Shown here piece after piece: positions 1 through 64,000 of a stretch of DNA of 64,000 nt. A model generated the notes under the pieces. It was not told where the DNA came from. It ran no database searches and saw only the letters and a list, made by a program, of their open reading frames with translations. The stretch comes from Acinetobacter sp. TGL-Y2 (GTDB lineage: Bacteria > Pseudomonadota > Gammaproteobacteria > Pseudomonadales > Moraxellaceae). The stretch lies in contig NZ_CP015110.1 of the NCBI RefSeq assembly GCF_001612555.1, forward strand, positions 3,162,001 through 3,226,000, in the 5' to 3' direction. Each line of letters starts with the position of its first letter. Within the stretch, counting starts at the first letter, position 1. The position numbers and the translations under genes were made by a program.

Positions 1-45
1 TCTTGATCAGAACACCGCCACAGCAACAAATTGGGCTAATCCAAT

Positions 46-439
46 ATGAATTCTCGACTTCAATCAGATTCGTCACCGCATGAAAATCTGAATCCAAAAC
101 CAATCAATAAAATGACCTTGCATATTGTGTTTGCTATCGCACTTGCACACTGTTTGAATGATTTAATTCAAGCGTCTCTACCTGCCATTTATCCGTTATT
201 AAAAGCTAATTTTGCACTTAGTTTTACTCAGATTGGACTGATATCACTGGTTTATCAAATTACTGCATCTCTCTTACAACCTTGGGTCGGATTTTATACA
301 GACAAATATCCTAGACCTTATTTACTTCCTATTGGCATGAGCATCACACTGATTGGAATTTGTGTACTGGCCTTCTCGGTCAGCTTTACAATGTTATTGG
401 TGGCCGCTGCATTGATCGGAGTAGGCTCATCTACATTTC
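46..439 (+). pseudogene. fsr: fsr-like MFS transporter, 5' piece (interrupted)
   Basis: This encodes the first 131 residues of a major facilitator transporter of the fosmidomycin-resistance (Fsr) type, an inner-membrane drug efflux pump. Several hydrophobic segments are visible, and the text around residue 127 (GVGSSTF) matches the point where Fsr proteins continue with HPE-ASRVAR-MASGG. That continuation is found at 11,689 and 12,539. Joining 46-439, 11,689-11,713 and 12,539-13,346 gives 1,227 bases, exactly 409 codons, close to the roughly 406 residues of E. coli Fsr (from memory). The gene cannot make a full protein as it stands. The family call rests on recalled similarity to E. coli Fsr. 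Confidence 0.88.
434..439. repeat. 6-bp target duplication of the 11-kb insertion (left copy)
   Basis: CATTTC occurs at 434-439 and again at 11,683-11,688, exactly at the two borders of the insertion. Keeping one copy restores the fsr reading frame. In addition TTTCCCTAATA at 436-446 is repeated in inverted orientation at 11,668-11,678, so the ends carry an imperfect 11-bp inverted match. Confidence 0.75.
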
Positions 440-1310
440 CCTAATATTAAGTAACCTGAATCGCGGATAAGAAACTGACTTGAAAAATAAGAGGACTAGA
501 GCCATCAGTTGAGTTACCACACCTAACTCACAACTCTAGTCCCGATGTTTAATAGTACCGAATTATTCTGCGTAATTGATGATTTCTTTCTTAAATTTGA
601 AGCAACGTATTGGAAATTTCTTAAGCAAAGCCGTCGTTTCTCAAGAGTTTGAACAGCTCACTTGAGTATCTCAGAAATCACCTTTATTGCTATCTGGTAT
701 AAATGTTCTCATTTCAACAATTTCAAAGCATTTTTCACATGGTTGAAACACGATAAAAGTCATTTATTTAAAAGCTTACCCTGTTACCAACGAATGATTT
801 ATCTGATCAATATACATCAATTGGCATTACATGCTTTACATGTAGCTTTAACGAAAGGTCAAAGCAGCCAATATTTATGGCTTGATTCAACAACGCTACC
901 AGTCTGTAAAAATCAGCGGATTCAACGCCATAAATCTCTAGCCAAAATTGCATCTCGTGGTAAAAGTTCGATGGGGTGGTTCTATGGCTGTAAATTACAT
1001 ATCGCGATGAATCAATGTGGTGAAATCGCTTGCTCTGCTTTATCTAATGGCATGTGGCTGACATCAAAATGGTTGAGCATTTGGTTAAAGGTATAGAAGC
1101 AAAACTGTACGCAGATCGTGGCTATATCAGTCAGGACTTAAAAAGCAGATTAAAAGATCAAGGTATTGATTTGATTACCTATCATCGAAAGAACATGCGA
1201 TCTGTTCAGCTCAGTGCCCCAGATGAATACCACTTAAAACAGCGCAATCAAATAGAAACGTTATTCAGTTTATTGAAAGGTCAATACAATTTAGTAACAA
1301 GCAAAGCACG
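440..1310 (+). mobile_element. IS982-family element, 3'-truncated remnant
   Basis: The left border of the island is an IS982-type sequence: leader, then a transposase frame starting at 545. It ends abruptly after the codons for SKAR near 1310, where the KAP remnant on the other strand begins, so the last part of the transposase and the right terminal repeat are missing. The exact left tip of the IS is not certain; it could begin at 440 or nearer 455. Confidence 0.7.
545..1310 (+). pseudogene. IS982-family transposase, degenerate
   Basis: The frame opens at ATG 545 (MFNSTELFCVIDDF). It hits an in-frame TGA at 650-652, resumes through the block LWLDSTTLPVCKNQRIQRHK, and shifts frame near 1050 (one base missing in the codons for NGHVAD). 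It continues to LFSLLKGQYNLVTSKAR and is then truncated. The DSTxLPVC motif, the RGKSSMGWFYGCKLH block and the LYADRGY block are typical of IS982 transposases. With a stop, a frameshift and a lost C-terminus the protein cannot be functional. Confidence 0.82.
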
Positions 1311-2138
1311 TATACAGGCAACTGAATAAGTTTATCTAGGTAGTCGGTTATATGCCTTTCATCGATTCCGTTAAAATGATCTTTAACAGCAAATCTCACC
1401 ATTTCTTCGTCAGCGGCTATAACAAACGCTATATTCTTCATAAATAGAAATAGTCTTAATGATTCCAGTGTCTCAATTGTCTGTTTTGGAAGACATCGAT
1501 CTGAATTATCAACAAAAACAATAACTTTTTTGTTTAAAGATTCCAATAAATCCTCAAATTCATTTTTTAATGCTGTAATCTCTTTTGGTGCTGAACTTTT
1601 TTCCTCGTTAAGAATATCTTTTAAGCTTTCTTTCCCTTTATTAATAGCTTCAGTAACGTGTTGTGCATCTTCTTCCCCAGCACTACCATTGATTCCATTG
1701 CCAATAGAGTCAAGCTTTTGAAAGTAGACCAAATGTGAGAACACCAAAAGCTAAAGCAGTACCTTCAGCTACCCAACCTAGAGCTCTCAATTTATTGATT
1801 CTTTTTCCTATGCTTAATGCTTTTTCGTATAATTTTTCGTCTTGCTTTACTAATTTAGAAATTTCAGTATTAATAACTTCTAATAGTGACGCTTTAGCAT
1901 CATCAAAACCCTGATACAACTAAGCATCAAATCTAATAATTATATAATCATCATTGTTTTCCATATGTTCAAGATTTTTTTCAATTAGATTTAAGATCGT
2001 AGATTTACCAGTTCCCCATGACCCAAATACGCCTATTGAAATAGACAACATCTGAGGATTCTGAAGCACATTGATAATAATTTCTGATGCTTCAGAATAG
2101 TTTAAAAAATCTATCTTTGATTCTACATCGGACCACAT
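1311..2138 (-). pseudogene. KAP-family P-loop NTPase, degenerate and truncated
   Basis: Reading leftwards from ATG 2138 (MWSDVESK), a Walker A motif GSWGTGKST is followed by a frame that should read FDAWLYQGFDDAKASLLEVI, but the Trp codon is TAG near 1920. The second piece (to about 1740) has hydrophobic residues of the membrane insertion typical of KAP ATPases (GALA-type helix), then shifts frame. The third piece carries the Walker B-like VIVFVDNSDRC and IAFVIAADEEMV. It is cut at 1311 by the IS982 remnant. KAP proteins are membrane-associated NTPases, some linked to phage exclusion; here only a relic remains. Confidence 0.78.
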
Positions 2139-2248
2139 AAAAACCACCGAAAAATTTATATTTTTTAGAAATTTACTTTGTTTTTTTGAATTTTAGATAC
2201 TATCGATTATCCATTTAATGAAATTTAGATGTATCTGATTTGTGACTA

Positions 2249-2470
2249 GTAGCCCTCTTGCGAAAGTAAAAACTACCTCCATATAAATGTCATGAGATAT
2301 CAGAATTAAACCTTTTTTCAGATTCTGAATTCAAACGCCTGGTTGGCGTACCTCGACAGGTCTTTACTGAAATGCTAGATGTTTTAGTAAAACCAGAATC
2401 ACTCAAAAAGAAATCAGGTCGTCCTCATACTTTAGATTTAGAGGATCAATTGTTATTAACACTCAACTAC
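2249..2470 (+). mobile_element. IS5-family fragment (5' part), interrupted by the next IS
   Basis: Conceptual translation near 2300-2470 gives FSDSEFKRLVGVPRQVFTEM and GRPHTLDLEDQLLLTLNY, the N-terminal helix-turn-helix part of an IS5-type transposase different from the 914-bp copies. One base is missing just after its probable start (atgagatatcag). The frame is cut at 2470 by the 914-bp element, which inserted at a TA dinucleotide, so this is an older relic. The left boundary is approximate. Confidence 0.65.
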
Positions 2471-2472
2471 TA

Positions 2473-3386
2473 GATCTCTTTCATAAATCAAAAAGTGACC
2501 ATTCTTTTGGTCAATATTTGCACTCCGGATTTCTTGGCATTGGTGCATAATCTACGGATGAAATACATCGATTCAAAAAAGCTTTCTGATTCTCAGTTCA
2601 AGCGATATACAGGCATCTCATGGTCAACCTTCTATTCAATGGTTGAGCAATTGAAAATGAATATCCCTGCCAAGGGCAGACCACCCAAGTTAAGCTTGGA
2701 AGATCAGGTTCTGCTCTGTCTGAGTTATTGGCGGGAATACCGAACTTTATTTCACGTTGCGACGAGTTATGGGGTTTCAGAGCCGACAGCTTCAAGAATT
2801 GTGCGTCATGTTGAAGAATGCCTGATTCAGTCTAAATTGTTTAATTTACCCAAAGCTTTACCCGAAGGCGGAGGCATTGACTGGAATGTTGTGATCGTGG
2901 ATGCCACAAAAATTCCAATACAAAGACCCAAAAAAACAGAAGAAAAGCTATAGCGGTAAGAAAAAGACGCACACCTATAAAGTACAGGCCATAATTCACT
3001 ATAAAACTCAGCAAATTCTGAGTTTGTGTAGCAGTCGCAGTACAGTACATGATTTCGAGCTATTCAAACGAAATTTAAAGCAGATACCTTTAGGGGCTTT
3101 CATCCTTGCAGATAAAGGCTATCAAGGGATTTATACTGTGTATTCTAATAGCCTGTTGCCGTTCAAAGCCAAAAGGCGCTGTAAACTGGATCCTGAACTC
3201 AAACGTTATAATCGTGAAATCAATAAAAGAAGAATCGGAATTGAGCCTGTATTCGGCAGTTTAAAAAAGTTTAAGATTCTTTCGGAACGTTATCGAAACC
3301 GAGGCAAAAGATTGGGCTTGAGATTCAATTTAATTGCTGGAATTTATAACTTTGAGCTGAGTAAAAAATGATTTATGAAAGAAGTC
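2473..3386 (+). mobile_element. IS5-family element copy 1 (914 bp)
   Basis: Terminal inverted repeats GATCTCTTTCATAAATCA and (reverse of) GATTTATGAAAGAAGTC bound a 914-bp unit flanked on both sides by TA. Two further units of exactly the same length lie at 10,478-11,391 and 23,550-24,463. The three differ at many positions, so they are not recent copies of one another. TA flanks, two overlapping frames and length fit the IS427-like part of the IS5 family. Confidence 0.88.
2558..3371 (+). CDS. IS5-family transposase, ORFA plus ORFB by +1 frameshift
   Basis: ORFA (2558-2953, 131 aa) carries the helix-turn-helix region and the first catalytic Asp (VVIVDATKI). ORFB (from about 2901 to 3371) carries the second Asp (ILADKGYQG) and the Glu region (RRIGIEPVFGSLKKF). 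They overlap in the +1 frame at an A-rich tract, CCCAAAAAAACAG near 2930, and the protein is complete only if ribosomes shift there. The same arrangement recurs in all three copies, so it looks native. This copy has Lys where the others have Glu in ATEI, and Pro instead of His after GIE, so its activity is uncertain. Confidence 0.82.
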
Positions 3387-3598
3387 TACCTAATAAACTA
3401 TATTAAATGATTAGCTGTTTTTACTTAAGTTGCTCACCCATTCTCATAAAAGTGACCATCAATTTCAGATCGCAAACTTTTATCTTTGAAGTGTTCTTTT
3501 TACTAGCATGGTAGGTTTAAACCATCCGCATGCACTTCATCTGCTAACGGTGTATCTTCGATATAAAGATATCTTTTGTTTAGCAGTCTACAAATGCA

Positions 3599-4098
3599 AT
3601 GAAATTAACTAAAAAAGATTTCATCTATGATTTTTTACTATCCTATTGGCATCGTAGTCAGTCTGTGGCGCGTGTACGTTTGGGTGAGCAAAATTTAGCC
3701 CTAAATAAAGAAAATTCCATTTTTGGAAGCGCTAGCTTTATTTTAAAATCGCAAAACAACAAGACCTACACAGTCTTATAGATCAAATGAAAAAGGAAAA
3801 GCGAACTGAGAGTAATAAGATTCGTTTCTTGATCGTGAGCGACTTTAAAATACTTTTAGCAATCGATACAAAAACACAAGATACAGTGGATGTTCCATTT
3901 AATGATTTGGCCAAGAAATTCAATTTTTTTTACCTTGGGCTGGTATTGAAAAAGCAGTTTACCAAGGTGAAAACCCTGCTGACGTTAAAGTTGCTGAAAA
4001 ATTAGCAGAACTCTTTGATGAAATTAAAACTGATAATTTTGATGAAGATGCACTGAATAATAATGCAAGCTCGTGCTTATGAAGCTCGTAATTCTTAG
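3599..4098 (+). pseudogene. MmeI-like DNA methyltransferase/restriction enzyme, N-terminal remnant
   Basis: The pieces translate as MKLTKKDFIYDFLLSY, then VPFNDLAKKFNFF, then LPWAGIEKAVYQGENPADVK and AEKLAELFDEIKTDNFDED in successive frames. This is the pattern I recall for the N-terminal domain of MmeI-type class I methylases (type IIL restriction-modification). At least three lesions are visible: a TAG after YTVL at 3779, a frame change in the T-run near 3925, and a small deletion near 4072. The catalytic methylase domain is absent; helicase sequence begins near 4098. Family assignment is from memory and moderately sure. Confidence 0.6.
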
Positions 4099-4530
4099 TA
4101 TCTATTCCTTAAAGCTCCACCTGCTTCATGTAAGTCTCGTACTTTAATATTTTTGGCACTTGATAAACCGCACAATCAATACATTTAAAAAGTCATTATT
4201 GCTGTGCCTCAGCGTTCAATTGGTGGTTCATTTACGAGTACAAAACTCACAGAAAATGGTTTCTTTACGGATTGGGGTATTAAGCCTGAAAATAATTTAT
4301 GTACTGTGGGTGGTGATAAAAGCAACGTAAAAGCAGTTAAACATTTTATGGATAGTTCTGATCAAATCTTAATGTGTACTCATGCAACATTAAGATTTGC
4401 TTTTGAAGAGCTAGAAGATATTGTATTTGATAATACCTTAGTTGCAATTGATGAATTCCATCATGTATCAGCAGATGCTGATACTATTTTGGGTACTGTC
4501 GTCATTTCCAAAGAACTGTGTGAAAAATTT
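4099..4530 (+). pseudogene. DExH-box helicase fragment
   Basis: The readable part gives a damaged P-loop (LKAPPASCKSRTLIFLALD, expected GKS replaced by CKS), an in-frame TAA near 4193, then VIIAVPQRSIGGSF, ILMCTHATLRFAF and the DEFH box (LVAIDEFHHVS) of a superfamily 2 helicase. The frame runs out at 4540 into the TetR gene on the other strand, so motifs III-VI are missing. Placed next to a methylase remnant it may derive from one dismantled restriction or defence locus, but the two pieces need not have belonged together. Confidence 0.65.
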
Positions 4531-4531
4531 A

Positions 4532-5104
4532 CTAGCCTCTGATATTTTCCTGGTTTATAAAATCATAAACTCTTAATACTGAATATAGTGAATTTTGAGC
4601 AATACATTCATCATACCCAAAAACCACAAATCTATTAATAAGTCCCTCTAATATATTAAAAATAATATTAGTCAAAAATCGACTCTCCTTGATTTCGAGT
4701 AGATTTCCATTAATAAAATGTTCCAACCAAAATTTATGTTGCATCGCAATGTTTACAGCTTCTTGGTTTTCTTGGGGCATATCTACAGCAATCTTAACAA
4801 ACATACATCCATGATAATCAGTAGATTTAAACCAATTAAAATGCCATTGGAATAAGCTTGTTATTTTACCTCTCACAGATTGGTCACCGTTGGCAACGAA
4901 TTCGGTCAAAGAAGATCTGAAGCGATCATCACGCTTTTTTAAAACCTCAGTGATTAAGCACTGTTTGGATTTAAAATGAGTGTACATAGTCGTTTTGGAT
5001 GAGCCAGATATGTCACGGATCAAATCAACACCAACAGCTGTATAGCCATGCTCATTGAATAACTTCTCTGCGACGTCCAATATTTTCTCAGAAGATCTAG
5101 TCAT
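4532..5104 (-). CDS. TetR/AcrR-family transcriptional regulator
   Basis: 190 aa. The N-terminal 60 residues form a TetR-type DNA-binding domain (ILDVAEKLFNEHGYTAVGVD, then SGSSKTTMYTHFKSK); the rest is a helical ligand domain with Cys at CMFVKIA. It is divergent from the HPP-family gene with 75 bp between the starts, and that gap contains an inverted repeat TACAG-AC-CTGTA at 5112-5123. The simplest reading is local repression of the divergent cluster and of itself, relieved by a small molecule handled by the cluster. The ligand cannot be read from the sequence. Confidence 0.9.
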   Translation of the reverse strand: MTRSSEKILDVAEKLFNEHGYTAVGVDLIRDISGSSKTTMYTHFKSKQCLITEVLKKRDDRFRSSLTEFVANGDQSVRGKITSLFQWHFNWFKSTDYHGCMFVKIAVDMPQENQEAVNIAMQHKFWLEHFINGNLLEIKESRFLTNIIFNILEGLINRFVVFGYDECIAQNSLYSVLRVYDFINQENIRG

Positions 5105-5111
5105 AAAACAA

Positions 5112-5125
5112 TACAGACCTGTACA
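5112..5125. promoter_or_regulatory. Candidate TetR operator, site 1
   Basis: TACAGACCTGTACA contains the perfect inverted repeat TACAG-AC-CTGTA. It lies 8 bases upstream of the tetR start and 55 bases upstream of the HPP gene, where a TetR protein would cover both promoters. Site 2 at 5730-5743 matches it at 13 of 14 positions. Confidence 0.6.
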
Positions 5126-5179
5126 ATTATTAAAAGTTATGTCTATTATATACTCTCACATCCAAAGGAGGGTGAATTT

Positions 5180-5710
5180 GTGAAAAGATTACTTGTCGGA
5201 AATGAAAATTTAGCTCCAAAACCACCTAAAAATGAAGTTTTGAAAGGTTTAGTCGGTGGAACACTTGGAATAATGATACTGCTCTTATTGTCAGAATATT
5301 CTCAACATGTTTGGATTATGGCTCCATTTGGCGCTACATGCGTTTTATTATTTGCAGCGTCAGCATCGCCGCTAGCACAACCTAGAAACGTAATTTTTGG
5401 TCATCTAATTACAGCATTTGTTGGAATACTATTTTTAAAATTATTTATTATCAATATTTTAACGATATCTTTAGCGGTTGGATTAGGCATCGCCTTAATG
5501 CAACTAGGTAGAGCAATTCACCCCCCAGCTGGCGCTAATCCTTTAGTAATTCTATTAACAGCGAGTACCGTACATTACGGATGGCACTTTCTGATTACAC
5601 CAGTATTAGTAGGTTCAATTTCATTGGTTCTTGTAGCTGTATTAGTAAATTATATTTTTGATGGAAAAAAATGGCCCAATTATTGGCTCGCTGTAATAAA
5701 AACGAAATAA
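5180..5710 (+). CDS. HPP-family integral membrane protein
   Basis: 176 aa, starting at GTG 5180 behind a strong ribosome site (AAAGGAGGG at 5164-5172). It has about four or five hydrophobic segments and the family signature HPPAGANP (about residue 114) plus APFGATCVLLFA. HPP proteins (PF04982) are small membrane proteins; plant members carry nitrite, while bacterial roles are mostly unproven. It is the first gene downstream of the TetR operator and probably the transporter or sensor component of the cluster. Substrate is not inferable. Confidence 0.85.
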   Translation: MKRLLVGNENLAPKPPKNEVLKGLVGGTLGIMILLLLSEYSQHVWIMAPFGATCVLLFAASASPLAQPRNVIFGHLITAFVGILFLKLFIINILTISLAVGLGIALMQLGRAIHPPAGANPLVILLTASTVHYGWHFLITPVLVGSISLVLVAVLVNYIFDGKKWPNYWLAVIKTK

Positions 5711-5729
5711 AAACAGAGCAAACTAAATG

Positions 5730-5743
5730 TACAGACTTGTACA
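5730..5743. promoter_or_regulatory. Candidate TetR operator, site 2
   Basis: TACAGACTTGTACA, within the larger symmetric TGTACA-GACT-TGTACA at 5728-5743, repeats the tetR-promoter motif (site 1 at 5112). It lies between the HPP gene and the tautomerase gene, 10 bases before ATG 5754, suggesting a second regulated promoter or an internal repressor roadblock. It also argues that the upstream ATG at 5727, which would lie inside the operator, is not the start. Confidence 0.55.
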
Positions 5744-5753
5744 GAAAAGAAAA

Positions 5754-6146
5754 ATGCCTCTTATAGCGATATCAAGAAACAAAAAGGGCTTAGCTCATTT
5801 AGATGAGCAAGCCCTTTCAAAAGAACTGATCACGGTCACACATAAAAGCTTATCAAAAAGCCTTAATCAGACCGTCATTAACTTTCTAAATTTAGATTCT
5901 TGTCATGGCAATAACGGCGCTATCGATGCGTCATATCTAAGTGTTGACATTAAAATCACCAAAAATACGAATTCTGAATCGGAGAAAGGCGATTGGATTA
6001 AGTGTGTCTGGGAAATATTAAGAAAATATATTCCAAATATTGAAAAGAACATCAATTACATCTCTATCACTGAAGTAGAGAGTAATGCATGGGGTTACAA
6101 CGGCTTAACACAATTAAAAAGAGCAACAACTGGAGATAAAAAATGA
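5754..6146 (+). CDS. Tautomerase-superfamily protein (MSAD/CaaD-like size)
   Basis: 130 aa from ATG 5754. The mature protein would start PLIAIS, placing a proline at position 1 as required in the 4-oxalocrotonate tautomerase superfamily. Length and the C-terminal ITEVESNAWGYNG block resemble the fused two-unit members such as malonate semialdehyde decarboxylase rather than the 60-residue 4-OT. I chose 5754 over the in-frame ATG at 5727 because only the later start exposes Pro1 and it leaves the operator outside the gene. It lies 8 bases before the cupin gene; probably co-transcribed. Reaction unknown. Confidence 0.7.
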   Translation: MPLIAISRNKKGLAHLDEQALSKELITVTHKSLSKSLNQTVINFLNLDSCHGNNGAIDASYLSVDIKITKNTNSESEKGDWIKCVWEILRKYIPNIEKNINYISITEVESNAWGYNGLTQLKRATTGDKK

Positions 6147-6153
6147 ATTTTCC

Positions 6154-6540
6154 ATGCCCACCACAGACAATGACACAACAATAGATTTCAATTTTGGTCG
6201 TGATATTCCTGTTCCTGAAGATTTTGAGTTTGAACCGTATCAATTGGGCATACGTGAAGGTGTCGATATTTGCGTTCTATTTTCAGAAAACGTGGGTGAT
6301 AAGACAGGGGCAGATCTTGCATTTTTAAAATATCAGCCCGGTGCCTATGTACCTGGCCATGTACACATTGGTTATGAAACTGTTTTGGTTTTACAAGGTC
6401 AATATATAGAAAACGGAGTTGAATATCGTCCCGGATCTTTTATTGTTCGAGCGCCCGGTACATGTCATAGCATGGCATCACAAGAAGGCTGTCTAATTCT
6501 TGCTTCTCGTTATAAACCAGTACAACAACTGCCAAACTAA
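6154..6540 (+). CDS. Cupin-domain protein (ChrR-like)
   Basis: 128 aa single-domain cupin. The metal-binding pattern is visible as GHVHIGYETVLVLQG followed, after ENGVEYRPGSF, by PGTCHS: two His, one Glu and a later His. Such small cupins are dioxygenases, acetylacetone-cleaving enzymes or anti-sigma-type sensors; the sequence does not decide. It sits 7 bases after the tautomerase and 7 bases before the CoA-transferase start, so translation is probably coupled. In this setting an enzyme acting on an organic acid seems more likely than a regulator. Confidence 0.8.
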   Translation: MPTTDNDTTIDFNFGRDIPVPEDFEFEPYQLGIREGVDICVLFSENVGDKTGADLAFLKYQPGAYVPGHVHIGYETVLVLQGQYIENGVEYRPGSFIVRAPGTCHSMASQEGCLILASRYKPVQQLPN

Positions 6541-6547
6541 GCGAATT

Positions 6548-7938
6548 ATGAAAATAATATCAAAAGAACACTTCGTTAAATTAGTGCAGCCTGAATCCAC
6601 ATTATTGATTGGTGGGTTTGGCTGTTGCGGTTCACCAGATTTTCTTTTAAGAGCCATCAAAGAATCATATTTGCAATTCGATACACCTCATTCTTTGAAC
6701 CTTATGTTTATTTCTGCAGTAGGTGATAAAGATCTAAAGGGTATTAACTACATTGCTATTGAGGGATTAATCAAATCTACGGTAGGTGGGTTCTATGGAT
6801 TTTGTCCAAGACTTTCAACTCTTATTGATAAGAAGTTGATAGAAGCACACAACTGGCCCCTTGGTATATTTCCTCGTTATTTTTCAGAAATTAGCTATGG
6901 ATCTAATGGATTAAATTCGAGAGTAGGTTTGGGAAGCTTTGTTGATCCCAACCTTTCAGGCGGTGTAATCAATAACACAGCTGAATCATTGCTTAAAGCT
7001 GTAATGATCAATAACGAAGAACATATTCACTACCCAAAACTAGATGTTGATTTCTTTATATTTCGTGCAAGCGAGGCAGACGTAGAAGGAAACATATCTA
7101 TGTCTAAAGAGTCGGCTAGTTTTACCAGTATGGAGCAAATTCTTGCGACAAAACGATTGGGTGGAAAGGTTGTTGTTGAAGTCGCAAAGATTTCAGAAAA
7201 AGCCTCAGTTCAAGATGTAAGTATTCCTTCAGGATTAATTGATTACATCATCGTAAACAACGAAGAAATTACATATCCAACCTATGGGCATAGTGATGAT
7301 CTTAATAAGTTAAATATTCCCATAAGTGAAAACCGTCTTGATATAGCTCGTACAGCCTATGAAGTATTTGATCAGAGTGGATCGACAGTTAATTTTGGTA
7401 TTGGCATCTCGGCATTAATACCAAGAGTCGCTAAATTCGGTGAATCACATATTAGTGTTGAATCAGGACTTATTAGTGGACTTCCATTAGAAGGTCTTTC
7501 ATTCGGGCATGTAGAAAATCCTCTTATAGAACTATCTCAACTGAACTTGTTCTCAATGTATGAAGCACAAGGAATTGATACGACATTTCTTGGTTTTGTA
7601 GAAATTGACAAACAAGGTCGTGTAAACGCGAGTCGTATTGGTAATTCATGGACTGGGATAGGTGGCTTTTTGAATATTGCATATTCAGCAAAAGTCATCG
7701 TTTTTTGCGGAATTTTAGGGACCCGTAAAAGTTCGTAGATAAAGTAAATGAAATAACTATGGACTTAAACCATGAAATATTTTCAAAGAAAGAAATATAT
7801 CTCGCTTGTGAAATAGGTACCTTTGTATATGCAAACGGCAGATTCAAGCCGTTAAATATCAAAGATGAAAAGCTACTTCAAGAACATAACAATTTTTTTA
7901 ACCTAAATATTAATAATTACGAATTAAAGGTCAATTGA
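6548..7938 (+). pseudogene. Family I CoA-transferase (YdiF/propionate CoA-transferase-like), frameshifted
   Basis: From ATG 6548 the frame shows the N-terminal half with a glycine-rich loop (LIGGFGCCGSPDF), and the C-terminal half with VNFGIGISALIP and VESGLISGLPLEG, the region of the catalytic Glu of class I CoA-transferases. The frame stops at 7736-7738, but the expected continuation FVDKVNEITMDL is present one frame over from about 7727 and runs to the TGA at 7936-7938, 1 base before the next ATG. One base added or lost in the short A-run near 7727 explains this. Repaired length is about 463 aa, a little short for the family. Either a recent mutation or a sequencing error. Confidence 0.75.
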
Positions 7939-7939
7939 A

Positions 7940-9448
7940 ATGAAAAAAGTAATTAATGACATTATCGTAGTAGGTGCAGGGGCATCAAGTTTAAGTTTTT
8001 TACATTCCCTTGTTAATAAGGTAAAACCAAATGAACATTTCAACATAATTGTTATAGATAAAGACCGTGATTATGGTTGTGGCAATGCATATAAAGATGA
8101 TGTATCGACAAATTTATTAAATACAAAAGCTGGTTATATCACGATTGATAAAGAACAAAAGGGCGATTTTTTTAACTGGCTAAAAAAAAATGAAAGTAAT
8201 TGGCGATCTGAATTTTCTGACTTAGAGATTACCGTAGATTCATATTTACCAAGACCATTATTTGGCGCATACATGCGTGATAAGTTTGATACGTTGATCA
8301 AAGATTCTCTTGCAAAAAATGTCAGAATCTCAACGGTTAAAGGTGAAGTCGTAAATGTACAAAAGATCTCTAACCTTAAATATACAACCCATCTATCTTG
8401 TGGTTTAAAACTTGAATCAAATGTCGTGATATTAGCGACAGGTACGAGTTTTTTAACCAAAGATGTATGTAAGCTCAATGATAATATTTTCAATTCGCCG
8501 TATCCGCTGAAGAAACGTATTGGTCAGATTGATCAAAATGATTCAGTACTAATTATCGGTGCAAGGTTAAGTGCTATTGATACGATTGTGGCCCTTAAAG
8601 ATAATGGTCATAAAGGCAAAATTACGGTTCACTCAAGAAGCAGTACTTTCCCTTGTGTCCGTGGTACACAGGATAGATATTTGAACCAATTTTTGAATAT
8701 TAATTACATTGAACAGAACAATATCAAAATCAACATTGAAAACCTAAAGGCATTATTCGATAAGGAAATGGCGAATTACCTTAAAGAAAACTCAAATGTT
8801 GAATTAGCCAATGAATCATTTGCAATTAAAAATTGTGTAGTAGGCAGCTTCAAGGAATATTTGCTGAATGAATTAGAGATGGCATCTAAACCACGACCAT
8901 GGCAAGCAATCCTATACGATACGAATTTAATTTTGAGTTATATCTGGAATTTACTTGCAGATGATGAACGTAAGTTATTTATGAAATCACATCTAAGCCA
9001 TGCAATGGCTATGCGTGTATCTATTCCAGAACTCAATGCAAGAAAGCTTGTTAATTACATTGATGAAGGAAACCTAGAATTTATCTCTGGTAGTTGTGTA
9101 GTAGAAACATCAGCTGCGAATGAAATCAAATGTACACTCAATGGAAATGAACAGGTATACGATAAAGTAATTTATGCAACAGGATCTCCAAGAGATTTAA
9201 CACATTCAGATTCAATTTTATTTAGAAACTTGAATGATAGTGAAATCATAGGGAATAATGAATACGGTGGAATTTCTGTATGCAAAAATACATTCCAGGT
9301 CCTTACTAATAACGGACACGTTAATGAAGGATTATTTGCTTTAGGCGAAATCACCAATGGCACACATTTATTCAATAGCGCATTAGACATCATTGTTAGC
9401 CATAGTTCGAAATGTAGTGAATTAGTACTTAGTAAAATTAGTGCTTAG
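7940..9448 (+). CDS. FAD/NAD(P)-binding oxidoreductase (NAD_binding_9 type)
   Basis: 502 aa. An N-terminal Rossmann motif (IIVVGAGASS, residues 8-17) binds FAD; a second nucleotide-binding site follows near residue 203 (VLIIGARLSAIDT); an ATGS turn appears near residue 413 (YATGSPRDL), and the C-terminal part ends LGEITNGTHLFNSALD. The pattern fits YdhS/HydR-like flavoproteins (PF13454) that act on unidentified substrates or tailor small molecules. The start overlaps the ribosome region immediately after the CoA-transferase stop, so it belongs to the same transcript. Chemistry of the reaction is not readable here. Confidence 0.8.
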   Translation: MKKVINDIIVVGAGASSLSFLHSLVNKVKPNEHFNIIVIDKDRDYGCGNAYKDDVSTNLLNTKAGYITIDKEQKGDFFNWLKKNESNWRSEFSDLEITVDSYLPRPLFGAYMRDKFDTLIKDSLAKNVRISTVKGEVVNVQKISNLKYTTHLSCGLKLESNVVILATGTSFLTKDVCKLNDNIFNSPYPLKKRIGQIDQNDSVLIIGARLSAIDTIVALKDNGHKGKITVHSRSSTFPCVRGTQDRYLNQFLNINYIEQNNIKINIENLKALFDKEMANYLKENSNVELANESFAIKNCVVGSFKEYLLNELEMASKPRPWQAILYDTNLILSYIWNLLADDERKLFMKSHLSHAMAMRVSIPELNARKLVNYIDEGNLEFISGSCVVETSAANEIKCTLNGNEQVYDKVIYATGSPRDLTHSDSILFRNLNDSEIIGNNEYGGISVCKNTFQVLTNNGHVNEGLFALGEITNGTHLFNSALDIIVSHSSKCSELVLSKISA

Positions 9449-9458
9449 TCATACATAG

Positions 9459-10199
9459 ATGGAAGATTGGCTAAACTTAATTATTGTTTTTTTGGGAAGC
9501 TCTTTGGCTTGTTTTGTACAAAGATATGTTGGCTTTGCTTATGGTCTAATTTCCCTAACAATCTGGATTAGCTTTATAGAAATTCATACAGCTATATTGC
9601 TATCCTTGGTTGGAGCGTTCTTAGGTCAATGTGTAAATTTCAAAAACAATAGAAACATGGAAATTAAATCAGCCAGATTTTTCTTACTGGGTGGCATTCT
9701 TGGAATGCTGCTTAGTTTTTATTTTCTCTCTGATATAGATCTAACGGATGTAAAAACTGGCTTGGGGACTTTAATGGTTCTTTTCTTTCTACTAAATATT
9801 TTTTTATATAGAACCTATCTAAAGTATAAAGAGAATAAATTTGCCGAATTATTAGTGGGTAGTATCGGTGGAGGAATGGGTATATTAGGTGCAGGTTTTG
9901 GAATGGTTCCTTCTGTATGGTGTACTCTCAATAATTACAGTAAAGAGTCATATTTCAGTATAATGATTTTTTTCAATATGATAATTATTTTTTTATCTTC
10001 TCTATTTCATTTAAGCCATTTTCAGATTGAAATAAACTATTTATATTTCGCAGTACTAATCTTCTCCATCTATACCTCCAATTTATTGTTCAAACATAAA
10101 AAATTTAGAATTAATTTCTCCACTGTTCGAGTAGTGGTTAATTTTATTGTCCTTTTACAAGGTTTAATTCTAATTTATCACAGTCTTATAGTTAATTAG
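9459..10199 (+). CDS. TauE/SafE-family (sulfite exporter type) membrane protein
   Basis: 246 aa, strongly hydrophobic with about eight predicted membrane spans. Two internal half-repeats are suggested by the phrases LVGAFLGQ near residue 50 and GGGMGILGAGFG near residue 137, as in TauE/SafE/YfcA proteins (PF01925) that export sulfite, sulfonates or other organic anions. It starts 10 bases after the FAD protein and is the last gene of the cluster. It suggests that the pathway releases or excludes an anion, possibly sulfur-containing. Confidence 0.82.
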   Translation: MEDWLNLIIVFLGSSLACFVQRYVGFAYGLISLTIWISFIEIHTAILLSLVGAFLGQCVNFKNNRNMEIKSARFFLLGGILGMLLSFYFLSDIDLTDVKTGLGTLMVLFFLLNIFLYRTYLKYKENKFAELLVGSIGGGMGILGAGFGMVPSVWCTLNNYSKESYFSIMIFFNMIIIFLSSLFHLSHFQIEINYLYFAVLIFSIYTSNLLFKHKKFRINFSTVRVVVNFIVLLQGLILIYHSLIVN

Positions 10200-10209
10200 C
10201 AATGGATTT

Positions 10210-10316
10210 AAATTTTTGGTAGTGCTAAATACCAACGTGTAATAATTCATTTATATATTTTAATATCAATAACTTATTATTTTTATCACGTCGTATTCAT
10301 GCACTACCAAATTTTT
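10210..10316. repeat. 107-bp imperfect inverted-repeat element
   Basis: The 16-base arm AAATTTTTGGTAGTGC at 10,210 is answered by GCACTACCAAATTTTT at 10,301. Inner segments (ACGTGTAATAA and TTATCACG) also partly pair. It has no coding potential and no T-run typical of a terminator. It resembles a small MITE or a folded recombination site. The rest of the gap up to 10,477 is AT-rich and shows nothing else. Confidence 0.45.
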
Positions 10317-10477
10317 ATACCAATAGTGCTTTGAGGTATCAGGAATATATTAAGAATTTATTTTCGAATAAATTTTATATTTTATTAATGGTTTTCTGGT
10401 TAGGTTTTAAAACAGGAATTCTAGTTTTATAACGTATTTATTTTAGGAGGATATTGACCAAATTATAATATATATTA

Positions 10478-11391
10478 GACCTCTTTCATAAATCAAAAAA
10501 CAACCATCCTTTTGATTAATATTTGTACTCCAAATTTTTAAGCATTCGTGCATAATCTGCGGATGAAATCCATCGATTCGAAGAAGCTTTCTGATCCTCA
10601 GTTCAAGCGATATACAGGCATCTCATGGTCAACCTTCTATTTAATAGTTGAGCAATTGAAAATGCACGTCCCTACCAAAGGCAGACCGCCCAATTTAAAC
10701 CTAGAAGATCAAGTTCTGCTTTGCTTAAGTTATTGGCGGGAATACCGAACTTTGTTTCACGTTGCGACGAGTTACGGAGTTTCAGAGCTGACAGCTTCAA
10801 GAATTGCACGTCATATTGAAGACTGCCTGACTCAGTCTAAGCTGTTTAATTTACCCAAAGATTTATCCGAAGGCGAAGATATTGACTGGAATGTTGTGAT
10901 CATGGATGCCACAGAAATTCCAATACAAAGGCCCAAAAAAACAGAAGAAAAGCTATAGCGGTAAGAAAAAGACGCACACCCTTAAAGTACAGGCGATAAT
11001 TCACTATAAAACTCAGCAAATTCTGAGTTTATGTAGCAGTCGTGGTGCAGTGGATGATTTAGAGCTACTCAAACGAAATTTAAATCAGATAACTTTGGGG
11101 GCTTTTATCCTTGCAAATAAAGGCCAACAGGGGATTTACAATGTATCTGCTCATAGTCTGTTGCCTTTAAAAGCGAAGAAAGGATGTAAATTAGATCCTG
11201 AACTCAAATGCTATAATCGTGAAATTAATAGAAGAAGAATCGGAATTGAGCATGTATTCGGCTGTTTAAAAAAATTCAAGATCTTTTCGGAACGTTATCG
11301 AAACCGAGGCAAAAGACTCGGTTTGAGATTCAATTTAATTGCTAGAATTTACAACATTGAATTGAGCAAAAAATGATTTATGAAAGAGCTC
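10478..11391 (+). mobile_element. IS5-family element copy 2 (914 bp)
   Basis: Same length and end sequences as copy 1 (GACCTCTTTCATAAATCA and its inverted partner), flanked by TA at 10,476-10,477 and 11,392-11,393. It marks the right side of the metabolic cargo, in the same orientation as copy 1, so the two could delimit or have reshuffled the cargo by recombination. After it, 11,394-11,682 is AT-rich and shows no gene. Confidence 0.87.
10563..11376 (+). CDS. IS5-family transposase copy 2, probably inactive
   Basis: ORFA 10,563-10,958 (131 aa) and ORFB about 10,906-11,376 share the +1 overlap over CCCAAAAAAACAG found in copy 1. The second catalytic Asp is lost: where the others have ILADKGYQG this copy has ILANKGQQG. 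It also differs at several otherwise conserved residues (MDATEI, RIARHIED). The DDE triad is therefore incomplete and the protein is unlikely to transpose, although both frames are open. Confidence 0.78.
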
Positions 11392-11682
11392 TAATATAGT
11401 TTAATTGATGAAAGATAAAGATTTCTTTGATGCGCAATAGTTATATTTTTTAAATCATGTTTAGTTTCAAGAAAGTGTTCGATTTCTATTTTTTTATTTT
11501 GAAAAATAATGATTGATATTTTCTAATTGCATCATACTTTCTCATACTTCTAGTTACATTAAGAATTCCCATATTATAATATCTATACTTTATCAAAATT
11601 TAAAGTTATCAAAAATAATATTAATATTTTGATATATATGATTAAATATTGATTTTTATTTTATTGGTATTAGGGAAACTTG

Positions 11683-11713
11683 CATTTCACCCTGAAGCAT
11701 CTCGTGTTGCACG
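11683..11713 (+). pseudogene. fsr: fsr middle piece (between the two insertions)
   Basis: Thirty-one bases, including the right copy of CATTTC, encode (F)HPEASRVA, the conserved motif following the third membrane segment of Fsr. They are caught between the 11-kb insertion and IS1. The last eight bases, GTTGCACG, are the left copy of the IS1 target duplication. Confidence 0.85.
11706..11713. repeat. 8-bp IS1 target duplication (left copy)
   Basis: GTTGCACG at 11,706-11,713 is repeated at 12,531-12,538 directly outside the two ends of the IS1 element. An 8- or 9-bp duplication is characteristic of IS1. Confidence 0.92.
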
Positions 11714-11757
11714 GGTAGTGTTTAAGTATGACGTGTTAACCACTTATCTTTCATGTC

Positions 11758-12186
11758 TTAATTGTATTTTAATAAAAACATATGCAAGACAGCTTCATGA
11801 TTTGCTTTTTTCTTCGAAAAGCTTAAAGTTTTCCGTGTAAAACGTCCCAAGCGATTTCTTAATGTGGCATTAAACCGCTCAACATGGTTCGTTAAACCTG
11901 TATGTTTACCTACAGAGCGATGGGTACTAGGATCAAACACCTCAGCATAACTTGGCCAATAATCACTACATGTTGCTAAATTAAAGTAGGCTGTGGGAAT
12001 ACGGCAACGTAAATCTGTACACGTTTTATCATTGCGCCGACCACATACATAAGCGATGACCTGACGTGTACGACGGCATAGTGCAATCCAACTCCAAACC
12101 TTATGACGACGAGCTTTTACAAAGCTCCACAGTTCATCCAGTTCTAGAACATCTGTTGGATGAGCATCAAGTAATTCGTCACTCAA
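11758..12186 (-). CDS. insB: IS1 transposase catalytic part (InsB)
   Basis: 142 aa with the IS1 DDE residues in context: ELDELWSF (first Asp), CSDYWPSYAEV (second Asp), and NHVERFNATLRNRLGRFTRK (Glu). It overlaps insA by 8 bases in another frame; IS1 elements make the active InsAB' protein by -1 frameshifting, and an A-run (GAAAAAAG) lies before the overlap. Both frames are intact, so the element may be active. Confidence 0.9.
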   Translation of the reverse strand: MSDELLDAHPTDVLELDELWSFVKARRHKVWSWIALCRRTRQVIAYVCGRRNDKTCTDLRCRIPTAYFNLATCSDYWPSYAEVFDPSTHRSVGKHTGLTNHVERFNATLRNRLGRFTRKTLSFSKKKANHEAVLHMFLLKYN

Positions 12187-12460
12187 TTTCCTGTTGTTTA
12201 CTTTTTTCTATCCATCCCATGAGCGTTTGAGGTGCAACACCAAATAGACGCTGCATGCCTCTTAAACTGCCTCGTTCAAGATAAGTATTGATGATGAGTT
12301 CTTTTTGCTCTTCGGTATATTTGATTTTAGGTTTGAGCACACTTGATCGACCGCAATCTTTACATCTGAACTGCGCATTCCCGCTTTTATTATGCCCATT
12401 CTTATAAATATTTGCTGATTGGCAACGAGTACATAAGTAGCTTATCGTTTCTATGATCAT
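12179..12460 (-). CDS. insA: IS1 InsA DNA-binding protein
   Basis: 93 aa with an N-terminal zinc finger (CTRCQSANIYKNGHN, then QFRCKDCGRSS) and a helix-turn-helix (RGSLRGMQRLFGVAPQTLMGW). It binds the IS1 ends, represses the element when made alone, and is the N-terminal half of the transposase after frameshifting. Confidence 0.92.
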   Translation of the reverse strand: MIIETISYLCTRCQSANIYKNGHNKSGNAQFRCKDCGRSSVLKPKIKYTEEQKELIINTYLERGSLRGMQRLFGVAPQTLMGWIEKSKQQEIE

Positions 12461-12530
12461 GTTTAAGGTCTATTACTCAGGTATTTTTAAGTCTATTCTA
12501 GATTAAAACACGTTGTTTTTGAACACTACC

Positions 12531-13346
12531 GTTGCACGTATGGCCTCTGGAGGGAGATTTGGTACAGCACAGTCGGCCTTCTAAGTCGGAGGGAATAGTG
12601 GTTCTGCTATCGGGCCATTATTAGCGGCCGCCATTATCGTACCCAATGGTCAAGCATCTGCAGCATGGTTCATGGTGGTCGCCATCTTCGCTATTTTCGT
12701 CTTATTCAAAATTAGTCGCTGGACTGTGAGTTTTGCACTTTCTTCCCAAGGAAAACCCATTCAAATGACTCAAGCAAAACTGAGTAAATCAACTTTGACT
12801 CGTGCTTTGGTCATTATCTGCTTTTTGATGTTTGCTAAATTCACTTATATTTCAAGTATAAGTAATTATTATATTTTCTATTTAATTGATAAGTTTCATA
12901 TCTCTATTCAACAAGCTCAACTGTATTTATTTGCATTTTTAGCTGCCGTTGCTTTTGGTACTTTTGTAGGGGGTCCTGTTGGAGACAAAATAGGACGTAA
13001 AGCAGTCATTTGGATTTCATTTCTGGGCATGGCTCCTTTTGCTTTGTTGATGCCTTATGCCAATTTATTCTGGACCTGTGTCTTTGCGATTTTAGCTGGG
13101 TTGATCATGTCATCTGCTTTTGCTGCCATGGTGGTTTATGCGCAAGAAGCAGTGCCAGGACGAGTGGGCATGATTTCTGGATTAATGTTCGGTTTAATGT
13201 TTGGCGTCAGTGGTATTGCGGCAGCAGCATTAGGCTCCGCTGCTGATCATCAGAGAATTGCATGGGTCTTTAGTTTTGCTTCATACTTACCCTTACTTGG
13301 GGTTTTGACCATGTTGTTACCAAATCTACGCACACACAAAAATTAA
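12531..13346 (+). pseudogene. fsr: fsr-like MFS transporter, 3' piece
   Basis: After the right IS1 duplication the frame resumes as R-MASGGRFGTAQSAF, meets a TAA at 12,582-12,584 where Fsr proteins have Gln (CAA to TAA), and continues VGGNSGSAIGPLLAA through the C-terminal six-helix half to the stop at 13,346. An ATG at 12,672 could begin a 224-residue C-terminal half protein, but half an MFS transporter is not expected to work. The extra stop shows the gene has decayed beyond the two insertions. Confidence 0.88.
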
Positions 13347-13370
13347 GTTATCATTCAAAAATATATGCAG

Positions 13371-13399
13371 AAAAAGCTCACGTGATGTGAGCTTTTTAT
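13371..13399. terminator. Bidirectional terminator
   Basis: AAAAAGCTCAC-GTGAT-GTGAGCTTTTT lies between the convergent fsr remnant and the flavoprotein gene; A-runs and T-runs on both sides allow it to stop both transcripts. Confidence 0.85.
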
Positions 13400-13409
13400 T
13401 GCAAAAATA

Positions 13410-14591
13410 TTAAGCGTAAAAACTTGGATCAGGTACTTTTCCAGTTAATACCCACTCCCCCACTTCTTGATATTTATAATCAATCGGGTCATGCAACGTT
13501 TGGGTACGCACGTTACGCCAGAATCGATCGAGATTTAATTGCGCTGTGGTAGCACGTGCACCCATGACCTGAAAAATATTTTGGGTAATGAACAGTGACG
13601 TATTTGTTGCAGCAATCTTGGCGGTCGCAATAGCAATCGAGACTTCTCCACGCTGGTCTGCATCTAAACCTTCCCCAATATCCCACGCCTTTTGAAGTAT
13701 TTCCACTGCTTTCTGCGCCAGCAAACGGACACTTTCGAGTTGCACATAAAATTCTGCAAAATGCTTTTGAGTAAAGGGATCATTGACTGCATTGTCAGCC
13801 AAAGATTTTGACCATGCTTTTTGAGTTTGTACCGCTTGTCGGGCTGTCTCAAAGGCGCCTTCAGCTACCCCTAAAAACAAATGTACAAAAATCAGTTGTG
13901 CAATCAAAGGTCTTAAACTCGAATACGGCGTGCTTAAAGGGCCTGGATTTAAGAGCAGTTCATTTTGATGAATTTTGACCTGTTCAAAATGACTGCTTCC
14001 ACTGTCGGTTTGGCGTTGTCCCATATTGTTCCAATCGCCTAAAAAGCTCACCCCCTCTCGTGCGGTTGGAATCACCCCAATCAGTAATTGGTTAGCCGCA
14101 TTAAAACCAGAACACAGCAAGATATCTGAATCAATTGAACCAGAACAGAAGCTTTTATCGCCATGGAAAATGTATTCATGTTCAGAAATTTGGGTCGCTG
14201 TCGTTCTTTTATCTAAAGGGTTTAAGGTATTTCCCCAAAATAAGTTCTGTTGAGCAGTCTGCTTAAACCATTCTTGGTATTGTTCTGGTTGAGCAAATAG
14301 TTGCACGGTCGCAATGAGTAAATGATGAAACCCATAAACATGCGCAAGTGAACTATCCACTTGAGCAAGCGTTTGAATGGTTTTAAAAATGGTCGCCCAA
14401 TCTGCACCCTGACCGCCAAATTCGACCGGAATTGAAAGTCCCAATAAGCCACTTTGACGAATTAGGTCGCGTTCACGTTTGGGATTTCCGCCTTGCTTAT
14501 CTCGTTCAGCGGCAGTGTCCGCAAAAATCTGTGCGAGTTGTTTTGCAATATCCAGCGGTGTGTGCAGGGTCTTTTTTGGGGAAACATTCAT
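13410..14591 (-). CDS. Acyl-CoA-dehydrogenase-fold flavin monooxygenase (DszC/SfnC-like)
   Basis: 393 aa. N-terminal helical domain (LIRQSGLLGLSIPVEFGGQG), a beta domain with GDKSFCSGS where flavin contacts are expected, and a C-terminal helical domain ending VPDPSFYA. The pattern fits FMNH2-dependent monooxygenases of the DszC/SfnC/SfnB group more than true acyl-CoA dehydrogenases, since the usual catalytic Glu context is not apparent. Such proteins often serve sulfur acquisition from organosulfur compounds. It stands alone: terminator below, and 140 bases with the acs terminator above. Substrate unknown. Confidence 0.75.
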   Translation of the reverse strand: MNVSPKKTLHTPLDIAKQLAQIFADTAAERDKQGGNPKRERDLIRQSGLLGLSIPVEFGGQGADWATIFKTIQTLAQVDSSLAHVYGFHHLLIATVQLFAQPEQYQEWFKQTAQQNLFWGNTLNPLDKRTTATQISEHEYIFHGDKSFCSGSIDSDILLCSGFNAANQLLIGVIPTAREGVSFLGDWNNMGQRQTDSGSSHFEQVKIHQNELLLNPGPLSTPYSSLRPLIAQLIFVHLFLGVAEGAFETARQAVQTQKAWSKSLADNAVNDPFTQKHFAEFYVQLESVRLLAQKAVEILQKAWDIGEGLDADQRGEVSIAIATAKIAATNTSLFITQNIFQVMGARATTAQLNLDRFWRNVRTQTLHDPIDYKYQEVGEWVLTGKVPDPSFYA

Positions 14592-14683
14592 GATACTGAA
14601 CCATTTTACAGATGCGAAAAAGCTTAGCAGATTCAGGCAATACGCCTTAGCAAAATGCCTGCTGTACTTATGCCAAAATTAAA

Positions 14684-14709
14684 AATACCGCTAGCCCATC
14701 TAGCGGTAT
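14684..14709 (-). terminator. acs terminator
   Basis: On the minus strand TACCGCTA-GATGGGC-TAGCGGTA is followed by TTTTT, 25 bases beyond the acs stop codon. Confidence 0.88.
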
Positions 14710-14731
14710 GCGAGTAAAGCGCGCATGCGAT

Positions 14732-16678
14732 CTAAGGGTGCTGTGATTTAACCTCAGCAATCAGTTGATCGACCACTTGTGGATCTGCCAAAGTCGAGGT
14801 ATCGCCAAGACTGTCTAACTCATTCGCGGCAATTTTTCTTAAAATACGGCGCATGATTTTACCAGAGCGGGTTTTGGGTAATGCAGGCGCCCAATAGATC
14901 GCGTCGGGCGTCGCCACAGGCCCAAGCACTTTACGCACCCACCCCACAAGTTCTTTGCGAAGTTCTTCTGACTCTAGAGTATCCGCTTGCAGCGTCACAT
15001 AGGCTGCCACGCCTTGCCCTTTGATGTCATGTGGCATACCGACCACTGCCGCTTCAGCAACATGCTCATGCGCCACCAATGCGCTCTCAATTTCAGCTGT
15101 ACCCAAGCGATGTCCTGAAACATTTAAGACATCATCAACACGACCTGTAATCCAGTAATAGCCATCTTTATCACGACGTGCCCCGTCGCCTGTGAAATAA
15201 CTGCCCGGATAAGTTGCAAAATATGCTTCTATAAAACGTTCAGGATCTCCCCAAATGGTGCGCATTTGACCTGGCCAAGAGTCTTTAATCACCAGATTCC
15301 CTTCTGCTTCACCTTCGAGTTCTTGACCTTCAGCATCGACCAATGCCGGCTGCACGCCAAAGAAAGGACGTGTGGCAGAACCTGGTTTTAACGCCGTGGC
15401 ACCCGGCAGCGGTGTAATCATGAAGCCCCCAGTTTCTGTTTGCCACCAAGTGTCGACAATAGGACAACGACTTTCACCGACAACACTGTAATACCAGTTC
15501 CAAGCTTCAGGATTAATCGGCTCTCCTACTGACCCTAATAGACGTAAACTGCTTCGGTCACTTTCACGAATGAAGGCATCGCCCTCACGCATCATGGCGC
15601 GGATGGCAGTCGGCGCAGTATATAAAATCGTGACGTTGTGCTTATCGACAATATGCCCTGTACGTGCCCACGTTGGATACTGAGGTACACCCTCAAACAT
15701 CAGCGTAGTCGTGCCGTTAGATAGTGGACCATACAACACATATGAATGCCCTGTAATCCAACCCACATCTGCGGTACACCAAAAAACATCATCCTGCTTT
15801 AAGTCAAACACTTCACGAAAGGAAGTATTTACAAACGTTAAATATCCGCCCGTGGTATGCAGGACGCCTTTGGGTTTCCCCGTTGAACCAGAGGTGTACA
15901 AAATGAAAAGTGGATCTTCGGCCTTCATCGGCTCAGGTGGACAAATGTCGTTCACAGACATAATTTCCATGTGATACCACAAATCACGATTTTCCTTCAT
16001 CGTGATTGGATTACCTGTGCGATGCACCACAATCACATGACTGACTGAATCTGTTCCCTCTAAAGCCAGTGCTGCATCAACATTTTCTTTCAGTGGAATG
16101 GGCTTGCCACCGCGCATGCCTGAGTCTGCGGTAATAATGACTTTGGCTTGGCTGTCATCAATACGACTGGCCAATGAGTCAGGAGAGAACCCGCCAAAGA
16201 CCACACAGTGCACAGCACCTATACGTGTACATGCCAGCATCGCAATCGCAGCTTCCGGCACCATTGGCATATACAGCACCACACGGTCACCTTTGGTCAC
16301 GCCGCGCTTTTTGAGCACGTTAGCGAAACGGCAGACCTCATCATGCAACTCTTCAAATGAAATAATTTTGTGTCGAGAGGGATGATCCCCTTCCCAAATA
16401 ATCGCAGGCTTGTGCGGATGTTCCTTTAAATGACGATCTAAACAGTTTTCACTGACATTTAACTCACCATCTGCAAACCATTCAACCTTGTATTGATCTG
16501 GACTGAAATTGGTATTTTTGACTTGCGTGAAAGGTTTAATCCAATCAAGTTTTTTGGCAGCTTCCGCCCAAAACTCATCAGGATTTTCAATCGACTGTTG
16601 ATAGCGTTCAAAATATTGTTCTTCACTGGTACGTGCGGTTTTTTTAAAGTGCTCTGGAACAGGATAAAGTTCATTCAT
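14732..16678 (-). CDS. acs: Acetyl-CoA synthetase (AMP-forming)
   Basis: 648 aa, the normal Acs length. It activates acetate with ATP to acetyl-AMP and then acetyl-CoA. The adenylate loop [11 protein letters not shown] and the C-terminal [11 protein letters not shown], whose Lys607 corresponds to the acetylation-regulated lysine of Acs (K609 in E. coli), are both present, as are WWQTETGG and the [15 protein letters not shown] hinge. It has its own upstream region and terminator and so is monocistronic. In acetate-using Acinetobacter it feeds the glyoxylate shunt. Confidence 0.97.
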
Positions 16679-17179
16679 GATTCACATCCTTGAGTTATGT
16701 ATCTCATCTCGAGATTTGTACAGACCCTATTGATCATTTTTTATCTTATATGCTCAGTATGACTATACTTTAAAAATGCAAACAATCATGCTTTGGTCGT
16801 AGATTATTGATTCATTTATATACACTTTTAAAATAGATCGCACGCATTCAGAATAAAACTGAGATGTTATTTTTTGCATTGATCGTGCAAGGCTATCGTT
16901 AGATCATCTAATGTTTTATGCACATCAGGATTGTCTAAAATCTACATTTTTCACTTATTTTGTTGGCATTTCATACCATTTTGCATAATGTGGTGATCTT
17001 GTCTTTTTATCGCTCAATACGGAAATACTGCGAAACCTGTGTATCGTTTTATCTCTGCAACGGACTCGATCAAATCAGTTTAAGCATTAACATGAAATAT
17101 GCAGAGTGAATACGTCAAATCTTTTAATTTTTGTGTATTTTCAGGCAAAATAGCACAATTCTTTAGATTCGGAACGCTC
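16679..17179. other. Divergent acs / mscS intergenic region
   Basis: About 420-500 bases with no convincing gene. It must hold the acs promoter on the minus strand and the mscS promoter on the plus strand. The segment TGTACAGACC near 16,719 matches half of the island TetR operator but lacks the other half. No clear -10/-35 pair stands out. Confidence 0.4.
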
Positions 17180-18166
17180 GTGGCTGAACAACAAAATACC
17201 TTAAGTGATGTCACACAAGGTACCACTCAAATTTTGCATGAGGCATCGGAAAAGACTGCACAAACTGTGCTTGCGCATACTTCAAAATATAACGATGCCT
17301 ATAGCACCATCGATAAAATTATGGATGGTTTCTGGGAACGTATTCCCTATATCTGTATTGCACTGGTGGTATTTACTATTTTTTGGCTATTGTCCAAAGT
17401 TTTCAAATTTTTCGTGCGCAAAACATTGTCTGATCGTACCTATACCCGTCAAAACTTGGTGTTGGTGTTAAATCGCGTCGGTGCTTCAGCCATTATTTTC
17501 TTTGGTTTTCTGATTGCCATGGTCATTGCCATTCCAGGCTTTACACCCGGCCAACTCATGAGTGCTTTGGGTATCGGCTCGGTGGCGATTGGTTTTGCAT
17601 TTAAAGATATTTTCCAAAACTTGTTGTCTGGCGTTTTGATCTTACTCAGTGAACCCTTCAAAATTGGCGATGATATTATTGTCTCAGGCATGGAAGGTAC
17701 GGTTGAAGATATTCAAATTCGTGCGACTTACTTACGCTCACCTGACGGGCGTCGCATCGTGATTCCAAATGCTACGGTGTATACCAGTGCAGTAACCGTC
17801 AATACAGCCTATAAACGTCGACGCTGTGAATTTATTGTGGGAATTGGCTATGAAGATGACGTGCAAAAAGCCAAAGAAATCGTGTTAGATATTTTAGATC
17901 GTGACAGCAGCATTTTGAGTCAGCCAGGTTTTAGTGTGAACGTCGCAGCATTGGCAGACTTTTCAGTCCATCTCAAAGTTCAGTGGTGGGTGGATACGGG
18001 CGAAACTGGCACTTCAAATTCGATCAGTTCGATACAAGAAAAAGTCATTCATGCTTTTGCGGAAAATGATGTCTCGATTCCTTATCCAGTTCAAGAAGTG
18101 AAAGTTTACCGCGGTGACCCTTCTGTGCAAGAGGAAGAGTCTGCGCGTGCAAAAATTCTAAATTAA
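17180..18166 (+). CDS. Small-conductance mechanosensitive channel (MscS family)
   Basis: 328 aa if started at GTG 17,180 (VAEQQNTLSD); an ATG at 17,099 would add 27 residues that do not look like the family. Three membrane segments are followed by the glycine/alanine-rich pore helix (SALGIGSVAIGFAFKDIFQN) and the beta domain typical of MscS (LLSEPFKIGDDIIV, GTVEDIQIRATYLRSPDGRR). It releases solutes during hypo-osmotic shock at the inner membrane. It is monocistronic and convergent with rsmE. Function sure, start not. Confidence 0.9.
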   Translation: MAEQQNTLSDVTQGTTQILHEASEKTAQTVLAHTSKYNDAYSTIDKIMDGFWERIPYICIALVVFTIFWLLSKVFKFFVRKTLSDRTYTRQNLVLVLNRVGASAIIFFGFLIAMVIAIPGFTPGQLMSALGIGSVAIGFAFKDIFQNLLSGVLILLSEPFKIGDDIIVSGMEGTVEDIQIRATYLRSPDGRRIVIPNATVYTSAVTVNTAYKRRRCEFIVGIGYEDDVQKAKEIVLDILDRDSSILSQPGFSVNVAALADFSVHLKVQWWVDTGETGTSNSISSIQEKVIHAFAENDVSIPYPVQEVKVYRGDPSVQEEESARAKILN

Positions 18167-18193
18167 AAAGTATAAATTAATGTACTGAACAGC

Positions 18194-18910
18194 TTAAATG
18201 TTTGAACTAAATAATCTGCCCAATACATAGGGAATCACAGTCTCAGTTCGAATAATACGGTTGCCCAGACTCAGTGCTTGGCAGCCGTTTTTGATGAGCA
18301 GATCAACTTCAAAAGGAATAAAGCCACCTTCTGGACCAATCACAATGGTACATGCATGATCAATGGCATAAGGCATATTGGATTCAACATAAGGATGTGC
18401 CACATAACAAGGGGTATCCACAGTAATCAGCGTAGGTAATACATCTTCGACAAAGGGTTTAAAGCGTTTGAATATTTCAATTTGAGGCGCCACAGTGTCG
18501 CCCGCTTGCTCCAAACCTAAATCTATAAAATGATCTAACTGCTGTAAAAATGGCGTCTGCCAATAGCTTTTATCGACCCGATAACTGTGCAATAAAATGA
18601 TCTTTTCGACCCCCAAAGTCACACTATCTTGAATTAAACGGCGTAAAACTTTGGGCCTTGGCATGGCTAAAATAAGGGTAACTGGTAGCTTTTTCGGGAT
18701 CACTTCTTCATACAAAGCTTTGACACGAATCGCTTGCTCAGACACATCTACCACTTCGGTGAGATATCTTTTTCCTGCTTTGATACCCACTTTTAGCGTA
18801 TCCCCCACTTTGACATCGACATGGGTTTTTAAATGCTCAAGCTGACGTTTTGAGGTAATCGACCAAAGTTCAGATTCAGTTTGGCGTGGATCAAGCAGGA
18901 CGATATTCAT
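18194..18910 (-). CDS. rsmE: 16S rRNA m3U1498 methyltransferase
   Basis: 238 aa from ATG 18,910 (MNIVLLDPRQ); a TTG three codons upstream is less likely. N-terminal PUA-like domain, then a SPOUT methyltransferase with a C-terminal trefoil knot shown by VIGPEGGFIPFEVDLL and LGNRIIRTETVIPYVLG. It methylates U1498 of 16S rRNA in the assembled 30S subunit. It lies convergent to mscS and separate from waaA by about 190 bases. Confidence 0.95.
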   Translation of the reverse strand: MNIVLLDPRQTESELWSITSKRQLEHLKTHVDVKVGDTLKVGIKAGKRYLTEVVDVSEQAIRVKALYEEVIPKKLPVTLILAMPRPKVLRRLIQDSVTLGVEKIILLHSYRVDKSYWQTPFLQQLDHFIDLGLEQAGDTVAPQIEIFKRFKPFVEDVLPTLITVDTPCYVAHPYVESNMPYAIDHACTIVIGPEGGFIPFEVDLLIKNGCQALSLGNRIIRTETVIPYVLGRLFSSNI

Positions 18911-19103
18911 AAAATCCAAAATAAAAAAATACTGAATAAAGATAGGCGATGGGTGACAAGGGTGGCGTCAGTTTCTCTATGCTATAGAACATCGTAGCGG
19001 ATAGAAAAAGGCTTTTTCACTCTTGCCCCGTCAAAATTAGATCATGTCTAGACAAAATCACTGTCATTTTGAAGAATATTGAGGCGATGAGTATTCATAA
19101 CCA

Positions 19104-20384
19104 TTATAAATAACGATCCAAAACCGCAATATGTTTTGCTAAGGATCCTGCATTTTTTTGCATAATGGCGTCCGCATTTTCACTCATTTGCATTGCTAAA
19201 GCGGGATTTTCAATGAAATCCATCAGCATCGCGGCAATCTGCGGAGCATCTTGTCCCACTGCGACTGCATAGGCTGCAACGAACTCATCCACAATGATCT
19301 GAAAATTAAAATAGTTGGGTCCAATCACTGTCGGCACACGTAGTGCAATCGGCTCTAATATATTGTGCCCACCACCCGGTGAATTTAAAGACCCTCCCAC
19401 AAAGCAGGCTTGACTTAAGGCATACCACAGCCACATTTCCCCCATGCTATCGGCCAAATACACTTGCGTATCCGATTCAATCGCCTGATTTAGGCTGCGG
19501 CGCTGGGTGTTTAAATTTAAATTTTGTGTTATTTGATAGACGTCATCAAAGCGTTCAGGATGACGCGGAACCACGATTAATAATAAGCTTGGATCATGTT
19601 GTAGTTGATCCTTAAATGCGTCGAGCAGCAATTGCTCTTCTGGCGCATGGGTACTGGCAATGGTGACAATCTTACGATTCGACAGTTGCCATTCGCTTTT
19701 TAACTCTTTGGCTTGTTCGATGAAGCCTTGCGGTGCATGAATATCAAATTTAATACTCCCCACCACCTGACTTTGACTCTGGGACATACCCAACTGCTGA
19801 AACCGCGCTAAAGATGCCTGATCTTGCGCCAAAAGCTGATCTATACCCAATAACATCGGCCGGGTAAGACTTGGCACTTTGGCATAGCCTTGGGCTGATT
19901 TTTCAGAAAGACGTGCATTGACCAATATCGTCGGAACATGGGCAATTTTGGCTTGATCAATCAAGTTCGGCCACAGTTCAGTTTCGACCAAAATCAACAT
20001 TTTCGGTTGATATTTTTGGAAGAAAGCCTGAACTAAGTGCTTTTGATCTGCAGGTAAATATACCGCTTGAAAGCGCGCTTCATAGGGTGCTCTAAGAAAT
20101 AACGACTTTGCACGCGCCTGACCTGTTTTAGTGGTATTGGTGACTAAAACGGGATGCCCTAATTTTAAATAATGCTCGATTAATGGCTGTGCTGCATTGG
20201 TTTCCCCTACAGAGACCACATGAAACCAAATGGTATCCAGATTTTTAGGGGGCTGAAAAGGTCCAAAGCGTTCTAGATATTCTTGTTGATACTGCTGTTC
20301 ATTTTCGGCACGTTTTTTTATACGCCATTGATAAACGGGCTTAAGAAGCACCAATGCTGCGTTATACCAAAATGGAGTTGCCAA
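19104..20384 (-). CDS. waaA: Kdo transferase
   Basis: 426 aa. It adds 3-deoxy-D-manno-octulosonic acid to lipid A precursor on the inner face of the inner membrane. One N-terminal membrane anchor, the glycosyltransferase-30 motifs FHVVSVGETNAAQPLI (catalytic Glu region) and the C-terminal nucleotide-sugar site SPGGGHNILEPIALRVPTV are visible. The usual residue ranges and length agree with WaaA/KdtA. It is a single gene with its own gap on both sides. Confidence 0.96.
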   Translation of the reverse strand: MATPFWYNAALVLLKPVYQWRIKKRAENEQQYQQEYLERFGPFQPPKNLDTIWFHVVSVGETNAAQPLIEHYLKLGHPVLVTNTTKTGQARAKSLFLRAPYEARFQAVYLPADQKHLVQAFFQKYQPKMLILVETELWPNLIDQAKIAHVPTILVNARLSEKSAQGYAKVPSLTRPMLLGIDQLLAQDQASLARFQQLGMSQSQSQVVGSIKFDIHAPQGFIEQAKELKSEWQLSNRKIVTIASTHAPEEQLLLDAFKDQLQHDPSLLLIVVPRHPERFDDVYQITQNLNLNTQRRSLNQAIESDTQVYLADSMGEMWLWYALSQACFVGGSLNSPGGGHNILEPIALRVPTVIGPNYFNFQIIVDEFVAAYAVAVGQDAPQIAAMLMDFIENPALAMQMSENADAIMQKNAGSLAKHIAVLDRYL

Positions 20385-20488
20385 AAAAGTGACCTCAAAT
20401 CAAATGAATGTTTAAAAATATAACAGAGCATAAGTGGATTCACCACTCATGCTCTGCCTATGACTACTTAAATGTACAGGCTTAGCGC

Positions 20489-21568
20489 TTATTCAGCGTG
20501 TGCCAAACTCTCTGCTAAAAATGGATAATCGACATAACCTTCAGGGACATGGGTGCCGATCATATTTTCAAACTTCAATTCATTCAGTGGCGCATCTTGT
20601 ATCAAGCGCTCATATAAATCTGGGTTTGCAATATAGGCTTTACCAAATGAGACTGCATCGGCTTTTTCAGATACCAATAAATCCAGTGCAGTTTCACGAT
20701 CTAATTTCATATTGGCAATATATGGGATGCCATTTGAACGCTCTTTTAAATATTGACTGATACTGTCGTCAGCCAAATATTCACGCGTAAAGAAGAAAGC
20801 AATCTGACGTTTGCCTAGTTGCTCTAAGACATAGCCGAAAGTTTCACGTGGATCGTGATCACCCATATCGTGCTCATCGCCGCGTGGTGCCAAATGCACA
20901 CCCACACGACCTGCGCCCCAGACTTCAATCAGCGCATCTACAACTTCCAATAGGAAGCGCGCGCGGTTTTCAACAGAACCACCGTAGATGTCTTCACGTT
21001 GATTGGTTTTGCTTTGCAAGAATTGGTCAATTAAATAACCGTTGGCAGCATGTAATTCTACACCATCAAAACCCGCAGCTTGAGCATAAATTGCAGCTTG
21101 TTTAAACTGCGCAGTAATGGCCTGAATTTCTGAAATTTCAAGCGGACGCGGTACAACATAGTCACGTTTTGGACGTAGTAAACTGACCTGACCTGCTTGT
21201 TGAACATTACTTGCAGAAACTGGCGTTTCACCGTTTAATAAATCTGGATGTGATACACGACCGACATGCCAAAGCTGAGAAACAATGAGCCCCCCTTTGG
21301 CATGAACTGCCTCAGTGACCATTTTCCAACCTTCAACCTGTGCATCTGTGAACAAACCTGGCGTATTTTCATAGCCATTAGCTTCTTCAGAAATCACCGT
21401 CGCTTCAGCAATAATCAGTCCTGAACTTGCACGCTGTGCATAGTACTCAGCCATTATTGGAGTCGGAACACGATCCGCTGTTGCTCGGCTACGCGTCAAA
21501 GGCGCCATCACCACACGGTTTTTTAATTTTAATTCGCCAAATTGAATAGGTGTATTGAAATCCGCCAT
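20489..21568 (-). CDS. nemA: Old Yellow Enzyme-type alkene reductase (NemA-like)
   Basis: 359 aa TIM-barrel FMN enzyme. VVMAPLTRSRA marks the N-terminal flavin loop and ELHAANGYLIDQFL contains the substrate-binding His-x-x-Asn pair typical of NemA-type OYEs. It reduces electrophilic double bonds and nitro or maleimide compounds with NADPH. It begins 31 bases after the ArsR-type gene on the same strand, so the two form an operon in which the regulator probably senses electrophiles. The end has no clear terminator. Confidence 0.93.
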   Translation of the reverse strand: MADFNTPIQFGELKLKNRVVMAPLTRSRATADRVPTPIMAEYYAQRASSGLIIAEATVISEEANGYENTPGLFTDAQVEGWKMVTEAVHAKGGLIVSQLWHVGRVSHPDLLNGETPVSASNVQQAGQVSLLRPKRDYVVPRPLEISEIQAITAQFKQAAIYAQAAGFDGVELHAANGYLIDQFLQSKTNQREDIYGGSVENRARFLLEVVDALIEVWGAGRVGVHLAPRGDEHDMGDHDPRETFGYVLEQLGKRQIAFFFTREYLADDSISQYLKERSNGIPYIANMKLDRETALDLLVSEKADAVSFGKAYIANPDLYERLIQDAPLNELKFENMIGTHVPEGYVDYPFLAESLAHAE

Positions 21569-21599
21569 TTACCTTACCTCATCACGCTACGTCTTTACG

Positions 21600-21902
21600 T
21601 TATAGCGACTGTTGAATATGTGATACAAAATTTTGAATCAGTGCTTCATTACGCGAAAAATAAGACCATTGACCATACTTCGTTGCCTGAATCAAACCTG
21701 CTTGCTGTAAAACAGACAAGTGATTCGACATCGTAGACTGAGAAACATCTGCAATTTTTTCAATCTGTCCTGCACAAACTCCACGACTAAAATCTTCAAC
21801 GCATTCATTTTTTGGAATAAATTGCTCAGGATCTTTTAAACATAATAGAATCTGTCGTCTAATCGGGTTAGATAGGGCTTTATAAATCGCTTCTGTGTCC
21901 AT
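21600..21902 (-). CDS. ArsR/SmtB-family regulator
   Basis: 100 aa winged-helix protein (LSNPIRRQILLCL, then QIEKIADVSQSTMSNHLSVLQQAGLIQATKYGQWSYFSR split over the recognition helix and wing). Cys21, Cys34 and Cys43 (LLCLKD, NECVED, RGVCAG) are placed for thiol sensing of electrophiles or oxidants rather than for a known metal site. Operon with the OYE gene, under a region with repeated ATATCGAT half-sites (see 21,969). It probably represses the operon until an electrophile modifies it. Confidence 0.88.
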   Translation of the reverse strand: MDTEAIYKALSNPIRRQILLCLKDPEQFIPKNECVEDFSRGVCAGQIEKIADVSQSTMSNHLSVLQQAGLIQATKYGQWSYFSRNEALIQNFVSHIQQSL

Positions 21903-21961
21903 CTCATTTCACTCAAAGTCATGATCTGCACTGTGCCAAGATCATTATATCGATTTTTTTA

Positions 21962-21988
21962 GATATTAATATCGATTTAACTCGATAT
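21962..21988. promoter_or_regulatory. Inverted repeats upstream of the arsR-nemA operon
   Basis: Two overlapping dyads: the perfect 12-bp palindrome GATATTAATATC (21,962-21,973) and ATATCGA-TTTAAC-TCGATAT (21,969-21,988). A further TATATCGAT lies near 21,947. They are 60-86 bases upstream of the regulator start, where an ArsR operator would overlap the promoter. Confidence 0.6.
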
Positions 21989-22113
21989 ATACAAATTAAT
22001 TCAATCTCAATGCTGACGGTGCAAGTAATTTTGATTCTAACATTGTTCTAAAACTGAACTTCAGTTTGAGTCAATTAAAAATTTTATCTCTGCATTTAGC
22101 ATAACCCAGAGAT

Positions 22114-22140
22114 AAAAAAACAGAGCCGAAGCTCCGCTTT
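22114..22140 (-). terminator. prfB terminator
   Basis: On the minus strand GCGGAGC-TTCG-GCTCTG is followed by a run of T residues, just after the prfB stop. Confidence 0.75.
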
Positions 22141-22161
22141 TTAAATCTTAAGATTTGCCCC

Positions 22162-23257
22162 TTAAAGACCTTGTTTCAAGCTTGCCTCAATGAACTTATC
22201 TAGGTCACCATCCAGTACAGCCCCAGTGTTTGAGCTTTCTACACTGGTACGTAAATCCTTAATGCGTGAGTCATCTAAGACGTATGAACGAATTTGACTG
22301 CCCCACCCAATATCTGACTTGGTGTCTTCTAAAGCTTTAGCCGCATCATTACGGATTTGCATTTCACGCTCATACAGTTTTGCACGTAACTGTTTCCATG
22401 CATGATCACGGTTGGCATGTTGTGAACGTTGGTTCTGACACGCCACCACAATACCTGTTGGCGCATGCGTTAAACGTACCGCAGAATCGGTTTTGTTAAT
22501 GTGCTGACCACCCGCGCCTGATGCACGGTAGGTATCTGTACGAACATCGGCGGGATTAATATCAATTTCAATATTGTCATCCACTTCAGGCGATACAAAA
22601 ACAGCTGAGAATGAGGTATGACGACGGTTACCTGAGTCAAATGGCGACTTACGAACAAGGCGATGTACACCAGATTCAGTACGTAACCAACCGTAAGCAT
22701 ATTCGCCTTCAACACGAATGGTCGCAGACTTAATACCCGCCACATCACCGTCAGATTCTTCCATCAATTCAGCCTTAAAGCCATGACGTTCGATCCAGCG
22801 TAAATACATGCGCAGTAACATCGATGCCCAGTCTTGTGCTTCTGTACCACCAGAACCTGCTTGAATCTCGACATAACACGGATTCGGATCCATTGGGTTA
22901 CTGAACATACGACGGAATTCTAGTTTGGCAAGTTCTGATTCTGAGGCCGTCAGTTCTGCTTGGACATCTTCCAGTAAACTTTCATCATCGACTTCTACAG
23001 CCAAATCCAATAATGCTTGCGCATCTTGAAGCTGCGTGGTTAAACCTTCTAAAACGTTCAATACGTTTTCAAGTTCACCTTTTTCTTTTGCCATGGCTTG
23101 CGCACGGCTTTGATCATTCCAAATATTTGGATCTTCTAATTCGCGGAGGACCTCTTCTAAACGCTCTTTCTTTAGATCGTAGTCAAAGATACCCCCGTAA
23201 TGTTTGACCACGGTCGTTTAAGTCTTTTAATTGGATTAGATAAGGATTAATTTCCAC
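22162..23257 (-). CDS. prfB: Peptide chain release factor 2, with programmed +1 frameshift
   Basis: RF2 releases peptides at UGA and UAA. The first 24 codons run from GTG 23,257 ([10 protein letters not shown]...LRGYL) to an in-frame TGA at 23,183-23,185. The coding sequence then continues in the +1 frame as [12 protein letters not shown] to 22,162, total 364 aa as in E. coli. The shift site GGGGGTATCTTTGAC has the Shine-Dalgarno-like G-run and slippery CTT-TGA of the autoregulatory RF2 frameshift. The GGQ loop ([15 protein letters not shown]) and the SPF anticodon-like motif ([10 protein letters not shown]) are present. The codon after CTT is read by skipping the T at 23,185. Confidence 0.97.
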
Positions 23258-23549
23258 GCGAATTACTCTCAATCAAAGTAGATAGATTTTGAAGAGGCAA
23301 ATTATATCACAGTCTGCTCGGACGCATTGAATACAGCCTGCTCATGACCCAATCATAAATGATAATCAGACAATCGTATTTTCTCATCAGTCATTTTCAA
23401 GCTCTAAAAATTCACCATAGAAGTGCCCCTCCTTCGAGTAGATATAACGTGAGACTTCGTAAAAGGAGATACTTTTTGTTAAATACACTCTCCTGCTATG
23501 CCCTTCGCCTAAAAACGAAATTTTAGTATCAATTTAAATTTCAATAATA

Positions 23550-24463
23550 AATCTCTTTCATAAATCAAAAAATAATCAATCTTTTGCCGATTATTTGTAC
23601 CAAAGCCTCTTCAATAATCATGCATAATCTTTGAATGAAATACATCGATTCAAAAAAGCTTTCTGAAACACAGTTCAAGCGATATACAGGCATCTCATGG
23701 TCAACCTTTTATTTAATGGTTGAGCAACTTAATATGCATGTTCCTGCCAAAGGCAGACCACCTAAATTGAGCATAGAAGATCAAATCCTTCTATGCTTAA
23801 GTTATTGGCGTGAATACCGAACATTGTTCCATGTCGCAACAAGTTATGGTGTTTCAGAGCCTACAGCTTCAAGAATCGTCCGCCACGTAGAGGACTGCCT
23901 CATCAAGTCGAATTTATTTAATTTACCAAAGGATTTGCCAGAAGGCGAAGGCATTGATTGGAATGTGGTGATCGTAGATGCCACAGAAATTACAATACAA
24001 AGGCCTAAAAAAACAGAAGAAAAGCTATAGTGGGAAGAAGAAGGCACATACTTTCAAAGTTCAAGCCATCATTCATTATAAGACTCAGAAAATTCTAAGT
24101 TTATGCACGAGTCGTGGTGCTGTACATGATTTTGAACTCTTCAAACGTAACTTGAATCAGATTCCTATAGGTGCCTTCATTCTTGCAGATAAAGGCTATC
24201 AAGGGATTTATGCAGTATATGCGAATAGCCTATTGCCATTAAAAGCAAAAAAGCGCTGCAAACTGGATCCTGAGCTAAAAATGTATAATCAAGAAATCAA
24301 TAAAAGGAGAATTGGCATTGAGCATATATTTGGTAGTTTGAAAACTTTCAAAATTCTTGCTGAGCGATATCGTAACCGTGGAAAAAGACTGGGCTTAAGA
24401 TTCAATTTAATTGCTGGAATTTACAACATGGAGCTGAATAAAAAATGACTTATGAAAGAAGTC
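23550..24463 (+). mobile_element. IS5-family element copy 3 (914 bp)
   Basis: Third unit of the 914-bp family, with ends AATCTCTTTCATAAATCA and inverted GACTTATGAAAGAAGTC, flanked by TA at 23,548 and 24,464. It lies in the core chromosome between prfB and the porin genes, outside the island. The left end differs by one base from the others. It sits upstream of the porin promoter region and has not disrupted a visible gene. Confidence 0.87.
23635..24448 (+). CDS. IS5-family transposase copy 3, ORFA plus ORFB
   Basis: ORFA 23,635-24,030 (131 aa) and ORFB about 23,978-24,448 overlap in +1 over CCTAAAAAAACAG. The catalytic Asp (IVDATEI), second Asp (ILADKGYQG) and Glu region (RRIGIEHIFGSLK) are all intact, so this is the copy most likely to be active and the probable source of activity for the others. 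Many silent differences from copies 1 and 2 show long separation. Confidence 0.83.
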
Positions 24464-24586
24464 TAATTAATGATTTTTTAATTTAAGAAGGAGATTTAAT
24501 AAAAGTTAAAAATTATTTGTAATGGTTTTATATTCACGTATTTTAAAAAATAAACACCACTAAAGTTAATGATCAAAGTTCTTATT

Positions 24587-24609
24587 TTAATCAACCAAAG
24601 GTTGATTAA
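24587..24609. promoter_or_regulatory. Perfect 10-bp-arm palindrome (operator-like)
   Basis: TTAATCAACC-AAA-GGTTGATTAA is a perfect inverted repeat with a 3-base centre, about 235 bases upstream of the porin start and 120 bases beyond the IS end. There is no T-run, so a terminator is less likely than a protein-binding site. Confidence 0.5.
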
Positions 24610-24763
24610 TTGATTTAAAAATAAGTATAAATATTGTAAATACACAGTTTCTCTACAATTTTAATAAATTAAAACATCACCTTAAACCTTTTAATATTCA
24701 TGAGCTTAAAGTGTGAAAATTACATTAATTTACGCTAATTACACTAGGGTTACATGCTAATGA

Positions 24764-24791
24764 TTGACGCAGTTTTAAAACGCTCTAGACT
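24764..24791 (+). promoter_or_regulatory. Candidate porin promoter
   Basis: TTGACG, 16 bases, TAGACT lie about 50 bases upstream of the porin ATG, leaving a short leader with a strong ribosome site. Confidence 0.5.
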
Positions 24792-24842
24792 CGAAGATGT
24801 AACAAAAAATGTATCCGAATTTAATCTTCAAGGGGAAGTTTC

Positions 24843-25619
24843 ATGAAAAAGTTAGCAATCGCTTCTGCTCTTCTTTCAGCTTTGGCTGTAACTGGAACCG
24901 CAAACGCATACCAAGCTGAAGTAGGTGCTTCTGCTGGATTAATCGATCCAGATAATGGTAGTTCAAGTGGTTCTTTCGGTGTGGATGGTACTTATTACTT
25001 CAATCCTGTTCAGACACGTAATTCACCTTTAGCTGAAGCGGCGTTCTTGGACCGTGCAAGCAATGTGAATGCTCAATTCAACTACGATGAAGTTGGTGAT
25101 GCTGAAGCAACTAAATACGGTGTAGGTGCAGAATACTACGTACCAAATTCAGATTTCTATGTCAGTGGTAATGTTGCCCGTCAAGATATTGAATATCCAA
25201 ATGGCGCAGACTTTGACACAACGTTGTACGGTGCCGAAGTTGGTTACCTACCAGCACCAGGCCTGCTCATTGCAGCAGGTTTGAAAGGTTATGATAACGA
25301 TTATGACGATGGTGTTGATCCAACATTACGTGCTAAATACGTAACAACTTTAAGTAATGGTAAAGCTATTAACCTAGAAGCAGGCGCTGCATTTGGCGAT
25401 CTAGATGAGTTTAATTTAGCTGCTGACTACTTCATTGATCAATCTTTAAGTGTTGGTGCTGACTATTATAGCAACGACCTAAATGACAATAGTGAATTCG
25501 GCATCAGCGCACGTAAATTCTTTAATCAGCAAGTTAGCGTAGAAGGTCGTGTTGGTTTTGGTGATGTCGCTTCAAATGATTACAATAAATTTGGTTTAGC
25601 TGCTAAATATCGTTTCTAA
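24843..25619 (+). CDS. Putative porin, Omp33-36-like (paralogue A)
   Basis: 258 aa. A signal peptide (MKKLAIASALLSALAVTGTA-NA) is followed by a mature start YQAEVGASAG; beta-strand alternation and the block GTYYFNPVQ, LAEAAFLDRASNV match the Omp33-36 porin family of Acinetobacter (putative porin, Porin_7 type). The C-terminus ends in Tyr-Arg-Phe, as expected for BAM-inserted barrels. It is followed by a terminator and then by a close paralogue, so the pair arose by tandem duplication. Outer-membrane diffusion of small solutes is the likely role. Confidence 0.85.
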   Translation: MKKLAIASALLSALAVTGTANAYQAEVGASAGLIDPDNGSSSGSFGVDGTYYFNPVQTRNSPLAEAAFLDRASNVNAQFNYDEVGDAEATKYGVGAEYYVPNSDFYVSGNVARQDIEYPNGADFDTTLYGAEVGYLPAPGLLIAAGLKGYDNDYDDGVDPTLRAKYVTTLSNGKAINLEAGAAFGDLDEFNLAADYFIDQSLSVGADYYSNDLNDNSEFGISARKFFNQQVSVEGRVGFGDVASNDYNKFGLAAKYRF

Positions 25620-25643
25620 GTCATCTTTTAGTTTTCACCCTAT

Positions 25644-25672
25644 AAAAAGCCCATCTTCGGATGGGCTTTTTA
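25644..25672 (+). terminator. Porin A terminator
   Basis: AAAAAGCCCATC-TTCG-GATGGGCTTTTTAG, 25 bases after the stop codon. Confidence 0.93.
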
Positions 25673-25788
25673 GTGCCGTTTTAATAGAATGTCATTTTTT
25701 ATACATTGACTCTCTGAGTTTTTTTTATACAATGTCACCGAACTGTAACAATACAGTCATAATTTTATAACAAAGAGAGCATTTTATA

Positions 25789-26550
25789 ATGTTTAAGAAA
25801 ATTGTACTTGCAACAGCAATTATTGCTAGCCTAGGAACAGCTCATGCTTATCAAGCAGAAGTTGGCGGAACCATTTCTTTAGTAGACCCAGACCAAGGCG
25901 ATACCTCTGCAGGTTTCGCAGTTGATGGAACTTACTATTTTAATCCAGTACAAGTCAAAAATAACCCATTAAATGAAGCAGCATTTTTAGATCGTGCAAG
26001 CAATGTTAATGGCGCGATTTCATATATTGATTATGACTTAAGTGATATCACTACTTTTGGTGCTGGTGTTGAATACTTCGTACCGAATTCAGACTTTTAT
26101 GTAAGCGCTAATATCGGACAAACTCAACTAGGAAGTGATGGTTCAGAGGATTTCGATACAACGACTTATAGCGCTGAAGTCGGTTATTTACCTGCACCAG
26201 GTTTATTGGTTGCAGTAGGACTGACTGGTTTTGATAATGATTTAGGCGATGACGTAGATCCAACTTTACGTGCTAAATATGTGACTCAAGTGGGCGCATA
26301 TGATATGAATTTTGAGGGTGCTGCTACATTTGGTGATATCAATGCATATGGCCTTGGTGCAGATCTTTATCTAGATAAAACGTTTAGCGTTGGTGCTGGT
26401 TTTTCAGGTAGTGATGCAGATGGTGTAGATGATGACGTATTTAATATTCGTGCTAAAAAATTCTTTACTCAGCAAATTAGCCTAGAAGGTTCAGTTAACT
26501 TTGCAGATGCCGGTAATGTATTCGGTGTTCGTGGTGCATACCGCTTCTAA
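25789..26550 (+). CDS. Putative porin, Omp33-36-like (paralogue B)
   Basis: 253 aa with its own signal peptide (ending TAHA-YQAEVGG). Blocks shared with the upstream gene include TYYFNPVQ, EAAFLDRASNV, EYFVPNSDFYVS, AEVGYLPAPGLL and DPTLRAKYVT, so about half the residues agree by eye. It also ends in an aromatic (YRF). A terminator separates it from porin A, and its own leader has a ribosome site before ATG 25,789, so the two may be differentially expressed. Confidence 0.85.
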   Translation: MFKKIVLATAIIASLGTAHAYQAEVGGTISLVDPDQGDTSAGFAVDGTYYFNPVQVKNNPLNEAAFLDRASNVNGAISYIDYDLSDITTFGAGVEYFVPNSDFYVSANIGQTQLGSDGSEDFDTTTYSAEVGYLPAPGLLVAVGLTGFDNDLGDDVDPTLRAKYVTQVGAYDMNFEGAATFGDINAYGLGADLYLDKTFSVGAGFSGSDADGVDDDVFNIRAKKFFTQQISLEGSVNFADAGNVFGVRGAYRF

Positions 26551-26571
26551 TCTCCTTTTGAGATAGAAATC

Positions 26572-26600
26572 AAAAAACCGCTCTCATGAGCGGTTTTTTA
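26572..26600. terminator. Terminator between porin B and recJ
   Basis: AAAAAACCGCTC-TCAT-GAGCGGTTTTTTA. The convergent genes on both sides can use it. Confidence 0.92.
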
Positions 26601-28301
26601 TTGGGCTAAATGCAGCACTCGAAGCTGTATGCTGACATTGCCTCTAAACTCATTCTTATCCAGTTCATAGACCAGATTGACATGTGTCTTTTTTCCATCA
26701 AAATTAAACTTATCTAATGCATTAAATGCAATGCCTTCAACCATTTGACCATTATCTAAAGCGAGTTTTAACTTCAAATGCACGTCTTTGAGCCAACGAT
26801 GCTCTAACACTTTAAAACAACCTTGAAAAATGGGCTGTGGAAATTTTTGCCCCCATGGACCCAATTTCTCAATTTGCTGAACCGTACTGACTTGAAAGTC
26901 GACTGCGTCTAATTCGCCATCTGTCCATAGATTTTCTTGGAAAATCTCAGCATCTGTTTCTGCAATCAGTTTTTCAAAGATATCTTTAAATTCAGCAAAG
27001 TTTTCACGTTTGATCGTGAGTCCTGCCGCTGCTGCATGCCCCCCAAAAAAGCTGACCAAATGTGGATATTGCTCTGCGACTTTTTCAATACAATCTCGGA
27101 TATGAATGCCTTCAATGGAACGTGCAGAGCCTTTGATATGGATGCCGTCTTTATCCGCAGCGAAGACAATACTTGGTCGATGAAACTGCTCTTTTAAACG
27201 CCCGGCAACAATGCCAATCACCCCTTGGTGCCAATGCTCTTCAAACATAATCAGGGCCGAGGGCATATTTTCGTGATCAATCTTTAGATTTTGCATCGCA
27301 GACAAAGCATCTTGTTTCATTTCAGCTTCGACATGACGGCGTTCTAAATTAAGCTCATTTAACTGCCGTGCAAGCGGATATGCTGTTGCCATATCTTCAG
27401 CCAACAGACATTCAATGCCAATGTCCATGGTTTCCATACGCCCTGCTGCATTAATACGCGGACCAATCACGAAACCTAAATCTTGTGCTTTGATCTGTGC
27501 AGGATCACGTCCTGCAATATCCAAGAGTGCAAGAATTCCAGCGCGACATTGCCCAGTTTGAATCCGCTTTACACCTGAATCCACCAAGATGCGGTTGTTA
27601 TAATCTAAACTTGCAACATCGGCATAGGTACCTAGTGCAACCAAGTCTAAATATTGAGTCATTTTTGCAGTCGATTTTTGCTGTTTAGCACGCTGACTGC
27701 TCAAATTTGCCAACACATAAAAGGCAACGCCCACTCCAGCCAAAGCCTTACTTGCAAAATCACAGCCTAACTGATTCGGATTAACTACAGCTTCTGCTTT
27801 TGGGATTGCTTTGGTCGTCAAATGATGATCGGTAATGATCACTTGCATACCATGCGCTTGCGCCTGCTCAACCCCTGCATGACTGGAAATACCGTTATCC
27901 ACAGTGATCAAAAGATCAGGGGTGTAAGTCACAAAAACCAAATCTGCGATCGCAGGTGTTAAACCATAACCATATTTAAAACGATCAGGGACTAAATACT
28001 CAACATCTGCGCCCATTTCACGTAGCGCCAAAATCATCAGTGTGGTGCTGGTCGCCCCATCGGCATCATAATCCCCCACGATGACGATTTTTTGCTGCTG
28101 ATCAATCGCATTGTCAATCATGGCAATGGCTTGGTCTAAGCCTTTCATACGTGGAGCAAGTAAATATTTAAGTTTCAGCTCTAACTGCTGAGCAGATTCA
28201 ACCCCACGGCGTGCCAAAATTTTTGCAAATAAAGGCGATAAACCTGAAAAATGCTCAGGGCTGGTTAAAAGCGGACGTTCACGAATAAGCATAGAAGACA
28301 T
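26598..28301 (-). CDS. recJ: Single-stranded-DNA-specific exonuclease RecJ
   Basis: 567 aa. DHH-family motifs are clear: VIVGDYDADGATST (motif I), VDNGISS and IITDHHLTT (DHH motif), then RINAAGRM and the DHHA1 region with SFFGGHAAAAGLTI. RecJ degrades single strands 5' to 3' in recombination and mismatch repair. The ATG follows directly on the pdxH stop codon, and the two are co-transcribed with glmM upstream. Confidence 0.96.
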   Translation of the reverse strand: MSSMLIRERPLLTSPEHFSGLSPLFAKILARRGVESAQQLELKLKYLLAPRMKGLDQAIAMIDNAIDQQQKIVIVGDYDADGATSTTLMILALREMGADVEYLVPDRFKYGYGLTPAIADLVFVTYTPDLLITVDNGISSHAGVEQAQAHGMQVIITDHHLTTKAIPKAEAVVNPNQLGCDFASKALAGVGVAFYVLANLSSQRAKQQKSTAKMTQYLDLVALGTYADVASLDYNNRILVDSGVKRIQTGQCRAGILALLDIAGRDPAQIKAQDLGFVIGPRINAAGRMETMDIGIECLLAEDMATAYPLARQLNELNLERRHVEAEMKQDALSAMQNLKIDHENMPSALIMFEEHWHQGVIGIVAGRLKEQFHRPSIVFAADKDGIHIKGSARSIEGIHIRDCIEKVAEQYPHLVSFFGGHAAAAGLTIKRENFAEFKDIFEKLIAETDAEIFQENLWTDGELDAVDFQVSTVQQIEKLGPWGQKFPQPIFQGCFKVLEHRWLKDVHLKLKLALDNGQMVEGIAFNALDKFNFDGKKTHVNLVYELDKNEFRGNVSIQLRVLHLAQ

Positions 28302-28958
28302 CTAGGGCATGAGTCGTTTGAGTTGCCATTTGGCATCTACTTTTTCATAAATAAGACGATCATGTAACCGACTTGGTCGCCCTTGCCAAAATTCAAAATA
28401 ATCTGGCACTAAACGGTAGCCACCCCAAAATTCAGGTTTTGACAGCTCAGCCTGATCTGTAACACGCTCTTGTAACTGTTCAAAACGCGTTTGCAATGCT
28501 TGACGGCTCTCGACCACACCACTTTGTGGGGTACTAATATGTGCTGCAATTTGACTATCACGCGGACGCTTATGATAATAATCAGTCGACTCTTGCACCG
28601 AAATTTTATCTACACGCCCCGCAATTCGAATTTGACGCTCAAGCTCAGGCCAATAAAATAACAATTCAGCAAAAGGATTCGATGCAAGATCTAATCCCTT
28701 TTGGCTGTCATAATTGGTATAAAAATCATAGCCTGCCTCTGTCGCACCGCGAAGTAGCACAGTACGAACGTGCGGACGACCTTGCGCATTGGCTGTCGCA
28801 AGGGACATCGTGTACGGTTCATGCAGTTTCAGCTCGAGAGAATGATTAAACCAATTTAAAAATTGCTGATGAGGATCCGCATTGACCTGCGTTTCCAGCA
28901 ACTCCCCTTTTTGATAATTTAAGCGAAGTTCGCTTAAATCTTTAATTAAATCAGGCAT
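28302..28958 (-). CDS. pdxH: Pyridoxamine/pyridoxine 5'-phosphate oxidase
   Basis: 218 aa, the family length. FMN enzyme that makes pyridoxal phosphate. RPHVRTVLLRG and GYDFYTNYDSQKG form the flavin site; the C-terminus has the conserved RLVPDYFEFWQGRPSRLHDR. It starts 9 bases after the glmM stop and ends against the recJ start, so it is the middle gene of that operon. Confidence 0.96.
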   Translation of the reverse strand: MPDLIKDLSELRLNYQKGELLETQVNADPHQQFLNWFNHSLELKLHEPYTMSLATANAQGRPHVRTVLLRGATEAGYDFYTNYDSQKGLDLASNPFAELLFYWPELERQIRIAGRVDKISVQESTDYYHKRPRDSQIAAHISTPQSGVVESRQALQTRFEQLQERVTDQAELSKPEFWGGYRLVPDYFEFWQGRPSRLHDRLIYEKVDAKWQLKRLMP

Positions 28959-28967
28959 AAAAATCCT

Positions 28968-30299
28968 TTAAGCTGCGTTGGCACGCACCGCATCTGCCAG
29001 CTGATTTGCCAATGCAGTGACTTCTGCTAAATCTTCACCTTCAACCATGACACGAATCACAGGTTCAGTCCCAGATTTACGAATCAATAAACGACCACGA
29101 CCTTTCAACTGCGCTTCAGCTTGATCAAACGCAGTGACTAAAGCAGGCACAGAATACGGATCGAACATTTCTGCTAAGCGCACATTGACCAAGATATTAG
29201 GCAATAAGTCAAAACCAGCGACCAATTCATGTAAGGCTTTTTTCTGCTCGACCATTACGGTTAACACTTGCAGTGCAGCAATAATCGCATCACCTGTCGT
29301 GCTTTTATCCAGCGTCAAAATATGTCCTGATGGCTCACCACCAATCACCCATGCATGATCCGCTAAAGTTTGAAATACATAACGATCGCCCACTTTGGCA
29401 CGTGCAAATGGCACTTGAGCTTTCTGTAAAGCCAACTCTAACGCCATGTTGCTCATCACTGTCCCGACAATACCCGCAGGTTTATTCGAGCTTTGCGTTG
29501 CTAAAATATATAAAATATGATCGCCGTCAATTAGGTTGCCCTTTTTATCGACCATTACCACGCGATCTGCATCACCATCAAAAGCAATACCGAGATCCGC
29601 TTGGTGCTCAAGTACAGCAGCTTGTAATTTTTCAGGATGCGTTGAACCACAACCTTCATTGATATTTAGACCATCTGGTTCATTGTGAATGGCGATCACT
29701 TTTGCGCCAAGTTCACGAAATACCGATGGTCCTACGCTGTAAGCTGCACCATTGGCACAATCCACCACGATTTTTAAGTGATTCAGATCAAAATGATACG
29801 GGAATGTTGACTTACAAAATTCGATATATCGGCCATTGGCATCTTTCACGCGAACGCTTTTACCTAAATTGGCATTGTCTTCAATTAAAATGTCTTTTTC
29901 GAGTTCTTGATTAATTGCATCTTGAAAAGTATCCGCGATCTTTTTACCTTCACTTGAGAAGAATTTAATACCATTATCAAAATAAGGGTTGTGAGATGCT
30001 GAAATCACAATACCAAGACTGGCATGCAATGCGCGGGTCAGATGTGCAATTGCAGGCGTGGGTAATGGACCGAGTAAATGGACATAAACACCCGCAGCAT
30101 TTAGGCCTGCTTGTAATGCCGCTTCTAAAATATAACCTGATAATCGAGTATCTTTGCCCAGTACGACAATCGGTTTATTTTTCTTTGCATTTTGTTTTAA
30201 AACCTTACCTGCGGCAAAGCCTAATTTAAGCGCAAACTCTGGTGTAATCGGAAGTTCACCAAATTTACCGCGAATACCATCTGTACCAAAATAACTCAT
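28968..30299 (-). CDS. glmM: Phosphoglucosamine mutase
   Basis: 443 aa. It converts glucosamine-6-phosphate to glucosamine-1-phosphate for UDP-GlcNAc and so for peptidoglycan and LPS. The phosphoserine loop [15 protein letters not shown] has the catalytic Ser at residue 102, the metal loop is DGDADRV, the sugar loop GGEPSGH, and the phosphate loop [10 protein letters not shown]. First gene of glmM-pdxH-recJ, about 140 bases downstream of guaB. Confidence 0.97.
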
Positions 30300-30364
30300 T
30301 TTTATCCCACTTATTATCGTGTATTTTTACACTTTGCTTTTCATTTATATACTTTACACTAAAT

Positions 30365-30394
30365 AAAAAAAGCCGTCATAAACTGACGGCTTTT
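30365..30394 (-). terminator. guaB terminator
   Basis: AAAAAAGCCGTC-ATAAACT-GACGGCTTTT lies beyond the guaB stop (minus strand); it should separate guaB from glmM transcription. Confidence 0.85.
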
Positions 30395-30438
30395 CGTACT
30401 AAAAATACTGCTAAAACTAAACCAACATACGCTTTAAT

Positions 30439-32329
<1,891 letters not shown>

Positions 32330-32695
32330 CTAAACAACTTGATCATAATCTTCATCATTTACTGGATGAGGTATGTCAATCTCAATCAAAGGAATGAGTC
32401 CATGCGCTGAACGTGCCTTTAGACATTGACTGTCTCCCGCTTGAACTTCTTTACATGAAGAACTACGTTGCTCGTACATTGTACAACTGACCTGTTGCCC
32501 GATTTCACCAGACAACATCACACAACGTGGATTTTTCTGATTGGTGCCTTTCATACACGAATAAACAGGCGATAAGTCTTCTACCACATCATTGGGCATG
32601 ATTTCTCCTTCTGCCCAATAAAATGACACTCTAAAAAAGGCGCAACATGCCCCACAACTTGTACACGCATCCTGCGCGATGACTTGAGACAACAT
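32330..32695 (-). CDS. YkgJ-family cysteine-cluster protein
   Basis: 121 aa. The N-terminal CTSCGACCAFFRV (Cys 11, 14, 17 and 18) together with the later Cys at SCMKG, RCVML, SCTMYEQR and SCKEV are those of the CxxCxxCC family (PF03692), predicted to bind zinc or iron-sulfur. Function is unknown. It is monocistronic, with the octamer repeat immediately after its stop. Confidence 0.88.
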   Translation of the reverse strand: MLSQVIAQDACTSCGACCAFFRVSFYWAEGEIMPNDVVEDLSPVYSCMKGTNQKNPRCVMLSGEIGQQVSCTMYEQRSSSCKEVQAGDSQCLKARSAHGLIPLIEIDIPHPVNDEDYDQVV

Positions 32696-33027
32696 GATCC
32701 AAATTCTCGTTGTTAAATAATTATTTTACTTTTGAGAATCCTAGAAAATGTTGCCGCTTAATACAAGGTTTTTTTAATATTTCGGATAAGAAAAACCGTT
32801 TCATTCATTAAATCGATACCGCATTGTAACTTTTCAATCTAACTTAAAAACTGAGCAATCACCTCTTTACCCACAAATGGCAAATGATTTTTTAATAGCA
32901 GACAACCTATAGGGAATTAAACCAAACAATACCGCAGATCTTATTTATAAATTTTATATTTATCAGAATATTGTGGCTTTATTTTCAAAAAAAACCGAAC
33001 CAATGGTTCGGCTTTTTCATTTCACTA
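32696..33027. other. Intergenic region upstream of the YkgJ-type gene
   Basis: About 330 AT-rich bases. It contains the promoter of the cysteine-cluster gene (unresolved) and, at 32,988-33,017, a hairpin CCGAACC-AAT-GGTTCGG flanked by A and T runs that should terminate the UPF0016 transcript. Nothing else is seen. Confidence 0.6.
32988..33017 (-). terminator. Terminator of the UPF0016 gene
   Basis: AAAAACCGAACC-AAT-GGTTCGGCTTTTT, just downstream of the gene on the minus strand. Confidence 0.88.
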
Positions 33028-33603
33028 CTACAGTAAATAATGTTGAATCAACGCGCCCACACCCAATAATAGGAAAATCAAAGCACCAATTTTATGAATC
33101 AATGAAATCGGAAGTTTTTCCGCCAATTTATGTCCGATAAAAACAGCGGGTGCATTGGCTAACATCATCCCAAGTGTTGTACCTGCTGTGACCCAAAAAA
33201 TACTGTCAAAGCGTGCTGCCAATGCCACAGTCGCAATTTGAGTTTTGTCCCCAATTTCAGCCAAGAAAAACAGAACAAAGGTCGCCCCAAATACACCGTA
33301 CTTTTGCCATTTATTGATGTTTTCATCTTCATCGCCCAGCTCATCTGGAATCAGCATCCAACCTGCCATAGCGATAAAACCAAGCGATACAATCCAAAGT
33401 AGAATTTCAGGGCTGAGTACCGTCGTTACCCATTGACCCACCATCGCTGAAACACCATGGTTAATGAGCGTTGCCAATAAAATTGCGATCAAAATAGGGA
33501 CAGGTTTTTGATAACGTGCCGCAAGTAAAAGCGCTAGAAGTTGGGTCTTATCGCCCATTTCAGCGAGTGCCACAATAGCGGTAGAGAGGAGAAACTCTTG
33601 CAT
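33028..33603 (-). CDS. GDT1/TMEM165 (UPF0016) manganese or calcium exporter
   Basis: 191 aa with six hydrophobic helices in two repeats, each holding the family motif E-x-GDKTQ (ALAEMGDKTQ at residues 13-22 and LAEIGDKTQ in the second half), split by an acidic linker (DELGDEDENIN). These proteins export Mn2+ or exchange Ca2+/H+; V. cholerae MneA is a member. The manganese riboswitch in its leader makes Mn2+ export by far the best reading. ATG 33,603 was chosen over a GTG two codons upstream. Confidence 0.93.
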   Translation of the reverse strand: MQEFLLSTAIVALAEMGDKTQLLALLLAARYQKPVPILIAILLATLINHGVSAMVGQWVTTVLSPEILLWIVSLGFIAMAGWMLIPDELGDEDENINKWQKYGVFGATFVLFFLAEIGDKTQIATVALAARFDSIFWVTAGTTLGMMLANAPAVFIGHKLAEKLPISLIHKIGALIFLLLGVGALIQHYLL

Positions 33604-33605
33604 GA

Positions 33606-33638
33606 TCACTTACTCTGGCTAGCAATTTTAAATACCAT
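33606..33638 (-). CDS. Possible 10-codon leader peptide ahead of the Mn exporter
   Basis: Behind a strong ribosome site (AGGAGGGG, complement of 33,646-33,653) with 7-base spacing, ATG 33,638 opens MVFKIASQSK and its TGA ends 2 bases before the exporter ATG. The hairpin GGCTAGCA...TGCTAGCC (33,617-33,660) encloses this ribosome site. Translation of the exporter could therefore be coupled to the leader. It could also be chance; only ten codons. Confidence 0.4.
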   Translation of the reverse strand: MVFKIASQSK

Positions 33639-33660
33639 TGACCTACCCCTCCTGCTAGCC
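33617..33660 (-). promoter_or_regulatory. Expression-platform hairpin of the Mn riboswitch
   Basis: A perfect 8-bp stem GGCTAGCA/TGCTAGCC with the ribosome site for the leader peptide in its loop and edge. It lies between the aptamer and the exporter start, where a translational switch would be expected. Confidence 0.6.
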
Positions 33661-33681
33661 CAATGTGCAGAGTGGTAAATC

Positions 33682-33812
33682 AAAGGTCTTGCCAACAAAA
33701 ATAAGCTTTAAATAAGCTCATTTGGTTCTTTGCTATGATGACCATGCTCGGTTGAGCAAATATGTTGACCATCACCCTTTTAACTTGCGTAAAAGGCGGC
33801 TACTCCCCAATG
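33682..33812 (-). ncRNA. yybP-ykoY manganese riboswitch
   Basis: Read on the minus strand, the consensus landmarks of this family occur in order: GGGGAGTAG (33,800-33,808), GTCAACATA (33,761-33,769), the ATGGTCATC segment, and GGCAAGACC followed by TTTG (33,685-33,693). These are the Mn2+-sensing loops and P1 closing strands of the yybP-ykoY aptamer as I know it. It precedes a UPF0016 exporter, one of the usual partners of this riboswitch. Confidence 0.92.
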
Positions 33813-33896
33813 AAGTGGCTCCATTATAGGTAAATCGAGTCGCATTTTCAAATTCTCTTTTACTCAAAAGTGACTTTAAACATAAACGTGGTCCCA

Positions 33897-33927
33897 AAAA
33901 TAAACCCCGCTTGAGCGAGGTTTATTA
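33897..33927 (-). terminator. aceF terminator
   Basis: AAATAAACCCCGC-TTGA-GCGAGGTTTATT, 20 bases past the aceF stop. Confidence 0.85.
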
Positions 33928-33944
33928 AATGATGAACGGCTAGA

Positions 33945-35927
33945 TTAGATCAGTAATGTACGGATATCTTTTAACAACTTGGTGAGCTTATTGGTGAAAC
34001 GTGCTGCATCTGCACCATTAATCACGCGGTGATCATACGATAATGATAATGGAAGCATCAGTTTCGGATCAAAACTTTGACCGTTCCATACGGGTTGCAT
34101 GGTGGCAGGTGAAATGCCCAAGATCGCCACTTGAGGCCAGTTCACCAGTGGCGTGAACGCTGTTCCACCAATTGCACCCAGGCTTGAAATGGTAAAGTTG
34201 GCGCCTTGTAGATCTTTGGGTGACAATTTCTTATCACGGGCTTTTTGACCGAGCACACCCAGTTCAATCGAAATCTCTTTAATTGATTTTTGATCTGGAT
34301 GACGCAGTACAGGAACGGTCAGACCATCAGGGGTTGCAACGGCAATCCCCATGTGAATTTCATTGCGAAGCAAAATCGATTTCGCATCATCTGACAAGTG
34401 CCCAGCAAAATCACGTTCTTCTTTGAGCAAATGCGCAACCGCTTTAATGATGAATGCCATAATGGTCAGGCTAATGCCTTCTTTCTTAAAGTTGCCTTTA
34501 AGATCATTACGCCATGCTTCAAGTTCAGTGATATCCGCTGCATCGAATTGCGTCACTTGCGGAATAAAGTTATTCAATGACAGCTGCGGTACAGACACTT
34601 GTTGTAAGCGGGTCATGGCTTTTTCTTCAACACCACCAAAGGCACTAAAATCAGGTAGTTTTGGCAAGCCTGAAACTGCCGCAACTGCTTGAGGTACAGC
34701 TTGCGGTGCGGTCAGACGTGACTTCACATACGTCACCAGATCTTCTTTCATGATCCGTGCATGTGGGCCAGACGCTTTTACTTCTGCCAACACCACACCC
34801 AATTCACGCGCAAGCTTACGTACCGCAGGGCCAGCATAAACATTGGCATTTGCAGCATGTTGCTCTTTGCTGAGTTTATCTGCGCCATTTTGCGCTGTCT
34901 TAGCTGCAGCGACTGAGGCTTTGACTTCAACGACTGGCGCTTTGGCTTCGGCTTGAGGAGCCGTTGTTTTCGGTGATGTTTGTGCTGGTTCGACTTTTGT
35001 CACAGGTGCAGCAGCGGTTTGACCTTCTGCTTCAATCGTAACCAGTGCAATGCCTTCAGAGACATTTTGACCCATTTCCACATGAATGGCTTTGATCACA
35101 CCCGCAGTCGAGCTTGGCACTTCAACGGTGGCTTTGTCAGATTCAACCACAATAATGCTTTGGTCTTTTTCAACCGTATCACCTACAGCAACCAAAATCT
35201 CTGCCACCACGGCTTTGTCCACACCTAAATCAGGGACAGCCACTTCGACAGGCCCTGCTGATCCTTGTGCTACAGGTTCAGCTTCTGTCTGAGCAGGCGT
35301 TTCGGTTTTGGCAGGTTGTGCAGAAGCAGCGTCTGCTTTCGTCTCAGATGCTGAAGCCGCAGTTTTCACTTTCAGAATCACCACACCTTCTTTAACGGTA
35401 TCGCCTTCTTTAATTTCAATGGATTCGACAATACCTGCAACCACACTCGGTACTTCTACCGTGGCTTTATCCGACTCAACTACTACGATGCTTTGATCAA
35501 TTTCGATCTCATCCCCTACAGCCACCAGAATTTCACCTACAATGGCTTTTTCTACACCAATATCTGGTACTTGCACATCAACCACTGTCGATACCGCAGT
35601 AGCAGCCGCTGGCGCAGCTTCTACTTTCGCGTCAACAGGTGCGGGTTCAGCCTGAGCGACGTCAACCTTTGCTTCAGCTTGTGGTGCTGATGCAGCTTCA
35701 TTTTCAGCTTCAATTTCGATCAGAACCGCACCTTCAGCCACCTCATCACCCAATGCAACTGAAATGCTTTTGACCACGCCTGCCGAAGTGCTGGGCACTT
35801 CAACAGAGGCTTTATCAGATTCAAGCAATACAATACTGTCGTCAACGGCAATGCTGTCGCCTACTTTGACCAAGATTTCAGCCACAACCGCTTTATCTAC
35901 ACCAATATCAGGCGTTGTAATTTGCAT
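33945..35927 (-). CDS. aceF: Pyruvate dehydrogenase E2, dihydrolipoamide acetyltransferase
   Basis: 660 aa, longer than average because there are three lipoyl domains: ESDKASVEVPS (Lys39), and two further ESDKATVEVPS sites. They are joined by Ala/Pro/Gln-rich linkers. Then follow the E1/E3-binding domain (AGPAVRKLARELGV) and the catalytic domain with LSYDHRVINGADAARF. It forms the core of the pyruvate dehydrogenase complex, transferring acetyl groups to CoA. It follows aceE by 2 bases; no lpd gene is adjacent. Confidence 0.97.
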   Translation of the reverse strand: MQITTPDIGVDKAVVAEILVKVGDSIAVDDSIVLLESDKASVEVPSTSAGVVKSISVALGDEVAEGAVLIEIEAENEAASAPQAEAKVDVAQAEPAPVDAKVEAAPAAATAVSTVVDVQVPDIGVEKAIVGEILVAVGDEIEIDQSIVVVESDKATVEVPSVVAGIVESIEIKEGDTVKEGVVILKVKTAASASETKADAASAQPAKTETPAQTEAEPVAQGSAGPVEVAVPDLGVDKAVVAEILVAVGDTVEKDQSIIVVESDKATVEVPSSTAGVIKAIHVEMGQNVSEGIALVTIEAEGQTAAAPVTKVEPAQTSPKTTAPQAEAKAPVVEVKASVAAAKTAQNGADKLSKEQHAANANVYAGPAVRKLARELGVVLAEVKASGPHARIMKEDLVTYVKSRLTAPQAVPQAVAAVSGLPKLPDFSAFGGVEEKAMTRLQQVSVPQLSLNNFIPQVTQFDAADITELEAWRNDLKGNFKKEGISLTIMAFIIKAVAHLLKEERDFAGHLSDDAKSILLRNEIHMGIAVATPDGLTVPVLRHPDQKSIKEISIELGVLGQKARDKKLSPKDLQGANFTISSLGAIGGTAFTPLVNWPQVAILGISPATMQPVWNGQSFDPKLMLPLSLSYDHRVINGADAARFTNKLTKLLKDIRTLLI

Positions 35928-35929
35928 GC

Positions 35930-38632
35930 TTATTTCTCCTCTTTGTAGTCAGCTACAGCCTGTACAGAAGGTGTGGCTTGTGGAAGCCACGCCACTGGAC
36001 GGTCTGTATCGAGCTCAAAGCTAGAGATCGCATCTTTGACTAAACGCGCATCCACTTCACCTTCGTCTGCTAATTTCTTCAATGTTGCAACCACAATATG
36101 AGCTGCATCTACACCAAAGTAGCTGCGTAGTTTCGCGCGTGAATCTGAACGACCATAACCATCAGTACCGAGTGCTACGAATGGGCGGTTGTCTGGAAGA
36201 TAACCACGAATTTGTTCGCTGTAAGCACGCATATGATCTGTTGCAGAAACCACAATACCTTTGGTTGCACGCAGTTGCTCAGATACCCATGCTTCTTGAG
36301 CAATTTCAGCCATCGGATGTAGGCGGTTATATTCTTCACATGCCATACCGTCACGTGCCAATTCGTTAAAACTTGTTACGCTAAATACATTTGAATGAAT
36401 TTGATATTCATCACGTAGAATCTGTGCTGCTTTAATCACTTCACGAAGAATCACACCTGAACCCAGCAACTGAACTGTGGCTTTATCATCTTTTTCGAGT
36501 AGATACATCCCACGTTTAATGCCTTCTTCCACGCCTTGTGGCATTTCAGGATGTTCATAGTTTTCGTTCATGACCGTTAAGTAGTAGAACACACGCTCTT
36601 GATTTACATACATGCGTTGTAAACCATCATGCACAATGACCGCCAACTCATAACCAAAACATGGATCATAAGACACACAGTTTGGAATCGTATTTGCCAG
36701 AATATGTGAGTGACCGTCTTGATGCTGTAAGCCTTCACCATTTAATGTAGTACGGCCTGCTGTTGCACCAAGCAAGAAACCTTGTGCCTGTGCATCGCCT
36801 GCTGCCCATGCAATGTCCCCAATACGTTGGAAACCAAACATCGAGTAGTACATATACATCGGAATCATCGGCAAGTTATTGGTGGAATAACTGGTTCCCA
36901 ATGCCGCCCAAGCGCTCATCGCACCTGCTTCGTTAATCCCTTCTTGAAGCATGTGACCATCTTTTGCTTCACGGTAATGCATGAGCTGTTCTTGGTCTTC
37001 AGGGGTGTAATGCTGACCATTTGCCGCATAAATACCCAATTGACGAAACATACCCTCTAAACCAAAAGTACGTGCCTCATCTGGAACAATTGGAACAACA
37101 CGGTCTTTAATTGCTTTTTCTTTTAATAATGCAGCGATTAAACGCACCATCACCATGGTGGTCGATTGCTCTTTACCATTTGAACCTGCCAATACTGCGT
37201 CAAACACAGAAAGTTCAGGAATAGTAAGCTGTTCACTTTCTTTACGACGTGCAGGTAAGTAACCACCGAGTGCTTCTCGGCGTGCTTTCATATATTTCAA
37301 TTCAGGCGAGTTTTCACTTGGACGATAGAAAGGCACATCAACTAACTCATCATCACTAATGGGCAAGTTGAAACGATCACGTACATATTTTAAAGATTCA
37401 ATTTGCATCTTTTTGATTTGATGCGTTTTATTAACCGCTTCAATTTCTTCAGATAAACCGTAACCCTTAACTGTTTTCGCAAGAATTACTGTTGGCTGAC
37501 CTTTCGCTGTACATGCCTCTGCATAAGCTGCAAATACTTTGTACGGGTCATGACCCCCACGATTGAGATTATCAATATCTTCATCACTTAAATCTTTTAT
37601 AAGTTCAGCTGCTTCAGGGTATTTACCAAAGAATTTCTCGCGCGTATATGCGCCACCTTTTACTTGGTAACGTTGGTATTCACCATCAACCGTTTCTTCC
37701 ATTACCGCTTTAAGTGCGCCAGATTCATCTTTTGCAAGTAATGGATCCCAATGACGACCCCAAACCACTTTAATAACACGCCAACCCGCACCACGGAATA
37801 ATGATTCAAGTTCTTGAATGATTTTACCGTTACCACGTACAGGACCATCTAAGCGCTGTAGGTTACAGTTTACAACCCAAATCAGGTTATCCAACTTCTC
37901 ACGACCCGCAAGCGAAATAGCACCCGTACTTTCTGGCTCATCCATTTCACCATCGCCAAGGTAAGCCCACACCTTACGGTTTTCTTCTTTAATTAAACCA
38001 CGGTTCATGAGGTATTTTTGAATATGTGCTTGGTAAATCGACATGATTGGACCAAGACCCATAGATACTGTTGGGAACTGCCAGTAATCAGGCATCAAGT
38101 ATGGATGTGGGTAAGATGGCAAGCCGACACCATCTACTTCGCGACGGAAGTTATTTAAGTGTTCTTCAGTCAAGCGACCTTCAAGGAATGAACGCGCGTA
38201 AATACCTGGGGCACAGTGACCTTGATAATAGATCATGTCGCCACCGAAATGGTCGCTATTGGCACGGAAGAAGTGGTTAAAACCTACGTCATATAAGGTT
38301 GCAGATGACGCAAAACTTGCCAAGTGACCACCCAAGTCATCACCTGTTTTGTTTGCACGAAGTACCATAGCCAATGCGTTCCAACGAATCAGCGCACGAA
38401 TACGACGCTCCATATCTTGGTCGCCTGGCATCGCAGGTTGTTCTTCAACTGAAATCGTATTGATATAAGGTGTATTTAAACGTTGAAGAGGCACGTGTTT
38501 AGCGATTGCTTGTTGATACAATTTCTCCAGCAAAAATGCTGCACGATCTGTACCCATATGTTTTAAAACAGAGTCGAATGCTTCTTGCCATTCTTGCGTT
38601 TCTTGTGCGTCGGTATCGCCGTAATACGCCAT
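35930..38632 (-). CDS. aceE: Pyruvate dehydrogenase E1 (homodimeric)
   Basis: 900 aa, matching the single-chain alpha2 type of enteric and pseudomonad E1. The thiamine diphosphate site is WAYLGDGEMDEPES and continues NLQRLDGPVRGNGKI. C-terminal half has GRTTLNGEGLQHQDGHSHI. It decarboxylates pyruvate and acetylates the lipoyl groups of AceF. First gene of aceE-aceF, with an independent promoter region of 240 bases upstream. Confidence 0.98.
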   Translation of the reverse strand: MAYYGDTDAQETQEWQEAFDSVLKHMGTDRAAFLLEKLYQQAIAKHVPLQRLNTPYINTISVEEQPAMPGDQDMERRIRALIRWNALAMVLRANKTGDDLGGHLASFASSATLYDVGFNHFFRANSDHFGGDMIYYQGHCAPGIYARSFLEGRLTEEHLNNFRREVDGVGLPSYPHPYLMPDYWQFPTVSMGLGPIMSIYQAHIQKYLMNRGLIKEENRKVWAYLGDGEMDEPESTGAISLAGREKLDNLIWVVNCNLQRLDGPVRGNGKIIQELESLFRGAGWRVIKVVWGRHWDPLLAKDESGALKAVMEETVDGEYQRYQVKGGAYTREKFFGKYPEAAELIKDLSDEDIDNLNRGGHDPYKVFAAYAEACTAKGQPTVILAKTVKGYGLSEEIEAVNKTHQIKKMQIESLKYVRDRFNLPISDDELVDVPFYRPSENSPELKYMKARREALGGYLPARRKESEQLTIPELSVFDAVLAGSNGKEQSTTMVMVRLIAALLKEKAIKDRVVPIVPDEARTFGLEGMFRQLGIYAANGQHYTPEDQEQLMHYREAKDGHMLQEGINEAGAMSAWAALGTSYSTNNLPMIPMYMYYSMFGFQRIGDIAWAAGDAQAQGFLLGATAGRTTLNGEGLQHQDGHSHILANTIPNCVSYDPCFGYELAVIVHDGLQRMYVNQERVFYYLTVMNENYEHPEMPQGVEEGIKRGMYLLEKDDKATVQLLGSGVILREVIKAAQILRDEYQIHSNVFSVTSFNELARDGMACEEYNRLHPMAEIAQEAWVSEQLRATKGIVVSATDHMRAYSEQIRGYLPDNRPFVALGTDGYGRSDSRAKLRSYFGVDAAHIVVATLKKLADEGEVDARLVKDAISSFELDTDRPVAWLPQATPSVQAVADYKEEK

Positions 38633-38775
38633 CTCTTCCCTACTCCAAATAACCTAAATTCTATATCTTATATGTATCATGAATTAGCTTAGTCCAGTTA
38701 TGGTCACATCTGAATACGGAATCGACTACTATTTCGTTGTGAAATAGTTATTGACCATAAATCACACAAGTAAAC

Positions 38776-38803
38776 AAAAAACCGCCAATAATGGCGGTTT
38801 TTT
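38776..38803 (-). terminator. Terminator downstream of the M23 gene
   Basis: AAAAAACCGCCA-ATAA-TGGCGGTTTTTT lies between the M23 peptidase gene and aceE, closing the peptidase transcript. Confidence 0.9.
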
Positions 38804-38872
38804 AAACAATACTTATTTAAAGCAATGATACAGTGGAGCTAGAATGCTTTAGCGCATAGGACTTCTGAAGTC

Positions 38873-39565
38873 TTATGGTAGCATTGCTAAATAAGTTGAT
38901 GGGTTCTTGCGTTGGCCATCCTTTACCACTTCATAGTGTAAGTGTGGACCTGTACAACGACCAGTACAACCAACGTTAGCAATATGCTCGCCTGCGCCTA
39001 CACGCTCACCCACACGTGCAATCAGACGTGAAGCATGGGCATAACGCGTGATGTAACCATTACCATGGTTAATCTCAACGTATTGACCATAACCTGTTCC
39101 CCAACCTGACTTGGTGACGACACCAGAACCTGTTGCATAGATTGGAGTACCTGTGGGTGCTGACATATCTAAACCAGAATGATTTTCAGCGCGTCCGCCC
39201 ATGGTACGACCACCATAGTTTGAACTGACACGTTTCATATCTGGAAGTGGATGAGTGACTAACCATGAGTGGTTTGAATTTGCTGAGTAACGTGAAGTTG
39301 ATTTTGAACCATACTTCCCAGCAAGGCTGGCATTATTTAATTCGATTGGATCCGCTTTACGAATTTTAACATCCAACTGCGTATTGGCAGGAATATCCAT
39401 ATCATCCGGATGGCTGTAAGAACCTTGGGATAATGTCTTCGTTAATAGCTCTAAACGGTCAGGTGAAGAAACATGGGTGGCATCTAATTGAACTAAATCT
39501 GCGAAAGCAACAGAAGCGGCCGAAGCTGCTAAAGAAAACGCCAATAATATACGTCGCGAATGCAT
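38873..39565 (-). CDS. Secreted M23-family (LytM) metallopeptidase
   Basis: 230 aa. A signal peptide (ending ASVAFA-D) leads a linker and the M23 domain. Metal ligands are visible as NHSGLDMSAPTG (His-x3-Asp) and GPHLHYEV (HxH). An active LytM domain with both motifs suggests periplasmic peptidoglycan endopeptidase activity or an EnvC/NlpD-like role. Divergent from the DciA-like gene with 106 bases between them. Confidence 0.93.
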   Translation of the reverse strand: MHSRRILLAFSLAASAASVAFADLVQLDATHVSSPDRLELLTKTLSQGSYSHPDDMDIPANTQLDVKIRKADPIELNNASLAGKYGSKSTSRYSANSNHSWLVTHPLPDMKRVSSNYGGRTMGGRAENHSGLDMSAPTGTPIYATGSGVVTKSGWGTGYGQYVEINHGNGYITRYAHASRLIARVGERVGAGEHIANVGCTGRCTGPHLHYEVVKDGQRKNPSTYLAMLP

Positions 39566-39671
39566 AAAAACCTCATTAAACTGTTCTTACTAAGTCTTTT
39601 GCGTGATCTCTTCCTTGATATTCACCGAAAGAACGCTTTAAGATTAAAACAAAACAATGTAGGAACAATGC

Positions 39672-40112
39672 ATGTCTGAACTTAAAAAGGTCTTTCAACA
39701 AACAAGACAACACATAAAAACAGGAAACTTATCGTTTCTTACAAAGCAAGTCGCCGAATGGCAAAAACTCACTAAATTAATTCAACCGCTATTGCCGCAA
39801 AACGAACAATGGCAAGTTGTCTGTTATCAATACGGTATTTTGACTATTACCGGTGAGAATCAAGCCCTGATCAGTCAACTCGGTTACCTTCAAAAACAGT
39901 ATATTTCTCAATTATCACAAATATATGAGTTAAGTGATTTACAGAAGATTCAAGTTCGATTACGTCCGAAAACACAATCAGAACCTAAAAACACCAAAAT
40001 CCCTAAACAAATCTCACCAGCAACCCAAGAAATGTTACATAACGCTGCCAGCTTTGTGAGCGACCCTAAGCTTAGCCAAGCTTTAATACGTTTGGCAAGC
40101 AATAAAAAGTAA
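39672..40112 (+). CDS. DciA-like (DUF721) protein
   Basis: 146 aa. The central block QWQVVCYQYGILTITGENQA-LISQLGYLQKQYISQL corresponds to the DUF721/DciA fold, a KH-like domain that recruits the replicative helicase DnaB in bacteria lacking DnaC. The C-terminal tail is Lys-rich. It faces lpxC with only 98 bases between the stop codons, an arrangement seen in related species. Domain recognised by pattern only. Confidence 0.75.
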   Translation: MSELKKVFQQTRQHIKTGNLSFLTKQVAEWQKLTKLIQPLLPQNEQWQVVCYQYGILTITGENQALISQLGYLQKQYISQLSQIYELSDLQKIQVRLRPKTQSEPKNTKIPKQISPATQEMLHNAASFVSDPKLSQALIRLASNKK

Positions 40113-40210
40113 CCAACGCTTGAAAGATTTGGCTATAAAGTCGCCTAAATTGTGACTAATTTATCAAATTCTAACGATATAATATAACATTGCTGCATAA
40201 AGACAATGAC

Positions 40211-41113
40211 TTATGTCACATTAACAAATTGAATCGGACACGATTTCTCGTCATTAAATGTTACAATTTCATAATTCGTTGGATCGCTTTTAACATTACG
40301 TAGCAATTGGTTATTGAGCGCATGTCCTGACTTGTAACCATCGAATTTCGCAATGATTTGATGCCCAAGCAAATATAAATCGCCTACTGCATCCAAAATT
40401 TTATGACGTACAAATTCATCGGCAAAACGTAACCCTTCTTCGTTAACGACGCCTGTATCATCCACGCCAATCGCATTGTCTAAGCTTGCACCCAGCGCCA
40501 AATTGTTTGACTTTAAGTAGTCTAAATCTTTCATAAAACCAAAGGTTCGCGCTTCGCTGACTTCATAAACAAACGTTTCAGTTGAGAAGTCAATGGTGGC
40601 AGATTGGTATTCTTTAGCAAAGGCAGGATGGTCAAAATCGATGGTAAAATTCAGTTGGAAACCATCATGCGGTGAGAAAATTGCGCGCTTATCTTCTATT
40701 AAAGCCTCAACAGACTTTAAAATTTTAACGAATTTTTTAGGCGCGTCTTGCTCGACCAACTCACCTTGCATGAGTAAATAAATAAATGGTCCTGCGCTAC
40801 CATCCATAATAGGCACTTCAGAGGCAGATACTTCGATAATAAGGTTGTCGATTCCAAGTCCTGCAATCGCACTCATCACATGTTCAATGGTACCGACTTT
40901 GGCATTTTCTTGAACCAAGTTAGAGCACATAAAAGCTTCTTGAATCAGAAATGCATTGGCAGGAATATCAATGGGTGGATTTAAGTCGATACGGCGAAAT
41001 ACAATGCCCCCATCAGCTACATGAGGTACAAAATTGATTAACACTTTTTGTCCGCTATGTAGTCCGATACCACTCGCTTTCACGACTCGTTTCAGGGTGC
41101 GCTGTTTCAACAT
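40211..41113 (-). CDS. lpxC: UDP-3-O-acyl-GlcNAc deacetylase
   Basis: 300 aa from ATG 41,113 ([21 protein letters not shown]). It commits UDP-acyl-GlcNAc to lipid A synthesis and is a zinc enzyme. Metal-site contexts visible: [14 protein letters not shown] (His79 region), [15 protein letters not shown] (His and Asp of the HKxxDxxGD motif), and [14 protein letters not shown] seven codons upstream in the same frame was judged less likely. It lies directly after ftsZ in the reverse direction, with a terminator between. Confidence 0.97.
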
Positions 41114-41175
41114 ATTCGTTCGGTCTTCATCCAAAATCCGCTATACGTTAGCACATTTACTCTTTGATAAAAAAC

Positions 41176-41206
41176 AAAAAGGTAGCGCCGAGGCGCTACC
41201 TTTTTT
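41176..41206. terminator. Terminator between ftsZ and lpxC
   Basis: AAAAAGGTAGCGCC-GAG-GCGCTACCTTTTTT. It ends the division cluster transcript before lpxC. Confidence 0.92.
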
Positions 41207-41236
41207 GAATATGCGTTTTAAAACAGCAGATTAAAA

Positions 41237-42421
41237 TTATTTACGTTGTTGATTCTTTAAATAATCTTGAATGCTCATTGGCGCAGAACGCGGTGCAGCA
41301 GTGCTTTCTGTCACAGGTGCATCCTGATTTTGACGCTTACTGATTGCAGGCACATCATCCTCATCAACAGGGTTTGTCGCTTGTTGTTGATATGAGGAGC
41401 TCGAAACGCTCACAGGTGCACGGCGCTTGACTTCAGCATCGTTGGCATTGCGGGTTAAACCTGTGGCAATTACAGTCACCCGAATTTCATCACGTGCATC
41501 TGGATCAAATACGGTGCCAAAGAACACTTCGCCTTCGTCTAAATCGACGATTTGGTTCACAACATCCGTGATGATTTCTGTTTCACGTAAAGTCACATCT
41601 GCGCCACCAGTGATGTTAATTAAAACACCTTTAGCATTCATGATATTCACGTTATCAAGCAGCGGGCTACGAATAGCAAGACGTGCAGCTTCTTCAGCGC
41701 GATCAACACCACTGCTCTTACCTTCACCCATCATTGCATAACCGCGTGTACTCATTGCAGTTTTCAAATCGGCGAAGTCAAGGTTAATATGACCAGGACG
41801 CACCACCAGATCAAAGATACTGCGTACGGCGTTCAACAATACATCATCTGCTTTGCGATACGCATCTTGCATTGAAATATCACCATAAACGCTGAGTAAG
41901 CGTTGGTTTGGAATGATAATCAATGAATCTACATGCGCCTCGAGCGCCTCAATGCCTTTTTCAGCCGAACGTTGACGACGACGACCTTCAAAGTTAAACG
42001 GTGTCGTCACGACACCAACAGTCAAAATCCCCATTTCTTGGGCAATTTCTGCAACCACTGGCGCTGCGCCTGTACCTGTACCACCACCCATACCAGCAGT
42101 GACAAAGACCATGTCCGCACCTTCAAGATGTTGACGAATCAGTTCACGGCTTTCTTCAGCGGCAATTTGACCTACATCTGGGTTTGCACCTGCGCCCAAA
42201 CCACGAGTGCTTTGCTGACCCAATTGGATTTTAAATGGTGCATTCATACGATCAAGTGCTTGCTTGTCTGTATTGGCACAAACAAATTTCACACCTTTGA
42301 TGTCAGACTGAACCATGTGTTGCACAGCATTACCGCCGCCGCCGCCTACACCAAACACAGTAAAACGGGCTTGACCGTTGTTATCGGTTTGTTCATCTTC
42401 TAAAAATTCAAATGAAGCCAT
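41237..42421 (-). CDS. ftsZ: Cell-division GTPase FtsZ
   Basis: 394 aa. Tubulin-like GTPase whose polymers form the Z ring. The G box [12 protein letters not shown] and tubulin signature [15 protein letters not shown] are intact; T7 loop [13 protein letters not shown] supplies the catalytic Asp. A variable Gln/Ser-rich linker leads to a terminal peptide ([13 protein letters not shown]) for FtsA/ZipA contact. It follows ftsA by 160 bases, room for its own promoter. Confidence 0.98.
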
Positions 42422-42581
42422 GACCTTAAAATTTCCTAATAAAATGGCAGTCAGTTAAGCCCGTATACTGCCTTGATCTTCAATAATAAAAATTGTTTTT
42501 AGGATGCTTCCCATTCACAGTCTTGTCAAGCACATGACAAGTTGCTTACAAGTTGCTAACAAGATTCCCAAAAAACTAAAC

Positions 42582-43847
42582 CTAAAAAATGCCTTTTAAT
42601 TTGTTATTCAGTGCATTCCAGCCGTTCATCATACGTTCTAACATCGGACGTTTTGATGTTTCTTCTGGTTCTTCCACCGACTCTTGTAATTCACTCTGGC
42701 TAAACAGCAATAAGCCTGTTGCGGTTGAATACATTGAGCGACGTAATGCAGGTAAATGTTGCTCGTCTGCATAGACCTGTAAAGGTGGATTCCCCAAATG
42801 TGCAGATACACCCAGTATACGTCTAGATAAAGTTACCATGCCTTCGATTTGACAGACATCACCACTTAATACCACGCCATGATACAAACTTTGTAATGCA
42901 CCGCGGTTTACCAATACATCACGCACCATACCAAGAATTTCTTCATAACGCGCAATAATAATTTCAGACAACTCAATCCGACTAATCGACTGTGGGCCAT
43001 CGATGGCTTCAAACTCAATCATATGATCAGGTTTGACTTGATGAATATCAACACAACCATAAAGCAATTTTAAACGCTCTGCTTCATCGGTTGTGGTCTG
43101 CAAAACGGCTGCAATATCACGGGTGACATTTTCACCACCCCGTTGAATCGTATGTGCAAGAACCAAATGACCTTCTATATAGACGGCAATATTGGTCGTT
43201 CCTGCACCAATATCGAGTAAACATACACCGTATTCTTTCTCGTCTTTAAGGAGTGAGCCTTCTGCTGTTGCAAGACATGAGATCACCATTTTCTCAACAA
43301 AAATATTCGCACCTTTCATAGCGCGGTCAAGATTTTGCATAGTGCTAATGGGCAACATCATCAATTGATAATGCGCAGTCATGCTGTTGGCAGACAAGTT
43401 AATCGGGTTATGAACCCATTCTGCTGAGTCATCTAGCTCAAAACCCAAAGGCACAGCACTGGCCAAGTAATGGTCTGGAGTCATATGACTGGCTTTTGCA
43501 AGTTCCAATGCTCGTACCACTTCTGTGGTGGTAATCGTACGTTCAGGGTTCGCAATTGGGGTGCGACCTGAGGCATAGAAACTTTGTAATTCAGTACTTG
43601 GTATAGATACCCAAGCAGAATGCACGCGGCACTCTGCCATATCTTCGGCTTCTTGAACGGCATTTTTAATCGCAGTGATGACTTTTTCTAGGCTGACAAT
43701 TTTGCCTTTATTCATGCCTTTATTGCGTGCGCTAGCCATACCAATGACCTGAATATTATCAGGGGCATGAACTTTACCAATTAGAACTGAAACTTTATGT
43801 GTCCCAATGTCTATTGCAACAACTGAGGGAACAGCTTCATTCATCAT
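42582..43847 (-). CDS. ftsA: Cell-division actin-like protein FtsA
   Basis: 421 aa. Actin-fold ATPase that tethers FtsZ to the membrane. Phosphate 1 loop VAIDIGTHKVSVLIG, phosphate 2 loop CLLDIGAGTTNIAVY and adenosine loop VVLSGDVCQIEGM are present, and a C-terminal amphipathic targeting helix (LNNKLKGIF) ends the protein. Lies between ftsQ (59 bases upstream) and ftsZ. Confidence 0.98.
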   Translation of the reverse strand: MMNEAVPSVVAIDIGTHKVSVLIGKVHAPDNIQVIGMASARNKGMNKGKIVSLEKVITAIKNAVQEAEDMAECRVHSAWVSIPSTELQSFYASGRTPIANPERTITTTEVVRALELAKASHMTPDHYLASAVPLGFELDDSAEWVHNPINLSANSMTAHYQLMMLPISTMQNLDRAMKGANIFVEKMVISCLATAEGSLLKDEKEYGVCLLDIGAGTTNIAVYIEGHLVLAHTIQRGGENVTRDIAAVLQTTTDEAERLKLLYGCVDIHQVKPDHMIEFEAIDGPQSISRIELSEIIIARYEEILGMVRDVLVNRGALQSLYHGVVLSGDVCQIEGMVTLSRRILGVSAHLGNPPLQVYADEQHLPALRRSMYSTATGLLLFSQSELQESVEEPEETSKRPMLERMMNGWNALNNKLKGIF

Positions 43848-43906
43848 CTACTACCACTTTCTTCATTGTTTATGTATGGCACGAGGCCTATTTATAAAGC
43901 CATGTA

Positions 43907-44761
43907 TTATGGCTTTGCGACTCTTGCATCTGCAACGCTTATGTCATCAATGGTTACAACAAACTGACCATTTACTATTTTAGGAGGTGCAGAGTTTTTC
44001 CATTGAATCGCCAATCCATTTCGATAGCGTAAATCAATGGCAGATACTTTAGACCATACGGGTTTCAGGTCGGTTTGAGCCATATGACTTAAACGTTGTA
44101 ACTTACTCATGGTCTGATCTTGGTCCACAATAATGCGTAAACCTGTGTCGAACTGCATAAACCACGTTCGACGATCTGTTAAATACAACTCTTTCAAACG
44201 CATATTCGCCGGATGAAATAGTTGGTTAATCTCATTATAACGACGCATCATGACTTTAGACTGATCTAAAGGACCATGTAATAAAGGCAAATTCGGATAG
44301 TTTCGAGAAACAGCTTCCGAAAAAACGTTACCTTCATCACTGAGCAAACGCCCCGTCCCCCAGCGTGCAATTGCATGACTTGGCATAACACGAACCCGAA
44401 TACTATTGGGCCATGCACGGGAGACGACGACTCGATCAACCCAAGAAATTTCTAAAGTACGATCACGTATTTCCTCTAAATCAGAGGTAAAATAATTGTC
44501 TTTCAGTACAGCAGATAAATGCTGCGTAATGTGTTTCTTTTCTACTTCCGAATGTATACCAACCACTTCCAAAGTCGCAACTTTTGCATCGGTAATGACT
44601 TTATATAAGCCATAAAAGCCGAGCAAGAGCACACAAAACGCCACAGCAAGTAACAGCCAGCCGCCCGCATTGATCATTTTTTCACGGCGAGTGGGTGGCT
44701 TCTCATGGATTGAAGTAATCGCTACGCGTTTTCGGCGCATTGCTGCTGGAAGTTGTGCCAT
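43907..44761 (-). CDS. ftsQ: Cell-division protein FtsQ
   Basis: 284 aa. Short basic cytoplasmic tail (MRRKRVAIT), one membrane helix (WLLLAVAFCVLLLGFYGLY), then the POTRA domain (VATLEVVGIHSEVEKKHI) and beta domain with IRVRVMPSHAIARWG. It is the periplasmic scaffold of the divisome, binding FtsB/FtsL. Starts 3 bases after ddl. Confidence 0.96.
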   Translation of the reverse strand: MAQLPAAMRRKRVAITSIHEKPPTRREKMINAGGWLLLAVAFCVLLLGFYGLYKVITDAKVATLEVVGIHSEVEKKHITQHLSAVLKDNYFTSDLEEIRDRTLEISWVDRVVVSRAWPNSIRVRVMPSHAIARWGTGRLLSDEGNVFSEAVSRNYPNLPLLHGPLDQSKVMMRRYNEINQLFHPANMRLKELYLTDRRTWFMQFDTGLRIIVDQDQTMSKLQRLSHMAQTDLKPVWSKVSAIDLRYRNGLAIQWKNSAPPKIVNGQFVVTIDDISVADARVAKP

Positions 44762-44764
44762 GGT

Positions 44765-45694
44765 TTAGTGCGTTTCTTTGCTAAGCGTTTGTTCAAGAAT
44801 CGCGATACATAGCTGATCAAAACTATAACCTACCGCATTGGCCGCTTTAGGCACCAACGAATGACTGGTCATCCCGGGTACAGTATTGACTTCGAGTAGC
44901 CAGAAATTACCTTGCTCATCTTGCATGGCATCAATACGTCCCCAACCACATGCACCCACCGCTTGAAATGCACGTAAGCACAGATCCTGAAGCTGCTTTT
45001 CATCATGATCCGACAAGCCAGATGGAATGCCGTATTCGACATCATTCCGCATATATTTAGCGTCATAATCGTAAAATGCAACATCCGCAGGGGGTTGTAA
45101 ACGAATCACTGGAAGTGGTTGACCATTTAAGAACGAAATCGTGTATTCACGCCCTGTAATCCACTGTTCTGCCATAACCACAGCATCATGCTGAACCGCT
45201 TTGGCAATTGCACTGGCTAAATCTTCTGCTTTTTCAACCTTACTCATACCGACACTTGAACCTTCGTGTACTGGCTTAATGATTAAAGGTAAACCCAAGC
45301 TCGCAATGACTTCGTCTAAATTGGTGTCTTGTGAAACAATTCGATGTGGTGCTGTAGGCAATCCTGAACCTTGCCAAATTTGCTTGGTTTTGACTTTATC
45401 CATACCAATGGCAGAACCTTGAACACCAGTACCAGTATACGGTACATTCAACCACTCTAATACGCCTTGAATCTGACCGTCTTCACCGCCACGACCATGC
45501 AAAACAATAAATGCGCGATCGTAATTTATAAGTTCAGTCACACTGCGCTCTTGCGGATCAAATCCTTCTGCATTCACACCTGAACGAATCAATGCTTCAA
45601 GTACAGCCTTTCCACTATCTAATGAAACCTCACGCTCTGCAGATTTACCACCAAGCAATACAGCAACTTTGCCGAATTTAGAAGCATTTGACAC
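44765..45694 (-). CDS. ddlB: D-alanine-D-alanine ligase
   Basis: 309 aa. ATP-grasp ligase making D-Ala-D-Ala for peptidoglycan. Visible: KVAVLLGGKSAEREVSL, the HGRGGEDGQIQG substrate loop, PVHEGSSVGMSKV and the C-terminal NFWLLEVNTVPGMTSHS. Chromosomal position (after murC, before ftsQ) identifies the B-type copy. Coupled to ftsQ by a 3-base gap. Confidence 0.97.
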   Translation of the reverse strand: MSNASKFGKVAVLLGGKSAEREVSLDSGKAVLEALIRSGVNAEGFDPQERSVTELINYDRAFIVLHGRGGEDGQIQGVLEWLNVPYTGTGVQGSAIGMDKVKTKQIWQGSGLPTAPHRIVSQDTNLDEVIASLGLPLIIKPVHEGSSVGMSKVEKAEDLASAIAKAVQHDAVVMAEQWITGREYTISFLNGQPLPVIRLQPPADVAFYDYDAKYMRNDVEYGIPSGLSDHDEKQLQDLCLRAFQAVGACGWGRIDAMQDEQGNFWLLEVNTVPGMTSHSLVPKAANAVGYSFDQLCIAILEQTLSKETH

Positions 45695-45766
45695 GTTTAT
45701 ATCCTTAAACTTATAAAGTAGGTCGATTTAACGAAACCACAATTCCGTGATTCTTTTAAACATCCA

Positions 45767-47215
45767 TTATTTTAAATAAAGCTGATTTTGAGCCAATTCA
45801 ATTGAAATCGCTCCCACGTTACCCGCACCTTGTGTTAATAACAAGTCATTCGCTTGTAACACTTTTTGTATCACATTTTGCAAGTTGCCTTCCACTGGAT
45901 CAACTAAAATCGGCTCTACTTCACCACGCAGCCGAATACTACGCGCCAGCGAACGACTATCCGCGCCCACAATTGGCTTTTCGCCAGCAGCATAAACCTC
46001 AAGCAGTAGTAATTGATCGACTTGCGACAACACATCAACAAAATCATCAAAACAATCACGGGTACGACTGTAACGATGCGGCTGAAATAACATCACCAAA
46101 CGGCGGTCTGGATGGCTGGCACGAGCCGCTTTAATAGTCGCTTCCACTTCTTTCGGATGGTGACCATAATCATCGACCAATTTAACAGTACCGTCATCAT
46201 GCTCAAATTCACCGTGAATTTGGAAACGACGACCTACACCACTAAAACTTTCAAGCGCACGTGAAATCGCCGCATCAGAGACACCTTCATCAGTTGCAAT
46301 ACCAATCGCAGCCAAGGCATTTAAAATATTATGCACACCTGGCATGTTCATGGTTAAACGTAAGGGCTCTTTATTTTTTCGCAATACCGTAAAGTGCGAT
46401 TGCATCCCCACTTGTTCAACATCCACCGCACGAATATCGTTGTGTTCTTCAAAACCATAGGTCAATACAGGTCGACCAATACGCGGCATAATTTCGCGAA
46501 TATTGGCATCATCACCACAGACCACCGCCAAACCATAAAATGGTAGTTTCTGTAGGAACTGAATAAAGGTATCTTTTAAGATGTCAAAGCTGCCGCCATA
46601 GGTATCCATATGGTCGGCATCAATATTGGTGACAATCGCCGCCATGGGCTCTAAGAACAAGAATGACGCATCAGACTCATCTGCTTCCGCCACGATATAA
46701 CGACTCGCACCTAGCGCAGCATTTACGCCCGTACGATTTAGTAAACCACCAATCACATAGGTTGGATCCATGTTTTCTTCCGCCAACATACAGGTCACTA
46801 GACTTGTCGTTGTGGTTTTACCATGGGTACCTGCAACCGCAATCCCGTGACGGTAACGCATCAGCTCACCCAGCATTTCAGCACGGCGAACTACAGGAAT
46901 ACGATGTTCAATGGCCGCTTTAATTTCTAAATTCTCAGTATCAATCGCTGTTGAAACCACCAGCACATTGGCGCCTTTAATATTTTCTTCAGCATGACCA
47001 ATATGCACTTTAATGCCATTTTCTTCCAGCTGCGCTGTGGTTTTAGAGGCTTTAATGTCAGAACCCGACACTTTATAGCCTTGGTTTTTAAGCACTTCTG
47101 CAATACCACACATACCTGCCCCGCCAATCCCCACAAAATGAATGTGTTTGATACGGCGCATTTCAGGAATTTTAATCAGGCTTTTTGCTTTATCAGCTGG
47201 ACTTGATGGAGACAT
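45767..47215 (-). CDS. murC: UDP-N-acetylmuramate-L-alanine ligase
   Basis: 482 aa. Mur ligase adding L-Ala to UDP-MurNAc. The uridine loop [17 protein letters not shown], the ATP loop [15 protein letters not shown] and the C-terminal [15 protein letters not shown] are conserved. The murB gene that lies between murC and ddl in some organisms is absent here. Starts 15 bases after murG. Confidence 0.97.
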
Positions 47216-47230
47216 AATCTACTCTAAAAC

Positions 47231-48328
47231 TTACAAATCTTGAATTAAACCAACCACGCGTTGTGTCGCATCGGGTTGGGCGTGTTGACGTGCCTTTACC
47301 GCCATTTCCATAAGAAGCTGACGGTTCATCAACGGTGCTAATACATCTTTTAACGAATCTGGGGTCATACTGCTTTGTGGGCAAATTTTGGCTGCACCAA
47401 TATTGGCTAAAAACTTGGCATTGGCAGTTTGATGATCATCTACAGCGCTCGGCAATGGGACAAATACCGCAGCCACACCCGCCGTCGCCACTTCGGTCAC
47501 TGTAAGCGCACCTGCCCGACAAATAATCAAGTCGGCATCGCTATAGGCTTTTGCCATATCGTCAATAAACGGTTTTACTTCAACCTGTAAATGCTCAGGT
47601 GAATTTGCATAATGCGCTTGGGTGCTGTCTTGTTTATTTTGACCGCATTGATGATACACATTTAAAGGTACATCTAACTGTTTTAATGCCAACGGTACAT
47701 TTTCATTTAAAGCTTGCGCACCGAGTGATCCGCCCACAATTAAAATATTTAGGGGCTGATGGGTATCCATACGCGCTTTATAGCGAAATGATGGATTATA
47801 AATAGCCGAAATTTCTGCGCGTACAGGGTTACCTGTGGTCACCACTTTATCTGAGCGTGGAAAAGTATTTGGAAACGCTTCACAGACCACTTTTGAAATA
47901 CGTGCCAACTGTGTATTGGTAAAACCTGCCACCGCATTTTGTTCATGCACAATCACGGGAATACCTAAAAGACGAGCCGCCAAACCACCTGGTCCAGCCA
48001 CATAGCCGCCAAAACCCGCCACAGCATCCACCTTGAGTTTCTTCATATAGCGCATGGCACTGAGTGTGGCTTTTAAGATTTTAAACGGTGCTGCCAATTT
48101 ACGCACAATACCATTACCACGCACCCCTTGAATGTCAATCGCGTAAATGGGAATATCATGTTGTTGTAATAAACGATTTTCCATCCCTGTTGGCGTTGCT
48201 AACCACGATACCTGACAACCTTCCTGTTGCAATTGCTTTGCGACAGCAAGTGCTGGAAATACATGACCGCCGGTTCCGGCTGCCATCATCATGATGTGTT
48301 TAGGTACTTTTTGCGAGGTTTGGATCAC
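47231..48328 (-). CDS. murG: UDP-GlcNAc transferase MurG
   Basis: 365 aa. GT-B glycosyltransferase that converts lipid I to lipid II at the inner membrane. Glycine-rich loops MMAAGTGGHVFPALAV and VVGGSLGAQALNENV and the substrate motif ICRAGALTVTEV are present. First gene of the visible run murG-murC-ddl-ftsQ-ftsA-ftsZ; its upstream 285 bases have no other gene. Confidence 0.97.
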   Translation of the reverse strand: MIQTSQKVPKHIMMMAAGTGGHVFPALAVAKQLQQEGCQVSWLATPTGMENRLLQQHDIPIYAIDIQGVRGNGIVRKLAAPFKILKATLSAMRYMKKLKVDAVAGFGGYVAGPGGLAARLLGIPVIVHEQNAVAGFTNTQLARISKVVCEAFPNTFPRSDKVVTTGNPVRAEISAIYNPSFRYKARMDTHQPLNILIVGGSLGAQALNENVPLALKQLDVPLNVYHQCGQNKQDSTQAHYANSPEHLQVEVKPFIDDMAKAYSDADLIICRAGALTVTEVATAGVAAVFVPLPSAVDDHQTANAKFLANIGAAKICPQSSMTPDSLKDVLAPLMNRQLLMEMAVKARQHAQPDATQRVVGLIQDL

Positions 48329-48613
48329 GATCTTAATTCTTCAATTCAAAATAAATATTTAAGGTATTGTCTAAAAGCAATTGTAATCACAAACACATAT
48401 TGGTAAAAGTTTATTTACTTTTTTTCACCAATCATTTCATTGTTTTTTTCTGCCGAAACCAAAGTTTAAACTAGTTTTGTCATAAACTGAGAAAAAATGA
48501 ACAGCTATTCAGTTGCAATTTAGTCAACGGGTTCACTTTATTTTCCAAAATGATAAAAAAGAGCCCCGAAGGACTCCTTTGAAGCCGCATTTTAACTGTA
48601 TTTTAAATTCCGC
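48329..48613. other. murG upstream region
   Basis: Noncoding, AT-rich; presumably carries the promoter of the murG-to-ftsZ run. At 48,555-48,578 lies the gshB terminator. Nothing else recognised. Confidence 0.5.
48555..48578 (-). terminator. gshB terminator
   Basis: On the minus strand GGAGTCC-TTCG-GGGCTC is followed by TTTTTT. Confidence 0.82.
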
Positions 48614-49558
48614 TTATGCTTTCAAGCCTGCTTCTAAAACGTTAAACAAGTCATCTGCTATCGACGTTCCAAATTGATCATCAATTTCACGGATACAGGT
48701 CGGACTGGTCACGTTAATTTCAGTCACATAGTTTCCAATGACATCGAGTCCAACAAAGATGAGACCTTTTTCACGCAGGAATGGACCTACTTTTGCGGCA
48801 ATCGCTTTGTCATTTTCAGTCAGTGGTCGTGCTTCACCGCGACCGCCCGCCGCTAAGTTTCCACGTGTTTCCCCATTTTGGGGAATACGTGCCAAGCAAT
48901 ACGGTACAGGCTCACCATTGATCATGAGAATGCGTTTATCACCATCGACGATTTCAGGGATATAACGCTGCGCCATGATCGGTTGTTGACCCAATTCAGT
49001 CAGCATCTCAAGTGTTGAACCAATGTTTACGCCGTCTGCTGTAAGGCGGAAAATACCCGTCCCCCCCATACCATCGAGTGGTTTTACAATCACGTCTTGG
49101 TGCTGCTGAATAAACTCACGAATCAAGCTTTGTTGTGAAGTCACCAGCGTAGGCACTTGGAGTTCTGGGAACTGCGTTGCAAAGAGTTTTTCATTGCAGT
49201 CACGTAAGCTTTGCGGTTTGTTAATAATCCACGCGCCTTCGCGTTCTGCCTGCTCTAAAATGTAGGTGGTATAGACAAAATTCATGTCGAACGGTGGATC
49301 TTTACGCATTAAGACGACGTCATAATCTGCAATCGATTCTTTTTGTTTTTCACCCAATTCGAAATAATGATCGTAATCTTCAAAGACTTTAAAGGGCGAG
49401 ATCAAACCGAAGGCTTTGCCTTGGTCAATATAGAGGTCTTGTTGTAATGCATAACCAAGTTCATGACCACGGCGTGACGCTGCCCAAAGCATGGCCATAG
49501 ATGAGTCTTTTTTAAGGTTTACATTTTCGATGGGATCCATCACAACAAGTACGCGCAT
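48614..49558 (-). CDS. gshB: Glutathione synthetase
   Basis: 314 aa. ATP-grasp enzyme joining gamma-Glu-Cys to Gly. Visible signatures are MDPIENVNLKKDSSMAML, VVLMRKDPPFDMNFVY, IVKPLDGMGGTGIFR and GLDVIGNYVTEINVTSPTC. Monocistronic with terminator; divergent from the DUF3565 gene. Confidence 0.97.
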   Translation of the reverse strand: MRVLVVMDPIENVNLKKDSSMAMLWAASRRGHELGYALQQDLYIDQGKAFGLISPFKVFEDYDHYFELGEKQKESIADYDVVLMRKDPPFDMNFVYTTYILEQAEREGAWIINKPQSLRDCNEKLFATQFPELQVPTLVTSQQSLIREFIQQHQDVIVKPLDGMGGTGIFRLTADGVNIGSTLEMLTELGQQPIMAQRYIPEIVDGDKRILMINGEPVPYCLARIPQNGETRGNLAAGGRGEARPLTENDKAIAAKVGPFLREKGLIFVGLDVIGNYVTEINVTSPTCIREIDDQFGTSIADDLFNVLEAGLKA

Positions 49559-49690
49559 CTGTCTGTGCTCTTTTTCAAAATGAATTTGTGAATGAGTATA
49601 GCCGAGATTATTCTTTTGTTTATTCTTGTTTTTGCATGAGTTATTTTGTAGAGATGCATAGGCTATGTTTAATCTTTAAGGAGTCCTGCT

Positions 49691-49879
49691 ATGCAACAGC
49701 CTATTGTTAGCTTTGATTTGGATAATGAAAACCACTGGTTCGATTATTTAGCCTGTGGTCATACACAGCATGTTCGGCATGATCTAGCGTGGCAAAACCT
49801 ACCTTGGGTCATGACTGAAGAAAGACGTAATGGAAAGTTAGGGATGATGTTGGAATGTAAGCTGTGTGATGAGTTATGA
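49691..49879 (+). CDS. DUF3565 small cysteine/histidine protein
   Basis: 62 aa. The compact layout CGHTQHVRHD ... WQNLPWVMTEE ... CKLCDEL is that of DUF3565 (PF12088), whose paired Cys and His suggest zinc binding. Preceded by a good ribosome site (AAGGAG near 49,678). Divergent from gshB. Function unknown. Confidence 0.82.
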   Translation: MQQPIVSFDLDNENHWFDYLACGHTQHVRHDLAWQNLPWVMTEERRNGKLGMMLECKLCDEL

Positions 49880-49942
49880 TTCAAGATGAATCAATATTTT
49901 TAACTGCTAACATTTGAAATACAACGTTAATTGTAAATTTTT

Positions 49943-50547
49943 ATGAACAATCAAATAAAGACATATAATTCTGACACAGGAACCGTCATTCATCTAAAAA
50001 TGAAAGGAAATCTTTTAAAAAGCCAAATCACCCTAAGCTGTTTTATGCTAACCTTTTTTGACCTATTATTTTTATATTTAAGTTATGAGGCTTACACTAA
50101 TAAAGAAGGCTACGAATCATATTTGGCATTTTTTTAATACTCATTCTTCTTATAAAAATTCATTATGATGATAGAAGAAATAGGAAATGGGTAACACACG
50201 CAGAAGAATTTTTTTATATTTCTAAAAATGGTATAACGATTTCAAAAAAAATCCAAAATCAAACATTGCGAACAATAGATATAAACACCCAAACTATAAA
50301 TGAAATTTCTTATAGTCGTTGGCGAGGTGGAGCATATCCTCCCTATTTACCAGACTATATGGCTGTAAACATATATCTTCACACACATAAAAAGAATTAT
50401 TCATTCGGCATTAATCTTGATAAAAATGAAGTGGAAGAGTTTATAAGCGTATTACGCTCATTGATCATGCAATACCAAGAACCTAGGCATTTTATTTTTG
50501 CTTCACATTCACATTTAGAAAGTAATTCAGATATAAGTAAAAAATAA
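49943..50547 (+). pseudogene. Small membrane protein with PH-like C-terminus, frameshifted
   Basis: The first frame (49,943-50,137) encodes a soluble start and a membrane helix, then stops in a run of seven T (50,129-50,135). Adding one T lets the frame run on as a second hydrophobic stretch (FFLILILLIKIHYDDRR) and a soluble domain to 50,547, where WVTHAEEFFYISKNGITISK and FGINLDKNEVEEFI look like the membrane-anchored PH-like proteins common in Acinetobacter. The repaired protein is 201 aa. A homopolymer contraction, real or a read error, is the cause. No family can be assigned with certainty. Confidence 0.65.
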
Positions 50548-50602
50548 ATCATAGAATTCGAAAGCTAATGTTTGAACAAATAAAATTAAAAGTTAAATCA
50601 AA

Positions 50603-50628
50603 AAAAAGGAAGCCTCAGCTTCCTTTTT
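50603..50628. terminator. Terminator after pyrE
   Basis: AAAAAGGAAGC-CTCA-GCTTCCTTTTT, between the convergent genes. Confidence 0.92.
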
Positions 50629-50644
50629 AAAATTTTAAGCAAAC

Positions 50645-51295
50645 TTAGATTCCATACTTCACACGGTAATCTTCCATTTTCGCCAAAGCCTCTGCATCAC
50701 CTTTCGCATCTAAATAATCCATTAAATCTTTCATGGTAATGAGTGCATGCACTGGAATCTCTAACTCTTTTTGAACTTCCTGAATTGCAGATAAACTGCC
50801 CTGACCTTTCTCTTGACGATCAAGGGCAACCAAAACACCTGCGATTTTCGCCCCTGCATTTTTCAGAATCGTCACCACTTCACGAATGGCGGTACCGGCT
50901 GTAATCACGTCATCAATGATCCAGACTTTTTTACCCTCAACAGATGCCCCCACCAAAACACCACCTTCACCGTGATCTTTAGCTTCTTTACGGTTAAAGC
51001 CCCAAGGCACACTCACACCGTGGTTCTGTGACAAAGCCACTGCAGTCGCTGCTACAAATGGAATCCCTTTATAAGCAGGACCAAAAACCACTTCAACATC
51101 ATCACATTGAACCAGTTTATCTGCATACCCAGAGGCCAAAACTGTTAAAGCCTCACCATCATTGAGCAAGCCAGCATTGAAAAAATAAGGACTCACACGC
51201 CCTGATTTTAAAGTAAACTCACCAAATTTAAGCACACCACGTGATAATGCTAATTCGATAAATGCTTGAGGCTGAAAAGTCGCAGGCGTTGTCAT
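50645..51295 (-). CDS. pyrE: Orotate phosphoribosyltransferase
   Basis: 216 aa from ATG 51,295, which has GGAG 7 bases upstream; a TTG four codons earlier is the alternative. It makes OMP from orotate and PRPP. The PRPP loop [18 protein letters not shown] and the [15 protein letters not shown] and [14 protein letters not shown] segments are conserved. Divergent from crc, the same neighbourhood as in Pseudomonas. Confidence 0.97.
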
Positions 51296-51335
51296 GAGGT
51301 GCTCCAAAATTCATAAAGAGAGGTTATGACTGCGC

Positions 51336-52154
51336 ATGATACCAAAGAGTAGCTATCCGAGTGATCAAAAAATTCTAAGAGTCGTTTCAATCAACGTTAA
51401 CGGCTTACGTTCATCTGTGACTAAGGGTTTATTGGAATGGATGGAACAATCTGAAGCAGATGTGATTTGTATGCAAGAAAGTCGAATTACGCATGCCCAG
51501 TGGACGGATAAATTTAAGCCTGAAGGTTGGTATACGCACCTTTTTCCTGCGGAACGTCCAGGTTATGCAGGCACCGCCATTTATAGCCGATTGCCTTTTC
51601 TATCGGTCACCAACGGTTTAGGTTTTGAACTGGCAGACTCTCAAGGTCGCTTTATTTCAGCAGAATTTGATTTAGGCTTGGGTCAATCTGCATATATCTG
51701 TTCGCTTTACTTACCTTCAGGTTCTTCAGGTGATGAAGCTCAAGTACGTAAAGATCACTTTTTGGAACAATATGGTCAGATTCTTAAACAATGGCGTGAT
51801 GAGAATAAATCCGTGATTGTTTGCGGTGACTACAATATTGTACATAAACGTATTGATATTAAAAATTGGTCAGGCAACCAAAAAGCATCTGGCTGCCTAC
51901 CCCATGAACGTGCTTGGCTTGATCATATTTATGATGAACTCGGTTATGTCGATACTTTCCGTGAAGTTCGTAAAGAGGCTGAAGTCTACTCATGGTGGTC
52001 GAACCGCGGTCAAGCTCGCGCGAAGAACGTTGGCTGGCGTATCGACTACCATGCTTGTTCACCCGACTGGAAAAATCGTACGGTAAATGCTTGGGTTTAT
52101 AGAGACCATTGGTACAGTGACCACGCCCCAGTCATTATTGACTATGTCATTTAA
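51336..52154 (+). CDS. crc: Catabolite repression control protein Crc (ExoIII-like)
   Basis: 272 aa of the endonuclease/exonuclease/phosphatase fold. It begins VVSINVNGLRSSVTKGLLEW, carries ICMQESRI where ExoIII has its metal Glu, VCGDYNIVHKRIDIKNW and ends DHWYSDHAPVIIDYVI. The segments LYLPSGSSGDE, ERAWLDHIYDELGYVD and SWW...NVGWRIDYH follow Pseudomonas Crc, and the divergent pyrE neighbour confirms that. Several nuclease residues (Asp/Asn, Asp-His) remain here, unlike in P. putida Crc. Crc acts with Hfq in catabolite repression; in Acinetobacter it controls aromatic catabolism. Confidence 0.85.
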   Translation: MIPKSSYPSDQKILRVVSINVNGLRSSVTKGLLEWMEQSEADVICMQESRITHAQWTDKFKPEGWYTHLFPAERPGYAGTAIYSRLPFLSVTNGLGFELADSQGRFISAEFDLGLGQSAYICSLYLPSGSSGDEAQVRKDHFLEQYGQILKQWRDENKSVIVCGDYNIVHKRIDIKNWSGNQKASGCLPHERAWLDHIYDELGYVDTFREVRKEAEVYSWWSNRGQARAKNVGWRIDYHACSPDWKNRTVNAWVYRDHWYSDHAPVIIDYVI

Positions 52155-52164
52155 ATCAATCGAG

Positions 52165-52192
52165 CACTGAGTGAACACTTGTTTACTCAGTG
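52165..52192. terminator. Hairpin downstream of crc
   Basis: CACTGAGTGAAC-ACTT-GTTTACTCAGTG forms a 12-bp stem (one G-T pair) with a 4-base loop right after crc. There is no following T-run, so it may be a processing or stability hairpin instead of a classical terminator. Confidence 0.55.
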
Positions 52193-52239
52193 TGCGCGAA
52201 TGGCTCACAGAATTTGTCGTATTCTCTTATTTTTATTTG

Positions 52240-52410
52240 ATCATGCAAAGTGCATTATTGTCGCACAGCACAGGGACTTGTCAGGATGACAAATAAGGAT
52301 TGGACGCTGTAGGATGAAAAGGAAATAAATTTATTTATTTCTCAAGGATGAACGACATTGGACGTTGAATTGAGACCCGCATAATCAGGATGATTCGATG
52401 CGGGTTTTCT
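52240..52410 (+). ncRNA. Candidate CsrA-binding small RNA (RsmX/CsrB-like)
   Basis: No ORF covers this segment. It contains seven or more GGA triplets in A(A/C/T)GGAT(G) contexts. Three lie in small hairpin loops: TTGTC-AGGAT-GACAA (52,278-52,292), AACG-ACATTGGA-CGTT (52,351-52,366) and AATC-AGGAT-GATT nested in the terminator. The last stem ACCCGCAT/ATGCGGGT (52,375-52,405) is followed by TTTTCTCTTTT. GGA in loops is the hallmark of RNAs that titrate CsrA/RsmA. The 5' end is approximate and no clear promoter was found. Confidence 0.6.
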
Positions 52411-52416
52411 CTTTTC
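52375..52416 (+). terminator. Terminator of the GGA-rich small RNA
   Basis: Stem ACCCGCAT ... ATGCGGGT followed by TTTTCTCTTTT, with a GGA-bearing hairpin in its loop. Confidence 0.85.
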
Positions 52417-52725
52417 TAAGTATCTACTATTTTTAATGATCTATTTCCAAGCCCCAAAAATCACTAACTTTTCATTTTTTTATAAAACTCATCACTTCAT
52501 AAAATATACGATGCCAATACAATCCAGTGCTCATTCGTCATTCTAAATATCCACATTTTTAAAGTTCAGTTTTTAAATATTCAAATTTCTATACATCATC
52601 TTATAAATTGAACATGACAATTTGATGAATTGATTCTCCTGCAAATCCACTCTAGAGCCGTAAGCTAATTTGGGCTAATCTACCTCTATTGATTTTCAAC
52701 CATAATTTAAAATACAGGTTTAAAC
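52411..52725. other. Intergenic region upstream of the ArsC/Spx-like gene
   Basis: AT-rich, with no ORF; it should contain the promoter of the ArsC/Spx-like gene. No further structure was recognised. Confidence 0.45.
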
Positions 52726-53073
52726 ATGCTTAAAGTATATGGGATTAAAAATTGTAGCTCGATGAAAAAGGCATTTGATTTACTCAACGAATTGGGGCTT
52801 GCTTATGAGTTTCATGATTATAAAAAACAAGGAATTGATGCAGATACGGTAAAAGTCTGGTTAGATCAAATTGGCACTGAGGTGGTACTCAATAAAAAAG
52901 GTACTACATGGCGCAAGCTAAGCACAGCTGAGCAAGAAGCTGCTTTAGGCACTGAAGCAGGTCTCATACAAGCCTTAACCACACATAACAGTTTGATCAA
53001 GCGCCCTATTATTGCAACGGGTAACGCTTTCGTCGTGGGTTTTGATGAAGCCATGATTCGTGGTCTAAATTAA
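52726..53073 (+). CDS. ArsC/Spx-family protein (YffB-like)
   Basis: 115 aa thioredoxin-fold protein. It starts VYGIKNCSSMKKA, the position where ArsC/Spx/YffB members have CxxS or a lone Cys, then RPIIATGNAFVVGFDE near the C-terminus with the conserved RP. The short helical insert resembles YffB rather than true arsenate reductase. Probably glutathione- or thiol-linked reduction; exact partner unknown. Confidence 0.85.
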   Translation: MLKVYGIKNCSSMKKAFDLLNELGLAYEFHDYKKQGIDADTVKVWLDQIGTEVVLNKKGTTWRKLSTAEQEAALGTEAGLIQALTTHNSLIKRPIIATGNAFVVGFDEAMIRGLN

Positions 53074-53116
53074 GCGATTTAACAATATTTTTAAAATGAG
53101 CCCAATGCCATTCAAT

Positions 53117-53147
53117 CAAAAAAGCCGAGCTATTGCTCGGCTTTTTA
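53117..53147. terminator. Terminator between convergent genes
   Basis: AAAAAAGCCGAGC-TATT-GCTCGGCTTTTTAA. Confidence 0.9.
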
Positions 53148-53173
53148 ATATCTTTGAATATAGTGATGCCTAA

Positions 53174-53620
53174 TTAGTTCGCACGCACCCAAGTTTGGTT
53201 ACGACCTAAGGCTGCGACACCAATGAAACCACGAAGCTCAAGTTTTTTACCACCCGCAGCTAACTTACCTTTTAATTTGTAAGTTTTGCCAGATTGTGGG
53301 TCTAAAATTGAACCACCTTCATAGCTTGTGCCACCTGAATTTTTCAAGTTACGTACAATGGTTAAACCTTTGAGGGATTTATTTTTGTATGTTCCTTCGC
53401 ATTTTTTGCAGGCGTTTTCTTCACCTGGTGTCAAAACACTTTGAATGCTTGCAGTCAGTGTTCCATTCGACTGTTCAGTGAATTTCACAACAGCTTTGGC
53501 TTGTTTGGTTTTGTCATCTATCGTTTTCCAAACCGTGCCATCTAATGGGTCGGCTGCATTGGCGAAAACCGTGGTTGCAAGTAATCCTAATGCTAGAGCT
53601 ATTTTTTTCATTTTATTCAT
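53174..53620 (-). CDS. DUF2147 exported protein
   Basis: 148 aa. Signal peptide (ending FANA-ADPLD), then the DUF2147 pattern GTVWKTIDDKTKQAKAVVKF, and CKKCEG with two Cys, ending GFIGVAALGRNQTWVR. Small beta-barrel-like periplasmic protein family (PF09917) of unknown function. Monocistronic. Confidence 0.88.
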   Translation of the reverse strand: MNKMKKIALALGLLATTVFANAADPLDGTVWKTIDDKTKQAKAVVKFTEQSNGTLTASIQSVLTPGEENACKKCEGTYKNKSLKGLTIVRNLKNSGGTSYEGGSILDPQSGKTYKLKGKLAAGGKKLELRGFIGVAALGRNQTWVRAN

Positions 53621-53755
53621 TTCCCTTGTCTTTCTTGACTTTTATATTATTAAAAATTCATAACAATTAAGCAATTTTTGAATGTGACTATTTAGTGTAG
53701 CCTTGTAAAGGCAGCCTACCAATAATAAGCATTTTCACCGCAATATGGAAAAAAA

Positions 53756-54670
53756 ATGAAGATAAATCCACTATTGAAACAATATATTACAGAATCAATT
53801 TTAAAATCTACTCTGCGTTTCCCCAGTCGATTGAACCTTCCCCCTACCGTATTACGTGTGGCACTTGAACAGCTGAGCAAAGTCTTTCCTCAACCCAAAA
53901 ATGTTGCGTTCAAGGCACTCAGAATTGCAGGTATTCGAGCGGAAGAAATTAAACCGCAACCTGAAACCACCCAGCTGATTTTCCATATTCATGGCGGCGC
54001 ATTTTTCTTGGGTTCAATGAACACCCACCGTGCATTTATGAGCGAGATTGCTTTACGCACACAAATGCAAGTGTTGCATCTGGATTATCCCTTGTCACCT
54101 GAACAATGTTTTCCTGACGTAGGTGAGGCCATTTACGATGTGTATCGAATGTTGCTTGATCAAGGTGTTTTGACAAAAGATATTATTGTGTCAGGAGATT
54201 CTTGTGGGGCCAATTTAGCACTCGGTTTGGCTTTACGCTTAAGAGATGAAGACCCTAAACTTCTGCCCAGCGGTCTCATGCTGATGTCTCCTTTTTTAGA
54301 TTTAACTTTAACCAGTGAATCGCTGCGTTATAACCAAAAACATGACGCACTGCTTTCTATAGAAGTTCTTGAAACAGGAATGAGTCATTATGTGCCCAAA
54401 GGTATAGATCGATCCGACCCTGCACTGTCGCCAATTTTTGCAGATTTAAAAGGTTTACCGCCTACCTTGGTGCAAATTGGTTCGAAAGAAATTTTAATGG
54501 ATGATGCAAAGCGTTTTGAAGAAAAAGCCAAAGCCGCTGGCGTTAAAGTCGAATACAAATTGTATACCGGTATGTGGCATAACTTTCAAATGTTTAGCGC
54601 ATGGTTTGACGAAGCCAAACAGGCCTTGGCAGATATTGCGGAATTCGCGCATAAGCTCGATAGAAACTAA
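53756..54670 (+). CDS. Alpha/beta hydrolase (HSL-type esterase/lipase)
   Basis: 304 aa. The oxyanion motif HGGAFFLGS (His79-Gly-Gly) and nucleophile motif SGDSCGAN (Ser149) define the hormone-sensitive-lipase family; the acid is Asp249/250 in EILMDDAKRF and the base His275 in GMWHNFQM. No signal peptide, so cytoplasmic esterase of short-chain esters. Its own terminator follows at 54,687-54,710. Confidence 0.93.
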   Translation: MKINPLLKQYITESILKSTLRFPSRLNLPPTVLRVALEQLSKVFPQPKNVAFKALRIAGIRAEEIKPQPETTQLIFHIHGGAFFLGSMNTHRAFMSEIALRTQMQVLHLDYPLSPEQCFPDVGEAIYDVYRMLLDQGVLTKDIIVSGDSCGANLALGLALRLRDEDPKLLPSGLMLMSPFLDLTLTSESLRYNQKHDALLSIEVLETGMSHYVPKGIDRSDPALSPIFADLKGLPPTLVQIGSKEILMDDAKRFEEKAKAAGVKVEYKLYTGMWHNFQMFSAWFDEAKQALADIAEFAHKLDRN

Positions 54671-54686
54671 ATATATACTCAAAACT

Positions 54687-54710
54687 TAAAGGAGCTACGT
54701 GCTCCTTTTG
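54687..54710 (+). terminator. Esterase gene terminator
   Basis: AAAGGAGC-TACGT-GCTCCTTTTG, with T-rich sequence after it. Confidence 0.8.
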
Positions 54711-54926
54711 TCTTTTTTACCTCTTATATTCAATCATTATTCTGCTTTGCATCAGTATCCGACGAAGTGAATGAATAAGCGTGATACAGCCGACAATAAT
54801 TTAAAATAAAACCTATTCTTTCAACATTTTAAGTATATTCCAAAATTGTACATAGTTTAGACGTTTGCTATATTAAAACTCTTGAAAAACCACTTCAACG
54901 CATCATATTGAACAGGCAGGCTCACA

Positions 54927-55529
54927 ATGAGAAAAACAGTTTATTCAGAACGTCGCCGTAAGATTCATATCGTTGTTAGAAATATCTTCAAAAAATTGGG
55001 ACTATCCTCATGGCTCAATCCGAAAAACATAAGCGCATTAGAAACTGACCCTTTGACTGGTATTTATAATCAATTTGGTATTAACGTTTACTTAAAAGAG
55101 TTGCGTCACAGCCCGAAGCAAAATTATGCGATTGTGTTACTTAATCTGGATAACTTTAAAGATATTCAACACAGTTTTGGGCTTAAAGCAGCTGAAAAAG
55201 CACTGGTGAAAACCGCTCGACTACTCACTCAAAATATACGTGATACGGATTTGGTCGGCAGATATGGTGAACATGAATTTATTTTAATTCTCTGTGATAT
55301 TGAGCTCGATGATGCCAATGATGTGGCGCAGCGCTGCTTGAACGTGATTCAAAACACTCCCATTCGCTACAATGCACAACACATTGATTTACATGCCAGC
55401 TGTGGCGTGTCGGTTTCAGATGAAGATGCCGTGAGTGACAAAATTTTACAATATGCAGATCGTGCTTTATATCTTGCCAAAATCAGCGGTTTTAATCAGC
55501 TTCGTGATCAGCGTGCGGTATTGGGTTAA
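54927..55529 (+). CDS. GGDEF-domain protein with a degenerate active site
   Basis: 200 aa. After a basic N-terminus (RKTVYSERRRKIH) the domain begins DPLTGIYNQFG (residues 41-51) and has LLNLDNFKDIQ with the metal Asp. The signature GGDEF is replaced by GEHEF at residues 114-118, so diguanylate cyclase activity is doubtful; binding or regulatory role is more likely. No membrane or sensor domain. Convergent with the MetA-type gene; terminator between. Confidence 0.88.
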   Translation: MRKTVYSERRRKIHIVVRNIFKKLGLSSWLNPKNISALETDPLTGIYNQFGINVYLKELRHSPKQNYAIVLLNLDNFKDIQHSFGLKAAEKALVKTARLLTQNIRDTDLVGRYGEHEFILILCDIELDDANDVAQRCLNVIQNTPIRYNAQHIDLHASCGVSVSDEDAVSDKILQYADRALYLAKISGFNQLRDQRAVLG

Positions 55530-55604
55530 TTCAGGTTTACTTTAAGTTGATGAAGATAAAGATGCGAACTTTAACGCTATTCTTTTCACAATTTTAAAAT
55601 ACAA

Positions 55605-55634
55605 TAAAAAGAGTAGCACGAGGCTACTCTTTTA
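55605..55634. terminator. Terminator between convergent genes
   Basis: AAAAAGAGTAGC-ACGAG-GCTACTCTTTT. Confidence 0.88.
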
Positions 55635-55664
55635 AGATCAACATTAACCTTTGTTGCTCAGGCT

Positions 55665-56438
55665 TTAGAACAAGTAGGAAATGCCTAAACCTGCATTGTA
55701 ACTGCGCGCCTGCCCGTCTAAATCAACACCAACACTGGCATCAAACTGAGTACGCTCATTGAGTGCATAAATTAAGCCCGTACCCAAAGCATATTCGTTA
55801 TCAAGGCTTTCTTTTTTACGGTACACCAGCTCTGAATATCCAGACCAATCGCCAGCAATTTTATAGCCAATGCTTGGAATTGCAGTCACTGACCAATCAC
55901 CGTCTTGAACTTCATAGAACATACTCATGCTGGTGTTAACAAGCGCGTTGTATTGATATTGCACTGAAGTACCCAGTGTATAAATATCTTCTTCTGCACT
56001 AAAGCCATCATTACCTGTTGCAATTAAAGCTTGAGCAAGCACAGCCATAGACAGCTTGTCATCATCTAGATCGACGCGATGTTTAACTGCAATGCTGACA
56101 TCCCCTAAACCATCGTCCTCTACAGTTTGACCTTGTGACTTGGCTTGTGTCCAAGCAGGTCCCAACCAGCCCAATTGCAGCTCTGTATTTTCCGCCAAAC
56201 CTGTACGTAACAACATGTCTGCATTCAAGCTTAGAGTCTTGGTTTTAATGCCAGATGCATCTTTAGATTCAACATATTTTGCAGCGGGTAAACCTTGCTC
56301 CCATGCCAAGTTCCCTACAGGGGTAATGCCTGTCCCAAAACCAGTCCCTGGGCGATCAAACGAAAAGTCTGATGCCATGGCACTCATTCCAAGGCTTGAG
56401 AGGGAAATAATAAAGCTAAGTTGTTTTAATTTGGTCAT
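55665..56438 (-). CDS. Outer-membrane transporter-like protein (MetA-pathway family)
   Basis: 257 aa. Signal peptide (ending SAMA-SDFSF), FDRPGTGFGTGITPVGNLAWEQG and alternating beta strands with C-terminal GLGISYLF follow the pattern of the phenol MetA-degradation/transporter family (PF13557). Predicted outer-membrane barrel. It precedes the hpf gene region separated by the ankyrin gene, whose stop lies 12 bases upstream of it, so the two may be co-transcribed. Confidence 0.75.
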   Translation of the reverse strand: MTKLKQLSFIISLSSLGMSAMASDFSFDRPGTGFGTGITPVGNLAWEQGLPAAKYVESKDASGIKTKTLSLNADMLLRTGLAENTELQLGWLGPAWTQAKSQGQTVEDDGLGDVSIAVKHRVDLDDDKLSMAVLAQALIATGNDGFSAEEDIYTLGTSVQYQYNALVNTSMSMFYEVQDGDWSVTAIPSIGYKIAGDWSGYSELVYRKKESLDNEYALGTGLIYALNERTQFDASVGVDLDGQARSYNAGLGISYLF

Positions 56439-56450
56439 GAGAGCACTCAG

Positions 56451-56993
56451 TTAGGCTAATTCTTTGGTGGTTTTTGCGCCATTATTGCGCAGCAGTTCTA
56501 AAGTTTCTTTTTCTTCAGGCAATGCTTGTGACCAATCGATTTTATCAAAATCGCAGTCGAAAAATAAATCACTGATTGAAGACAAAATGGTATTGCCTTC
56601 TTCATCTTTGCTGTTTGGATCAACTTTATGTTCAAGCAAGCGTTTTACCGCAGGCACACAAGCTGCACTTGCTGCGTCCCAAAGTGGACCGTAGCATTCT
56701 TCAGCATCCCACAAATGGAAGTTGGCTTTGGCTTGAATTAAGGCTTCCAATATATCTAAATGCACTTGTAAGCTCAATTGTTTTTGCTCTGCGCACATCG
56801 GTTCGCCCGCTTCGTGTGCTTCACAAATTGCTTCCCACCAATGAAATAATGTGTCTGACCAAACTGACACTGCAGGGCCTTTGTCTTCAATAATAAAATT
56901 TGGATTAAGACCTTCTGCCAACAGGTGCTGAACCTGCTCCAGGTCAAGTTCTTCCAAAGCCTGTACAAATACTTGTTGTTGCGCAGTTAGCAT
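56451..56993 (-). CDS. Ankyrin-repeat protein
   Basis: 180 aa. Repeats are seen at VQHLLAEGLNPNFIIEDKG, ILEALIQAKANFHLWDAEE and VKRLLEHKVDPNSKDEEGN, followed by a variant ELLRNNGAKT. No signal peptide; intracellular protein-protein contact is likely. Ends 12 bases before the outer-membrane gene. Confidence 0.85.
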   Translation of the reverse strand: MLTAQQQVFVQALEELDLEQVQHLLAEGLNPNFIIEDKGPAVSVWSDTLFHWWEAICEAHEAGEPMCAEQKQLSLQVHLDILEALIQAKANFHLWDAEECYGPLWDAASAACVPAVKRLLEHKVDPNSKDEEGNTILSSISDLFFDCDFDKIDWSQALPEEKETLELLRNNGAKTTKELA

Positions 56994-57126
56994 GTCTGAG
57001 TCTCATATCAATTTGAAGGAATATTATGCCCAATAATGTTTAACTTTGTTTGATATAAATGATCACTGGCGAATTTAGATGAGTTTGATCTGAAAAGATG
57101 GACTAAAAATAAAAATACTGACTGAT

Positions 57127-57150
57127 AAAAAAAGCCCCGTAGGGCTTTTT
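57127..57150 (-). terminator. hpf terminator
   Basis: AAAAAGCCCC-GTA-GGGCTTTTTG at the 3' end of hpf. Confidence 0.82.
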
Positions 57151-57153
57151 GTC

Positions 57154-57543
57154 TTAGACTTCATCTTCATCCAAAGCCAGATCATCTTGATCATCTTGAT
57201 CATCATCTTTTAATGCAATCGGACCACCGCGTGGATTTTCTTTTTTCTCAAATACATGTTCTAAACTGCGTTTAAGGCGGTCAATGGCACCATGTACTGC
57301 GGTATCTATATTGTGTCCTTTATGATTGACCACCACAGGTTTAAATCCTGCAGGTCTTGCTTCAATCATACAACGAATATCTTCTGCGCCACCTTTAGGC
57401 CCATTTTCATCGCTAAAGTGCACTGAAAAATGGGTGATTTTCTCGGTATGGCGTTGAAACTCTGCAGTGAGCTCTTCGCGTACATAATCTATTAAACGTT
57501 CACTATTTTGAATATTTTTATCTGTACGGATTTCAATGTTCAT
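57154..57543 (-). CDS. hpf: Ribosome hibernation factor (HPF/RaiA family)
   Basis: 129 aa from ATG 57,543 (MNIEIRTDKNIQNSERLIDYV); upstream in-frame ATGs add only five residues. Beta-alpha-beta-beta-beta-alpha fold with basic face (HFSVHFSDENG, GAIDRLKRSLEHVFEKK). The C-terminus has an acidic tail (DDDQDDQDDLALDEDEV) not found in short HPF. It sits in the tRNA channel of idle ribosomes. Confidence 0.9.
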   Translation of the reverse strand: MNIEIRTDKNIQNSERLIDYVREELTAEFQRHTEKITHFSVHFSDENGPKGGAEDIRCMIEARPAGFKPVVVNHKGHNIDTAVHGAIDRLKRSLEHVFEKKENPRGGPIALKDDDQDDQDDLALDEDEV

Positions 57544-57558
57544 AAATATCATCCTCAC

Positions 57559-57780
57559 TTTTTCAAATCATTTTCGTGCAACTATTTTAATCTTGGCACG
57601 TTTGTCACTTGTTATTTAAAGCTCATGGCACATCTTCAATTTTAGTTTGGAATAGAACCTCCCTAGTTGAATAATGAACACTTTCAGAGTCTGCAGATCT
57701 GAGTCCTTATACTTCGAATATCGGATGTATCTGAAAATTATGCAAGTGCTATTTTAAAAATTTATCAAAAGGATAACTGA
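57559..57780. other. Intergenic region upstream of hpf
   Basis: Noncoding. It should contain the hpf promoter on the minus strand. No structure recognised. Confidence 0.4.
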
Positions 57781-57782
57781 TT

Positions 57783-58040
57783 GTGACAAGCGCTTACTTA
57801 CTTGGACAGCAACATATTGATGCGATTCAAACTACACCCTATTCAAGAGATCTCACTGATGATCATGGTCAGCCGCTACACCTAAAAGGATGTTCATTGG
57901 TATACATTGTCATCTGTTGGGAGACCTGTACGCTTTAAAGCATTGCAAAAATTTCTAGATTATGTTCAGGCTCATGATCAAGTTTGGATGTATCGTCGTG
58001 GCGATATTGCAGCTCATGGGAAGATGCGTATGGACATTGG
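57783..58040 (+). pseudogene. Gene remnant: unknown N-terminus fused to a PuuE-like C-terminus
   Basis: A GTG-started frame (57,783) encodes TSAYLLGQQHIDAIQT and TPYSRDLTDDHGQPLHLKG until about 57,905. From there the other frame reads SSVGRPVRFKALQKFLDYVQ and VWMYRRGDIAAH, the C-terminal end of PuuE-type allantoinases (polysaccharide-deacetylase fold). A deletion seems to have joined two unrelated gene pieces. The first piece is not recognised; it also has a stop shortly after the junction. PuuE family call is from recalled similarity. Confidence 0.6.
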
Positions 58041-58367
58041 GTTACTGATTATTGCGGGCCTGATTCCGATTATTAATCACTCGTTTTATGCAGACTTTCC
58101 AAAATGGTTGCATACCTCGTGCCATTCGGATATCAACTCAATATGTTGAATAGCAATCATTCTAGATACGTTATTCAATCACCTGAATATACAGCATCCT
58201 AAAATCCGCGCGAAATACAACTAGACCATTGATTTATATTGTTAATTTTAGCTTATCCTCAGGCTTCAGCCAGAAGCTTGGGCTTTTTTTGATTTTTTGA
58301 TCATTTTTGGCTTTATTTTTGCTAAAGAATCGTTATTCTGTAACCGCTTTCTCTGGGGATTTATTTT

Positions 58368-59099
58368 ATGAAACTGACTCAAATCGTTGCATCCTGTGCA
58401 TTGACTTCAGCTGCTGCATTCACTCAAGCAGCACCTATCTGGCAAGACTTTAGCATTACGGGTTTATATGGTGAAAACTACAAATCACCTTTTGTTACTC
58501 AAAATGAAAAAGTTGAACAAAGCACTATTACTGCTGAATATGCAGCGGGTTTAAAATATGGTGATTTCTTTGCCTTTGCTGATCGTTCAAATAACGATCC
58601 AGATGGGAATGAAACTTATTTTGAAGTTGCACCACGTTTAAGCCTGGGGGCAGTCACGGGCAAGAAACTTGAAGTCGGCCCCATTAAAGATGTTTTAGTG
58701 GCGACAACTTGGGAAGGTGGTGAAGGTTTTAACAACTACCTTTACGGTATTGGTTTCTCATTAGATATCCCTTATACCCAATATGCCAACATCAACTTTT
58801 ATAAAGCTGAAAATGACAATACTGACGATGACTATCAATTAACCATTACCTATGCAGTGCCATTTAAACTGGGTTCAGAAGACTTCTTAGTCGATGCATT
58901 TTTAGACTGGTCTACCGCTGAAAAAACCCATGCCAGCGAACTCAACTGGACAAGCCAATACAAGTGGAATGTAGGTAAACATATTTCACCAGAAACTAAG
59001 CTTTATGTCGGTATTGAGCATTCCGTGTGGAATAACAAATATGGTTATAAAGGCGTTAATCAGAACGATGTCAGCGCATTGGTTAAATACCACTTCTAA
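58368..59099 (+). CDS. Tsx/OmpK-like outer-membrane channel
   Basis: 243 aa. Signal peptide ending TQA-APIWQD, then a beta barrel of alternating strands; WQDFSITGLYGENYK and the aromatic-rich EHSVWNNKYGYKG ... ALVKYHF with C-terminal Phe resemble the nucleoside-channel Tsx/OmpK family (PF03502). Nucleosides or other small solutes may pass. Its terminator is at 59,124-59,151. Confidence 0.85.
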   Translation: MKLTQIVASCALTSAAAFTQAAPIWQDFSITGLYGENYKSPFVTQNEKVEQSTITAEYAAGLKYGDFFAFADRSNNDPDGNETYFEVAPRLSLGAVTGKKLEVGPIKDVLVATTWEGGEGFNNYLYGIGFSLDIPYTQYANINFYKAENDNTDDDYQLTITYAVPFKLGSEDFLVDAFLDWSTAEKTHASELNWTSQYKWNVGKHISPETKLYVGIEHSVWNNKYGYKGVNQNDVSALVKYHF

Positions 59100-59123
59100 T
59101 TTATTTTTAAATCGATGAATATT

Positions 59124-59151
59124 AAAGCAAGACTTCGGTCTTGCTTTTTTT
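59124..59151 (+). terminator. Tsx-like gene terminator
   Basis: AAAGCAAGAC-TTCG-GTCTTGCTTTTTT. Confidence 0.92.
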
Positions 59152-59181
59152 GGACCCAACCATTCACTCCAATAAGACGAT

Positions 59182-59706
59182 ATGCTCATGCACTTTATTA
59201 TTCGACCTGCAATGCCCCAAGACCTGATTCATATTCAAAAAATATATAATCATGAAGTGAGCCAAGGACTGGCGAATTGGAATGATCAGCCCTTTGACCT
59301 AGAGCATTTTCACAACTGGTTTATACAGTTAAATGAGCAGCAATTTCCTTTGTTTGTCATTGAGGATATGACTCAACAGACGATTGCGGGCTATGCTGAT
59401 TATTCAAGTTTTAGAAAAATCGCGGGGTTTCGTCATACCGTTGAACATTCTGTTTTTATCGATCCCCACTATGCCCGATTGGGCTTAGGTTTACGCTTAC
59501 TTGAGCATTTAATTGCGCACGCTAAAACACAGCAGCTACATGTCATGGTAGCGGCCATTGATCATGAAAATGTAGGTTCTATTAAATTGCATGAAAAGCT
59601 GGGCTTTAAGCACACAGGCTATTTACCACAAGTCGGTCAAAAATTTAACCAATGGCGTGATCTGGTTTTGATGCAACTCATGCTTTCCGATGAATCAAAT
59701 TCTTGA
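59182..59706 (+). CDS. GNAT acetyltransferase, phosphinothricin-acetyltransferase-like
   Basis: 174 aa GNAT fold. Start at ATG 59,182 or two codons later. It has IRPAMPQDLIHIQKIYNHEV, the acetyl-CoA site HYARLGLGLRLLEHLI, and C-terminal ENVGSIKLHEKLGFKHTGYL, as in PAT/YncA-type enzymes acting on small amines. Monocistronic; convergent with the DUF1877 gene. Confidence 0.9.
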   Translation: MLMHFIIRPAMPQDLIHIQKIYNHEVSQGLANWNDQPFDLEHFHNWFIQLNEQQFPLFVIEDMTQQTIAGYADYSSFRKIAGFRHTVEHSVFIDPHYARLGLGLRLLEHLIAHAKTQQLHVMVAAIDHENVGSIKLHEKLGFKHTGYLPQVGQKFNQWRDLVLMQLMLSDESNS

Positions 59707-59743
59707 TCAAGTACTTCATCAAAGCTTGAGTTAAAATGCCTGA

Positions 59744-60265
59744 CTAAATCAGTTTTTCGTTGCCAATTTCGCTGGACAACATACTAATGACCGCAAGATT
59801 ACTCTTTTTAGCATATTGATAAAAATCTTGGAGCTGGGTAAAAGCCAAAATCAGTTCTTCCACTTCACTGTCCGCATGTTCACCCCAATAATGTGGATAC
59901 ACCTTGGATGCTCGAAGTTCATCAGCTTTGTAACGCTTTCTAAAGTCACCTGTGGTCAATCTGCTTAACTGATGCTCTATCTCTGAGACCAAAACCACGG
60001 TGTTATATCTGACAGGGCTTTGCTGGGCAGCATCATGAAAGGGTGGATGTTGGAACACTGGATGCTGCGCACTAATGTTATACGATAATGGCGGTTCGCC
60101 TGCTACATCTTGCCCCGTTAATAGAAAATGCAATGCATGCCAAGTTTTACCCAAGGAGAGTTTGGTTTGAATACTGGATGAGGCTTTGACATCCTCAAGG
60201 GTGGTTGCGCGAATAATCAATTGTTCTAAATCATAAGGATGAATTGTCAGCAGCAGTGCTTCCAT
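59744..60265 (-). CDS. DUF1877 (YfbM-like) protein
   Basis: 173 aa. The central LSLGKTWHALHFLLTG and later DELRASKVYPHYW with Glu/Tyr-rich C-terminus match the YfbM/DUF1877 family (PF08974). Function unknown. It diverges from the next gene by 69 bases. Confidence 0.82.
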   Translation of the reverse strand: MEALLLTIHPYDLEQLIIRATTLEDVKASSSIQTKLSLGKTWHALHFLLTGQDVAGEPPLSYNISAQHPVFQHPPFHDAAQQSPVRYNTVVLVSEIEHQLSRLTTGDFRKRYKADELRASKVYPHYWGEHADSEVEELILAFTQLQDFYQYAKKSNLAVISMLSSEIGNEKLI

Positions 60266-60334
60266 TTTTTTTGCTTCTTGTTATGTATTGCTCACAGCTT
60301 AACCTAAAGCTGAACATGATAAATCAGCGAATCT

Positions 60335-60784
60335 GTGCTGACAACATTACAAAATGTAAAAAAAGCAGGGTTTTCACCCAGTGTTAAAAATAATGATTCA
60401 ATTTCATATGAAGACAATGATGTGTTTAAAGATGCCTATGAAGAAGCTCAGCGTATTATTCGTATTAGTGATGAAGTAAGAATCACTTTGGATGAAATTA
60501 AGACTGAAGTTACTCCAAAAGAGTCTATAGCAGTAGATAAAGAAATCGACTCAAATATGGATACAGAAAATAGTAAATTTACGAAGCTCACCACTGCAAA
60601 ACTGGGAACAAAATTAGGATTAAAAACACCTGAAACTTTTGAAAAATTAATCGCAAAAGGTGATTTAACATTGACTGACAATGGTAAACATTTTTTAACG
60701 GATTCGGGCAAAGCAATCGGTGGTGAATCTAGAACAGGACAATATGGAATGTATTTTCTGTGGAATGAAAGTACTGAAATTTAA
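60335..60784 (+). CDS. Hypothetical protein with antirepressor-like C-terminus
   Basis: 149 aa from GTG 60,335. The first half is acidic and helical without known motif. The C-terminal half (TTAKLGTKLGLKTPETFEKL, then LTDSGKAIGGESRTGQYGMYFLWNE) recalls the winged-helix end of KilAC-type phage antirepressors, where an LGxS helix is followed by L-T-x-x-GK. It may be the remnant of a larger gene. The ribosome site is poor. Low certainty. Confidence 0.45.
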   Translation: MLTTLQNVKKAGFSPSVKNNDSISYEDNDVFKDAYEEAQRIIRISDEVRITLDEIKTEVTPKESIAVDKEIDSNMDTENSKFTKLTTAKLGTKLGLKTPETFEKLIAKGDLTLTDNGKHFLTDSGKAIGGESRTGQYGMYFLWNESTEI

Positions 60785-60858
60785 TTCCCTCCAAACCTCC
60801 CTTCTTGCGTTTCGATATAAAGCAGTGCTTATATCTCGCTCAGGGAGGCTTTAAAAGC

Positions 60859-61557
60859 TTAAATCGCCACCAACTCCCTGATTCCTTTCTCTGGCATTTC
60901 AGCACCAACGCCTTGTGCAACCACTTGCCCACGCGCCATCACGGTATATCCATCTGCCAGCTCTTCTGCAAAATCATAAAATTGCTCAACCAGCACAATC
61001 GACATCTCGCCTGCATCGGCAAGTTTACGAATCACTTTGCCAATATCTTTAATAATCGAGGGTTGAATGCCCTCTGTCGGTTCATCCAAAATCAACACTT
61101 TGGGTTCAGAAGCCAAGGCACGCGCAATCGCTAGTTGTTGCTGCTGACCACCCGATAAATCTCCGCCACGGCGATGCTTCATTTCGTCCAAGACAGGGAA
61201 AATTTCATACAGATGCTCAGGCACTTTTCGAGTTTTCGCACCTGAAAATTTCGCCATCCCAATCAAGATGTTTTCCTCAACCGTTAAGGTAGAAAAAATA
61301 TCTCGCCCTTGGGGCACATAAGCCAAGCCTTCTCTTACTCGCTGCTCAGGACTGAGTTTCGAAATATCTTTACCATTTAAAAGAATCTGTCCTGACTTGA
61401 TCGGTAAGATTCCCATCAGGCATTTAAGTAGCGTGGTTTTACCGACACCATTTCGACCCAATACTACTGAACACGCACCTATAGGTGCGCTCAAAGACAC
61501 ATCTCTTAAAATATGACTGCCACCATAGAACTGATTGACGTTTTTAACTTCTAACAT
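60859..61557 (-). CDS. urtE: Urea ABC transporter ATPase
   Basis: 232 aa. ABC ATPase with Walker A LGRNGVGKTTLLK, signature LSGGQQQQLAIARAL and Walker B VLILDEPTEGIQPS. The Thr-Glu-Gly-Ile-Gln-Pro run and position after urtD identify UrtE rather than LivF. Powers high-affinity urea uptake when nitrogen is scarce. Last gene of the operon, 9 bases after urtD. Confidence 0.93.
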   Translation of the reverse strand: MLEVKNVNQFYGGSHILRDVSLSAPIGACSVVLGRNGVGKTTLLKCLMGILPIKSGQILLNGKDISKLSPEQRVREGLAYVPQGRDIFSTLTVEENILIGMAKFSGAKTRKVPEHLYEIFPVLDEMKHRRGGDLSGGQQQQLAIARALASEPKVLILDEPTEGIQPSIIKDIGKVIRKLADAGEMSIVLVEQFYDFAEELADGYTVMARGQVVAQGVGAEMPEKGIRELVAI

Positions 61558-61566
61558 GGTCTCTCC

Positions 61567-62394
61567 TTAACGTCCCAAATACTTTTCAATCACGTCTTCA
61601 TTGGCTTGTACTTCTGCCAACGTGCCTTCTGCCAATATTGCACCTTGTGCGAGTACCGTGACTTTTTCACTAATGGTGTCGATAAAACTCATGTCGTGTT
61701 CCACCACGATCAACGTGTGATTTTTATTAAGTTCTAGACATAGCTCAGCAGTACGCTCTGTTTCTGCATCGGTCATGCCTGCCACAGGTTCATCGAGTAA
61801 AATGAGTTTTGGGCGTTGCATGAGTAGCATGCCAATCTCAAGCCACTGTTTTTGACCATGTGACAGTAAACCTGCGGGCTTATGCACGAACTCTTCTAAT
61901 CGAATTTGTGCCAAAGATTCCTCCAACGCGTTTTGTGCATCAGGCTCAAGGCGCGAAAAGAAGCTTTTTTTAACCCGTTTATCTTTGGGTGCTGCCAGCA
62001 GTAGATTTTCCATCACGGTAAAATTTTCAAACACAGTCGGTTTTTGAAATTTACGCCCAATGCCTGCTTCAGCGATTTGCTCGGTGCTCATCTTGGCTAA
62101 ATCATAGTTTTGACCAAAAAATGCCGTACCTTCCGTTGGACGTGTTTTACCTGTGATCACATCCATGAGTGTAGTTTTACCCGCACCATTAGGTCCAATA
62201 ATGCAGCGTAATTCACCCTCTTCGATGTACAGTGATAAATCATTTAAAGCACGAAATGAGTCAAACCAAACACTGACTTTTTCTAAATACAGCGCAATAC
62301 CATGACTAAAATCAGGGCCGGCTACTTTTAAACGACCATAACCTTCACCCATTTGACCGCCATGTTGTTGTGTGTTTAAAACGACATCTGACAT
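61567..62394 (-). CDS. urtD: Urea ABC transporter ATPase
   Basis: 275 aa ABC ATPase with an N-terminal extension (residues 1-35) typical of UrtD. Walker A IGPNGAGKTTLMD, signature LSHGQKQWLEIGM, Walker B LILLDEPVAGMTDAE. Adjacent to urtC with no gap. Confidence 0.93.
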   Translation of the reverse strand: MSDVVLNTQQHGGQMGEGYGRLKVAGPDFSHGIALYLEKVSVWFDSFRALNDLSLYIEEGELRCIIGPNGAGKTTLMDVITGKTRPTEGTAFFGQNYDLAKMSTEQIAEAGIGRKFQKPTVFENFTVMENLLLAAPKDKRVKKSFFSRLEPDAQNALEESLAQIRLEEFVHKPAGLLSHGQKQWLEIGMLLMQRPKLILLDEPVAGMTDAETERTAELCLELNKNHTLIVVEHDMSFIDTISEKVTVLAQGAILAEGTLAEVQANEDVIEKYLGR

Positions 62395-63465
62395 TTAGTT
62401 TTTCTCCTTTTTAAAGCGATCGAATAACCCAATCACCCCTTTTGGTAAGAAAATGGTCACCACAATAAACAATGCCCCTAGGATCAATAACCACACTTCT
62501 GGATATGCCACCGTAAAGTAGGTTTTTACACCATTAATTAAACCTGCACCCAGAATCGGGCCAATGAGTGTGCCACGCCCCCCTGCTGCCACCCAAACCG
62601 CCATTTCAATCGAGTTCACAGGGTTCATCTCGCTCGGGTTAATAATCCCAGCTTGTGGCACATAAAGTGCCCCTGCAATGCCTGCAATCACCGCAGATAA
62701 CACCCATGCTGAGAGCTTGTACCACAGCGTGCGATAACCCAAATATTGCAAACGGTTTTCACTATCACGAATCGCACCGAGCACACGCCCATAGGGTTTA
62801 TTCATTAAATGACGTAATCCAATAAAACAGGCAAGCAATGCCACAGCTGTAATAAAGCAAAGCGTTGCACGCATTGAGGCAGAGGTAATATCCATGCCTA
62901 AAATGGTTTTAAAGCCTGTAAAACCATTGTTACCGCCAAAGCCTGTTTCATTACGGAAGAACAAAAGTGCTGCGGCAAAAGTCATGGCTTGGGTAATGAT
63001 CGAAAAATATACGCCTTTAATTTTTGAACGAAATGCAAAATATCCAAAGATAAATGCAATGATTCCGGGAACCAAAATCACTAATGCCATGGCCCATAAA
63101 ATATATTCGGTGCCGACCCAATACCACGGCAGTTCCGTCCAGCTTAAAAAGCGCATAAAGTCAGGTAGGGCATCGCCTGCTGATTCACGCATCAGGTACA
63201 TACCAAAGGCATAACCGCCTAAAGCAAAGTACAAGCCATGCCCTAGACTTAAAATCCCGGCATAACCCCAAACCAAATCCAGTGCTAAAGCCACCAGTGC
63301 CAAACACATGATCTTGCCAATTAAAGTCACCCAATACGCAGATAAATGCAGACTTGAATCACTTGGCAGTAAATGAAACCACGGTAAGATCAGCATGACG
63401 ACGAAACATGCCGCAATGGCAATCGCGCTAGAAGGCTTATCGGATAGTAATGATGTGATTTTCAT
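62395..63465 (-). CDS. urtC: Urea ABC transporter permease
   Basis: 356 aa from ATG 63,465 (MKITSLLSDK); an in-frame ATG 11 codons earlier would overlap urtB and is less likely. About ten membrane helices; SLGHGLYFALGGYAFGMYLM and GGNNGFTGFKTI and the coupling-type GRVLGAIRDSENRLQYLGY segments match the LivM/UrtC permease. It starts 4 bases after the urtB stop. Confidence 0.93.
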   Translation of the reverse strand: MKITSLLSDKPSSAIAIAACFVVMLILPWFHLLPSDSSLHLSAYWVTLIGKIMCLALVALALDLVWGYAGILSLGHGLYFALGGYAFGMYLMRESAGDALPDFMRFLSWTELPWYWVGTEYILWAMALVILVPGIIAFIFGYFAFRSKIKGVYFSIITQAMTFAAALLFFRNETGFGGNNGFTGFKTILGMDITSASMRATLCFITAVALLACFIGLRHLMNKPYGRVLGAIRDSENRLQYLGYRTLWYKLSAWVLSAVIAGIAGALYVPQAGIINPSEMNPVNSIEMAVWVAAGGRGTLIGPILGAGLINGVKTYFTVAYPEVWLLILGALFIVVTIFLPKGVIGLFDRFKKEKN

Positions 63466-63469
63466 AGTC

Positions 63470-64000
63470 TTACTCCACAAAACGGCCTTTGATGGCAAAC
63501 AAACCTTGTGGGCGTTTTTGAATAAACAAAATCACAAGAACCAACAGAATAATTTTGGCAAGGACTGCACCCATGCCAATTTCAAGCACTGTGCCACTAA
63601 TGCCTAAACCGAGTGCTGCAAGAACGGCACCCCACACTTGACCAACACCACCTACGACGACCACAAGGAATGCATCAATAATGTAGTTTTGACCCAAATC
63701 TGGTCCGACATTACCCACCTGCGCCAAAGCACAGCCTGCAAGACCGGCAAGACCAGAACCTAAGCCAAATGCCAGCATATCAATACGACTAGAACGGATG
63801 CCGACAGCACGCGCCATTTGACGGTTTTGCGTGACTGCACGGACAAACAAACCAAAACGGGTTTTATTCAGTAAATAAACCAGTAAAAGCAGAACAGCAA
63901 TGGTGAAGCCAATGATTGCAATTCGGTTATACGGCAGCATCAAGCTTGGGGTCAGTGAAATCCCACCCGACAACCAAGAGATATTCGATACTTCTACATT
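63470..64000 (-). CDS. urtB: Urea ABC transporter permease, partial
   Basis: C-terminal 176 residues of a LivH/UrtB-type permease; the reading frame is open to the window edge at 64,000. RAVTQNRQMARAVGIRSSRID and VGNVGPDLGQNYIIDAFLVVVVGGVGQVWG are typical of UrtB. The periplasmic binding protein gene urtA should lie further upstream outside the window. Confidence 0.9.
   Translation of the reverse strand, partial: NVEVSNISWLSGGISLTPSLMLPYNRIAIIGFTIAVLLLLVYLLNKTRFGLFVRAVTQNRQMARAVGIRSSRIDMLAFGLGSGLAGLAGCALAQVGNVGPDLGQNYIIDAFLVVVVGGVGQVWGAVLAALGLGISGTVLEIGMGAVLAKIILLVLVILFIQKRPQGLFAIKGRFVE

Follow-up and report, generated by a model that had tools for sequence, protein, structure and literature searches.

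A candidate mobile metabolic gene set of conserved order and its putative operator in Acinetobacter sp. TGL-Y2

Judged by its sequence and its relatives, the gene cluster described here from Acinetobacter sp. TGL-Y2 is a rare, mobile and uncharacterised metabolic gene set whose order is kept in distant bacteria. Our best reading, to which we give somewhat less than an even chance, is that it oxygenates the nitrogen of a small amino acid with the help of CoA activation; the HPP protein would export the product and the TetR regulator would sense it. Coordinates (Table 1) refer to the window, that is, the whole stretch of 64,000 nucleotides that was analysed.

Table 1. Features of the cluster and of its flanks, with positions in the window.
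Feature	Position	Strand	Evidence
Left insertion-sequence copy, transposase in two frames	2468..3371	+	PF13613
TetR-family regulator, divergent from the operon	4532..5104	-	PF00440 (TetR_N), E 2e-11
Putative TetR operator TACAGACCTGTA	5112..5123	none	sole genome match to TACAGAYCTGTA
HPP-family membrane protein	5180..5710	+	PF04982 (TM_HPP), E 2.5e-49
Tautomerase-superfamily protein, 130 aa, Met-Pro start	5754..6146	+	fold match; initial ORF start 5727
ChrR-like single-domain cupin	6154..6540	+	PF12973 (Cupin_7), E 1.4e-12
Class I CoA-transferase (YdiF/FadX-like), 3' end broken	6548..7738	+	PF01144 (CoA_trans), E 1.8e-14
CoA-transferase C-terminus remnant, another frame	7729..7938	+	tblastn of four intact relatives, E 1.2e-5 to 0.01
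FAD/NAD(P)H flavoprotein, FzmM-like fold	7940..9448	+	PF13454 (NAD_binding_9), E 1.3e-27
TauE/SafE-family permease	9459..10199	+	PF01925, E 6.8e-15
Right insertion-sequence copy	10466..11403	+	PF13613; terminal inverted repeats 30 nt, 90%

Gene content, recurrence and mobility

All seven genes that an earlier note on this DNA had named are present at the locus. Pfam profiles assign the TetR, HPP, cupin, CoA-transferase, flavoprotein and TauE genes to their families, while the tautomerase, which has no Pfam match at E<=1, is supported by the fold of its model and its Met-Pro start. The gaps of 1-43 bases given in that note do not hold for the open frames: with the tautomerase start at 5754, they are 75 (between the divergent TetR and HPP genes), 43, 7, 7, 201 (between CoA-transferase and flavoprotein) and 10 bases. 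The order TetR<>HPP-tautomerase-cupin-CoA-transferase-flavoprotein recurs in 14 of the 28 loci fetched by the flavoprotein, TetR relatives adjoining HPP in the equal arrangement in each, and also on a Thioclava plasmid, where the gene order is equal but TetR is turned round. The repetition of gene order and strand in several genera shows that the arrangement is not due to chance. The expected recurrence of all seven families in order thus stands from TetR to the flavoprotein and fails for TauE, which was found beside none of these clusters; TauE was rejected as a core member and, by its gene context, is a lineage-specific addition outside the conserved unit. The enzyme set is rare, the flavoprotein occurring at E<=1e-60 in 2 of the 369 genomes of the class, one of which is Acinetobacter sp. 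TGL-Y2 itself.

The description of the locus as an island cargo segment is borne out by the two equally oriented insertion-sequence copies that bound the cluster segment on either side, the left one holding a 300-nt repeat 87% identical to 10473-10772; a truncated helicase-like gene lies directly upstream of the cluster. We infer that the operon was horizontally acquired, and this acquisition is part of our best explanation. No flavoprotein relatives were found in viral contigs, the DNA of the Aeromonas cluster had no match in E. coli genomes, and plasmids yielded no close DNA relative at 80% coverage, some of the matches being to the helicase fragment alone. Two flavoprotein relatives (G326 and G126) lie in other gene settings, and in Rhizobium, Sulfitobacter and Paracoccus the genes around the CoA-transferase relatives showed no common pathway. 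The tautomerase was rejected as a pathway marker: in a phylum sample, none of the 29 other tautomerase loci had any of the cluster genes used as queries within 1.5 kb. Our literature search found no account of a TetR-HPP-tautomerase-cupin-CoA-transferase-flavoprotein cluster, in agreement with the earlier note, whose author knew of no described system with this combination. The suggestion of a halogenated or sulfur-containing substrate was rejected, since the recurring genes include no dehalogenase or sulfonate-processing gene.

The putative operator and TetR-HPP pairs without enzymes

The motif TACAGAYCTGTA occurs once in the 3,691,287-base genome (reversed control, 0), which supports a putative operator common to TetR and HPP and, with it, the earlier view of the cluster as a self-regulated unit. 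The motif is found in the TetR-HPP region of all 29 fetched Acinetobacter pairs, in 5 of 10 plasmid pairs and in 6 of 15 clusters, and its relaxed form in 14 of the 15. It is absent from both type-B clusters, which carry a diiron oxidase and a CoA ligase, and this absence counts against our best reading.

The 29 Acinetobacter pairs possess the motif and lack the cluster enzymes, an observation that would suit a stress or detoxification unit: a small reactive acid, or else a nitrogen oxide, would be sensed by TetR, carried off by HPP and broken down by the enzymes. Glutathione S-transferase genes, which lie close to HPP in L037 and L088 and close to the cluster in L035, point the same way, as do the nitronate monooxygenase gene adjoining one TetR-HPP pair (L045) and a Desulfovibrio HPP gene that is reported to be up under nitric oxide. 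We nevertheless consider this explanation improbable, because six genes with CoA activation make an elaborate route to the destruction of a toxicant and because the enzyme set is so rare. In Pseudoalteromonas THAF3 a second nitronate monooxygenase gene is situated some 6.5 kb away from HPP. The view that this enzyme generally accompanies TetR-HPP was rejected, with none at the 29 Acinetobacter loci and none at 29 other fetched HPP loci, an absence that also argues against the N-oxygenation reading.

The enzymes and the proposed pathway

The AlphaFold model of the tautomerase has a pLDDT of 89.7, and its best Foldseek match is to tautomerase-superfamily structures (E 1.2e-7); the NCBIfam match was sub-threshold (E 0.0015), and a PDB search with the single sequence gave no match. 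The protein begins with Met-Pro in the window and in 19 relatives, so that the amino-terminal Pro1, which we take to be the catalytic residue of the superfamily, is found together with the beta-alpha-beta fold; P2, K35, W113, G114, Q120 and R123 are invariant in the same set. In the cupin, a metal-type motif HxH(x3)E...H is formed by H69, H71, E75 and H105; among 16 sequences the three histidines never vary and E75 hardly does. The cluster cupins share PF12973 with ChrR-like cupins, and the family profile matches 3o14 (E 2e-11), but they are single-domain proteins in an enzyme operon and have no anti-sigma fusion. A DMSP-type cupin lyase identity was dropped (E 0.032 only).

The flavoprotein model aligns with FzmM (8cp5) over 479 of 502 residues at 3.5 A, and appears to share its two dinucleotide-binding domains and large inserted helical domain; the flavin-facing Asn62 of FzmM corresponds to Asn61, invariant in 41 sequences. 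FzmM and CreE are aspartate N-hydroxylases (nitrosuccinate synthases) that oxidise L-aspartate to nitrosuccinate, and the flavoprotein differs from them in several ways: identity over the structure alignment is about 19%, no nitrosuccinate-lyase gene was seen in the conserved unit, Trp51 is replaced by Tyr51, and the aspartate-site Arg13 by Ser16. Of the aspartate-site residues Arg13, Arg276, Asn413, Arg416 and Arg577, only the first is placed by the printed alignment, which we count against our best reading. It is important to consider that FzmM may be the sole solved relative of this family, in which case its rank may say little about the substrate. A PDB search with the single flavoprotein sequence gave no match.

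In the two type-B clusters, a haem-oxygenase-like diiron oxidase takes the place of the flavoprotein and an acyl-CoA ligase that of the CoA-transferase. This oxidase resembles the HDO N-oxygenases HrmI and SznF in having PF14518 and in matching HrmI. SznF is reported to join an HDO-type domain to a cupin; here, in contrast, the type-B oxidase and the cupin are separate genes accompanied by CoA activation and a tautomerase, and the window uses a flavoprotein. Counted against our best reading are the two best PDB matches of the type-B oxidase, 3bjd and 8w1q, and its nearest NCBIfam families, CADD and BesC, neither of which is nitro-forming. HPP itself is probably a small anion transporter; it belongs to PF04982, the family of the nitrite-transporting HPP proteins AtNITR2;1 and its cyanobacterial relatives.

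In the N-oxygenation reading, the cluster would use O2 and NADPH to oxidise a small acid that resembles an amino acid, with nitrogen as the most likely site. TetR would repress HPP and the enzyme genes through one operator until released by the product or a by-product. The class I CoA-transferase or the type-B acyl-CoA ligase, whose enzyme classes are evident, would convert a carboxylate to its CoA thioester, and the flavoprotein or the diiron oxidase, if they act as their closest structures do, would take the amine to a hydroxylamine and on to a nitroso, oxime or nitro group. The Pro1 tautomerase might then interconvert nitroso and oxime or nitro and nitronate forms, the cupin, probably iron-bound, might perform the next cleavage or rearrangement, and HPP would export the resulting small anion, either nitrite or a nitro/nitronate acid.

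The earlier note had proposed instead the catabolism of an organic acid through a CoA thioester. In a scheme close to this one, HPP and TauE would serve uptake or export; after CoA activation the acid would be oxidised by a flavoprotein of Baeyer-Villiger or hydroxylase type, its ring or chain would be cut by the cupin acting as a dioxygenase, and with the tautomerase the route would lead to central metabolism. The CoA-transferase family is indeed present, close to YdiF and FadX, with the ligase as its type-B variant; locus L086 has a class II aldolase, the fold matches include, at rank 49, class B flavoproteins of the cyclohexanone monooxygenase kind, and 17 of the 29 Acinetobacter TetR-HPP pairs have tcuA/tcuB-like tricarballylate genes next to them, a neighbourhood that fits a role with carboxylates and speaks against N-oxygenation. 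However, the conserved unit has no dedicated uptake system and no thiolase/dehydrogenase chain, the fold matches speak more for N-hydroxylases than for carbon-oxidising enzymes, and two clusters have an N-oxygenase-like diiron enzyme where the others have the flavoprotein. We regard organic-acid catabolism as unlikely, with roughly one chance in four or a little better. Amino-acid N-oxygenation is favoured by the strongest leads, namely the FzmM-like flavoprotein, the swap to a HrmI/BesC-type oxidase and the membership of HPP in a nitrite-transport family.

A wider proposal, which we put forward as doubtful, is that the cluster represents a new mobile pathway whose product is an N-oxidised metabolite that diffuses, be it a nitro, an oxime or a nitrite-releasing compound. 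It would exist in two interchangeable forms, with flavoprotein and CoA-transferase or with diiron oxidase and CoA ligase, around a common tautomerase, cupin and HPP exporter, and its TetR-HPP immunity pair, under one dedicated operator, would have spread alone through Acinetobacter, like resistance genes beyond antibiotic producers. If true, common Gram-negative bacteria would possess a compact N-oxygenation pathway that moves horizontally and in which two steps have been taken over by non-orthologous enzymes. The TetR-HPP pair carried by many Acinetobacter would thereby gain a function, and the bacterial HPP family, which is poorly understood, would be linked to the export of nitrogen-oxide or nitro anions. 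Should N-oxygenation prove wrong, the operon, conserved, uncharacterised and equipped with a putative operator, would still call for explanation.

The CoA-transferase and the state of the TGL-Y2 copy

By comparison with its intact relatives (486-489 aa), the CoA-transferase is broken in Acinetobacter sp. TGL-Y2, a defect missed when the gene was earlier taken as a plain member of the cluster. Its frame stops 201 bases ahead of the flavoprotein; four intact relatives can be followed in one frame as far as residues 394-399 and are picked up again in another frame at 416-420, although the DNA is nearly contiguous, which indicates that conserved residues were lost as well as the frame. The E305-S-G stretch, presumably with the catalytic Glu, and the PF01144 domain are present, but the chain is cut short of a complete enzyme. 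The protein matches YdiF (2ahu) at E 2e-54 and the FadX model at E 1.6e-41, the latter with 142.5 bits against a FadX cut-off of 750.

Since the CoA-transferase is broken, the cluster copy in TGL-Y2 is probably not fully working, and it looks partly decayed. We give about even odds to the explanation that in this strain the cluster is no more than an insertion-sequence passenger in decay that now serves no function, whatever it does in relatives. The broken gene, in which 18 positions are substituted and 6 missing among columns at least 90% conserved, the truncated helicase-like gene and the flanking insertion sequences argue for it; against it, the remaining frames are open, the family-invariant residues are kept and the putative operator is intact.

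Recurrence and rarity of the cluster

All seven genes listed in the earlier note are present in the window with the families it gave them (see table). The same note had proposed, as a check, to look for the seven recurring together in this order, and our genome scan with an alignment of the flavoprotein, which returned 28 loci, upheld this for six of them but not for TauE. The complete arrangement, a divergent TetR gene followed by HPP, tautomerase, cupin, CoA-transferase and flavoprotein in this order, was found in 14 of the 28, whose hosts include Pseudoalteromonas, Alteromonas, Aeromonas, Halomonas, Pseudomonas, Marinobacter and Xenorhabdus. Among the other fetched loci, L023 has all six genes rearranged, L018 and L020 lack only a recognisable tautomerase, L022, on a short contig, has four of the six, L025, L026 and L028 have only cupin, CoA-transferase and flavoprotein, L016 has two, and six loci (L012, L017, L024 and L032-L034) have the flavoprotein without other cluster genes. 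A Thioclava plasmid also carries the six genes, with TetR co-directional; TauE was found neither there nor in any of the 28 loci. In 6 of the 28, a class V aminotransferase gene lies 3' of the flavoprotein; its product most resembles alanine-glyoxylate aminotransferase (1vjo, 3.6e-102).

The cluster is rare. Close full-length relatives of the flavoprotein in protein collections number four (71-90% identity), and the contig sizes 6410 and 40019, common to the flavoprotein and tautomerase match lists, suggest that relatives of the two share contigs. At E<=1e-10 the flavoprotein was found in 2 of 175 genus genomes (Acinetobacter sp. TGL-Y2 and one at 23% identity), in a looser search in 3 of 119, and at E<=1e-60 in 2 of 369 class genomes, Acinetobacter sp. 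TGL-Y2 included. It is well supported that the cluster is a conserved, self-regulated, mobile operon. In agreement with the earlier note, which knew of no described system, a full-text search of open-licence literature, judged mostly by title, yielded no paper describing it.

Flavoprotein relatives in L012, L033, L034 and L036 (Photobacterium, Leisingera) adjoin ATP-grasp ligase genes, in L012 also MFS, ThDP-enzyme and amine-oxidase genes; this setting looks like another amino-acid natural-product cluster.

Positions of features in the window and in two further loci
Sequence	Feature	Position	Strand
Window	MFS-transporter piece, N-terminal-like	46-444	
Window	KAP-family P-loop NTPase fragments	1265-2147	minus
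Window	Helicase-like fragment	4000-4542	
Window	Cluster, TetR to TauE	4532-10199	
Window	TetR gene	4532-5104	minus
Window	TACAGACCTGTA, inside the TetR-HPP gap	5112-5123	
Window	Stop of the CoA-transferase open frame	7738	plus
Window	IS1-family transposase genes	11758-12460	
Window	MFS-transporter piece, C-terminal-like	12672-13346	
L088	HPP and neighbouring genes	4676-7118	
L155	Oxidase and neighbouring genes	6472-8858	

Surroundings of the cluster and its damaged CoA-transferase

The G+C content of the cluster is 34.0% versus 40.2% for the window, in a genome assembly of 3.69 Mb. Two IS copies in the same orientation flank it and, because their 5' 300 bases are only 87% identical, the whole does not look like a fresh composite transposon. 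The helicase-like fragment lies directly upstream and ends at the TetR gene, the cluster edge; its DNA is 90% identical over 100 bases to DEAD/DEAH helicase genes on Proteus, Providencia and Morganella plasmids. DDE transposase pieces adjoin the KAP-family fragments, one of which matches PF07693 (E 1.4e-24), and the IS1-family genes, the first being PF03400, lie between the right IS copy and an MFS piece. The two MFS pieces bracket the whole island and may be a single gene split by its insertion.

The CoA-transferase open frame of the window encodes 396 aa; intact relatives have 486-489 aa. In tblastn searches with four relatives, residues up to 394-399 align in one frame and those from 416-420 in another, on almost contiguous DNA, so roughly 12-20 residues have been lost along with the frame. 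At columns conserved in at least 90% of 24 CoA-transferases, the window protein has 18 residues substituted and 6 absent. The damage as read from the alignments looks like decay rather than a single misread base or, less probably, reflects an assembly fault. The gene is intact in relatives, and the cluster in Acinetobacter sp. TGL-Y2 may well be non-functional.

A second architecture and the chemistry of the operon

Through the window cupin we reached a Nostoc plasmid locus encoding, on one strand, an iron-containing oxidase (PF14518), tautomerase, cupin, AMP-binding ligase, TetR and HPP; its tautomerase matches that of the window (hhalign 99.9%, 1.7e-34), and its cupin is 54.5% identical to the window cupin over the matched part. 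The gammaproteobacterial locus L086 has HPP, oxidase (split across two frames), ligase, class II aldolase, tautomerase, cupin and TetR. No match to the flavoprotein or the CoA-transferase was obtained at either locus, and the natural reading is that unrelated families with the same job replaced the oxidase and the CoA-activating enzyme. The Nostoc oxidase matches 3bjd (2.4e-10), 8w1q (2.8e-10), HrmI (2.4e-9), BesC (1.1e-6) and CADD-type proteins (from 1.7e-4), and in NCBIfam CADD and BesC, both under cut-off. HrmI is described as converting the side-chain amine of lysine to a nitro group (PMC13108848). Since amine oxygenation is the chemistry common to HrmI-like oxidases and to flavoproteins like FzmM, the aspartate N-hydroxylase, we tentatively regard N-oxygenation as the best single explanation of the operon. 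Among more distant oxidase relatives (35-36%), that of L154 lies near a nitronate monooxygenase and that of L155 near a class II aminoacyl-tRNA-synthetase-like gene; PNPOx-like and glutathione S-transferase genes also adjoin the L155 oxidase.

A histidine triad of the SznF type is common among cupins. In the present cupin family both HxH histidines and a third histidine are invariant, and one Glu is nearly so. SznF is described as a protein in which a diiron N-oxygenase domain is joined to an iron cupin that needs His407, His409 and His448 (PMC11705231).

The tautomerase belongs to a broad family (33 of 398 phylum genomes, E<=1e-12), and in 29 of 29 other tautomerase loci examined none of the queried cluster genes was nearby. 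One HPP protein, AtNITR2;1, is described as carrying nitrite (PMC4137279). HPP is common: 108 of the 369 class genomes have a match, as do 164 of the 173 in the genus, where the weaker matches are a longer paralogue. We fetched the 29 best-scoring Acinetobacter TetR-HPP loci (L092-L120) from the 164 genomes that gave a match. Tricarballylate genes of the tcuB and tcuA kinds, typed by NCBIfam on one example of each, lie beside 17 of them, and no nitronate monooxygenase was found about 1.5 kb or less from any of the 29. Neither HPP nor the tautomerase therefore pins the substrate. As roles for the operon, catabolism of an organic acid is a less likely alternative, and a detoxification unit slightly less likely again; N-oxygenation is the reading that we prefer. 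A 222-aa protein without an NCBIfam hit occurs in 12 of the 29 loci, and what is presumably an EamA transporter in 7. In L088, a gene for a PNPOx/NAD-binding fusion protein precedes HPP, which overlaps one for a glutathione S-transferase.

A putative TetR operator

TACAGAYCTGTA occurs once genome-wide, in the TetR-HPP gap (reversed control, 0). In its strict form the motif, picked after inspecting these same sequences, lies within the called TetR-HPP gap or at its edge in 6 of 15 clusters; the relaxed core ACAGRYCTGT does so in 14 of 15 (exception, L031). In mononucleotide shuffles of the 601,013 scanned bases, the strict form scored 0.05 hits and the relaxed form 2.05, which makes the relaxed sites weaker evidence. 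The motif is absent from L018 and L020 and from L048 and L086, clusters of the second architecture. Among TetR-HPP pairs it is present in 5 of 10 on plasmids and in all 29 on Acinetobacter chromosomes; pairs carrying the same putative operator are widespread in Acinetobacter.
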